Positions 1-37,028 of a stretch of 37,028 nt of DNA are shown here, in pieces (the first letter of the stretch is position 1; the number at the start of each line of letters is the position of its first letter). The position numbers were made by a program, and so were the translations under genes. The DNA comes from Spirochaetales bacterium (GTDB lineage: Bacteria; Spirochaetota; Spirochaetia; DSM-2461): NCBI GenBank assembly GCA_028532905.1, contig JAQQAM010000188.1:1-37028 (forward strand), written 5' to 3'. Below the pieces are notes generated by a model. It made no database searches. It saw nothing but the letters and a program-made list of their open reading frames with translations, and was not told the DNA's origin.

Positions 1-120
1 CCCCGACCCCCCCCTCCCTCAGCCCGAGCCAGTGCCCCACCCCCCGCCCCCCGCCCCCCCCCCCACAATAGACGGGGATACGGTAGAGAGGTCCTACTGA
101 CTCTCAACTGAGGGCCGGCA
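1..120. other. Contig-end artefact: poly-C plus adapter-like sequence
   Basis: Positions 1-65 are almost pure C, which is the reverse complement of the poly-G that two-colour Illumina chemistry gives when signal is lost. Positions 77-83 read GATACGG, a word in the Illumina P5 primer. Further along, GAGGTCCTAC and ACTCT fall in the order of the matching P5 and read-1 primer segments. The match is poor, as expected from low-quality read-through. The exact boundary with genomic DNA is unclear, but the pepF stop codon at 121-123 is probably genomic. Confidence 0.7.
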
Positions 121-1923
121 TCAGCGGCTCAGTTCCGTCTCCAGCTGATCCACCAGGGAAGAGAACCGGGACAGAGCGCTGTTCACCGCATCAGGCCGGC
201 TCATATCCACACCCGCCGCCTTCAGGGAATCCAGAGGAAAGCGGCTTCCCCCTGATTTAAGGAAGTTCATATAGTCCTCCCTCTCTCCGGCGCCGCCCTC
301 CAGAACCCGCTGGGACAAAGCCATGGCAGCGGACAGTCCTGTGGCATATTTGTACACATAGAAAGCCGAGTAGAAATGGGGTATGCGCAAACCTTCCAGA
401 TCGGCTTCTTCATCCAGTACCACATCAGGACCGAAATATTTTTCCAGGAGCTTTCTGTATTCTGACCGGAGGACATCCACAGTCAGTGCCCCGCCGTTCT
501 CAACAATACTGTGGCACAGAGACTCGTATTCTGCAAACATGGTCTGTCTGTAGATTGTGGCCAGGGCATCGTCTATCTGACGTCCCAGAAGGTAGAGGGT
601 CATCTCCCGGGAATCGGAATGATCCATCAGGTACCGACCCAGAAGCTGTTCGTTAAAGGTGGACGCCACCTCGGCCTCAAAGATGGTATAGTTGTAGTTC
701 TGAAAGGGATTGTTCCGCACAGAATACCAGGAGTGCATGGAATGCCCCCCCTCGTGAGCCAGTGTAAAGACATCCCGGATATCATCTTCCTTGAAATTCA
801 GCAGGATATAGGGGTCACCTTTATATGAACCCGCAGAAAAGGCTCCAGACCGTTTCCCCTTGTTCTCATACCGGTCCACCCAGCCTCCCAGGAGTCCCTT
901 CTTCAGGGTTTCACCGTATTCATCCCCCAAAGGGGCAAGCGCCTTGAGCACCACATCCACGGCCTCATTATAGCTGTGTTTCACCTTCACATCCTGAATC
1001 AGGGAGACCTTGGTGTCATACAGATGAAGATTCTCCAGACCCAGAACTTTTTTTCTCAAGGCGTAATAGCGGTGGAGGGGTTCCAGATTGGCCGAAACAG
1101 AAGCCACCAGATTGTCATAGACTTCTGCCGGAACATTGTCGGGAAACAGGCTGGCTTCCCTGGCGGAAGGGAAATTCCGCACCCGGGCTGTATAGATATC
1201 CCGTAGAACCGAACCGCTGTAGAGTTCGCTCAGAGTGTTCTTGTGAGCCTCAAAGCCCTGATAAAACTGGTGAAAGGCCTGTTTTCTGACCTCCCGGTCC
1301 GGTTCCAGAAGAAACACACCGAAGGTGGAATTGGTCAGTTCCCGTTCCTCCCCCTTCACCTCAACCCTACCAAAAGACATATCCGCATTGGTCAGGGCGG
1401 AGAAAGCTTTTCTGGCAGTACCCGCAGATTCGGCCTGCATGGCCAGCAGGTTCTCCTCTTTTTCCGAAAGGATATGGGGTTTGTAGCGGATCATCCGCTC
1501 CAGGGGAATCCGGAACTCCTCCAGCAGAGGATCATTCATATAGGATTCGAGAGTCTCATCGGACAGGGACTGAATCTCGGGCTTCAGATAGCTCGCCTCG
1601 GCAGAGCTTCTGGTGGCAACCGCCATATACCGGGAAAAGCGTCCGATAGACTCACTGTCAGACACATCCTCCTCTTTACGGAGCATGGCATAATACCCCA
1701 GCCTCTCCTCCAGGATCTCCAGTTCATTGAAAAAATCCAGACAACTGCGGAGACGGGATGCCGACTCCCCCAGGGTGCCCTTCCAGGACCCGATCTCCGG
1801 TATACGGGATTCCAGTGTTTTAAGCCCTTCTTCCCAGGCCTCGGGTCCGGAAAAGAGGGTATCCAGATTCCATTTATCCCCAACAGGGACATCTTTTCTT
1901 TCTTTTATAACTGCTCCGCTCAC
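121..1923 (-). CDS. pepF: Oligoendopeptidase F, M3 family zinc metallopeptidase
   Basis: This cytoplasmic zinc peptidase would cleave short peptides, probably those brought in by the Opp importer or left by proteolysis. The 600-residue length is normal for PepF. The zinc motif HEGGH is at residues 390-394, and the third ligand region (FEAEVAS) follows about 27 residues later, as in M3 peptidases. A helical N-terminal half precedes the catalytic domain. The start is GTG at 1923, overlapping the rdgB stop by 4 bp (GTGA), so translation is probably coupled. The gene is complete: its TGA is at 121-123, right at the edge of usable sequence. Family assignment is firm; the substrate range is inferred. 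Confidence 0.95.
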   Translation of the reverse strand: MSGAVIKERKDVPVGDKWNLDTLFSGPEAWEEGLKTLESRIPEIGSWKGTLGESASRLRSCLDFFNELEILEERLGYYAMLRKEEDVSDSESIGRFSRYMAVATRSSAEASYLKPEIQSLSDETLESYMNDPLLEEFRIPLERMIRYKPHILSEKEENLLAMQAESAGTARKAFSALTNADMSFGRVEVKGEERELTNSTFGVFLLEPDREVRKQAFHQFYQGFEAHKNTLSELYSGSVLRDIYTARVRNFPSAREASLFPDNVPAEVYDNLVASVSANLEPLHRYYALRKKVLGLENLHLYDTKVSLIQDVKVKHSYNEAVDVVLKALAPLGDEYGETLKKGLLGGWVDRYENKGKRSGAFSAGSYKGDPYILLNFKEDDIRDVFTLAHEGGHSMHSWYSVRNNPFQNYNYTIFEAEVASTFNEQLLGRYLMDHSDSREMTLYLLGRQIDDALATIYRQTMFAEYESLCHSIVENGGALTVDVLRSEYRKLLEKYFGPDVVLDEEADLEGLRIPHFYSAFYVYKYATGLSAAMALSQRVLEGGAGEREDYMNFLKSGGSRFPLDSLKAAGVDMSRPDAVNSALSRFSSLVDQLETELSR

Positions 1924-2507
1924 GACAGGGCCTCCAGTACAGATTTCATGATTTTCCCCGCTTTGCCTCTGTGAGAGACCCGGTTTTTCTCTTCCTCACT
2001 CAGTTCGGCCGCCGTTTTCCCGGACAGGGCATCAATGAAAACGGGATCATACCCGAAGCCTCCCCCTCCGAAGGGTGAGGGGGCGATGGATCCGTCAAAG
2101 GATTCCTGTACCGAATAAACCTTATAAGGACCTGTTTTCAGGACCATGGCACAGACAAAAAAGGCCGATCTGTCTGCAGCGCCCTCTATATTGTTCAAAA
2201 GAAGCTTATTTCTGTCGCTGTCAGAGAGGTTCACACCCCCTTGCGAGCCGTAACGGGCGGAGTAAATCCCCGGAGCTCCGTTCAGAGCCTGCACACAGAG
2301 CCCCGAATCATCAGCCAGAACCGGCCGTTTCACCAGTTCATACAGGGTTTCCGCCTTCAGCAGAGCATTCTCCATAAAGGTTGTCCCTGTTTCATCGCAG
2401 TCGAAATCCACTCCCAGATCGGAAGGGATGAGAATCTTGTGGCCGGAGAAAATCTGCTCCAGCTCCTTTTTTTTATGCATATTGCCAGTGGCCAGTACTA
2501 TTTCCAT
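1920..2507 (-). CDS. rdgB: XTP/dITP pyrophosphatase (RdgB/HAM1)
   Basis: This house-cleaning enzyme hydrolyses non-canonical purine triphosphates (ITP, dITP, XTP) to monophosphates and keeps them out of nucleic acids. The N-terminus MEIVLATGNMHKKKEL contains the family (T/S)xNxxK nucleotide-binding motif. LADDSGLCVQALNGAPGIYS and FGYDPVF are the other conserved blocks. The reading frame extends 24 codons further upstream, but the ATG at 2507 gives the usual 195 residues and the canonical start. There is no clear Shine-Dalgarno before it, only a run of eight T on the coding strand. It follows the sigma-like gene by 49 bp and is coupled to pepF by a 4-bp overlap. Confidence 0.95.
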   Translation of the reverse strand: MEIVLATGNMHKKKELEQIFSGHKILIPSDLGVDFDCDETGTTFMENALLKAETLYELVKRPVLADDSGLCVQALNGAPGIYSARYGSQGGVNLSDSDRNKLLLNNIEGAADRSAFFVCAMVLKTGPYKVYSVQESFDGSIAPSPFGGGGFGYDPVFIDALSGKTAAELSEEEKNRVSHRGKAGKIMKSVLEALS

Positions 2508-2556
2508 AAAAAAAAGATAATGCATCACAGGCCCTGTAGGCAACCGTTTGGTGAAA

Positions 2557-3432
2557 TTACTGAAATACAGGCTTGTCAAAGGATTCCAGGAAATTCCTCA
2601 GATAGAACAGCCCGGAGTCCACCGACCCCTTGGGTTGGTTCACAACTCCAGAAATATCCTCATTACTGGGAAACAGGGGAATGCTTCTGATCTGCCGGTC
2701 CAGGGATTTCAGACGTTTTCTGTACAGATGGGCCTTCTCATCCAGATAACAGATCAGTTCCGCATCCGTTTCTTCAGACCTCTTTTTTTCCGTCAGAGTC
2801 AGCTTGCAGTAATTCTCACAGCGTTTACTCTCTAAAGTCCGTTTCCGTTCATACTTTCGTTTCATCTTCTCCAGAAGGAAATCCCTGTACTCTTCTCCTT
2901 CCCGGAGAGTCGGTCCCAGCAGGGGAAAGAGGGAGCTGTACTCTTTTTCGGGAATAAAGGCCACGTTTTTCAGAACCAGCAGAAGGAGACGGCTCCGCAG
3001 GGCATCGGTTCTGTAATCCGTGAGCTGTGCAGACTCCAGCAGACAGATAATTTTATGGGAGAGACAGGTGCATTGAGATTCCTCCTCCCGGGAATATTCC
3101 AGAATGGATTCCCTTTCACAGACCCACTGATTCTGACGGGATCGGACACTATCCCGGAAAAAACTGAGAAGCTGCCACTCCAGCACCTTGTTCAGATATC
3201 CCCAGAAAGAAGGTCCCCTGTACCGGAAATTGAGAAGAATATCATGCAGCTTTCCGTGGAATCCCAGAAGGAATTCGCTCCACTCCTCTTCTCCCAGGCA
3301 ATGCCTTTTGCCCGGATAGGAGTAGATATGAAGAGTCAGTTCCTCCATAAGAGACTGTTTAAGGATTTCTCCGTCCGTACTGCCCGAAGATGTCTGGTAC
3401 ACCAGTACCTGATGAGTCATATAGTCAAGCAT
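2557..3432 (-). CDS. Divergent sigma-factor-like DNA-binding protein (putative)
   Basis: I do not recognise a named family, but the layout resembles an RNA polymerase sigma factor. Around residues 55-100, a segment including FWGYLNKVLEWQLLSFFRD looks like region 2 (core and -10 binding). The C-terminus contains NEDISGVVNQPKGSVDS, which matches the helix-turn-helix of region 4 (xEEIAxxLGxPxGTVxSRL). Between them lies a long, charged, helical linker rich in K, R and E. The start chosen is ATG 3432, preceded by GGAGGT at a good distance; the frame runs 22 codons further without support. It is the first gene of the run ending in rdgB-pepF. It could also be a sigma-derived regulator that no longer binds core enzyme. 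Confidence 0.5.
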   Translation of the reverse strand: MLDYMTHQVLVYQTSSGSTDGEILKQSLMEELTLHIYSYPGKRHCLGEEEWSEFLLGFHGKLHDILLNFRYRGPSFWGYLNKVLEWQLLSFFRDSVRSRQNQWVCERESILEYSREEESQCTCLSHKIICLLESAQLTDYRTDALRSRLLLLVLKNVAFIPEKEYSSLFPLLGPTLREGEEYRDFLLEKMKRKYERKRTLESKRCENYCKLTLTEKKRSEETDAELICYLDEKAHLYRKRLKSLDRQIRSIPLFPSNEDISGVVNQPKGSVDSGLFYLRNFLESFDKPVFQ

Positions 3433-3478
3433 TGTTTTACCTCCGTCTTCACTGAGGTACAATTTCAATGCCAGGTGC

Positions 3479-3509
3479 AAAAAAAAGGGGAAATCCACCG
3501 GATTTCCCC
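3479..3509 (-). terminator. Rho-independent terminator after trpS
   Basis: A perfect 10-bp stem (GGGGAAATCC with GGATTTCCCC) and a 3-nt loop lie at 3487-3509. On the minus strand the stem is followed by eight T (3479-3486). It sits 35 bp beyond the trpS stop codon. Confidence 0.9.
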
Positions 3510-3544
3510 CCTTATACTCTATTTTGTTAAGAAAACGTTAAGAT

Positions 3545-4546
3545 TTATCTGTTAAAGCCCATGGCTTTCCGGAGTCTTGCGATTTTGGCTGAGGCAATGG
3601 CCCGGGCCCGTTCGGCTCCGTCATCCAGAACTTTGTCGATATAGGAGGTATCGGCCATCAGCTCATTGTACCGTTCTCTCATGGGAGTGATTGTGGTATT
3701 CAGAACATTGAACAGTTCACCCTTGGCTTCTCCCCAGCCCATTCCGCCGGCTCTGTACCGGGCCGCCAGTGCATCCTGCTGCTCCTGTGTGGCAAAGAGC
3801 TTGTACAAGGTAAAAACATTACAGTTTTCAGGATCTTTGGGCTCTTCCACAGTCTGGGAGTTGGTGACAATTTTATTGCACAGCTTTTTCAGTTTCTTTT
3901 CGGGAATGAAAAGAGGTATGGTGTTGTCATAGCTTTTGGACATTTTCCGTCCGTCCATCCCCACAACCACCTGGGTATTTTTGGAAACAATGGCTTCGGG
4001 CAGTGTCAGAAGCTCTTCTTTGTAATTTCTGTTCACAGCCTGGGCAATATCTACAGCCATTTCGATATGCTGCACCTGATCCTTCCCCACAGGAACCATA
4101 TTGGTATCAAACAGGAGGATGTCTGCTGCCATAAGAACAGGATAGGTATAGAGTCCCATATTCACATTGTGATCTTCGGGTTTGCCCTTCTCCCGGTTCT
4201 GATCCACCTGAGCCTTATAGGCATGAGCCCTGTTCATCAGCCCCTTGGGTGTGAAAGCCATGATCATGGTTGTCAGCTCGAATGTTTCGGGAACATCAGA
4301 CTGTCTGTAGATCAGGGTTTTTTCAGGATCAAGTCCGCAGGCCAGCCAGCAGGCGGCAATCTCATAGGTATAATCCTTTAGAAGTGCAGGGTCCTTAATA
4401 CTGTTGAGAGAATGGTAGTCGGCAATAAAATAACGGGCGTCGTAAGACTCCGCCAGCTTGAGGGCCGGTTTTATAGCACCCAGGTAATTTCCCAGATGGG
4501 GCATCCCCGTGGGTTTAATGCCGGTGAGAACGACTTTATCACTCAT
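3545..4546 (-). CDS. trpS: Tryptophanyl-tRNA synthetase
   Basis: This class I aminoacyl-tRNA synthetase charges tRNA-Trp in the cytoplasm. The HIGH-type motif is PHLGN at residues 16-20 and the second ATP motif is KMSKS at 201-205. GLMNRAHAYKAQ and MAADILLFD are typical of bacterial TrpRS. The 333-residue length is normal. The ATG at 4546 is preceded by GGAAGGAT on the coding strand. It appears to be a single-gene transcript, ended by the strong terminator at 3479-3509. Confidence 0.97.
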   Translation of the reverse strand: MSDKVVLTGIKPTGMPHLGNYLGAIKPALKLAESYDARYFIADYHSLNSIKDPALLKDYTYEIAACWLACGLDPEKTLIYRQSDVPETFELTTMIMAFTPKGLMNRAHAYKAQVDQNREKGKPEDHNVNMGLYTYPVLMAADILLFDTNMVPVGKDQVQHIEMAVDIAQAVNRNYKEELLTLPEAIVSKNTQVVVGMDGRKMSKSYDNTIPLFIPEKKLKKLCNKIVTNSQTVEEPKDPENCNVFTLYKLFATQEQQDALAARYRAGGMGWGEAKGELFNVLNTTITPMRERYNELMADTSYIDKVLDDGAERARAIASAKIARLRKAMGFNR

Positions 4547-4633
4547 GATTGATAATCCTTCCTTATACTTTTAAGTCCGCTGATCAGACAGTCATTTTAT
4601 GCCGGGGATTCTAGCACAGTCCCTTATAAAAGG

Positions 4634-4660
4634 AAAGAGAGCGGAAAAACCGCCCTCTTT
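4634..4660 (-). terminator. Terminator after the barrel-protein gene
   Basis: Stem AAAGAG-A-GCGG with CCGC-C-CTCTTT closes a 5-nt loop, with one internal A/C mismatch. On the minus strand it is followed by a T-rich stretch. It lies 18 bp beyond the stop codon of the gene at 4679-5293 and upstream of the trpS promoter. Confidence 0.7.
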
Positions 4661-4678
4661 ATTCCTTATTATATTGTC

Positions 4679-5293
4679 CTAGAACAGGATGCCCAGTTCC
4701 ACAGAAATATTCTGATTGTACAGTTCAAAATCGTTATACTGGGACTTCAGGCTCCGTTTATACAACACTGCAAACTGAAGACTCTGTCCCTGAAACCCTG
4801 CCCCGGCAGCATATCCCAGACGGAACCGGTTATCTACATCTTCATCGACAGGATATTTCTCCTGGTTGCCATCCACATCGGTAAAGGTCACATTGCCGAA
4901 GGAATACAGCATATCCGGACCGCCCATCACAAAGACTCTGCCGTTATTCAGAGGCAATCCCAGCAGAAGATAAACCGGAACCTCCAGAGCCTGTTCTCTC
5001 CATTCTATATAATTGGAATAACTGTCTATCCGCCCGCCTGTCAGGGAGCTGTAGAGTACCTCGGGCTGCAGGGCGAGGAATCCGCCCACCGGAAGAAACA
5101 GTAAGGCTCCCGCACTGAAGGAGAATCCCGCTTTATTTTCAACGCCCGTCATACTGTCGGTCGTATTGTTCCAGTCTTCCCCGGTATAGGAGGATAAACC
5201 ACCGGCCAGTTTCAGGCCCAGACGGGGTTGTGCACTGAGGGCTGAGGTACTGAAGACAATCAGCAGAATCAGAAGCAAACTTGATTTTTTCAT
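4679..5293 (-). CDS. Outer-membrane beta-barrel protein (PorT/OmpW-like fold)
   Basis: A secreted protein of 204 residues. The N-terminal signal peptide, MKKSSLLLILLIVFSTSALS, ends near A22. The rest alternates short hydrophobic and aromatic strands with polar turns, for example GFSFSAGALLFLPVGG and FRLGYAAGAGFQGQ, and ends in VELGILF. A terminal phenylalanine after a beta strand is typical of barrels inserted by the BAM complex. ATG 5293 is preceded by AAGGAAA; the longer frame upstream lacks a signal peptide at its start. It is transcribed divergently from the response regulator at 5519. Its function is unknown. The general class resembles the small 8-stranded barrels found in spirochaetes and Bacteroidetes. 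Confidence 0.75.
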   Translation of the reverse strand: MKKSSLLLILLIVFSTSALSAQPRLGLKLAGGLSSYTGEDWNNTTDSMTGVENKAGFSFSAGALLFLPVGGFLALQPEVLYSSLTGGRIDSYSNYIEWREQALEVPVYLLLGLPLNNGRVFVMGGPDMLYSFGNVTFTDVDGNQEKYPVDEDVDNRFRLGYAAGAGFQGQSLQFAVLYKRSLKSQYNDFELYNQNISVELGILF

Positions 5294-5467
5294 TAAAATT
5301 TCCTTTTTATTGAGCTCATATACTCTTTTATAAAAGGATACGCCCCTAGATGCAAGATAAAAGAACCGACTATCAGGAAACAGTGATTCTCCCCTCCCTC
5401 TCCATATGGACTTCATTTTATGAACAAAATACTCTGCCAATATTAGTGTCAGGAGATTTTTCGGACT

Positions 5468-5485
5468 CCAGTCAAAAAGGACTGG
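5468..5485. promoter_or_regulatory. Inverted repeat in the divergent intergenic region
   Basis: CCAGTC at 5468-5473 and GACTGG at 5480-5485 form a perfect 6-6-6 inverted repeat, 33 bp before the response-regulator start. It could be an operator for the regulator gene or a small hairpin. A weak -10-like CAGAAT lies at 5506-5511. Nothing else is evident in this 225-bp gap. Confidence 0.3.
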
Positions 5486-5518
5486 TAAAAACGGCTCTTT
5501 TCAGTCAGAATAACTGGT

Positions 5519-6205
5519 ATGGCACTGATTTTTGTAATTGAAGACAATGACTCGATCAGGGAGGCGGTTTCAGGGTATCTGAAGCTTTCCGATTATGAAG
5601 TGGAAGAATTTGAAGTACTCAGCGGCGTTAAGGAAGCCATTGCCTCCAAAAACCCGGAACTTCTCATTCTGGATGCAATGCTCCCCGACGGAGACGGTTT
5701 CGTTTTCGCCAAGGAGATACGGCAGAAATCGGATGTTCCGATTATCTTTATGACAGCCCGTGAATCCGAGTCGGACCGTATTACCGGATTTGAAGTCGGG
5801 GCGGACGACTACATCGTCAAACCCTTCTCACCGAAAGAACTGGTTCTGAGGGTGGGTGCTGTTCTGAAAAGAACAGGAACCGCAGTCCCCCAGAAAAAAA
5901 TGCAGGGCTGGGAGCTGGATGGTCAGATTCTGACCACAGATGAAGATTCCCATAAAGCCATGCTGAACAACCAGCAGCTGAAACTGACTGCCGCAGAGTG
6001 GAAAATCCTCCTGTACCTGTCTTCCAATGGCGGAGCCGTTGTCTCCCGGGAGCAGATACTGGACCGTTGTCTGGAATATTCCTTTGAGGGATACGACCGG
6101 ACTGTGGATACCCATATTAAAAACCTGCGTGCCAAACTGCAGAACCCGGACTGGATTGAAACTGTAAGAGGATACGGATACAGGTTTGCAGGAAACAGTA
6201 AGTGA
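5519..6205 (+). CDS. OmpR/PhoB-family response regulator
   Basis: A two-domain transcription factor of 228 residues. The receiver domain (about 1-118) has the acidic pair in VIEDND, phospho-acceptor D52 in LILDAMLPDG, the conserved T in FMTARE and K in IVKPFSP. The C-terminal winged helix (about 130-228) has the expected GYDRTVDTHIKNLRAKL recognition region and VRGYGYRF. The ATG lacks a clear Shine-Dalgarno. Its stop overlaps the GTG start of the kinase gene by 4 bp, so the two are a cognate pair. The 11-bp direct repeats upstream of the next gene, a porin, make that gene a likely target. Confidence 0.93.
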   Translation: MALIFVIEDNDSIREAVSGYLKLSDYEVEEFEVLSGVKEAIASKNPELLILDAMLPDGDGFVFAKEIRQKSDVPIIFMTARESESDRITGFEVGADDYIVKPFSPKELVLRVGAVLKRTGTAVPQKKMQGWELDGQILTTDEDSHKAMLNNQQLKLTAAEWKILLYLSSNGGAVVSREQILDRCLEYSFEGYDRTVDTHIKNLRAKLQNPDWIETVRGYGYRFAGNSK

Positions 6206-7536
6206 GATCAATGCGCGCCAGAATGCTGGCGGCTTTTTTCCTTATAATACTATTTAATACCATATTGCTGGTTGTATCCTTTCTGTTCGGATACAGCAGT
6301 TCGCGGAAGTACTGGAACTACCTGGTAGAACAGGAATCCCGCAAAGTGGTAATGGAATTTCTGACAGGAGTGATGGAGACCGGCGGTGTTCTGAACTCTG
6401 ACACAGCATCCCGGCTGCTGGATGATTACGACGGCAGTCTGGTCAACACCGCCCAGGTGTTTCTCTTTTCTCCCGACCAGAGGGAACTGGGAGGATGGGT
6501 CAATCCCACACTCACAGACTACAAAGCCCTTGAGGCTGATGTCACTCTGGCCAACCCTCTGTATCTGAAGGATCAGCTGAGGGGCTATGTGGAGATTGTT
6601 CCCCTGAAATTCCGGGATCTGGAACTCAACAATATTTTTATTTCCCGCATTATACAGCTTCTTATTCTGGGTCTTATTATATCCACAGGCCTCTCCCTGC
6701 TACTGGCATTCAGCATATCCGGCACCTTTACGAAAGAAGCCCGGAACACAGCCCGGTCTCTGATCAACCTGGCCGCCGGTTCAAGACGGGAGGAATTCTT
6801 TCATACCCCTACCCGGGAACTGGCATCCATCAACAAGGCGGCAGGTTCCCTCCAGTCCATGCTCATCTCAGAAGAACAGAGGCGGCAGCGCTGGTCCACC
6901 AGTATTGCCCATGACCTGCGGACTCCCCTGACGGCCATGCGGACCCAGTTTACCGCCTGCCGGGACGGCGCCCTTGCACTGGATGAAAAGCGGTGGAACA
7001 GAATCATTGCCGAGCTGGATACCATGGAATCTCTGACAAGGGACTTTCTGATTCTGGGGGAACTGGACAGCCCTGTTAAAAAGCTGATGGTCAAAAGGGT
7101 CAAAACTGAAAGCCTGAAACTCAGTGTGTTCGACTCCCTTCAGCATATGGCAGACCTTGCAGATATCGCCCTGAACTGGACCTCCTCCCTGGAAGCGGTC
7201 TACTGTGATTACGATCTGTGCAGCCGGGCTCTGGAGGCTTTAGTCAAGAATGCCCTGCAGCACAGCCCTGCAGGATCTGAAGTGAAGATCAGTCTGAAAG
7301 GCTCCAGCGAAAGCCCTGTATTCACCATCGTGAACCGGGGGCATATCCCCGAGGAGCACCTGGACCATATCTTTGATCCCCTCTATAAAACAGATAACAG
7401 CCGGAAAATGGAGGGCAGCGGACTGGGCTTGACCATTGCCAGCCGGATCGCGGCATTTCATAACGGCTCTATAGAGGTTAAAAACCTTCCTGAACACTCT
7501 GTTTCTTTTGATTTCAGCTTAAATCAAGCCGGATAA
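6202..7536 (+). CDS. Membrane sensor histidine kinase
   Basis: The partner of the preceding response regulator, 444 residues. Transmembrane segments at about 8-30 and 150-172 bracket an extracytoplasmic sensor domain of some 115 residues. A HAMP-like linker follows, then the dimerisation helix with phospho-accepting H237 in AHDLRTPLTAMR. The ATPase domain carries an N box (ALVKNALQHSP), an NxG-type G1 box (IVNRGHIPEEHL) and the G2 box GSGLGLTIAS. The start is GTG 6202, with AGGAAA 8 nt upstream and a 4-bp overlap with the regulator stop; ATG 6211 is a weaker alternative. The signal sensed is unknown; envelope state or osmolarity would fit the porin next door. Confidence 0.93.
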   Translation: MRSMRARMLAAFFLIILFNTILLVVSFLFGYSSSRKYWNYLVEQESRKVVMEFLTGVMETGGVLNSDTASRLLDDYDGSLVNTAQVFLFSPDQRELGGWVNPTLTDYKALEADVTLANPLYLKDQLRGYVEIVPLKFRDLELNNIFISRIIQLLILGLIISTGLSLLLAFSISGTFTKEARNTARSLINLAAGSRREEFFHTPTRELASINKAAGSLQSMLISEEQRRQRWSTSIAHDLRTPLTAMRTQFTACRDGALALDEKRWNRIIAELDTMESLTRDFLILGELDSPVKKLMVKRVKTESLKLSVFDSLQHMADLADIALNWTSSLEAVYCDYDLCSRALEALVKNALQHSPAGSEVKISLKGSSESPVFTIVNRGHIPEEHLDHIFDPLYKTDNSRKMEGSGLGLTIASRIAAFHNGSIEVKNLPEHSVSFDFSLNQAG

Positions 7537-7565
7537 AGGACTTTTAAGAAATCTTAATTCACCTT

Positions 7566-7710
7566 CTTCATACTATCTACACACTTAGATGAAACTGACG
7601 GGGGTTAGAGCTGTTAAGAATCGGTTATTTTTTCTTCGCTTCACACATTCTTCACATTTCCTTCATATTATCAACAAATATGGCTCCTAATATCGAGTTA
7701 ATTGTATAAA
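7566..7710 (+). promoter_or_regulatory. Porin promoter region with 11-bp direct repeats
   Basis: Three consecutive 11-bp units start with CTTCA at 7639, 7650 and 7661 (CTTCACACATT, CTTCACATTTC, CTTCATATTAT). A related pair, CTTCATACTAT and CTACACACTTA, lies at 7566-7587. Eleven-bp direct repeats are the known binding geometry of PhoB/OmpR-type regulators, and a gene of that class lies immediately upstream. A -10-like TATAAA is at 7705-7710 without a recognisable -35, as expected for an activated promoter. Binding and target are inferred. Confidence 0.6.
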
Positions 7711-7757
7711 TTACGCAGGACGTATGTTCTGTAAAAAACAAGTAGGAGTGAATGTAA

Positions 7758-8939
7758 ATGAAAAAGACAATTGTTTTAATGACAATCGTTCTGGCCATTC
7801 TGGCTGCCCCCGTGTTCGCAGAAACTGGTTTTTCCGGTTCTGTAGATTACAATTTTGGTACTGACTTTGACATGTATGATCAGGGAACAGACAACTCTAC
7901 AGCTATTACCCTCGATGGTAAAGTTGGTGAGTTCTCTACTGTATCTGTTGGTATTGAAGCTGATGACGACTCCAATGCGTCTGCCACAATCATGACCCTG
8001 TCTCAGGATGTAACCGGAGCTCTCGGTGTTGAAGGTCCTGTAACTTTTGCTTACAAAGTAGGTCGCCAGACTTACTCTCCCGCTGACTACTCTGGTGTAG
8101 CCGGTTACGAAGATGCCGGTGCGGATGCTGAAATCGGAAAATCCTGGTCAGTAGATTCTGACGGTGTTTACGACACAGATTCCATGCTTGGTCTGGTTCT
8201 GACTTTCGGTATTGCCGACATGGTTAACGTTGATATTGCTGCTTACCCCGGTTCTTACTACGAAGTTGGAAAATACGCCAGTGCTGACGGCCTTGCTGAT
8301 GACACATACCCCGAGTTCGGTATCAATGCTTACGGAACTTTCGGCATGGTAGATGCTTCTGTATACTACGTAATGTCTAAAAAAAGCATGGGTCTTCTTG
8401 ACTCCGATACAGACAACATTGATGACAATGGTGATTACTTCGGTATCAACCTTGGTGCTGTAATCGACGCTCTGAGCGTTGGTGTACTCTTCGAAATGGC
8501 TCCCGACCAGAAATTCATCTATGACAACGGAACTACTCTGGACAGCATGGACACTGGACTTTCTGTAGGTAGAATCGGCGTTGCTGCTCAGTACACAATC
8601 GATGCTCTGACCGCTGGTCTGGCATACAAAACCGGATTTGCTTCTGAAACTGTATACAATGACGACGGAAGCGAAGTTACTTTTGCTGAAAGCTCATTTG
8701 TTGGAGTTAACCTGACTTACGCAATCACTGAAGCTGCCAATGTATGGGCTGCTTACGGTACTCCCTTTGCTGTATACACAGGCGACCTGTCTGACTCAAT
8801 GGTATACGAAGTTGGTGCTGAAACAACTCTCGATGGTGTAACTTACGGTATTGGTTATACTAAAGGTTCTGAGTTCAAAGCCTGGGATGCAGAACTCGAA
8901 GACGGTAACGTTTTTGTAAGCATTTCTGCTTCTTTCTAA
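7758..8939 (+). CDS. Highly expressed outer-membrane porin-like protein
   Basis: A 393-residue secreted protein with signal peptide MKKTIVLMTIVLAILAAPVFA and cleavage after A21. The mature part is acidic, rich in G, D, Y and T, and built from amphipathic strands; it ends in FVSISASF, with the terminal F expected of a barrel. Codon choice is far more biased than in neighbouring genes (mostly GGT, AAC, GAC, CTG), which indicates very high expression. AGGAGTGA provides a strong ribosome site before ATG 7758. A dedicated promoter region with 11-bp repeats precedes it and a strong terminator follows. It is probably a major general porin; the family is divergent and the substrate unknown. Confidence 0.8.
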   Translation: MKKTIVLMTIVLAILAAPVFAETGFSGSVDYNFGTDFDMYDQGTDNSTAITLDGKVGEFSTVSVGIEADDDSNASATIMTLSQDVTGALGVEGPVTFAYKVGRQTYSPADYSGVAGYEDAGADAEIGKSWSVDSDGVYDTDSMLGLVLTFGIADMVNVDIAAYPGSYYEVGKYASADGLADDTYPEFGINAYGTFGMVDASVYYVMSKKSMGLLDSDTDNIDDNGDYFGINLGAVIDALSVGVLFEMAPDQKFIYDNGTTLDSMDTGLSVGRIGVAAQYTIDALTAGLAYKTGFASETVYNDDGSEVTFAESSFVGVNLTYAITEAANVWAAYGTPFAVYTGDLSDSMVYEVGAETTLDGVTYGIGYTKGSEFKAWDAELEDGNVFVSISASF

Positions 8940-8971
8940 TCAATCATCTGATTACTTAGAAAATGAATAAT

Positions 8972-8998
8972 ACTGCTCCCTCCGGGGAGCAGTTTTTA
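8972..8998 (+). terminator. Rho-independent terminator after the porin
   Basis: Stem ACTGCTCCC with GGGAGCAGT (9 bp) and a 4-nt loop TCCG, followed by a T run. It lies about 30 bp after the porin stop codon. Confidence 0.92.
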
Positions 8999-9069
8999 TT
9001 TATAAGTAACCCCTTACTCACTCCGTCCTTTTCAGGTTATTATGTATTTTCAAAAAACAAGGAGAACCA

Positions 9070-9744
9070 ATGAAGCAAAAAATCCTGCTTATTCTGCTGC
9101 CTGTACTTTTGATACTGAGCAGCTGTAAAACAACCGAGTTTACACCGGAAACGCCTGTAATAAATAAAACAGTAGGAGATGTCGAGTTCACCCTTCGCTA
9201 TGTTACCGAAAGTGAGATTGCAGAGAAACACGGTACAAAGGCCAATCCCTTTTACAGATACCCGGGCAAACTGCCCCGGAAACAGTTCTTTGTCTTTGAA
9301 ACCAGCATTGAGAGTGAATCCACTGAGCTGGAAATCAGTTTGCGGGATATCACGATTTCACTGGATGGAATGGCTGAATCAAGAGCCAGGTCCCGCAGGA
9401 CTCTGGCTGTTGACTGGCAGCCCTATATTACGGCGGACTTTGAAGAATCCCAGATGAAAGCAAAGATGAAAAAGTCTATGAGCAGTGATACGATACTGGT
9501 AACACCGGAAGAATCCTTTAAAGCCTGGATTGTTTTCCTCACTCCTGTTTCTGATGCTTTTGTGCAGAATATTTTTTCCGCTCCCAAAGAAGGTCCCAGC
9601 AATGCGGTTATACGGATTCCCGCCAAAACGGCATCCGGAGACGAGGGTATCGTTGAGATTCCCATGAATATGGGCGTGATGGCTGGAAACTCTGAAGAAT
9701 CAGAGAAACCTGTGAACACCGGTATCTTCAGCGAAGATTCATGA
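9070..9744 (+). CDS. Predicted lipoprotein of unknown function
   Basis: A 224-residue protein with a lipoprotein signal: a hydrophobic N-terminus and the lipobox LSSC with C19 as the lipidation site. The mature region looks like a beta-rich domain of about 190 residues (for example ELEISLRDITISLDG and SNAVIRIPAKT) with an acidic, serine-rich tail. I recognise no family. ATG 9070 follows AAGGAGA at good spacing. The gene is convergent with the phosphatase gene, 10 bp from its stop. Its location after the porin suggests an envelope role, but nothing more specific can be said. Confidence 0.75.
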   Translation: MKQKILLILLPVLLILSSCKTTEFTPETPVINKTVGDVEFTLRYVTESEIAEKHGTKANPFYRYPGKLPRKQFFVFETSIESESTELEISLRDITISLDGMAESRARSRRTLAVDWQPYITADFEESQMKAKMKKSMSSDTILVTPEESFKAWIVFLTPVSDAFVQNIFSAPKEGPSNAVIRIPAKTASGDEGIVEIPMNMGVMAGNSEESEKPVNTGIFSEDS

Positions 9745-9754
9745 TTATTGGATT

Positions 9755-10450
9755 CTAGGAAAAATCACTGTCGCTGAAATACTCTTTCAGCCAGGTAATC
9801 ATTTTATCAGCAGTAAAGCCGGCCATACCCTCTTCAATGAGGAGGTCGGCTTTATTCAGATAGCCCTTGGGGTCCTGCACCACAGGGGGCGGTACAGCGA
9901 CGGTGTGCATCCCGGCCTGCCATGATGCAAAAACACCCACAGGGGAGTCTTCCAGTACCAGACAGTTTTCCGGTTTCACCGCAAGGCGTGCGGCGGCTTC
10001 TATAAACACATCAGGTGCGGGTTTTCCTTCCGCCACCTCATGGGAGGAGACCCGTACAGGAAAAAGCTCCTGAATCCCCGTGAGAGCTGTCATTTCCTCT
10101 ATAATCACATTGGTGGACCCTGAGGCTATGGCAATGGGAATCCCCGTCTCACGGGCCCACTGTGCAAATCTGACCATTTCGGGAAAGGGTTTGAGTTCCG
10201 CCCGGGCAATCTCCAGATAGGTTTTCTCCTGAAATTCCTTCATTTCATCAAAAGAGGCGGTAATGCCGTACTTCTTTTGTACATAGGGGAGAAAAGTCAC
10301 CGCTCCCATACCGATACAGGCATCATGTTCTTCTTCGGTCATAAATCCGCCAAAGGCTGTGATCATGGCCAGATCGGCTCTCAGCCAGCAGGGTTCGGAG
10401 TCCATAAGGGTTCCGTCCATATCAAAGAGGATTGCATCCAGTCTGCTCAT
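9755..10450 (-). CDS. HAD-superfamily phosphatase (beta-phosphoglucomutase-like subfamily)
   Basis: A cytoplasmic phosphoryl-transfer enzyme of 231 residues. Motif I is FDMDGTLMDSE with nucleophile D10 and acid/base D12. An alpha-helical cap follows (about 15-85). Motif II is AIASGST, and the motif III/IV region is KPAPDVFIEAA plus CLVLEDSPVG. These features place it in HAD subfamily IA with sugar-phosphate phosphatases such as YniC/HxpB and with beta-phosphoglucomutases. The two activities cannot be told apart by eye; the substrate is probably a sugar phosphate. It starts 8 bp after the AI-2E permease gene and is co-transcribed with it. Confidence 0.88.
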   Translation of the reverse strand: MSRLDAILFDMDGTLMDSEPCWLRADLAMITAFGGFMTEEEHDACIGMGAVTFLPYVQKKYGITASFDEMKEFQEKTYLEIARAELKPFPEMVRFAQWARETGIPIAIASGSTNVIIEEMTALTGIQELFPVRVSSHEVAEGKPAPDVFIEAAARLAVKPENCLVLEDSPVGVFASWQAGMHTVAVPPPVVQDPKGYLNKADLLIEEGMAGFTADKMITWLKEYFSDSDFS

Positions 10451-10458
10451 AAGTGTTT

Positions 10459-11589
10459 TTAATCCTTTGTTTCGTCACCTTCCGGCATATTGTCCGCAGG
10501 CAGAATGCCTGTGTCATCATCAATTGGCACGGTATCGGGTGAAATATTCTTTTTTCTTATACGCCTTCTGCTCTTCAGAGCCTTGCCGCTGCTCATCAGC
10601 ACACTGACCGGTTCAAGGGCTTCAATATTGGCGCAGATAATTTTAATGGCCTCCGTCAGAGGGACCGCCAGAAACATACCCGGGAGTCCCCACAGCCATC
10701 CCCAGAATACCAGGGAGACCAGAATAAAAACGGGGGAAAGGTCCAGCTGCTCCCCCTGCAGTTTGGGGTCCAGGAAATTTCCGAACACCATCTGAATCAC
10801 AGGCATGGTGATGAGGGTGGCCAGGATGGGATTCCATTCCGGATAAAACTGGATAAAGGACATTAGAATGGTTGCCACCATGATGATGGTGGAGCCGATA
10901 TTGGGAATGAAATTCAGCAGGATGGCCAAAAAGCCCCACATCAGATAAAAATCCTGACCGAGAAAATAAAGCGAAAGGGCCACAAAAAATCCGGGTGTCG
11001 TTGAAATGGCCAGTTTAACCGTCAGATACCGGGCAATCTGGCTGTTGATCTTCCTGATGATCAGACCCAGTCTGGTCTGTACACTGAGCTTCGGGAATGC
11101 CATCTTCAGTTTTCTTTCTGACAGGGGATTCTCCAGAAGCATGAAGACCACGAAAAACAGAACGATCACAAGCTGGCCGGCAAAGTTCACAAAGGAGAGG
11201 GAAACATTCAGAACTCCGGACCGCAGGCTTCCGGGGATTTCCATAATCTCCAGAATATCGTCGGGCAGATCATAGCGGTGTACGATCTCATTCATAATAA
11301 TGCCGAAGCGGTCCTGATAGTAACCGAGAACTGAGATAAATGAAGTAATACTGGTATAGAAAAACCATCCTATTACATACAGGACAACCATAAGAATCAG
11401 AATGACCAGTATCACAGCCAGAGTTCTGGAAATCCGTTTATTAAAATGGGTCACCAGAGGGGTAAGGATAAATGAGAGGAGCACGGCTATTACCAGGGGC
11501 AGAAAGACAACCTGCATCACATGAAGTACGGCTCCAACTGCTATAAGAGTGAGTACGGCAAGCAGTATGGTATTCATTCTGATTTTCAT
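10459..11589 (-). CDS. AI-2E family (UPF0118/YdiK-PerM-type) membrane permease
   Basis: A polytopic inner-membrane protein of 376 residues with about eight hydrophobic segments, among them VVFLPLVIAVLLSFILTPLV and LVIVLFFVVFMLLENPL. The long amphipathic soluble stretch between segments and the FIPNIGS motif are typical of the AI-2E transporter family. Members have been linked to autoinducer or ion export; the substrate here is unknown. The C-terminal 45 residues are a basic then acidic tail. The ATG at 11589 has no Shine-Dalgarno, but a TTGTAT-17-TATTAT promoter ends 7 nt before it, suggesting a leaderless mRNA. It is divergent from engB. Confidence 0.88.
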   Translation of the reverse strand: MKIRMNTILLAVLTLIAVGAVLHVMQVVFLPLVIAVLLSFILTPLVTHFNKRISRTLAVILVILILMVVLYVIGWFFYTSITSFISVLGYYQDRFGIIMNEIVHRYDLPDDILEIMEIPGSLRSGVLNVSLSFVNFAGQLVIVLFFVVFMLLENPLSERKLKMAFPKLSVQTRLGLIIRKINSQIARYLTVKLAISTTPGFFVALSLYFLGQDFYLMWGFLAILLNFIPNIGSTIIMVATILMSFIQFYPEWNPILATLITMPVIQMVFGNFLDPKLQGEQLDLSPVFILVSLVFWGWLWGLPGMFLAVPLTEAIKIICANIEALEPVSVLMSSGKALKSRRRIRKKNISPDTVPIDDDTGILPADNMPEGDETKD

Positions 11590-11596
11590 AATCAGG

Positions 11597-11625
11597 ATAA
11601 TAAACTATTCTGGGAATCTATACAA
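11597..11625 (-). promoter_or_regulatory. Promoter of the AI-2E permease gene, no room for a leader
   Basis: On the minus strand, TTGTAT (11620-11625), a 17-bp spacer and TATTAT (11597-11602) are followed by 7 nt and the ATG at 11589. The expected transcription start coincides with the start codon. Confidence 0.55.
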
Positions 11626-11658
11626 AGCCTCCCCTATTCTTTATCCGTCCTTTTCCGT

Positions 11659-11664
11659 TATAAT
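11659..11664 (+). promoter_or_regulatory. -10 element of engB
   Basis: A perfect TATAAT ends 7 nt before the GTG start at 11672. The -35 position (about 11636-11642) is weak (ATTCTT/TTCTTT). The spacing predicts a leaderless or nearly leaderless transcript. Confidence 0.5.
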
Positions 11665-11671
11665 CCGGTTT

Positions 11672-12283
11672 GTGAACAAAATTAACTTCAATAAAATAAA
11701 ATTCGTTATGAGCGGGGCTTATGTAAAATCCCTTCCCCGGGAAAAGGGAATGGAAATAGCCTTTGCCGGCCGCTCCAATGCGGGAAAATCTAGCGCTCTG
11801 AACGCCCTGGCCAACAGAAAGAATCTGGCTAAAACCTCATCAGTCCCCGGCAAGACACAGCATATCAATATGTTCCGCATACAGGATGATCTCCACATAG
11901 CCGATCTTCCCGGCTACGGTTATGCCAAAGTCCCGGCCAGAGAGAAAAAACGATGGGAACAGGAAATGACCGAATATATCCTCAACAGGGAGTCTCTGGC
12001 GGGGATAGTTCTATTGATGGACATCCGTCATCCCCTGACCGAACTGGACAGAGCCATGCTGGATCTGGCAGTAGCCGGAGACAGGGAGGTCCACATCGTT
12101 TTAAGCAAAGCCGACAAGGTGAAGACCGGCATAAGGAAAAAGACCCTCAGCGAAATGAACAAGGCTCTCAGAGGTCTGACTGTCCCCTGGAGCATTCAGA
12201 CCCTCTCTGCCACTAAAAAGGAAGGGGTCAAGGAACTTCAGGATCAGATCTGCTTCTGGTACGATCAGGAAACTGAAGAGTGA
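11672..12283 (+). CDS. engB: Ribosome-biogenesis GTPase EngB/YsxC (YihA)
   Basis: A GTPase needed for assembly of the large ribosomal subunit. All G motifs are visible: G1 GRSNAGKSS, the SSVPGKTQ switch I region, G3 DLPGYG, G4 SKADK and G5 SATKKEG. The frame is open from 11549, but the family N-terminus (NxxxxxFVMSxxxxxxLP) begins at GTG 11672, giving 203 residues; ATG 11708 is an alternative. No Shine-Dalgarno precedes the GTG, and TATAAT ends 7 nt upstream. Transcribed alone, divergent from the AI-2E permease gene. Confidence 0.93.
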   Translation: MNKINFNKIKFVMSGAYVKSLPREKGMEIAFAGRSNAGKSSALNALANRKNLAKTSSVPGKTQHINMFRIQDDLHIADLPGYGYAKVPAREKKRWEQEMTEYILNRESLAGIVLLMDIRHPLTELDRAMLDLAVAGDREVHIVLSKADKVKTGIRKKTLSEMNKALRGLTVPWSIQTLSATKKEGVKELQDQICFWYDQETEE

Positions 12284-12391
12284 AATTGTCTTTCAAAAGC
12301 AGATGCGGATCTTGTTTTATTATATAATTTTAGTGATAATTTGAATCAGGAGCTCCTTTATATCTGTATATGAAGGTAAACGAGGATTCCC

Positions 12392-12817
12392 ATGAGAGAG
12401 GCCAAAGTGGACTTTACACCGGAACAGCTCAAATCACTATCGGATTATATGAGACTTCATGTCAACGAATGGATATCACCATCCGCCCTGGAGCGTTTTG
12501 AAAAGCAGCAGGAAAAAGACTGGGAGCAGAGGGAGGAGATTATCCATCTGAGAGAGTCTCAGAATAATATTCTGGAGCAGATGCGTTTCGGTTTTGAACA
12601 GATGGAAAAGAGGTTCGAGCAGGTGGATAAGCGCTTCGAACAGGTGGACAAGCGTTTCGAACAGGTGGACAAGCGTTTCGAGCAGGTGGACAAACGCTTC
12701 GAGCAGGTGGATAAACGCTTCGATGAAATGAACAAGAACTTCGGCCGCATGTTTACCTATTTCACTACAGCATTTGTCATCTTCGGAGTCCTTCTGGCTC
12801 TGCCTGTATTCCGCTAA
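12392..12817 (+). CDS. Coiled-coil heptad-repeat protein with C-terminal membrane anchor (Bdr-like)
   Basis: A 141-residue protein. The N-terminal 55 residues are mostly helical, then comes a long coiled coil made of the heptad KRFEQVD repeated five times without change, flanked by degenerate copies. A C-terminal transmembrane helix (FTTAFVIFGVLLALPVF) ends the protein, with no cytoplasmic tail. Borrelia Bdr proteins share this plan of a central repeat block and a terminal anchor, although the repeat sequence differs. The ATG follows GAGGA. A TATAAT at 12323-12328 may be its promoter. It may tether a partner to the inner membrane; no enzyme domain is present. Confidence 0.75.
   Translation: MREAKVDFTPEQLKSLSDYMRLHVNEWISPSALERFEKQQEKDWEQREEIIHLRESQNNILEQMRFGFEQMEKRFEQVDKRFEQVDKRFEQVDKRFEQVDKRFEQVDKRFDEMNKNFGRMFTYFTTAFVIFGVLLALPVFR
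12587..12733 (+). repeat. Tandem 21-bp in-frame repeats encoding coiled-coil heptads
   Basis: Five copies of a 21-bp unit encoding KRFEQVD run from 12608 to 12712. A degenerate copy precedes them (12587-12607) and another follows (KRFDEMN, 12713-12733). Copies differ only at wobble positions such as AAG/AAA, CGC/CGT and GAA/GAG. Gain or loss of a unit keeps both reading frame and heptad register. Confidence 0.93.
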
Positions 12818-12834
12818 AGCATCACAGGAAATCA

Positions 12835-12885
12835 GTAAAAAAGCCTGACCCTCTCCCGGCCGAAAAAGCGGGATCTGATCAGGCT
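12835..12885 (-). terminator. Terminator after the small gene at 12911
   Basis: AGCCTGA (12842-12848) pairs with TCAGGCT (12879-12885), with an inner CCCG/CGGG helix. On the minus strand it is followed by a run of T. It lies between two convergent genes and may serve both. Confidence 0.65.
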
Positions 12886-12910
12886 GATTAAATATCATAT
12901 ATTATGAGAA

Positions 12911-13111
12911 TCACATTTTTCCAAGAATCGGTGTCAGGTACTGTGTCCGGATACAGGTATCAAACAGCTCTTTGGGCATAAATTCTTTCTTTTCTTCTTT
13001 CCATCCGCTTCTGTCACGGATAATCTTGACCTGGTAGCCGTCTTTGTTCTCTCTCAGAACTTCCAGAATTTCTTCCCGTCCCGGTACGCCTTTAATACTG
13101 TACGATTTCAT
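12911..13111 (-). CDS. Small protein of unknown function
   Basis: A 66-residue, highly charged protein without signal peptide or membrane segment. It reads as a small alpha/beta domain (for example GREEILEVLRENKDGYQVKI). ATG 13111 is preceded by GAGGAG at ideal spacing, which decides the start. The frame extends 18 codons upstream to a TTG and would add a cysteine motif, CGSGCSH, but no ribosome site supports that. I recognise no family. A terminator follows. It stands alone between convergent and divergent neighbours. Confidence 0.6.
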   Translation of the reverse strand: MKSYSIKGVPGREEILEVLRENKDGYQVKIIRDRSGWKEEKKEFMPKELFDTCIRTQYLTPILGKM

Positions 13112-13230
13112 TTTGAACTCCTCTGTATGGCTGCAGCCGGAGCCGCAGCGGAAATTATTTTTCAAACAGTTATCCTTATTATCGGCATTTTAGTATCCTC
13201 ATTTAGCATTGCTTATTTATCACGGGGGGC

Positions 13231-13259
13231 TTGCCTTTTGAGGCAGTGTTTGAAAAAAT
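13231..13259 (+). promoter_or_regulatory. Promoter of aroK-aroC, no room for a leader
   Basis: TTGCCT (13231-13236), a 17-bp spacer and AAAAAT (13254-13259) end 6 nt before the aroK ATG. Each hexamer matches consensus at 4 of 6 positions. No Shine-Dalgarno is present. Confidence 0.4.
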
Positions 13260-13265
13260 AAATAT

Positions 13266-13805
13266 ATGCCGGTAATTGTATTGGGCGGAATCAAACATAC
13301 AGGAAAATCCACTGTAGGACGCATCCTCTCTAAAGAGATGGATATGGCATTTACGGATCTGGATGACCTGATTCTCAAACGCCTTCCCTTTAAATGGACT
13401 ATAAGAAAATGGTACAGGGAAAAAGGGGCTGATGCCTTCAAAAAGAAAGAGGCTGAAGCCCTGGGTGAATATCTGGCAAACTGCAATCCGGATGAGTTCC
13501 GGATTCTCTCACTGGGGGGCGGAACCCTGGAAAACAAAGCAGCGGTAAAACTGCTGAAAAACCCGGAGAGTACAATTTTTGTCCTGGATGAAAAAGAAGA
13601 GATTCTGTATCAGAGGATTATCCGGAAGGGCATTCCCCCTTTTCTGGACAGCCGGAATCCGAAGGAGTCCTTCAGTGTGCTCTATAATGCAAGAAGAGAA
13701 ACCCTGCTGAATCAGGGAGATCATATCATAAATATCAGCGGCCTGGACCAGCAGAGTGCTGCCGCCAGGGTCAGAGAACAGATCAGGAGTATATATGGGC
13801 GGTAA
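13266..13805 (+). CDS. aroK: Shikimate kinase
   Basis: Phosphorylates shikimate to shikimate 3-phosphate, the fifth step of chorismate synthesis, in the cytoplasm. The P-loop is GGIKHTGKST at residues 7-16, the shikimate/Mg pair is D31/D33 in FTDLDD, and SLGGGT is the third substrate motif. RKGIPPFLDS resembles the lid region. The 179-residue length fits the family. The P-loop is less typical than in E. coli AroK, and the protein could be mistaken for a general P-loop kinase without its neighbour, chorismate synthase, whose start it overlaps by 11 bp. The ATG lacks a Shine-Dalgarno. Confidence 0.88.
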   Translation: MPVIVLGGIKHTGKSTVGRILSKEMDMAFTDLDDLILKRLPFKWTIRKWYREKGADAFKKKEAEALGEYLANCNPDEFRILSLGGGTLENKAAVKLLKNPESTIFVLDEKEEILYQRIIRKGIPPFLDSRNPKESFSVLYNARRETLLNQGDHIINISGLDQQSAAARVREQIRSIYGR

Positions 13806-14862
13806 CAGTTTCGGAACAGCATTCAGGATTTCCACATTCGGAGAATCCCACGGAAAAGGAGTCGGTGTTATAGTGGACGGCGTTCCGCCGGGGATACCCC
13901 TTTCAGAAGAGGATATTCAGCCGGAGATGGACCGCCGCAAACCGGGTCAGTCCGATATCACTACTCCCAGGAAAGAGAGTGATGAAGTCATCATACAGAG
14001 CGGAACCTTTGAAGGAAAAACAACCGGCACTCCCCTGGCAATGATCCTGTACAATACAAATACCATCTCCAGCGATTACAATGATGTAATGGACAAATAC
14101 CGTCCCGGCCATGCGGATTACACCTATCATCAGAAATACGGTATCAGAGACTGGCGGGGCAGCGGCCGTGCCTCAGGAAGGGAGACAGCCGGCCGGGTGG
14201 CTGCCGGAGCTGTAGCGAAAAAGATTCTAGGGTTACATGGCATAAAAATCACCGCCTACACCATTGCCGCTGCCGGTATACGCTGTGAAAAATATGTACC
14301 AGAACAGATTGAACAAAATCCGGTACGGGCCTGCGATCCTGATGCAGCACAGAAAATGGTAGAAGTCATTGAGTCTCTAATCGATAAGGGCAACAGCGCC
14401 GGAGGTGTTATTGAATGCCGGATCAAGGGTGTACAGCCCGGTCTGGGAGAACCTGTGTTCGATAAACTGGAAGCCGATCTGGCCAAAGGGATCATGTCCA
14501 TCGGGGCGGTCAAGGGATTTGAAATCGGCGAAGGATTCAGGGCCGCAGATATGTTCGGCACCGAACACAACGATGATATGTCTGCTGACGGTTTTCTTAC
14601 AAATCATGCCGGCGGTATAACAGGAGGGATCTCCACGGGTCAGGAGATAATCTTCAGAGCGGCTGTAAAGCCAACTGCATCCATTTCCTCCCCACAGAAT
14701 ACGGTGAACCTGAAAGGGGAAGAAGTTGAAATCATTACCGAAGGAAGACATGACCCCATAATCTGCCCCCGTATTATCCCTGTCATGGAAGCGATGGCTG
14801 CCATAGTGGTATGTGATCACTTATTGAGGCTCGGTGCACAGAGAAGCCTTCAGATGAGCTAG
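13795..14862 (+). CDS. aroC: Chorismate synthase
   Basis: Converts 5-enolpyruvylshikimate 3-phosphate to chorismate, using reduced FMN as cofactor. The family signatures are all present: GESHGKGVGVIVDGVPPG near the N-terminus, RPGHADYTYHQKYGIRD with GSGRASGRETAGRVAAGAVA in the centre, and GRHDPIICPRIIPVMEAMAA near the C-terminus. The start is ATG 13795, preceded by AGGAG and overlapping the aroK end by 11 bp; the frame's earlier ATG lies deep within aroK. The 355-residue length is normal. Translation is probably coupled to aroK. Confidence 0.97.
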   Translation: MGGNSFGTAFRISTFGESHGKGVGVIVDGVPPGIPLSEEDIQPEMDRRKPGQSDITTPRKESDEVIIQSGTFEGKTTGTPLAMILYNTNTISSDYNDVMDKYRPGHADYTYHQKYGIRDWRGSGRASGRETAGRVAAGAVAKKILGLHGIKITAYTIAAAGIRCEKYVPEQIEQNPVRACDPDAAQKMVEVIESLIDKGNSAGGVIECRIKGVQPGLGEPVFDKLEADLAKGIMSIGAVKGFEIGEGFRAADMFGTEHNDDMSADGFLTNHAGGITGGISTGQEIIFRAAVKPTASISSPQNTVNLKGEEVEIITEGRHDPIICPRIIPVMEAMAAIVVCDHLLRLGAQRSLQMS

Positions 14863-14912
14863 AAAGAAAAAAAAGGCTGCTGCTTTCCTATCACAGGAGG
14901 TCTGCAGATCTT

Positions 14913-15638
14913 TTAGAGACCGGCTTTTACTATCAACGGCAGCTTCCCTTCCCCCGCAGGACTGCCGTCATAACCTCCGTAGGTCTCCCATTCAGCATAA
15001 CCGGCCATACTCAAAGCCGCCATCAGAGTTTCCGGCAACAGAGGATAGTGAACAATACGATTACTGAATACTTCCCCGCTCTCCCGGATTTCCAGTTCCG
15101 TTACAAAATCCAGCTCCGAAGGATTCTCCCGCTCTTCATATCTGCGCCTGAAATTGCAGTGATCTGTCTCTATAAGGGGAAATTGAAGGCCGTCATGGAT
15201 AATATTGCTGTAGTTGAGGATCTGTACAATCAGGACTCCTTTATCACCCAGCAGTGATGCCGCATCCTGCAGAAACTGAAACTGTTCGTTGAAGGGAACA
15301 TGAGCCAGGGTATTGCCCAGACAGCTGATGCCGCCGAATACTTGCGCTTCAAACCTATTTTTCATATCTGCCAGACCGCATATAGTAAAAAGTTCATTAC
15401 CCGGCAGGCCCTGTTTTGAGGCGGCAGAAGCGGCATTGAGGATCATCCCTTCATCCAGATCGAAACCGGATGCATCGATCCCTCTGTCCTGAAGATCCAG
15501 AACCAGCTCGCCGGTACCGCAGCCAGCATCCAGCACAGTACCTGCCGACGGCATCTGCCTACTGATAAAGTCAGCACAGCTCTGGGAGAGGGGAAAAATC
15601 TCTTCATAATACCGGGATAATACTGTATAAAAGTCCAT
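14913..15638 (-). CDS. Class I SAM-dependent methyltransferase
   Basis: A 241-residue cytoplasmic methyltransferase of unknown substrate. Motif I is VLDAGCGTGELVLDL (about residues 35-50), followed by the acidic motif II region GFDLDEGM and a later GVLIVQILNYSN strand. A middle segment of beta strands (residues 150-210) probably forms the substrate cap, as in Methyltransf_25-type proteins acting on small molecules. The ATG at 15638 follows AGGAGAT. It lies downstream of rubredoxin but is separated from it by a terminator, so it is probably transcribed alone. Its end is convergent with aroC. Confidence 0.85.
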   Translation of the reverse strand: MDFYTVLSRYYEEIFPLSQSCADFISRQMPSAGTVLDAGCGTGELVLDLQDRGIDASGFDLDEGMILNAASAASKQGLPGNELFTICGLADMKNRFEAQVFGGISCLGNTLAHVPFNEQFQFLQDAASLLGDKGVLIVQILNYSNIIHDGLQFPLIETDHCNFRRRYEERENPSELDFVTELEIRESGEVFSNRIVHYPLLPETLMAALSMAGYAEWETYGGYDGSPAGEGKLPLIVKAGL

Positions 15639-15691
15639 AATGATCTCCTGTTTACCGATGCTGTCAGTTAAGAATATAATGCAATGCCAAA

Positions 15692-15719
15692 AAAAACCGC
15701 CCTCTTAAGGACGGTTTTT
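15692..15719. terminator. Terminator after rubredoxin
   Basis: AAAAACCG (15692-15699) pairs with CGGTTTTT (15712-15719), with an inner CCT/AGG helix and one mismatch. The A/T flanks make it usable in either direction. It lies 23 bp beyond the rubredoxin stop codon. Confidence 0.8.
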
Positions 15720-15742
15720 AAGTAAAATCCTGATTATCAGAA

Positions 15743-15901
15743 TCAGTCGTTGGGAGAGAAATCTGATTTTTCAGCACCGCAGAGAGGGCAGACCCAATCT
15801 TCAGGGATATCAGCAAATGCTGTTCCTGCCGCTACACCGTTATCGGGATCTCCCTCTGCAGGATCATAGATATAACCGCATACATCACATACATATTTCA
15901 T
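15743..15901 (-). CDS. rd: Rubredoxin
   Basis: A 52-residue electron carrier with one iron held by four cysteines: C5 and C8 in CDVCGY, C38 and C41 in CPLCGA. The spacing and the flanking [13 protein letters not shown] and DIPEDWVCP segments are classic rubredoxin. It would reduce the superoxide reductase and rubrerythrin encoded just upstream. The second of two close ATGs (15901) is chosen because GGAGGT lies 7 nt before it; the first would leave almost no spacing. It has its own promoter (TTGTTT-16-TATAAT) and a terminator. Confidence 0.96.
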
Positions 15902-15937
15902 TGTCATTACCTCCGTCAGCTTTTATGCTTCATTTTT

Positions 15938-15970
15938 ATTATAGACAAAAACTATTCTAAAACAAGAATA
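15938..15970 (-). promoter_or_regulatory. Rubredoxin promoter with overlapping inverted repeat
   Basis: On the minus strand, TTGTTT (15960-15965), a 16-bp spacer and TATAAT (15938-15943) form a good sigma-70 promoter. A perfect inverted repeat, TATTCT at 15953-15958 and AGAATA at 15965-15970 with 6 nt between, covers the -35 element. It is a candidate operator. Confidence 0.6.
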
Positions 15971-15986
15971 ATTTCATTTGACTTTT

Positions 15987-16361
15987 CTAGGCTTTCCACA
16001 GTCCATGAAGATTACAGTACTCTCTGGCTGATACTTCAGACGCTTCAACACAGAACTCAGCCACAGGCTGATCTCCGGGATTCAGTTTCTGTCTGTAGAC
16101 TTTACCATCGGCAATCAGTTCGATCCACTGGATGGAATGTTCTTCTGTCATGGGATGAAGGGTACTGCCAACAGTGACTCTGTATCCGCCGTCGATTTTT
16201 TCAATAACAGGGACATGCTTTTCAGTAGAGGAATCTGCCGTTTTTTCATCCTGAAGTTTCATGGGTTCGCCGCAGCAGACCAGTACGCCTCCGCCGGCAT
16301 TCAGAACTTCAACAATATTACCGCAATGATCACATTTATAAACCTGGTTCACAGCTATCAT
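15987..16361 (-). CDS. dfx: Desulfoferrodoxin (superoxide reductase)
   Basis: Reduces superoxide to hydrogen peroxide without making oxygen, a hallmark of anaerobes. The N-terminal desulforedoxin domain has an iron site at C10, C13, C29 and C30 (CDHC and CC). The catalytic neelaredoxin domain keeps the four-His, one-Cys site in [21 protein letters not shown] and YCNLHGLW; the glutamate before the first His is also present. The 124-residue length matches two-iron desulfoferrodoxins. The ATG follows AGGAGA. It lies between rubrerythrin and rubredoxin genes on the same strand, and rubredoxin is its usual electron donor. Confidence 0.96.
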
Positions 16362-16418
16362 ATCTTTCTCCTGTATCTTTTGATACGAATATTATGTGCT
16401 GGCCTGATGAGCCGGCAC

Positions 16419-16472
16419 GGCAGGACACAAGGTCCTGCCTTAATCTTCACTTCCCGGAAAATTACTCCGGGA
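16419..16472 (-). other. Two hairpins between rubrerythrin and desulfoferrodoxin genes
   Basis: GGCAGGAC/GTCCTGCC (16419-16439) and TCCCGGA/TCCGGGA (16452-16472) are perfect stem-loops directly after the rubrerythrin stop codon. Neither has a good T tract, so they may act as partial terminators or as mRNA 3' end stabilisers rather than full stops. Confidence 0.5.
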
Positions 16473-16480
16473 GCAATAAA

Positions 16481-17056
16481 TTACCAGTTTTCTCCCAGAA
16501 GCTCGAAGTGAGCCTGGGGATGTGCACAGGCAGGACATACCTGGGGAGCACTTTTTCCTTCGTGCAGGTAGCCGCAGTTCATGCATCTCCATACAACATC
16601 GGATTCTTTTTCGAACATGCTTCCCTCATCAATGAGTTTTTTCAGTCCGAGATATCTTTTTTCATGCTGTTTTTCAGCAACCGCAATCGCTTCAAAAATA
16701 GTCGCGATGGCAGAGAATCCTTCTTCTCTGGCTGTTGCTGCAAACTCAGGGTACATAACAGTCCATTCATGATGCTCACCGGCAGCCGCTTCCGCCAGGT
16801 TTTCTGAGGTTGTACCGATCACACCTGCAGGGAAGGCCGCTGTAATCTCAACTTCTCCGCCTTCCAGAAGTTTGAACAGTCTTTTTGCATGCTCTTTTTC
16901 CTGATTGGCTGTTTCTTCAAATACCCAGGCAGCCTGCATGAACCCTTCTTTCTTCGCTTTGCTTACAAAATAGGTATAGCGGTTTCTTGCCTGTGACTCT
17001 CCGCAGAAAGCGGTGAGGATGTTCTTCTCTGTTTTGGATCCTTTCAAACTTGCCAT
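16481..17056 (-). CDS. rbr: Rubrerythrin
   Basis: A peroxide-reducing diiron protein of anaerobes, 191 residues. The N-terminal ferritin-like domain carries the first ligand E20 in CGESQARNRY, then EETANQEKEHA and AVAEKQHEKRY as the other iron-binding helices. The C-terminal rubredoxin domain has CMNC and CPAC separated by 12 residues. It would take electrons from the rubredoxin encoded downstream and remove hydrogen peroxide made by the superoxide reductase. The ATG follows AGGAG. A CAGAAC-6-GTTCTG inverted repeat at 17101-17118 in its leader is a possible regulatory site. Confidence 0.97.
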   Translation of the reverse strand: MASLKGSKTEKNILTAFCGESQARNRYTYFVSKAKKEGFMQAAWVFEETANQEKEHAKRLFKLLEGGEVEITAAFPAGVIGTTSENLAEAAAGEHHEWTVMYPEFAATAREEGFSAIATIFEAIAVAEKQHEKRYLGLKKLIDEGSMFEKESDVVWRCMNCGYLHEGKSAPQVCPACAHPQAHFELLGENW

Positions 17057-17233
17057 AGATTACTCCTGATTTGCTGCATTAATATAGCAGTCGTTTTTTC
17101 CAGAACCATACAGTTCTGACAAACAGTTTTTATACACGATTCCTTCCCCCCGGTGTTAGAGGATAAATGAAGGTTTCATGTCTATTTGAAAAATTGGTAT
17201 CTCTGTAAATTAACAGGTATAATAACCTGAAAT

Positions 17234-17626
17234 TCAAGTTTCAGAGGCACATTCTTCACAAAGTCCCTGATAATGGAGTGTAGAAGATTTAATCTTTCTT
17301 TTTTTCACCCATTCACTCTCCTGACTCAGAGCCGGAGCGTGAATATCAAAAGGAATATCTTCTATTTTACCACATCTTTCACATCTGAAGTGAGGATGGG
17401 CTGAAGTATTGTAGTCAAAACGCTTCTGACCATCAGGAGTATCAATCTTGATGATCATACCATTCTTGTACATTAACTCCAGATTCCGGTATACGGTGCC
17501 AAGGCTAACATTGGGAAGCTTTTTCCTGACATATTCATACACCGCATCAGCAGGGGGGTGAGATTTACTCATTTTCAGAGCTTCAATGATTACTTTTCTC
17601 TGAGAAGTCATTCTAATCTCATTCAT
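17234..17626 (-). CDS. perR: Peroxide-sensing Fur-family repressor, PerR type
   Basis: A 130-residue metal-dependent repressor. The winged helix (1-68) contains VSLGTVYRNLELM. The structural zinc site is CERC and CEEC. Sensing residues match Bacillus PerR: H23, D71, H77 and H79 correspond to H37, D85, H91 and H93. The aspartate, where Fur usually has glutamate, favours PerR. Its own promoter holds a Fur/PerR-like box and leaves no leader before ATG 17626, so it is likely autorepressed. It heads the cluster of rubrerythrin, desulfoferrodoxin and rubredoxin genes on the same strand. A small CAGGT-6-ACCTG hairpin follows its stop. Confidence 0.92.
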   Translation of the reverse strand: MNEIRMTSQRKVIIEALKMSKSHPPADAVYEYVRKKLPNVSLGTVYRNLELMYKNGMIIKIDTPDGQKRFDYNTSAHPHFRCERCGKIEDIPFDIHAPALSQESEWVKKRKIKSSTLHYQGLCEECASET

Positions 17627-17631
17627 GGCTT

Positions 17632-17661
17632 AATAATAATTACTATTATCAAATGAGTCAA
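17632..17661 (-). promoter_or_regulatory. perR promoter overlapped by a Fur/PerR-type operator
   Basis: On the minus strand, TTGACT (17656-17661), a 17-bp spacer and TATTAT (17633-17638) end 6 nt before the perR ATG. The 19 bp at 17632-17650 (GATAATAGTAATTATTATT on the coding strand) match the Fur consensus at 15 positions by eye and contain the arms ATAATA and TATTAT. The operator covers the spacer and -10, the expected position for autorepression. Confidence 0.75.
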
Positions 17662-17718
17662 TCATTTTGTTTATAAAAAAAACTATAGTAAAGGACTATT
17701 GATCTGGCAATAAAAAAA

Positions 17719-19251
17719 TCAGGGCGAAATCAATGCATCCAGAAGACGGCTCCAGTCCGGTGTCTGACCGGGGGATGACAAAGAAGCGGATGAAATAACT
17801 TTAGCAGTGGATGAACTCTTCTCAAATGATTCAGCTGTGGTCACATCAAACCCGGCTCTTTTCAGTTGTGTAACCATTCGTCTGAGTTCGGAGTCACCCC
17901 TGTGCTGCAGCAGAATCGGGACTGACGAAGCCCCTCTGTTTCCCTCCAGCCGGTTTCCGCTGATGACGGTCCCCTCTCCCTTGACCGGGGGGAGAGACAC
18001 GAGAAAACGGGCACCGTCAGAACAGGCGGGATCACAGGAAAGACTTCCTCCCAGCTTCTCCGCCAGACTTCTGCCGACCGTCAGCCCGAGACCCGGACCA
18101 TCCCCTTTCTCAATGATTCTGGTAAAGGGTTTAAAAATGGTCTCGCGCTGTTCTGCCTCGATTACAGCACCGAAATTTCTGACAGTTATATTGATGGGGA
18201 AATACCCTGACTCGGCACGATAAATTTTTATAAGCAGATAGAACCCGCCCCTGCTGAATTTCTCGGCATTCTCTATAAGTCTTTCCAAAAGTTCATTCAG
18301 CAGTACAAACCGGGCATTTAAGGCTTCGGGCACATCTCCCTGGAGCAGGACAAATGTCGAATGCCCGGTAGAGAGTGTATAGGCTTCCAGCCTTTTGACC
18401 AGAGCACTCTGCCAGTCTTCCAGAGAACGGGTTTCGCTGACCTGCAGCCTGCTTTTCTCATACAGTGCTGCCGTTTTATCGGGAAAGGCTAGAAAGGAGA
18501 GGTTCCGCACATAAGAATCCAGCTGCCGTCCCGATTCTGCTATGGCAGCGGCTGTGCTTACGGTTTCATCACTCATATTCCTCCTGCCCAGTAAGTCTTC
18601 GCTTTTTTCCAGGATACTGTTCAGGGGAGGGAGTCCTGATTTCAGAAAATCCGCATAGTAGTCACTGCGCTGCTGCAGGTCTTCTCTGGTTGACACATAC
18701 AGATCATTCAGAATATCCATCTGTTCCCTGTAGTATGTGACATCCTTATACAGGATAAGCATGCCGTATCCCTCTTCTTCCTGAATCCTCCGGACAGTGA
18801 TTTCGAAACTTCTGAGGTCTCCATTTTTATCGCTGAGCTTTCTTTCCTGCACGATTGTTCGGCCGTTGGCCTGCACCTGGCTGACCAGCCTTCTGATGTC
18901 TTCATTTTCGGATGGGAACAGTTCCTCCAGAGTAGAACCCAGAATCTTGGTTCCTGTATACCCCCACAGATGTTGCAGCTCCTGATTGAACCAGCTGATG
19001 ATCCCGCGGCTGTTTCTGTACAGAGCGGGTTCTCCCAGATTCTCCATAATAAGAGAAAGGGATTGAACTTTTTCAGCGAGATTCTTTTTTTCTTTTCTGA
19101 ATTGTTCTTCTTTTTCATTTAACTGAATCCCATACAGTCTTCTATGGTAAAAAACAATGGAACCGCTTGTTACAAAAAGAACAGGTATGATAACCAGAAA
19201 AAAAGAGCTGTGGGTAATAAAAGCAATAAAACTGCTGACCGGTTCAAACAT
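17719..19251 (-). CDS. PAS-domain histidine-kinase-like protein lacking the phospho-acceptor His
   Basis: A 510-residue membrane protein. One transmembrane helix lies at about 15-35, followed by a short coiled coil (40-70) and a PAS domain (about 70-185). At the dimerisation helix, FLKSGLPPLNSIL stands where active kinases have the SHELRTPLNxIL motif: K204 replaces His and S205 replaces Glu. The ATPase domain looks competent, with N box LIENAEKFS, NFG-type G1 box and G2 box GPGLGLTVG. The last 65 residues resemble the start of a receiver domain but lack the acidic pair (ILLQHRGD). ATG 19251 overlaps the glycosyltransferase stop by 8 bp; longer starts would lie inside that gene. Confidence 0.8.
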   Translation of the reverse strand: MFEPVSSFIAFITHSSFFLVIIPVLFVTSGSIVFYHRRLYGIQLNEKEEQFRKEKKNLAEKVQSLSLIMENLGEPALYRNSRGIISWFNQELQHLWGYTGTKILGSTLEELFPSENEDIRRLVSQVQANGRTIVQERKLSDKNGDLRSFEITVRRIQEEEGYGMLILYKDVTYYREQMDILNDLYVSTREDLQQRSDYYADFLKSGLPPLNSILEKSEDLLGRRNMSDETVSTAAAIAESGRQLDSYVRNLSFLAFPDKTAALYEKSRLQVSETRSLEDWQSALVKRLEAYTLSTGHSTFVLLQGDVPEALNARFVLLNELLERLIENAEKFSRGGFYLLIKIYRAESGYFPINITVRNFGAVIEAEQRETIFKPFTRIIEKGDGPGLGLTVGRSLAEKLGGSLSCDPACSDGARFLVSLPPVKGEGTVISGNRLEGNRGASSVPILLQHRGDSELRRMVTQLKRAGFDVTTAESFEKSSSTAKVISSASLSSPGQTPDWSRLLDALISP

Positions 19252-20638
19252 AATAGGACTGCCTGGTTTTCTGAAGCCGTCTCCTGCCGGCCCTGATTTC
19301 ATCCCCATAGAAATCAAGAAGTTCTTCCAGCCTGCTGTGCAGCACTTCCAGGCTGAATTCTCTGGCTGCCGATTTAAAGCTCAGATCCACCCGCATTCTC
19401 TTTTCAACAGTGTCTGTCAGAACAGAGTAGACTTTTTTGAGGACCTGTTCTTCAATAATCAGATTTCCCTCTGAATCATACCGGTCCCGGATTTCCACCG
19501 GCTTCACACCGCTTCCCTTGATGTCCGTTTTATAGACAAGATAGGTGCTTGTCACAACGGGAGCTCTGGCTGCAAAGGCTTCCAGCAGGGCATTGCCGAA
19601 TCCTTCCCACAAAGGGAGGTAGCAGACAAGGTCGGCATTGACCAGAACATCCCGGTTTGTATAACAGCGTTTGTCCTCAATCAGACATCTTTCAGCCTTA
19701 ATCCTTTCATAGATCAGGTGCAGTTCCACACCCTCCCGCTGAGCTGTCTGTTTAACCAGATCCAGATATCGGCATTCGGCTTCATCCCCTGGATACAGGG
19801 AGATAATAAACCGGATTTTAGGAGAAAGCTCCGGATATTTCCTGCCTAGAAGCGAAACCAGCCTGATGGAGTCTTCAATTCTTTTCCGGGGAACAATCCG
19901 GGTGGGCTGCACAATCAGTATATCATCAGCAGCAAACCCGAAATCCTCACGAAAATGGCTGTTGTACTCATCTCTGACAGGAGGATGAGCAAAGTCTTCA
20001 GTGTTGGGAATCACACAGGGTTTAACCCGTTTGACAGAGTTCAGAATATGTTCGGCATAGGTGGAAATAACAACATGTTCGTTACTGATGTTATCGGGAG
20101 GCATAATGGTATCAAGCACTGAGTCCAGAAGACAATGACTGAAGCGGCTCCTCTCCCACCAGAAGTCATGATGGTGAAACAGGGCGGGTATGGACTTTCT
20201 CTGAGTCAGGTCGTAAACCGCAGAAGCCCCGATCAGGGTCATGGGCATGGCATTGGTATTCTCTGCAATAATCAGATCAATATCATTCTCCATTATAAAG
20301 TCAAATATGAGTTCTGAAACCTCAAGGCCCTCCTGTTCCAGTTCCCGGGCCAGGGCATTCAGCTTTTTGTCTGAATAGACATGTTTCTGTTCCTGAAGAT
20401 GGGGAAAAATCCTGCTTTCATAATACTGCTGCCGGGGAGAGGAGAAACTCAGTTTTTCTATAAGTAGCCGCTGCTCTTCCGGCACAGGGTCGAGGGATCT
20501 CATATACTGACCGGCTACAGTGAAAATCCTGTGTCCCCGGGAACTCAGGGCTGACATCCATTTATCAGCTTCCAGAGAAACTCCATCCACATCTCCCAGC
20601 TTTCCGCTGATAAAACAGATATTGTACGACTGTGACAT
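19244..20638 (-). CDS. GT-B glycosyltransferase (GT4-like)
   Basis: A 464-residue retaining-type glycosyltransferase with two Rossmann domains. The N-terminal acceptor domain starts CFISGKLGDVDGVSLEADKW. The C-terminal donor domain has VQPTRIVPRKRIEDSIRLV, typical of GT4 enzymes, and WEGFGNALLEAFAARAPVV, the nucleotide-sugar binding E-x7-E region. There is no signal peptide or membrane helix. GT4-like enzymes of this shape make glycosylglycerate-type solutes, glycolipids or polysaccharides; the acceptor cannot be told. Its place between a response regulator and a kinase-like gene, with an 8-bp overlap to the latter, suggests it is part of the signalling output. Confidence 0.82.
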   Translation of the reverse strand: MSQSYNICFISGKLGDVDGVSLEADKWMSALSSRGHRIFTVAGQYMRSLDPVPEEQRLLIEKLSFSSPRQQYYESRIFPHLQEQKHVYSDKKLNALARELEQEGLEVSELIFDFIMENDIDLIIAENTNAMPMTLIGASAVYDLTQRKSIPALFHHHDFWWERSRFSHCLLDSVLDTIMPPDNISNEHVVISTYAEHILNSVKRVKPCVIPNTEDFAHPPVRDEYNSHFREDFGFAADDILIVQPTRIVPRKRIEDSIRLVSLLGRKYPELSPKIRFIISLYPGDEAECRYLDLVKQTAQREGVELHLIYERIKAERCLIEDKRCYTNRDVLVNADLVCYLPLWEGFGNALLEAFAARAPVVTSTYLVYKTDIKGSGVKPVEIRDRYDSEGNLIIEEQVLKKVYSVLTDTVEKRMRVDLSFKSAAREFSLEVLHSRLEELLDFYGDEIRAGRRRLQKTRQSYYV

Positions 20639-20683
20639 AATACCTATCTTAAGAGATGGACGGCTTTCATTTCAAATTGGCCT

Positions 20684-21391
20684 TCATGACCGGTCAAAGC
20701 AGTACCCCACCCCTCTGACGGTTTTAAGATAGACCGGCCGGGAGGGAGATTCCTCTATCTTGGTTCTCAGATGTCTGATATGAACATCCACCGTTCTCTC
20801 ATCCCCGTAATGGGTGCTCTCTGATGACCAGACACTGTTCAGAAGTTCCTTTCTGCCGAAGGTCTGTCCCTCGTTTTTCAGAAAAAAGAGAAGAAGCTTA
20901 TACTCAATGGGGGTCAGCTCCACTTCCCTGCCCTCTTTTTTCAGACTCATTCCCTCTCGGCTCAGAGAATAGGGGCCAAAGGTATAATCCTCCCTGCTGC
21001 CGGTATTCGAAAGAACTCCATAGGAGCGCCGTAAGCGGGCGTTAATACGGGAAAGAAGCTCTCCCCGGCTGTAGGGCTTGACGATGTAGTCGTCTGCTCC
21101 GTCTTCCAGTCCCCGGATCTTGTCCAGATCATCATCCCGGGCGGTCAGCATGATTACGGGAAAATGCTCACCCCGTTCCCGGAGTTCCCGGCAGATCTGA
21201 AACCCGTCTTTACCGGGCAGCCGGATATCCAGCAGCAGAAGAGAGGGTGACAAATCAGGAAGTTTATGAAAAAAAGAATCTCCCTCGGAAAAATGGAGAA
21301 CCTGATACCCTGAAGATTCAAGAGTTAGTATAAGGCCTTTTGCAACAGATTCATCATCTTCAATACTGACAATCAGGAAGTCGCTGTTCAT
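20684..21391 (-). CDS. OmpR/PhoB-family response regulator
   Basis: A regulator of 235 residues from ATG 21391 (or 237 from ATG 21397). The receiver domain has the acidic pair in SIEDDES, phospho-acceptor D55 in LLLLDIRLPGKDG, T in MLTARD and K in IVKPYSRGE. The winged helix shows VELTPIEYKLLLFF and DERTVDVHIRHLRTKI. The promoter TTGATA-17-TACATT ends directly before the first ATG, so the second ATG, 6 nt later, is the expected transcription start and the preferred start codon. It heads the operon with the glycosyltransferase and the kinase-like gene. Because the latter lacks its His, the true kinase may lie elsewhere. Confidence 0.92.
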   Translation of the reverse strand: MNSDFLIVSIEDDESVAKGLILTLESSGYQVLHFSEGDSFFHKLPDLSPSLLLLDIRLPGKDGFQICRELRERGEHFPVIMLTARDDDLDKIRGLEDGADDYIVKPYSRGELLSRINARLRRSYGVLSNTGSREDYTFGPYSLSREGMSLKKEGREVELTPIEYKLLLFFLKNEGQTFGRKELLNSVWSSESTHYGDERTVDVHIRHLRTKIEESPSRPVYLKTVRGVGYCFDRS

Positions 21392-21397
21392 GAGCAT

Positions 21398-21426
21398 AAT
21401 GTACTATGAAAAGGGTGTTTTATCAA
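21398..21426 (-). promoter_or_regulatory. Promoter of the regulator-glycosyltransferase-kinase operon
   Basis: On the minus strand, TTGATA (21421-21426), a 17-bp spacer and TACATT (21398-21403). Six nt separate the -10 from ATG 21391. No Shine-Dalgarno is visible, so the mRNA is probably leaderless. Confidence 0.6.
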
Positions 21427-21491
21427 AGAGTCCTGTCCTGCCGGCAGACTGCTGTCCCGATCAGGGGGCCCCGGTCTTGTGAGAATAAAAA

Positions 21492-21531
21492 AAATCCCTT
21501 CTGCAGGATGGGTGTCCGGCAAAAGGGATTT
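21492..21531 (-). terminator. Terminator of the opp operon
   Basis: AAATCCCTT (21492-21500) pairs with AAGGGATTT (21523-21531) around a 22-nt loop. On the minus strand a T run follows. It lies 74 bp after the oppF stop codon. Confidence 0.8.
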
Positions 21532-21545
21532 GTTTCATTAGACCT

Positions 21546-21580
21546 GTGGCAGTCTGTAGACCAGTGGCAGTCCGTAAACC
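21546..21580. repeat. Imperfect 18-bp tandem repeat
   Basis: GTGGCAGTCTGTAGACCA at 21546-21563 is followed directly by GTGGCAGTCCGTAAACC at 21564-21580. It lies in the noncoding stretch between oppF and its terminator. No function is evident. Confidence 0.6.
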
Positions 21581-21604
21581 GGATTGCCATGAACTAATAT
21601 ATTT

Positions 21605-22597
21605 TTAGCGTGATCCTTTAACCACATGACAGGCTACATGGTGTCCGGGAGCCAGCTCTTCCAGAACAGGAGTCTGTTCCTTACAGATGGGCTGTGCCAG
21701 AGGACAGCGTGATGCAAAGCGGCAGCCTTCAGGAGGATCGATAGGACTCAGTACATCTCCCTGAAGAACCACTCTCTTGTTCTTCCTGGTCACTTCGGGA
21801 TCGGGAATGGGAATGGCGGAAAGAAGAGCCTGTGTATAGGGATGAAGAGGATTCTTGTAAAGCTCATCAGACTCACAGACTTCCATGAGCATTCCCAGAT
21901 ACATAACACCAATTCTGTTTGAAATATGCTTAACCATGGACAGGTCGTGGGCAATAAACAGGTAGGTCAGACCCATTTCATTCTGCAGATCTTCCATCAT
22001 ATTGACGACCTGAGCCTGAATGGAAACATCCAGTGCAGAAATAGGCTCATCACAGATAACCAGATCCGGCTCTACCGCCAGAGCACGGGCAATCCCGACT
22101 CTCTGCCTCTGCCCTCCTGAAAACTCATGAGGGTAGCGGTTGGCATGCTCCCGTTTCAGGCCGACATGCTGGAGCAGATCGTAGATTCTCTCCTGTCTCT
22201 CAGCCCCGCTGGCGATATTATGAGTGGTGATGCCCTCTCCGATGATATCGGTTACAGTCATTCTTGAGTTCAGTGACGCATAGGGGTCCTGAAAGATCAT
22301 CTGTATCCGTTTCCGGTAGGGTTTCATCTCTTTTTCAGAAAGCTTTGCCAGATCGGTTCCATCGAAATCGATCTCGCCACCGGTGGGATTGTACAGACGG
22401 ATAATGGTTCGCCCTGTTGTGGACTTACCGCATCCCGACTCTCCTACCAGACCGAAGGTTTCCCCTTTTTTAATTTCAAAGGAGACACCGTCAACAGCCT
22501 TGAGCTGTACTTTCTTCTGCTCAAATAAACCTCCCGCAGAGATGGGGAAGTATTTTTTCAGATTGTTTACTTTAAGTAGGACGTCCTTATTACTCAC
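21605..22597 (-). CDS. oppF: Oligopeptide ABC transporter ATPase OppF
   Basis: One of two ATPase subunits powering oligopeptide import at the inner membrane, 330 residues. Walker A is GESGCGKST at 52-60, the Q loop is in MIFQDPYAS, the ABC signature is [14 protein letters not shown], Walker B is LVICDEP, and the switch His is in FIAHDLS. The C-terminal oligopeptide/dipeptide domain includes [14 protein letters not shown], a cysteine cluster usual in Opp/Dpp ATPases. The GTG start overlaps the oppD stop by 8 bp (GTGAGTAA). It is the last gene of oppABCDF. Confidence 0.96.
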
Positions 22598-23609
22598 TTA
22601 CGGCTCCTGCTTTTTCGTATTTTTCCACCTGGGGAGCATTCTCGTGGAGAAGCCAGCAGGCAGAGGAATGGGTTTCACTCAGTTTGAATGTGGGCGGTCT
22701 GTTTGTCAGACAGATATCCATGGCATGGGGACAGCGGCCCGAAAAGGGACATCCCTCGGGGGGATGAAGAAGGTCGGGAGGAGATCCCTCGATGGGAACC
22801 AGTCTCTCTTTCTCACCCTCAGTCAGTTTGGGAACAGACTTGTGAAGACCTACGGTATAGGGATTCTGGGGATTGTAGAAAATATCCTTCTCAGTTCCCT
22901 GCTCCATTATGGTACCGCCGTACATGACAACAATGTGGTCGCAGATTTCAGCAATAACCCCCAGGTCATGGGTAATCATGATGATGGAGGCATTGATTTT
23001 ATCTTTCAGATCATTCATCAGGTCCAGAATCTGAGCCTGAATGGTTACATCCAGAGCCGTTGTGGGTTCGTCGGCAATCAGCAGACGGGGATTACAGGAG
23101 AGAGCGGTTGCAATCATAACCCTCTGCCTCATTCCACCGGAAAACTCGTGAGGATAACTGTTGATCCGTTTTTCCGGTTCAGGAATACCCACCAGACGGA
23201 GCATTTCTACAGCCCTGTCTACAGCCTCTTTCCGGCTCATTTTCTGGTGACGGCGGATAACCTCCACCATCTGATTCTTGATGGAATAAACCGGGTTGAG
23301 GGATGTCATGGGGTCCTGAAAAATCATGGCGATGTCATTTCCCCGGATATCGGAGAGTTCTTTCTGTGAAAGCTTGGCCAGATCCTTTCCTTCAAAAAGG
23401 ATTTCCCCCTCCTTGATTCTTCCAGGCTGTTCAATGAGCCCCATAACAGAAAGGGCTGTTACACTCTTCCCGCTTCCCGACTCACCGACAATTCCCAGAA
23501 CGTCCCCTTTTTTCAACTTAAAGGAGGCACCGCGAACGGCCTGTATTTCACCGTGATGTGTAAAAAACGAGGTTTTTACATTATTTACTTCTAATAGTGT
23601 ATCTTCCAT
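22590..23609 (-). CDS. oppD: Oligopeptide ABC transporter ATPase OppD
   Basis: The second ATPase subunit, 339 residues. Walker A is GESGSGKSV at 42-50, signature [14 protein letters not shown], Walker B LLIADEP and switch His MITHDLG. The C-terminal domain has the cysteine cluster [14 protein letters not shown]. The ATG at 23609 follows AAGGATAAG and lies 7 bp after the oppC stop. Its end overlaps oppF by 8 bp, which would keep the two ATPases at equal amounts for the heterodimer. Confidence 0.96.
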
Positions 23610-23616
23610 TGATTTC

Positions 23617-24810
23617 TTATCCTTTTCTCAGTCTGGGGTCCAGTGCATCCCGCAGCCCGTCTCCCAGAAAGTTGAAGGAGAGCATGGTCAGGGCAATTGC
23701 CAGTGACGGGAAGAACAACTGGTAGGGGTAGGACAGGAGGCCGGACAGAGCGTCATTGGCCAGTGTTCCCCAGGATGCCATGGGAGCGGAAACTCCCAGT
23801 CCGATAAAACCGATAAAGGCTTCTGTAAATACGGCAGAGGGGATCATCATGGTCATGGATACGATGATGGGTCCCATGGCGTTGGGAATCAGATGTCTGA
23901 AGATAATCTGTCTTTTGGAAACTCCCAGAGCCTGGGCTGCCAGTACAAATTCCTGATTTTTCAGGCTGAGAACCTGCCCTCTGACCAAACGGGCCATAAC
24001 CACCCAGTACACCGATCCCAGAGCGATAATCATGGTCCAGAGTCCTCTGTTTCCCACAACAACCATTATCAGAATAACATACAGTACCAGAGGAATGGAG
24101 TTCAGAATATCCACAAATCTCATCATAACTGTGTCGGTTCTGCCCCCTTCATAACCGGCGGCACTTCCGTAGACAACACCGATAAAGAGGTTTACCAGGG
24201 ATGCTACCAGGGCGACTGTCAGAGAAATCCGGGCACCGTATACAACGCGGATCATCAGATCACGCCCCAGAATATCACTGCCGAAGGGATAGGTTCTGTT
24301 ACCGACCTTCTTCAGAGGATTGATAATCTCCTCACCACCGTAAATAAAGGTGTAGTCATAGGGATATCCCATTTTATCGGGAAGCAGATTATAGGAAAAA
24401 TCAAGAACCACAGAGATTCCGCTTTCCTTGTCTTCATAGGTATAGTGCTTCTTGATGGGGTCCGTCTTGGTCCTTTTCAGACGGCTGATGATTTCACCTT
24501 TGTCTGAAACCTGAAGAAGCTTGTAGTCTCTGGTCAGAAATACGTTATACCCCTCTTCCAGCTGATAAATGGTGAGCCGGGGGGGAACATTGGCATAGTC
24601 AAGGTTCTGATCGGAGTAGGATTTACTGAAAAAGAAAGGTCCGAAAACAGCGATCATAACAATGATAACAACGCCCACCAGTCCGGCCATGGCCATTTTG
24701 TGATTTTTAAGGCGTCTCCAGGCATCCTGCCAGTAGGTGAGACTGGGGCGCATTTTCTCGGGAATTTCCGTTACGCTTTTATCTATAAATGTAAACTTAC
24801 TGGAATCCAT
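23617..24810 (-). CDS. oppC: Oligopeptide ABC transporter permease OppC
   Basis: Inner-membrane permease with six predicted helices. The conserved block FGSDILGRDLMIRVVYGARISL and the cytoplasmic EAA loop (EFVLAAQALGVSKRQIIFRHLIPN) identify it as OppC/DppC. At 397 residues it is about 90 longer than usual. The extra length lies between helix 1 and the FGSD block (about residues 60-170) and is predicted to be extracytoplasmic, beta-rich and charged. A short cytoplasmic N-terminal extension precedes helix 1. It starts 3 bp after oppB stops. Confidence 0.94.
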   Translation of the reverse strand: MDSSKFTFIDKSVTEIPEKMRPSLTYWQDAWRRLKNHKMAMAGLVGVVIIVMIAVFGPFFFSKSYSDQNLDYANVPPRLTIYQLEEGYNVFLTRDYKLLQVSDKGEIISRLKRTKTDPIKKHYTYEDKESGISVVLDFSYNLLPDKMGYPYDYTFIYGGEEIINPLKKVGNRTYPFGSDILGRDLMIRVVYGARISLTVALVASLVNLFIGVVYGSAAGYEGGRTDTVMMRFVDILNSIPLVLYVILIMVVVGNRGLWTMIIALGSVYWVVMARLVRGQVLSLKNQEFVLAAQALGVSKRQIIFRHLIPNAMGPIIVSMTMMIPSAVFTEAFIGFIGLGVSAPMASWGTLANDALSGLLSYPYQLFFPSLAIALTMLSFNFLGDGLRDALDPRLRKG

Positions 24811-24813
24811 GGT

Positions 24814-25743
24814 TTATTTGCTCTCCTTTTCAAACCTGATACGCGGATCAATAAGGGCATAGGCCATGTCCACCAGAAGAACCATCAGTACGTAGAAGGC
24901 GGCATAAATGACGGTGATTCCCATAATAACGGTATAGTCACGGTTGGAAACGGATTCTACAAAGTAGCGGCCGATTCCGGGAATGGCAAAAATACGTTCC
25001 ACAACAAAAGAACCGGTCATCAGAGCCGCAATAGTGGGTCCCATATAGGTAATAACGGGAATCAGGGCATTCTTGACGGCGTGTTTGCCGATAACAGACA
25101 GCTCTCTCAGGCCATTGGCACGAGCTGTTCTGACATAATCCTGACGGAGGACTTCCAGCATACTGGAACGGGTCAGACGGGTGACAAATGACAGAGAATA
25201 ACCTGCCAGAGCCACAACGGGACCGATGTAACTGCCCATAGTGGATAATCCGAAGGGGGGAATCCAGCCCAGCTTACCTGCAAAGAAATATATTATCAGA
25301 GAGGCTATGACAAAGCTGGGAATAGTGACCCCCAGGGTGGCCATAAACATAACAATATAGTCGATGGGCCTGTTCTGCTTCAAAGCGGAAATAATTCCGA
25401 AGGGAACACCCATAATAATGATGAGCAGAGCTGCCAAAAATCCCACTTTGGCCGTCTGGGGAAACCCTTCGACAATCAGATCATTCACCGAAATCCCGAC
25501 TTTCGAAAAGGACGGTCCCAGATTGAATGTGACAAGTCCCTTCATGTAGTCCAGATACTGCATGTACAGGGGTTGATCCAATTTATACTTTTCATTAAGT
25601 ACCCTCATAATTTCCGGGGGTACAGGTTTTTCTCTTGTAAAAGGGCCGCCTGGAATGGAGTGCATCATAAAAAATGTGACCGTAGCAATCATTAATACGG
25701 TCAGCAGGGAATAAATCAGGCGTCGTATGAAATAATTTCTCAT
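24814..25743 (-). CDS. oppB: Oligopeptide ABC transporter permease OppB
   Basis: Inner-membrane permease of 309 residues with six helices. The N-terminus (YFIRRLIYSLLTVLMIATVTFF) and the segment MHSIPGGPF are typical. The EAA loop is DYVRTARANGLRELSVIGKHAVKNA. Together with OppC it forms the peptide channel. The ATG follows AGGAGAT. A strong hairpin in the 155-bp gap behind oppA probably limits read-through into this gene. Confidence 0.96.
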   Translation of the reverse strand: MRNYFIRRLIYSLLTVLMIATVTFFMMHSIPGGPFTREKPVPPEIMRVLNEKYKLDQPLYMQYLDYMKGLVTFNLGPSFSKVGISVNDLIVEGFPQTAKVGFLAALLIIIMGVPFGIISALKQNRPIDYIVMFMATLGVTIPSFVIASLIIYFFAGKLGWIPPFGLSTMGSYIGPVVALAGYSLSFVTRLTRSSMLEVLRQDYVRTARANGLRELSVIGKHAVKNALIPVITYMGPTIAALMTGSFVVERIFAIPGIGRYFVESVSNRDYTVIMGITVIYAAFYVLMVLLVDMAYALIDPRIRFEKESK

Positions 25744-25843
25744 ACAGAAATCTCCTAAATAAAGTTCCGTTTAAAGGAACATAAGTCAGTATGTCGCATC
25801 CGAACCATCAGAACTTCAGAACATCAGGATAATTCAGGCTGCG

Positions 25844-25881
25844 AAAAAAGAGGGCTGCCTTCCGAATCGGAAGGACAGCCC
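25844..25881 (-). terminator. Attenuating terminator between oppA and oppB
   Basis: GGGCTGCCTTCC (25852-25863) pairs with GGAAGG-A-CAGCCC (25869-25881), with a one-base bulge and a 5-nt loop. On the minus strand it is followed by six T. It lies 17 bp beyond the oppA stop codon. Because oppBCDF has no evident strong promoter, it probably lets part of transcription through. Confidence 0.85.
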
Positions 25882-25898
25882 CGTTAATCAATTAACGA

Positions 25899-27554
25899 TT
25901 AGTCAGCAAGATACGCTGTTGTAAAGTCGATCTGACCCAGCATACTTCTGTCCCAGCCTTTCAGTTTGGGGCTGGAGAGGAAGTAGTCAGTATAGTGATA
26001 TACAGGAACGATGGGCATATCTTTCATAAGAATGTCCTGAGCAGCATAGAGAGCTTCGTAGTGAGCAGCTCCGTTGCTGGAAGAGGCTTTCGCCATGGCT
26101 TCGTTGTATGCAGGATTGTTGTAGTTGGGATCGTTGTAGTCGTTTCCGTCTACAAAGATTGCCAGAAGACCCATGGGGTCAAGGAAGTCGGTAATCCATC
26201 CACCACGGGATACCTGGTAGTCACCGGCTTTTCTGGTGTCCTGGAATACAGCCCATTCCTGGTTCTCAAGATCACAGGAGATACCCAGATTGGTTTTCCA
26301 CATTTCCTGAACCATTTCAGCAACCAGCTGATGGCCTTCGGATGTGTTGTACATCAGAGTGAATTTGGGGAAACCTTCTCCGTTGGGGTATCCGGCTTCA
26401 GCAAGAAGCTTTTTGGCTTCTTCTACAGAACCGGCGTCCATGGAAATACCATAGGTTCCGGCTGTTTCAAAGAAGTCATTACCTTCGTGGTCAGGGAATC
26501 CGGGAGGTACGAAACCACCGGCGGGAACATTTCCTCTACCAAGAGTTTCAACAATCAGAGTTCTGTCGATGGCGTAGGAGAGTGCTCTTCTGACTCTGGA
26601 GTCAGACCACATGTCCAGATCCATGTTGAAGTTATAGTAGTAGGTTCCCAGCAGAGGGAATACGTAGAATTCGGGGTTTTCTGCTACAAGAGCGGGAATT
26701 TCCGCGGGGGGAACAGAACTACCATCGAGGAAGTCGAATTCACCAGCCTGGTATGCTGTGTAACCGGTAGAAGCAGAATCAATGAATTTAACATTGATAA
26801 TATCCAGACCGGTTTTGGAAGTATTCCAGTAGTTTTCGTTCTTTTCGAGAGTAAGACCGTCTCCTACCTTGTAGGAAGTCAGCTTATAAGCACCGTTGGA
26901 AACGGCGAGGGAGGGAGTTTTCATCCACATTCCGTCTCCGCCGTTGGCATCTTCAATAGATGACTGTTTTACGGGCATAAAGTGATAGAAAGAAGTCAGG
27001 GAAACAAAGTAGTCAGTGGGAGCAGAAAGGGTAACTTCAAAAGTGAGGTCATCCACGGCTCTGATTCCTACTTCATCTACAGAAACTTCGCCGTTGTTGG
27101 CGGCTTCTGCATTAACTACATTGGTGTAGTGCCAGATCCATCCGTACTCGGAAGCAGTGGAAGGTTCAATGGCTCTTTTCCATGAGTATACAAAGTCATG
27201 AGCTGTCAGAGGAGATCCGTCAGACCATTTTGACTCTCTCAGGTGGAAGGTTACAACCAGACCGTCATCAGAAGTTTCCCAGCTTTTTGCGATTCCGGGG
27301 ATGACTTCACCGCTTCTTTCGCGGACAAGACCTTCAAAAAGGTTGCTTGCAAGGTCACCACCGTCAGACGCGCCGTTAAGGCCCGGATCGATGTATTTGG
27401 GATCTGCTGCCAGGTTCCAGTTCATTACAACCGGTCCTGCGGGTGCTGCTTCTTCAACAGCGGTCTCGACAGCTTCTTCTTTTTTCCCGCAGCTGGTAAA
27501 CAGCATAGGAATCATCATAAGTGCCACGAGAGCAAGAAATAATTTTCTTTTCAC
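25899..27554 (-). CDS. oppA: Oligopeptide-binding lipoprotein OppA
   Basis: The extracytoplasmic substrate-binding subunit, 551 residues, SBP_bac_5 family. A lipoprotein signal ends in LFTSC with C22 as the lipid anchor, followed by an acidic linker rich in E and A. Conserved family blocks include WSDGSPLTAHDFVYSWKRA and RRALSYAIDRTLIVETLGRG. Only one binding protein is encoded with the permease. The start is GTG 27554, preceded by AGGAGATAGG. Codon use is more biased than in oppBCDF, in keeping with higher expression enforced by the downstream terminator. Confidence 0.96.
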   Translation of the reverse strand: MKRKLFLALVALMMIPMLFTSCGKKEEAVETAVEEAAPAGPVVMNWNLAADPKYIDPGLNGASDGGDLASNLFEGLVRERSGEVIPGIAKSWETSDDGLVVTFHLRESKWSDGSPLTAHDFVYSWKRAIEPSTASEYGWIWHYTNVVNAEAANNGEVSVDEVGIRAVDDLTFEVTLSAPTDYFVSLTSFYHFMPVKQSSIEDANGGDGMWMKTPSLAVSNGAYKLTSYKVGDGLTLEKNENYWNTSKTGLDIINVKFIDSASTGYTAYQAGEFDFLDGSSVPPAEIPALVAENPEFYVFPLLGTYYYNFNMDLDMWSDSRVRRALSYAIDRTLIVETLGRGNVPAGGFVPPGFPDHEGNDFFETAGTYGISMDAGSVEEAKKLLAEAGYPNGEGFPKFTLMYNTSEGHQLVAEMVQEMWKTNLGISCDLENQEWAVFQDTRKAGDYQVSRGGWITDFLDPMGLLAIFVDGNDYNDPNYNNPAYNEAMAKASSSNGAAHYEALYAAQDILMKDMPIVPVYHYTDYFLSSPKLKGWDRSMLGQIDFTTAYLAD

Positions 27555-27587
27555 TTACCTATCTCCTTGTGTGTGATTTAATTGAGA

Positions 27588-27618
27588 ATTATACTCCAAC
27601 TTATCTGCTGCTGTCCAA
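27588..27618 (-). promoter_or_regulatory. oppA promoter
   Basis: On the minus strand TATAAT (27588-27593) is preceded by TTGGAC (27613-27618) with a 19-bp spacer, about 34 bp before the oppA start codon. The -10 is perfect, but the spacer is longer than ideal. Confidence 0.5.
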
Positions 27619-28011
27619 TAGAACTGCATTGTTAAATCTGTATATTTCCCTCGATCATGCTATTTAACCAACCTTTCCACCATTAGTCAATGTTGTTATT
27701 TTCATGCTTTTTCTGTTAAGCTTTTTCTATAAAATGTATAAATATCACCTTGAACAAGTGTTTTATTCCAAATAATTCCACCATTTCGGATAATTTCCTG
27801 TATTTATATCCAAACCAATATTCTTATTTGCCTGAAAAATGCCTATATTTCCGGCAGCTGTACATCTGTTTTTTATTATATATTCGTTTAGAACGGTTCA
27901 AATCTACCAAAATGAAGGAAAAAAAGCAGAATGAGTCATGGCTCCATAATCCCTTGTTCCTCGGGTTATTCTAAAGTTTTATACTTGATAAAATCAGGAA
28001 AATGGGAGCAT

Positions 28012-28017
28012 TATAAT
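28012..28017 (+). promoter_or_regulatory. -10 element of the acyltransferase gene
   Basis: A perfect TATAAT ends 5 nt before ATG 28023. A TTGATA at 27985-27990 is 21 bp away, too far for a normal -35. No Shine-Dalgarno lies at a usable distance. Confidence 0.45.
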
Positions 28018-28022
28018 ACTAT

Positions 28023-28904
28023 ATGGATATATCTATTGATCAATTTCAGAAAATGGTATCTCTCCTGCAGAGCAATCTGAAGGGAGATTATGAAGCCCGT
28101 CCCGATAATGTGTATCTGGAGGGTGTAAAAGAAAATCGCGTCCTTATCGGCGATTTTGTAGAGAAGCTGATGAAAGAAGGGAGTGCCCTGAGGGGGGCGG
28201 AAAACCTTATCAGGCTGAATGAGTACTCTAAACAGGGAAAAGCCTGTCTGCTTCTTGTAGAACATTACAGTAACTTCGACTACCCCGCTCTGTTCAGACT
28301 TGTGGAGAAAACAGAAGGTCTCGGACCGGAAGCAGCGGAACGTCTGCTTCCCATACAGGGGATGAAGCTCTCTGAATCAGGGGGGCTGACAGCAGCTTTC
28401 TCCAATTCCTATACCACTATCGTCATTTACCCCAGCCGGAGTATTGATGCGGAAACTGATCCGGACAAGCTGGCAGAGATCAGAAAAGTGAGTCTGCCCA
28501 TCAATCATGCGGCCATGCGGGAGCTTACCCACAGAAAATATCACGGCAGCATTGTTGTTGTCTTTCCCGCGGGGACAAGATACAGACCCTGGGACCCCGA
28601 TTCCAAGAAAGGTGTCCGGGAGATTTATACTTACCTGAAAGCCTTTGACTATGTTTCTTTTGTCAGCATTAACGGAAACCTTCTGGTTCCCAGCAAGTCC
28701 AATGATATGGAAAAAGACACCCTTAATGAAGATGTTATTCTGTTCAGTGTTTCAGAACCGGTCAGAGGAAAGGATTTCCGCAAGGATAAAATCGAACACA
28801 CTCCCGAAGATCAGGATCCGAAACAGTTTGTTGTGGATCAGGTCATGGCGGAGCTGGAAAAAAACCACCAGGAAGCCGAGGAGTACAGAAAAACCCTGCT
28901 CTGA
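28023..28904 (+). CDS. Glycerolipid acyltransferase (PlsC/GPAT-like)
   Basis: A 293-residue acyltransferase likely to act in phospholipid synthesis. Motif I, H-x4-D, is HYSNFD with H81 and D86. Motif III is FPAGTR at 181-186, where most family members have FPEGTR. No transmembrane helix is evident, so it is soluble or peripheral. The long helical N-terminus before motif I is unlike a plain PlsC and recalls the soluble plastid or chlamydial glycerol-3-phosphate acyltransferases; which glycerol position it acylates is not decided by sequence. It has a probable leaderless start and ends 4 bp from the convergent GNAT gene. Confidence 0.8.
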   Translation: MDISIDQFQKMVSLLQSNLKGDYEARPDNVYLEGVKENRVLIGDFVEKLMKEGSALRGAENLIRLNEYSKQGKACLLLVEHYSNFDYPALFRLVEKTEGLGPEAAERLLPIQGMKLSESGGLTAAFSNSYTTIVIYPSRSIDAETDPDKLAEIRKVSLPINHAAMRELTHRKYHGSIVVVFPAGTRYRPWDPDSKKGVREIYTYLKAFDYVSFVSINGNLLVPSKSNDMEKDTLNEDVILFSVSEPVRGKDFRKDKIEHTPEDQDPKQFVVDQVMAELEKNHQEAEEYRKTLL

Positions 28905-28908
28905 TCAG

Positions 28909-29826
28909 CTAAAGATGATTCTGCTGCTCAAAGAACCACTGTTCCAGATTGAGCAGCAGACAGGGACCGACTGTCCTGAACCCCCGTCGTTCCAGGTTCC
29001 TCCTGAGAACTTCACCTTCAGGAGGCAGTACCATCAGCAGAGTCTCAACGCCGTTGTGGTAACAGTGATCCACCAGAAAATCCATCAGTCCCGCAGCGAT
29101 ACCCGCACCTCTGAATTCCGGAAGAACATACAGAACATCAACAATACCATATAGACCGTCCTCTTCGGACTGAAGGAAAAGTGAGATATACCCCCCGTTG
29201 TTTCCCCCCGGGCTGACGGCCCTGACGGCAAGATCCGGAAGGGATTCAGACCAGGAGCTCTGTCTTTCCAGAACAGACTTCAGCCCGGCAGGACTTTCAG
29301 CAAAAAGCTCTGTGCGGAAGGATTCCCTTATGGACTCGAACTCTTTCTCACCGGGAGTGTAGACCTCCATGGAGAACTCATCAAGAAACAGATCATCCGT
29401 CTCTTCCGGCTCCTCGCCGATGGACTGGATACCCCAGTAATCACAGAGTTCGGCATACCAGTCCCGGACCCGTCTTTTCATTTCACGGTCTTTGTGGGCA
29501 AACCAGGCTTTTTCCAGGTCACTCCGCTCTTTCAGAACATTCTTGAATCCCCTGAACACGCCTCTGCCGGAACGGAGAATCTCACTGAGCCTTTCCCTGT
29601 AAACCGGATTTTTCAATGTTCCTGTAAAACTGTCCATCAGCTGATAACCGTCGCTGGGAGTCCAGTCGGGAAGAGGAATCAGTGTCTCTCCGTCAGAAGG
29701 CTCTACAGATGACTCTGTTCTGAGAAGGAGGGTTTCTGTATCCAGAAGAAAAGTTTCTTTCTGATTTTCCATTGCAAAGATGATCTGATCCATCAGTTCC
29801 GAACTGAGCTTGAACTCTTTACTCAC
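28909..29826 (-). CDS. UPF0158 domain fused to GNAT acetyltransferase
   Basis: A 305-residue two-domain protein. Residues 1-135 resemble UPF0158: DxETLLL, IPLPDWTPSDGYQLMDSFTG and GRGVFRGFKNVLKERSDLEKAW are characteristic, but its function is unknown. Residues 180-300 are a GNAT domain with VLYVLPEFRGAGIAAGLM, the acetyl-CoA pyrophosphate loop, and LERRGFRTVG near the end. The acceptor is unknown. The start is GTG 29826, overlapping the proS stop by 8 bp (GTGAGTAA), so it is translated with proS. A link to translation or tRNA modification is possible but only inferred from that coupling. Confidence 0.82.
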   Translation of the reverse strand: MSKEFKLSSELMDQIIFAMENQKETFLLDTETLLLRTESSVEPSDGETLIPLPDWTPSDGYQLMDSFTGTLKNPVYRERLSEILRSGRGVFRGFKNVLKERSDLEKAWFAHKDREMKRRVRDWYAELCDYWGIQSIGEEPEETDDLFLDEFSMEVYTPGEKEFESIRESFRTELFAESPAGLKSVLERQSSWSESLPDLAVRAVSPGGNNGGYISLFLQSEEDGLYGIVDVLYVLPEFRGAGIAAGLMDFLVDHCYHNGVETLLMVLPPEGEVLRRNLERRGFRTVGPCLLLNLEQWFFEQQNHL

Positions 29827-31525
29827 CGGTGCTGCTCCATTTTTTCAGTTCTTCCGACAGGCTGTCCCGGGGAATAAACCATTTGTCCCCTGTTTTTCTG
29901 TCTTTCAGTTCCAGTTCGTTATTTTCAAGAAATCGGCGGCCCACAACAATCCGCAGAGGGATTCCCAGGATATCCGCATCTCTGAATTTCACACCGATGG
30001 ATTCGGTTCTGTCGTCCACAATAACATCTTTTTCACCGAGTTCCCGGGCCAGTTCATCCACCGCCTGTCTGATTCTCGGAGAACGGCCTATACCCATAAT
30101 GTAATAGGTATAAGGAGCCAGGGCTTTTGGCCAGATAAGACCCTTCTCATCCCTGTTGCTTTCGGCAATGCAGGCCATCAGCCGACCGAGTCCCATTCCA
30201 TAGGCTCCCATATAGGGATATATCTTGCGTCCTTTGTCATCCTCAAAGGAAAAATCCATTCGTCTGGTATAGTAGTCATCCAGTTTGAAAATATTCCCCA
30301 GTTCGATGGCTTTCACCGACTCCAGGGGTCTGCCGCAGTCCAGACAGAGGTCACCCTTATTCAGCTGGGCGATATCGGCACTGGGGGGAATATCAAAATC
30401 ACGGCCGAAGTTGGCATTTATATAATGATACCCCTCCTGATTGACACCCATCACAAGGTTCGGCGTATTGACCACAGCATCATCCACAATCACCCGTACC
30501 CCATCGGGCAGAGAGACAGGTGACATATATCCGGGGATCAGATTGTAAGCCTTAAGAGTTTCATCTCCGGCAGGTTTTCCCACAGCAAATCCCAGTACCG
30601 CATTCAGTTTATCCAGAGAGACATCATAATCTCCCCGGACAACAGCCATAACCGGACCTTTTTCAGATTCATACACTCTGGGTTTTATCATTTTAGACAG
30701 AGGCAGATCCAGCTGCCTGGAAAGACAGTCCAGATCGCTGCAGTCACTGGTTTCCACACGGGCCAGACCTCTGGGGATTTCAGGCTGTGAACTTTTTACT
30801 CCCACCGCAACTGAACGGTTTGCCCTGTACCCGCAGGAGGGGCATTTCATAACAAAATCCCGCCCCTGTTCGTGGGGGTACAGAAATTCATAAGCCTTTG
30901 ATCCGCCCATAATCCCCACACCCGATTCGGCAGGAATTACCGGCACGGAGCATTTGTCAAAAATACGCTGATAGGCATTAAACATGCGGGGAAAGAAATT
31001 ATTCAGATCCACAGGGCCCCGATGAAAAGAGTAACCGTCTTTCATGACAAATTCTTTGACCCGCACCAATCCCAGACGGGTACGGGCTTCATCCCTGAAT
31101 TTACTCTGGAACTGATATATAAAAAGAGGAAAATCTTTATAGGAGGAGACAACAGACCGGATCATCTCCACAGCGGCTTCTTCATGGGTGGGCGAGAGAA
31201 CCAGGGTTCTCCCCTTCTTGTCCTTGAAGGTCACCAGAGGATTATCCTTCATCCTGCTGCGTCCCGATTTGTTCCAGATAGCCACCGGGTTGACCAGGGG
31301 AGCCAGAAATTCCTCCCCTTCCAGGGCATCCATCTCTTCGGCTATGAGAGCTTTCAGTTTCTCCATAACCCGTTTTCCCATGGGCAGATAACTGATCAGT
31401 CCCTGACCCAGAACATGTACAAAACCGGCTCTGAGAAGAAGAGAATAACCTTCCAATGTCACATTTGACTGCTGGGGAATGGAACCGGCCCGGCTCGTTT
31501 TCCCGATAAGTCTGGAGTACTTCAT
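29819..31525 (-). CDS. proS: Prolyl-tRNA synthetase (bacterial type)
   Basis: A class II aminoacyl-tRNA synthetase, 568 residues. Motif 2 includes FRDEARTRLGLVRVKEFVMK and motif 3 is GMGLGRLMACIAE. The insertion editing domain between motifs 2 and 3 (about 210-390) marks the bacterial ProS type, and the C-terminus is the anticodon-binding domain. The frame is open for 12 codons upstream, but ATG 31525 aligns with the family N-terminus. It lies 7 nt after a TTGACC-17-TAAAAT promoter and has no Shine-Dalgarno, so the mRNA is probably leaderless. It is divergent from enolase and coupled to the GNAT gene. Confidence 0.96.
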   Translation of the reverse strand: MKYSRLIGKTSRAGSIPQQSNVTLEGYSLLLRAGFVHVLGQGLISYLPMGKRVMEKLKALIAEEMDALEGEEFLAPLVNPVAIWNKSGRSRMKDNPLVTFKDKKGRTLVLSPTHEEAAVEMIRSVVSSYKDFPLFIYQFQSKFRDEARTRLGLVRVKEFVMKDGYSFHRGPVDLNNFFPRMFNAYQRIFDKCSVPVIPAESGVGIMGGSKAYEFLYPHEQGRDFVMKCPSCGYRANRSVAVGVKSSQPEIPRGLARVETSDCSDLDCLSRQLDLPLSKMIKPRVYESEKGPVMAVVRGDYDVSLDKLNAVLGFAVGKPAGDETLKAYNLIPGYMSPVSLPDGVRVIVDDAVVNTPNLVMGVNQEGYHYINANFGRDFDIPPSADIAQLNKGDLCLDCGRPLESVKAIELGNIFKLDDYYTRRMDFSFEDDKGRKIYPYMGAYGMGLGRLMACIAESNRDEKGLIWPKALAPYTYYIMGIGRSPRIRQAVDELARELGEKDVIVDDRTESIGVKFRDADILGIPLRIVVGRRFLENNELELKDRKTGDKWFIPRDSLSEELKKWSSTGE

Positions 31526-31532
31526 CACAGAC

Positions 31533-31561
31533 ATTTTAGTGTGCCCCCTCACGGAGGTCAA
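31533..31561 (-). promoter_or_regulatory. proS promoter, no room for a leader
   Basis: On the minus strand, TTGACC (31556-31561), a 17-bp spacer and TAAAAT (31533-31538) are followed by 7 nt and ATG 31525. Both hexamers match consensus at 5 of 6 positions. Confidence 0.7.
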
Positions 31562-31628
31562 GGAAAGTCTTTCATTAGGATTGACATATTTTATTAGATG
31601 TTCATAATTCTATTCATATTATTTTAAC

Positions 31629-31666
31629 ACTGCAGATTTGACATTTAATCCTGCAGTCACCATATT
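31629..31666 (+). promoter_or_regulatory. Enolase promoter with inverted repeat around the -35
   Basis: TTGACA (31638-31643), a 17-bp spacer and CATATT (31661-31666) form a promoter about 45 bp before the enolase start. ACTGCAGATT (31629-31638) and AATCCTGCAGT (31647-31657) are inverted copies, differing by one inserted C, and frame the -35 element. They are a candidate operator. Confidence 0.5.
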
Positions 31667-31695
31667 TTAGTAATGAAGAACCGGTAATCCGGTAA

Positions 31696-33018
<1,323 letters not shown>

Positions 33019-33045
33019 GGTCTTACCTTAGAAGAGATTACATGA

Positions 33046-33075
33046 AGCAGCCCGGGAGTACGGGCTGCTTTTTTT
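33046..33075 (+). terminator. Rho-independent terminator after enolase
   Basis: AGCAGCCCG (33046-33054) pairs with CGGGCTGCT (33061-33069), with a 6-nt loop, followed by a T run to 33075. Confidence 0.93.
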
Positions 33076-33138
33076 CTGCCGTCCTTTCCGATAGCGTGCT
33101 CAAGGGCAGAGACAGGATGGCGACATGAGAAATGAATA

Positions 33139-34167
33139 TTACTTGAACCCCGCAGGCAGGTTAGGCTGAGCCATCACTGCCTCGACAAAAGCCAGGATAT
33201 TCTCAAGAGACACATCCCCTTCTACAGCATGGGAGGGGGACAGGATATATCCGCCCTCAGCGCCCAGTTCCAGAAGGTGTTTTGTCTCATTCCTTACCTC
33301 TTCTACCGTACCGAAGGGGAGGGTTTTTTGAGTAGAGAGGCCTCCCCAGAAGGAGAGCCGGCCCCGATACTCTTTGATAAGCGCATCAATATCCATGACT
33401 TCAGGCTGAAAGGGATTGAAACACTTCAGCCCGATCTCAACCAGATCGGGAAATACTTCATCCACATCGCCGCAGGAGTGAATCAGAATATATTTCCCCT
33501 GATCCAGAACAGCTTTATACATTCTTTTCAGGTGGGGATAAATCATTTCCCGCCAGAGATCAGGTCCCATGATCAATCCATGCTGCTGTCCCCAGTCATC
33601 ACCGAAGTAGATGGCATCTATATCATAGGTACAGGCTTTCTCAATCTGGGCAATATTGTAATCCACAATAGACCCGAATAAGTTATTAACAAAATCAGGG
33701 TTGTCATAAAAGTCCATCAGAAGATTCTCAACCCCTCTGAGAGACCAGGCCCTCTCATACAGGGAGAACCCGATACAGAAGACTCTGAAGCGGTCAGGAT
33801 CAGCCTCAATCCTGGCGGGAATATCATTAAAAAAACGCTCATCCCGGGGATCGGGAAAGGTGTAATCCTCAAGAGTAGGCTTTTTCAAGACCACCTCTTC
33901 GGGAAGACCAATGTCTTTTTCCACCGACCGGTCCCAGACAACCCCAAATACATCCCTGAACCGTCCGGCTCCCAGGTCATCAAAAAAACCAACGGAACTT
34001 CCCAGCGATGTGAAGTGATTCCCCAGAGCCTTCTCCCACTGGGGACCATAGTGCTTTTCCAGTTTCTCAATCGCCTCACAGGTAAAGCTGAAGGACCAGG
34101 GAACATAAGGCGGTTTCCTGCCGTCCAGCACTGTTTTAACAACATCCCTTTTGGACATAGTGTTCAT
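33139..34167 (-). CDS. URO-D-superfamily protein, MtaA/CmuA-like (copy A)
   Basis: A 342-residue TIM-barrel protein related to uroporphyrinogen decarboxylase, but not HemE: the HemE N-terminal RQAGR motif is missing. It has instead HSCGD (H230, C232), the His-x-Cys zinc motif of corrinoid or thiol methyltransferases such as MtaA, MtbA and CmuA. The usual third cysteine near residue 310 is replaced by SPSHAVEGD, so H313 may serve. It is about 88% identical to the copy at 35690. The ATG at 34167 is preceded by a TGAGGTAA ribosome site that is the same in both copies. It lies 48 bp behind the Rieske-desaturase gene and is probably co-transcribed with it. Confidence 0.82.
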   Translation of the reverse strand: MNTMSKRDVVKTVLDGRKPPYVPWSFSFTCEAIEKLEKHYGPQWEKALGNHFTSLGSSVGFFDDLGAGRFRDVFGVVWDRSVEKDIGLPEEVVLKKPTLEDYTFPDPRDERFFNDIPARIEADPDRFRVFCIGFSLYERAWSLRGVENLLMDFYDNPDFVNNLFGSIVDYNIAQIEKACTYDIDAIYFGDDWGQQHGLIMGPDLWREMIYPHLKRMYKAVLDQGKYILIHSCGDVDEVFPDLVEIGLKCFNPFQPEVMDIDALIKEYRGRLSFWGGLSTQKTLPFGTVEEVRNETKHLLELGAEGGYILSPSHAVEGDVSLENILAFVEAVMAQPNLPAGFK

Positions 34168-34215
34168 AGATTTACCTCATATTTATTGTTGTTCAACCCC
34201 GAAGGACTGTCAGTT

Positions 34216-35562
34216 TCAGATTTTAATAAACACACTCCCCTTCTCGGCCTTGGCGGGATAGGTTTTCAAGTCCGTCTGAGCCGGTCTGGTCAGAGCCTTT
34301 CCACTGAGAATATCAAAACGCGCATTGTGTTTGGGGCAGGCAACCCGGCAGTTGTCTTCCACAACACCGTTGCCCAGGGGAGCCTGTTCATGGGTACACA
34401 GACCTTCTGTGGCATAATAGCCCTTTTCGGCCAGATTAAAGACGGCGTAGCTTTCTCCCTTGTATTCAAAGGGAATCACATCCATTTCATCAATGTCCCC
34501 TTCGGCACAGACCCGTATCCAGTCCCCCTCGGCAACAGCTTCCCGGTTCTCAGAGCTTCTGTCAGAGGAAGCCTTTTCTGAAGCTTCCGGAAGGGGACGC
34601 TCAATAAAATAGGAAGTGTCCTTTTTCTGTCTGAACAGTGCGGGAATCATCTCTTTATAAACCTGCCACATCCCCTTATAGGGCACAGGTTCCTGACTGA
34701 CAATTTTTTTGTGCAGCTTGGGCAGGGCATGAAAGGGCATTAAGGGATACATATGATGCTCAATATGGTACTGCATATTCATAAAGAGGAAGGCAAAAAA
34801 CGGATTAACCTTAACGGTTCTCGAATTCCGTCTGTGATCCCAGACATCCTCTTCCAGTCCCGCATGCTGCTGGAGGATAAACATCCACTGTAGAGGGGCG
34901 CCGTAAAAACGGGGCAGACCGTAAAACAGGACAGGCAGCCAGGATCCGAGATAAAGAGAGAGGGCGATGGGAATAATCTGGGTGATCATACTGAGCCGGG
35001 CCCAGAAGAACATCTTTTTATACTCCTCCTCGGGTACACAGATTTTGGCTTCTTTGCTGACAATCCCCAGGCTGTGGAGAATCAGTATGCGGATGTAATG
35101 GATACCCTGCTGAATATTGAAGAAATTTATTATCTGGGGGAAAAACTTCGGAGGTCTGGGAACGGTGATCTCCAGATCGACTCCGTTAATAACCGTATAG
35201 GAGTGGTGTCTCACATGAGACCAGTGGGTAAACACAATATCCCTCTGCTGCATGGCAGTGGACCAGAAGTGGAGAAGATCATTGAGCCAGGGGGTTCTGA
35301 AAACAGTACCGTGGGAACTCTCATGCCAGCGGGCATCACAGGCGGAATAAAGTACTCCGTACAGAAAAAAGGCCGGTATGACCCAGGCCGTACCAAGGCT
35401 CATAAATGCCAGATATCCTGTGGCTCCCAGCAGGAGAACCCACAGCCCCACCATATACAGAGCGTGATAATTATCCTTTTTCATCAGGCCTTTCAGCTCT
35501 TTTCTGTCAATCTCCGGTGTGTACCACTCCTGTTCTTCAACCAGGGTTTTCGGATCTACCAT
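34216..35562 (-). CDS. Membrane diiron desaturase/hydroxylase fused to a Rieske [2Fe-2S] domain
   Basis: A 448-residue fusion. The N-terminal 300 residues are a membrane fatty-acid-desaturase-type domain with histidine boxes HESSH (80-84), HVRHH (116-120) and HIEHH (266-270), plus H233 in QQHAGLEEDVWDHR, and at least four hydrophobic helices. After a polar linker (320-345), residues 346-448 form a Rieske ferredoxin with ligands C389, H391, C409 and H412 (CTH and CPKH). The Rieske domain probably feeds electrons to the diiron site for oxygen-dependent hydroxylation or desaturation, as cytochrome b5 domains do in other desaturases. The substrate is unknown. The ATG follows AAGGAG. It lies between two URO-D paralogues. 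Confidence 0.87.
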   Translation of the reverse strand: MVDPKTLVEEQEWYTPEIDRKELKGLMKKDNYHALYMVGLWVLLLGATGYLAFMSLGTAWVIPAFFLYGVLYSACDARWHESSHGTVFRTPWLNDLLHFWSTAMQQRDIVFTHWSHVRHHSYTVINGVDLEITVPRPPKFFPQIINFFNIQQGIHYIRILILHSLGIVSKEAKICVPEEEYKKMFFWARLSMITQIIPIALSLYLGSWLPVLFYGLPRFYGAPLQWMFILQQHAGLEEDVWDHRRNSRTVKVNPFFAFLFMNMQYHIEHHMYPLMPFHALPKLHKKIVSQEPVPYKGMWQVYKEMIPALFRQKKDTSYFIERPLPEASEKASSDRSSENREAVAEGDWIRVCAEGDIDEMDVIPFEYKGESYAVFNLAEKGYYATEGLCTHEQAPLGNGVVEDNCRVACPKHNARFDILSGKALTRPAQTDLKTYPAKAEKGSVFIKI

Positions 35563-35647
35563 TTTCTAACTCCTTTTCTCAATCTGTTCTGCCCGGCGGC
35601 AGGTCTGAATCTATCTCATACCCTCTTAAACCGCTCATATTTGCATG

Positions 35648-35681
35648 AAAAAAATTGCCCTGCTCTTCCGGGAACAGGGCA
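35648..35681 (-). terminator. Terminator after URO-D copy B
   Basis: TGCCCTG (35656-35662) pairs with CAGGGCA (35675-35681), with an inner TTCC/GGAA helix. On the minus strand a run of T follows (35648-35654). It separates copy B from the desaturase gene, which then needs its own promoter or read-through. Confidence 0.8.
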
Positions 35682-35689
35682 GGACACTG

Positions 35690-36718
35690 TTATTTAAAAT
35701 CCGCAGGAAGGTTGGGCTGAGCCTTAACTTCCTCAACAAATGCCAGAATATTTTCGAGGGACACATCCCCTTCCACAGCATGGGAGGGAGACAGAATATA
35801 GCTGCCGTCGGCTCCCATTTCCAGAAGGTGTTTTGTCTCTTTCCGTACGTCCTCTTCTGTTCCGAAGGGAAGGGTTTTCTGAGTGGAAAGGCCGCCCCAG
35901 AAGGAGAGCCGTCCCCGGTACTCTTTGATCAGCTCATCAATATCCATAACCTCGGGCTGGAAGGGATTGAAACACTTGAGTCCGATTTCCACCAGATCGG
36001 GGAAGACCTCATCCACATCGCCGCAGGAGTGAATCAGAATATATTTCCCCTGGTCCAGAACGGCCTTGTACATCCTCTTCAGATGGGGAAAAATCATTTC
36101 CCGCCAGAGATCGGGTCCCATAATCAGACCGTACTGCTGGCCCCAGTCATCTCCGAAGTAGATGGCGTCTATGTCGTAGGTACAGGCTTTTTCTATTTGG
36201 GCTATATTGTAGTCAACGATGGCTCCGAAAAGTTCATTGACAAAATCAGGGTTGTCATAGAAGTCCATCAGAAGATTCTCGATACCCCTGAGAGACCAGG
36301 CTCTTTCATACAGGGAAAAGCCGATACAGAAGACTCTGAAACGGTCAGGATCTGCCTCAATTTTGGAAGGAATATCATCAAAAAAGCGGTGATCATGGGG
36401 ATCGGGAAATGTGTATCCTTCCAGGCTTGGTTCTTTAAGAACCACTTCTTCGGGAAGACCGATGTCTTTTTCCACAGTTCTGTCCCAGACAACCCCGAAC
36501 AGGTCTTTGAAGCGGCTGCCCCCCAGGTCATCAAAAAAACCGATGTCGCTGCCCAGCTCGGTGTAGTGATTGCCCAGTTCTTTCTCCCACTGGGGGCCGA
36601 AATGTTTCTCCAGTTTATCAATGGCCTCATGGGTGAAGCGGAAAGACCAGGGAACATAGGGAGGTTTTTTGCCGTCCAGAACGGTTTTTACAACATCCCT
36701 TTTGGTTATAGTACTCAT
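35690..36718 (-). CDS. URO-D-superfamily protein, MtaA/CmuA-like (copy B)
   Basis: A 342-residue paralogue of the protein at 33139 with the same motifs: HSCGD at 230-234, GLKCFNPFQPEV and SPSHAVEGDV. I count 41 differences between the copies, most of them in the first 120 residues. The middle and C-terminal barrel, including the whole metal-binding region, is nearly unchanged, so function is under strong selection in both. Its leader contains a possible three-way-junction RNA that covers the ribosome site. It lies directly downstream of an AraC-type gene on the same strand and has its own terminator. As for copy A, HemE activity is unlikely and methyl transfer is inferred. Confidence 0.82.
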   Translation of the reverse strand: MSTITKRDVVKTVLDGKKPPYVPWSFRFTHEAIDKLEKHFGPQWEKELGNHYTELGSDIGFFDDLGGSRFKDLFGVVWDRTVEKDIGLPEEVVLKEPSLEGYTFPDPHDHRFFDDIPSKIEADPDRFRVFCIGFSLYERAWSLRGIENLLMDFYDNPDFVNELFGAIVDYNIAQIEKACTYDIDAIYFGDDWGQQYGLIMGPDLWREMIFPHLKRMYKAVLDQGKYILIHSCGDVDEVFPDLVEIGLKCFNPFQPEVMDIDELIKEYRGRLSFWGGLSTQKTLPFGTEEDVRKETKHLLEMGADGSYILSPSHAVEGDVSLENILAFVEEVKAQPNLPADFK

Positions 36719-36725
36719 TGGATTA

Positions 36726-36805
36726 CCTCATAAACAGTTTTCAGCAGTCCCGGAAGACTGTCTGTAAACAGCATATCCCCTGTTAAAAGGATGCGGTTTA
36801 TGAGG
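36726..36805 (-). promoter_or_regulatory. Structured leader of URO-D copy B that sequesters its ribosome site
   Basis: On the minus strand CCTCATAAAC (36796-36805) is a perfect 10-bp complement of GTTTATGAGG (36726-36735), which contains the GAGG ribosome site 7 nt before the ATG. Between the arms two more hairpins fit: AACAG/CTGTT, and CAG-A-CAGTC/GACTGCTG with a 6-nt loop. The result is a compact three-way junction of about 80 nt. It starts 12 nt after the AraC stop codon. As DNA, the same repeats could be an operator pair. Confidence 0.55.
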
Positions 36806-36817
36806 AAAATGCTGAAT

Positions 36818-36931
36818 TTATGGAAATTCCTGCTGTTTTTTGTACTTATTGGGAGAGAGACCGCATACCGATTTGAACTGTTTGGAGAAGTAAAGGGGGT
36901 CTTTATACCCCAGATCCGCCGCTACAGACTG
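36818..36931 (-). CDS. AraC-family regulator, C-terminal fragment (cut by contig end)
   Basis: The last 37 residues of an AraC/XylS regulator. The second helix-turn-helix is clear: VAADLGYKDPLYFSKQFK followed by GLSPNKYKK, the family signature. The stop codon is at 36818-36820. The gene runs off the contig: adapter sequence begins at 36932, so nothing upstream of residue Q in the fragment is genomic. As the nearest regulator on the same strand, it is a candidate controller of the URO-D and Rieske-desaturase genes. AraC proteins of this kind usually respond to small molecules. Confidence 0.88.
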   Translation of the reverse strand, partial: QSVAADLGYKDPLYFSKQFKSVCGLSPNKYKKQQEFP

Positions 36932-37028
36932 AGATCGTAATAGCACACGTATTAACTCCAGTCACTCTCGAGAATCTAGTATGACCTCGTGGTGATGAAG
37001 GGTGGGGGGGGGTGGGGGGGGGGGGGGG
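36932..37028. other. Contig-end artefact: Illumina adapter read-through and poly-G
   Basis: From 36932 the sequence matches the TruSeq read-2 adapter (AGATCGGAAGAGCACACG and onwards) at 30 of 34 positions, the four mismatches all being G or C changed to T or A. An 8-nt index-like word (36966-36973) follows, then ATCTAGTATG, one base different from the P7 segment ATCTCGTATG. The end is poly-G, typical of two-colour chemistry after the fragment ends. This stretch is not genomic. Confidence 0.93.

Follow-up and report, generated by a model that had tools for sequence, protein, structure and literature searches.

Here we describe a conserved, lineage-restricted pseudo-histidine kinase which, as judged from its sequence, is a new family within an already recognised kind of protein (described, in part, in PMC12632262, PMC4211667 and PMC7028121). 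The protein has 510 amino acids and is encoded on the minus strand at positions 17719..19251 of a 37,028-nucleotide stretch of DNA from a Spirochaetales bacterium, hereafter the window, with an ATG at 19251 and a stop codon at 17721-17719. That it is a pseudokinase is, on this evidence, near certain. Because the histidine that passes on the phosphate has been lost, yet the protein has been kept by evolution beside a glycosyltransferase, the arrangement suggests signalling through a change of shape rather than through phosphorylation. The full reading, in which a non-phosphorylating PAS sensor would act on that glycosyltransferase, has in our estimate a probability of about 0.42, and the choice of the glycosyltransferase as target is a less sure step than the pseudokinase status.

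The residues K204 (codon at 18640..18642, minus strand, placed by the alignments) and S205 occupy the exact position of the His-Glu pair of HisKA kinases, just as the original prediction had stated. In the four orthologues, that of the window included, residue 204 reads K, R, K, R and residue 205 reads S, S, T, T, ahead of an invariant GLPPL; the replacement of the H box is thus common to all four, which is beyond chance. In the column of K204, a histidine stands in 21 of 25 distinct relatives, and the remaining four have a readable H-box histidine that the aligner displaced. A sequencing error or frameshift at the H box is ruled out by the agreement of the four orthologues, and a shifted phospho-accepting histidine is likewise ruled out, since no column anywhere in the four is invariantly histidine. 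The original prediction had proposed an alignment of close homologues, with a nearby phospho-accepting histidine or a homologue with a normal H box as the findings that would tell against it: all four orthologues lack a histidine at the H-box position, the search turned up no orthologue whose H box is normal, and residues 173-270 of the window protein, which make up its DHp-like helices, hold no histidine at all. Pfam does not match HisKA anywhere in the protein at E values up to 1, and the protein is not among the 55 places elsewhere in the genome where HisKA does match. The histidine is missing in 0.9% of HisKA domains, 722 of 76,471, according to the available text of PMC12632262.

The orthologues were found among five other genomes of the genus (G001 to G005), with identities over the alignment of 59% in G004, 51% in G002 and 48% in G003. 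Outside the genus, in a class sample of 394 genomes with the best three candidates per genome scored, there was no orthologue at E <= 1e-25 bar two ordinary hybrid kinases; just the four family members score, and the two further matches (G017:C53 and G013:C56, 94-98 bits) have an intact H box. These two HisKA hybrids share the order PAS-DHp-CA-receiver and align end to end with the pseudokinase but, unlike it, they keep SHELRTP and the G1 Asp. A scan of the genome's own contigs returned only one other kinase-like match. Elsewhere in the window, at 5519-7536, lies an ordinary pair of response regulator and histidine kinase with a HisKA match.

The starts of the orthologues favour the ATG at 19251, and a TTG upstream at 19317, the mere mechanical first start of the frame, was set aside on the same grounds. 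From this start the protein begins with a single predicted membrane helix at about residues 15-37 (19141..19209, minus strand as for all features of the gene), recognised by hydropathy and lying within helix 3-70 of the AlphaFold model, followed by a PAS domain at about residues 62-172 (18736..19068; Pfam PAS_4, 2.1e-10, and the model). A signalling helix and a DHp-like two-helix segment then span residues 173-270 (18442..18735), assigned from the model and the fold match, and lead into a CA (HATPase_c) domain that, with its lead-in, covers residues 271-424 (17980..18441; Pfam HATPase_c 1e-10, model and fold match). The model has a mean pLDDT of 83.5 and a pTM of 0.60, and it shows the N-terminal helix, a PAS fold, the CA domain and, at the place for which a structure prediction had originally been suggested, two helices at 172-222 and 228-255; since 20 of the 24 sequences in the alignment behind it are ordinary kinases, the model is no independent test of that hypothesis, namely that the protein is a kinase. 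In a second-look fold alignment, model residues 184-425 align onto DHp-CA kinases, the matches being ShkA 6qrj (Z 17.6, rmsd 4.3, 219 aligned), the CA domain of ThkA 3a0t (Z 16.5, rmsd 2.5, 145 aligned) and DivL 4q20 (Z 16.1, rmsd 6.1, 222 aligned). After the CA domain, at residues 425-440 (about 17932-17979), the stretch GEGTVISG is invariant across the four orthologues; it is modelled as added strands, is absent from the aligned hybrid kinases and is a possible contact element. The stretches RSDYYADFL-GLPPL and RNLSFLAFPDK are invariant as well.

The ATP site is a mixture of kept and altered parts. The N box NAEKF and the G2 box GPGLGL are both found, as originally claimed, and the G1 box (18160..18177, located from alignments), which the original prediction did not mention, has changed its Asp to Asn, reading NFGAVI, NHGPII, NIGPAI and NLGPAI in the four orthologues. 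Among the distinct relatives aligned here, excluding rows that had over six gaps, 50 of 50 carry Asp at this position, against Asn in 4 of 4 pseudokinase orthologues. An Asn also occupies this place in the G1 box of ThkA, a solved kinase (NSGPPI in 3a0r), and a crystal form of the ThkA domain with ADP exists, so that nucleotide binding by the pseudokinase would stay possible; from the sequence, the altered G1 box could either have cost it ATP binding or have left that intact. The earlier suggestion of an ATP-gated switch is therefore uncertain, weakened by the altered G1 box and helped by the example of ThkA, in which such an alteration can be tolerated.

The C-terminal end, residues 444-510 (17722..17922), is the remnant of a receiver from which the phospho-Asp core has been deleted, as seen from Pfam, the orthologue alignment and the model. 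These residues align with the beginning and the end of a receiver, about 35 residues, the phospho-Asp site among them, are missing relative to the orthologues, and there is no Pfam match to PF00072 in the tail up to E = 1, all of which bears out the description of a receiver that has lost its acidic pocket. A profile of the four orthologues still matches solved receivers, through the orthologues. The tails of G002 and G003 remain receiver-like, with an IADND/IADDD start and LVLVDD in G002 or LVLVND in G003 (the end of the G002 protein is cut by its contig), and in G004 the acidic start is lost (IFKDN). As read from these sequences, the tail is a case of graded loss from a hybrid ancestor, proceeding stepwise between species. 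Identity between the window protein and that of G002 is 28% in the membrane helix and linker, 38% in PAS, 61% in DHp, 68% in CA and 40% in the tail. It is the parts that carry the output, and not the sensor, that are most constrained, even though phosphotransfer is gone; since conservation peaks in DHp and CA, the protein is no decayed pseudogene. Where computable, dN/dS lies between 0.04 and 0.33, rough values given that dS exceeds 1.4 (saturated), is undefined in 3 of 10 NG86 estimates and that YN00 gave a value in one case alone. Taken together, the histidine replaced in all four orthologues, the lack of any invariant histidine and the constraint on DHp and CA give good support to the regulatory pseudokinase first proposed.

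Immediately upstream lies the gene of a GT4-type glycosyltransferase of 464 amino acids (19244..20638, minus strand), identified by Pfam, alignment, model and fold match. It matches PF00534 with 35.7 bits against a cut-off of 26.4, and its residues E345 and E353, which make up the EX7E pair of GT4 enzymes, are invariant in 20 sequences. Its model is confident (pLDDT 88.2), has a GT-B fold and matches the GT4-type enzymes HepE, BshA and WaaG with Z of 30-32 (HepE 4xsr: Z 32.0, rmsd 2.8, 349 aligned); a search by sequence found no solved relative. The nearest curated family, the mannosylglucosylglycerate synthase NF041101, was rejected as an identification at 199 bits against a curated cut-off of 640. 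In all four pseudokinase genomes the two genes overlap by 8 nt (19244..19251, minus strand), the start codon of the pseudokinase sitting within the final codons of its neighbour. It is the Tyr-Tyr-Val end of the glycosyltransferase that creates this overlapping start codon, and because the G001 enzyme and a few distant glycosyltransferases have the same end, the overlap alone may be a convenient start rather than proof of physical partnership. The GT4 family is widespread, being present in 60 of 98 genomes of the class at E <= 1e-20 (loci L039-L101), often with several paralogues, and it was not seen beside such a pseudokinase elsewhere (39 of 43 loci plus the window; L069, L070, L074 and L082 gave no glycosyltransferase row and were dropped). 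Among the papers listed in literature searches, none joined a pseudo-histidine kinase to a glycosyltransferase.

Two genes upstream of the pseudokinase, in three of the four genomes that carry it, is an OmpR/PhoB-type response regulator with intact receiver residues (20684..21397, minus strand, Pfam). It is preceded on the minus strand by what are presumably oligopeptide-transporter (Opp) genes, and after these a probable terminator hairpin (21487..21531, minus strand) followed by a T run was read by eye, with a similar layout, also by eye, in the relatives. Because this hairpin separates them from the transporter genes, the regulator, glycosyltransferase and pseudokinase probably form a unit of their own. 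A sequence of about 16 bases (GACTGCCAC[T/A]GGTCTA, period 18) occurs twice in tandem at approximately 21538-21573, in the gap that separates the regulator from the transporter genes, and was not seen in the aligned relatives. Downstream of the pseudokinase, the interval 15987-17626 holds a Fur-family regulator (17234-17626, minus strand, Pfam) and two genes that we assume to be rubrerythrin-like and desulfoferrodoxin-like, in the same order in G001, so that an oxidative-stress cluster adjoins the PAS protein.

The genus preserves several states of this module. G001 has the regulator and the glycosyltransferase at a contiguous locus from which the pseudokinase is absent (its genome is rated 85% complete), G003 has the glycosyltransferase and the pseudokinase and lacks an orthologue of the regulator, its best remaining match being at 41% and located elsewhere, and G005 lacks this copy of the glycosyltransferase. 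In the glycosyltransferase tree the clade reads ((G002, G003), (G001, (G004, window))), with branch supports of 96/86, 100/100 and 99/85, and the paralogous copies give the identical branching order with G005 outside. Since its glycosyltransferase nests within pseudokinase-bearing lineages (support 100/100), G001 has lost the pseudokinase, and so the ancestor had regulator, glycosyltransferase and pseudokinase, of which the regulator and the pseudokinase were each lost once and the glycosyltransferase was kept, each loss being a single event in genomes that are draft except for G003. Relative-rate tests show faster change of the glycosyltransferase in two genomes, as would suit an enzyme that had lost a partner: G001, with 61:41 and 58:35 unique changes (p 0.048 and 0.017), and G003, with 43:26 and 46:24 (p 0.041 and 0.0086). 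We give this little weight, because OppC is also significant (p 0.02 and 0.034, one comparison each), the 27 tests are uncorrected and the paralogous glycosyltransferase leans the same way, if without reaching 0.05.

In the reading that we prefer, the pseudokinase would be anchored in the membrane and could neither autophosphorylate nor hand on a phosphate; a cytoplasmic signal at the PAS domain would alter how the conserved DHp/CA dimer is arranged in space, and the dimer would hold at the membrane, or regulate there, the GT4 glycosyltransferase that is translated along with it. The adjacent response regulator probably sets the expression of the unit and would not be phosphorylated by the pseudokinase. 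The original idea of a switch for the glycosyltransferase thereby gains indirect support, from the 8-nt overlap in all four genomes and from the response regulator having been lost independently, and we infer the rest. Against it, the link is one of gene order, and operon neighbours need not touch; moreover, G001 keeps the glycosyltransferase after losing the pseudokinase, so the enzyme is not strictly dependent on it. The further proposal of a histidine-kinase core rewired as a PAS regulator that is tethered to the membrane and controls a GT4 enzyme by conformation alone, bypassing phosphotransfer and response regulators and discarding its receiver species by species, is tentative and, as a whole, doubtful.

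Other readings have been weighed. The pseudokinase might, as the original prediction also allowed, bind or heterodimerise with some other, active histidine kinase of the cell and tune it, as RocA of group A Streptococcus acts through CovS (PMC7028121, in the text available); the conserved DHp-like helices and the 55 HisKA matches in the genome, each a potential partner, suit this, but no partner kinase was seen next to the pseudokinase in the loci retrieved from the four genomes and its gene overlaps that of the glycosyltransferase instead, and we think it unlikely while taking it seriously. RocA is likewise a membrane pseudokinase with a regulatory role, but it has an unneeded histidine (H246; same source), whereas the protein here has neither a DHp histidine nor a known partner kinase. 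It could also sense whether the neighbouring response regulator is phosphorylated, in the way that DivL of Caulobacter senses DivK~P (available text of PMC4211667), which we consider improbable: the regulator gene lies near it in three of the four genomes, but G003 still keeps a constrained pseudokinase where the regulator is dispensable, and G001 retains the regulator without the pseudokinase. DivL resembles the present protein in having PAS and DHp-CA with the histidine replaced, and the same text reports neither kinase nor phosphatase activity for it; there, however, a Tyr stands for the His and the H, N, G1, F and G2 boxes are otherwise kept, whereas here it is Lys or Arg, with altered H box and G1 box.

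Two further readings both seem very improbable. If the protein were a leftover hybrid kinase, without function and in decay, this would account for the varying degradation of the receiver tail, for the loss in G001 and for a window copy that evolves faster than that of G004 (57 versus 27 unique changes, p = 0.001), but the frame is open in all four genomes, the values of dN/dS, though rough, are low, and DHp and CA are far closer between the two clades than PAS is. Slightly less probable still is a protein that remains a kinase, with Ser/Thr205 or another hydroxyl as acceptor, or that phosphorylates a protein such as the glycosyltransferase in the manner of the GHKL Ser/Thr type. A Ser or Thr at 205 in all four orthologues, the retained N and G2 boxes and the G1 Asn shared with the ADP-bound ThkA domain would allow for this. 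The RsbW/SpoIIAB and PDK-type kinases, however, use a Glu four residues ahead of the N-box Asn, and that position is Arg324 in all four orthologues, with no catalytic Glu; the Glu of the H box is lost too. Inactive versions of kinases can otherwise have functions, as does ChrS_CA-fs of Corynebacterium, which PMC9491836 (in the text available) describes as a laboratory-evolved frameshift in CA, whereas here CA is kept and the histidine is gone.

One genus offers a natural series, with the full module, one loss each of regulator and pseudokinase, and a receiver decayed to different degrees. Pseudo-histidine kinases are rare (the 0.9% of HisKA domains in the available text of PMC12632262), and the unusual part here is the possible enzyme target. 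How a DHp core signals when it has no histidine becomes directly testable with small constructs, and if the glycosyltransferase is indeed the target, this would be a two-component sensor whose output is the direct control of an enzyme.

Follow-up and report, generated by a model that had tools for sequence, protein, structure and literature searches.

A predicted RNA fold over the ribosome site of one of two URO-D paralogues in a Spirochaetales genome

The stretch of DNA analysed here (the window, 37,028 nucleotides) comprises contig C188 of a Spirochaetales genome (5.0 Mb, 296 contigs) in its entirety. Near its end, in the gap between an AraC-type regulator gene and a gene of the URO-D superfamily (copy B), the RNA is predicted to form a three-way junction, the closing helix of which covers the ribosome site of the downstream gene. 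This raises the question of whether the fold controls the translation of copy B, and by what agent, or whether it is a product of chance.

Gene context of copy B

Three features, all on the minus strand, define the locus (designations of the L010 type refer to the loci used for comparison):

36818..36931, minus strand: 3' end of the AraC-type regulator gene (HTH_AraC; Pfam PF00165, E 1.4e-7; tblastn to L010, L012 and L013)
35690..36718, minus strand: URO-D superfamily gene copy B, 342 aa (Pfam PF01208, E 9.9e-25)
35656..35681, minus strand: intrinsic-terminator-like hairpin with a T run, 3' of copy B (sequence scan)

The AraC gene terminates with a TAA codon (36820-36818, minus strand), and a gap of 99 nt separates it from the ATG of copy B at 36718. 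The matches of copy B to MtaA/CmuA are weak and fall under the curated cut-offs. In minus-strand order, the AraC end and copy B are followed by the terminator-like hairpin, which suggests that the transcript may end at 35681-35656, and then by a desaturase/Rieske fusion gene and a second URO-D gene, copy A. A consensus scan of the araC-copy B gap for sigma-70-like promoters found none. The two URO-D paralogues flank the fatty-acid-desaturase/Rieske fusion gene in the region 33139-36718, all on the same strand. They are 88% identical in protein and 83% in DNA, with 57% identity at fourfold sites.

The 5' part of the AraC gene is absent, as the contig ends in adapter sequence, which starts at 36932. 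The segment 36932-37028 consists of a corrupted Illumina TruSeq-type adapter read followed by poly-G. The match at 36932-36965 comprises 30 of 34 bases (the best of 2,000 shuffles reached 21). This terminal segment of 97 bases is an assembly artefact of sequencing adapter and accounts for the truncation of the AraC gene.

The nearest orthologues of copy B are found in L010 (77% identity), L011 (76%), L012 (72%) and L013 (71%). In L010, L012 and L013 the URO-D gene is immediately preceded by an AraC gene in the same orientation, so that the AraC-URO-D gene order is, judging from these sequences, old. The shared order and strand also suggest that the two genes constitute one operon. Close URO-D homologues are scattered in the phylum, occurring in 6 of 393 genomes at E 1e-100, while AraC-linked URO-D genes occur in three spirochaetes, which suggests that an AraC-URO-D cassette has been transferred.

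The junction and its expected frequency

The elements of the fold, in the order in which they are transcribed, are as follows:

36796..36805, minus strand: 5' arm of the closing helix P0 (CCUCAUAAAC; RNAfold and exact sequence match)
36771..36794, minus strand: hairpin P1, an apical stem with an AACA loop (RNAfold MFE and centroid)
36737..36769, minus strand: hairpin P2 with a UCCG (UNCG-type) loop (RNAfold MFE and centroid)
36726..36735, minus strand: 3' arm of P0 (GUUUAUGAGG), containing the copy B GAGG at 36729-36726 (RNAfold, exact match and accessibility)

The preliminary description of this locus reported a perfect 10-bp helix pairing the sequence after the AraC stop codon with the copy B ribosome site and enclosing two further hairpins. 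Both observations hold. Both arms match exactly as described, and neither is repeated within the window (CCTCATAAAC at 36726-36735 and GTTTATGAGG at 36796-36805), and their combination with a 40-70 nt spacer has a single occurrence in the 5.0-Mb genome. The latter result led us to reject a dispersed repeat (REP/MITE-like palindrome). On the minus strand, the 5' arm of P0 begins 12 nt past the AraC stop codon, the helix contains no mismatches, and the GAGG in its 3' arm lies 7 nt ahead of the copy B ATG. The three-way junction, with P1 and P2 enclosed by P0, is both the MFE and the centroid structure predicted by RNAfold, with -31.0 kcal/mol for the leader (z -3.9; none of 200 shuffles as good), and the 80-nt element by itself reaches a z of -5.9. 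For the four SD bases the predicted pairing probability is 1.0, and the cost of freeing them is predicted to be 11.7 kcal/mol. The SD would thus be paired in a stable fold, as expected of an RBS-sequestering element.

In the comparison of 27 gene leaders of the window, the copy B leader had the lowest z (-4.5), the runner-up having -2.7. Its energy was attained by 16 of 12,000 dinucleotide shuffles, and when the SD was held fixed, 15 of 12,000 shuffles had the SD covered by a perfect helix of 10 bp or longer. The control set comprised 266 leaders with an SD-like motif, taken from the loci of relatives; three of them had a z of -4.5 or lower and two an SD helix of at least 10 bp. The fold is therefore unusual per gene, at about 0.1% by shuffling and about 1% among the 266 real leaders (one leader in 100 to 800). 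Given that a window of this kind holds about 30 leaders, it is notable, but neither decisive nor extraordinary. As a separate observation, the control set includes a leader from L065 (a Pirellulales MAG; gene starting at 5400 on the given locus strand), in which a perfect 15-bp helix lies over the SD-like motif (z -4.9).

These frequencies bear directly on one alternative, i.e. that the arms of P0 became complementary by chance as the intergenic sequence drifted; the helix may then reduce copy B translation to some extent without having been selected for regulation. The per-leader chance has to be seen against roughly 30 leaders of the window and thousands of the genome. Moreover, the initial ~25 nt of the leader are similar to the terminal part of the AraC coding sequence of L010, which is longer, and have the look of drift in sequence that ceased to be coding recently, and the fold is absent from every relative examined (see below). 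On the other hand, none of the other window leaders compared folds as strongly, P0 is placed precisely over the SD, and it lacks the mismatches by which drift would erode it. Selection for the P0 pairing is not proven, and we regard chance as a distinctly possible, if not quite probable, explanation.

Distribution of the fold

The leaders of L010, L012 and L013 contain no junction and no excess of structure over shuffles (z -0.2 to +0.3). The araC-URO-D gap of L010 is short, at about 40 nt. In the window, the region of the 5' arm (TTCCTCATAAACC) is similar to the corresponding sequence of L010 (TTCCTCAATAGACC), whereas the 3' arm has no match there, and L010 would for this reason keep only CCUC/GAGG of the P0 pairing. 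Upstream of copy A, homology to the copy B leader ends at about -47, the sequence further upstream being desaturase coding sequence; the junction is not formed and the leader is unstructured (z +0.7 to +0.9). The absence of the fold in orthologues with the same gene order and in copy A speaks against a masking role. The junction was also absent in all 48 other leaders examined, for which the mean z was -0.13.

A covariance search among the leaders of homologous URO-D genes had been proposed as a check of the fold. Its outcome is more negative than a lack of compensatory changes, as none of the homologous leaders examined has the fold at all, and hence none offers covariation in the helices. 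A covariance model of the junction (R1) recovered the query alone from its own genome; the 296 further genomes of the class and the fetched loci gave no match. There was likewise no match in viral contigs. Closer relatives were sought in the family, order, class and phylum and in the families of L010 and L040, and only already known genomes were found. A 23-nt DNA match in the family member G012 was dismissed as chance, since it adjoins an unrelated gene and lies downstream of it.

These results weigh upon the idea of a ligand-binding translational riboswitch of an undescribed class controlling copy B. In its favor are the three-way junction, the location of the SD in the helix that closes it, and an alternative fold with which it is mutually exclusive (see below). 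However, the window contains no gathering-level Rfam match, and at E up to 10 only chance snoRNA/U6 matches were obtained, on the opposite strand; a known riboswitch or other RNA family is rejected on these grounds. The aptamers of known riboswitches are broadly conserved. In this case, apart from the unrelated L040 hairpin described below, neither copy A nor the 48 other leaders have the fold, and a new riboswitch class, which implies an aptamer conserved at more than one locus, is hard to reconcile with a model whose only match across 297 genomes of the class is the query. There is also no indication of a ligand. The results lend no support to a ligand riboswitch or a new RNA class, and we consider this reading highly improbable. 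Of the earlier designation as a riboswitch-like element hiding the ribosome site, the predicted masking of the SD is retained and the ligand-sensing part is not.

One part of the junction that can be drawn in both paralogues is the apical stem of P2, which bears a UCCG loop in copy B and a UUCG loop in copy A, and all three differences within the stem retain pairing. This would be consistent with a protein or small RNA that binds the leader, e.g. at P2 with its UNCG loop, and tips the leader toward the masking fold or the early fold described below. However, three pair-keeping changes, being transitions, are about a one-in-eight chance event, the 6-bp stem folded alone has -5.5 kcal/mol in copy B and -2.5 kcal/mol in copy A, P2 is not the MFE structure of copy A, and it is absent in the orthologues. 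We see very little probability in such a binder.

A very strong single hairpin covers the GGAGG of a URO-D homologue (66% identical) in another spirochaete (L040:3934-3995; z -4.3 to -5.5). It is situated between divergent araC and URO-D genes. As a different, single hairpin between divergent genes, it was rejected as a relative of the copy B fold.

The inverted repeat might also act at the DNA level, as an operator or looping site for the neighboring AraC regulator or another dimeric protein, the folding of the RNA being incidental. A perfect 10-bp inverted repeat adjoining a regulator gene fits this proposal, as does the inverted repeat between araC and URO-D in L040. However, 60 bp is a long spacing for a single dimer, the arm pair occurs only once in the genome, and AraC sites are usually direct repeats. 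Furthermore, an operator would have no need of the folded interior, and folding is stronger in the sense than in the antisense strand (z -4.1 versus -2.0). We consider an operator unlikely.

Possible opening of the fold and comparison with known systems

On the basis of the structure predictions, translational masking of copy B is plausible, and we tentatively classify the element as an RBS-sequestering intergenic fold restricted to the lineage, a functionless fold being nearly as likely. Our preferred explanation, offered with a little less than even confidence, is that a lineage-specific mRNA fold in the araC-copy B gap may mask the copy B ribosome site and would be opened, if at all, by translating ribosomes, those leaving the AraC gene being one option. 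The AraC-URO-D order shared with L010, L012 and L013, the terminator-like hairpin beyond copy B and the negative promoter scan of the gap are in its favor. Two further features of the leader (minus strand) are relevant to how this might occur:

36715..36774, minus strand: small ORF of 19 codons (MLFTDSLPGLLKTVYEVIQ, then stop) with AGGGG ahead, its TGA overlapping the copy B ATG (ATGA) (translation)
36769..36814, minus strand: competing early fold, with CAGCAU (36814-36809) paired to AUGCUG (36774-36769) and UCCUC (36806-36802) paired to GGGGA (36780-36776) (prefix folding)

In the finished RNA, P0 would hide the copy B ribosome site and, according to the energy prediction, independent initiation would be hardly possible, making copy B translation reliant on ribosomes able to open the fold. 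A ribosome initiating at the 19-codon ORF inside the junction is the simplest candidate. The ORF starts in P1 and crosses P2 and the 3' arm of P0; a ribosome reading it could strip both of the latter, stop at the UGA overlapping the copy B AUG and then restart. In the model, the cost of freeing the SD falls from 11.7 to 4.7 kcal/mol with a ribosome on the small-ORF start and to 8.6 kcal/mol with a terminating AraC ribosome. Some observations speak against this route. The ribosome site of the small ORF is itself largely paired in P1 (0.55-0.99) and lies close to its own ATG.

The small ORF itself is not statistically unusual, as overlapping ORFs of a similar kind are present in 21 of the 266 control leaders (8%). 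Its frame is shared by copies A and B, and because 8 residue changes stand against 2 silent ones in 16 codons, the comparison gives no sign of constraint on a peptide.

Prefix folding indicates that the 5' arm would first take part in the early fold during transcription (-12 kcal/mol, z -2.6; 2 of 200 shuffles as good). This weaker structure, in which the CCUC of the 5' arm is engaged and P0 is thereby excluded, could keep the ribosome site open temporarily. As it must open before P0 can form, the predicted leader is, at least formally, bistable. A stronger version of this idea is a true switch between the early anti-sequestor and the late P0 sequestor, in which translation of the 19-codon ORF or ribosomes leaving araC would decide the expression of copy B, and not of copy A, in a new, narrowly distributed leader. 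We think this rather unlikely.

In the preferred explanation, i.e. ribosome-dependent opening of a masking fold, the two near-identical enzyme copies would differ in translation, because the fold is confined to this lineage and to copy B. Should the masking be real, translational control of one copy sets apart two paralogous enzymes that are 88% identical, and the locus provides a further case of small-ORF or coupling control from beyond the enterobacteria. If it is not, the locus is a calibrated case of a perfect 10-bp helix lying over a ribosome site by chance in roughly 1 leader per 100 to 1,000, and shows the need to check conservation before a riboswitch is called.

The arrangement can be compared with three known systems. 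One is mgtQ of Salmonella, located between mgtC and mgtB, where an intergenic small ORF frees a sequestered RBS, as tested experimentally (PMC8092293). Both leaders lie in an intergenic region of an operon (putative in the case of copy B), place the downstream RBS in a stem-loop, have mutually exclusive alternative stems and carry a small ORF overlapping the structure. However, mgtQ has 8 codons, including ribosome-destabilising acidic ones (PMC8092293), whereas the putative copy B leader ORF has 19 codons and ends with ATGA on the start codon. The likeness is one of arrangement, and we claim no sequence relation.

In translationally coupled gene pairs, the downstream RBS likewise lies in a helix that the upstream ribosome must open. 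Unlike in such pairs, the AraC stop codon is located 100 nt upstream of copy B, a ribosome terminating there would extend no further than the edge of the 5' arm, and AraC translation contributes little to opening in the model (8.6 versus 11.7 kcal/mol). Finally, the junction topology, the masked SD and the alternative pairing are shared with translational riboswitches that have the SD in the closing helix; these differ from the copy B fold in possessing a conserved aptamer, evidence of a ligand, an Rfam match and further examples.
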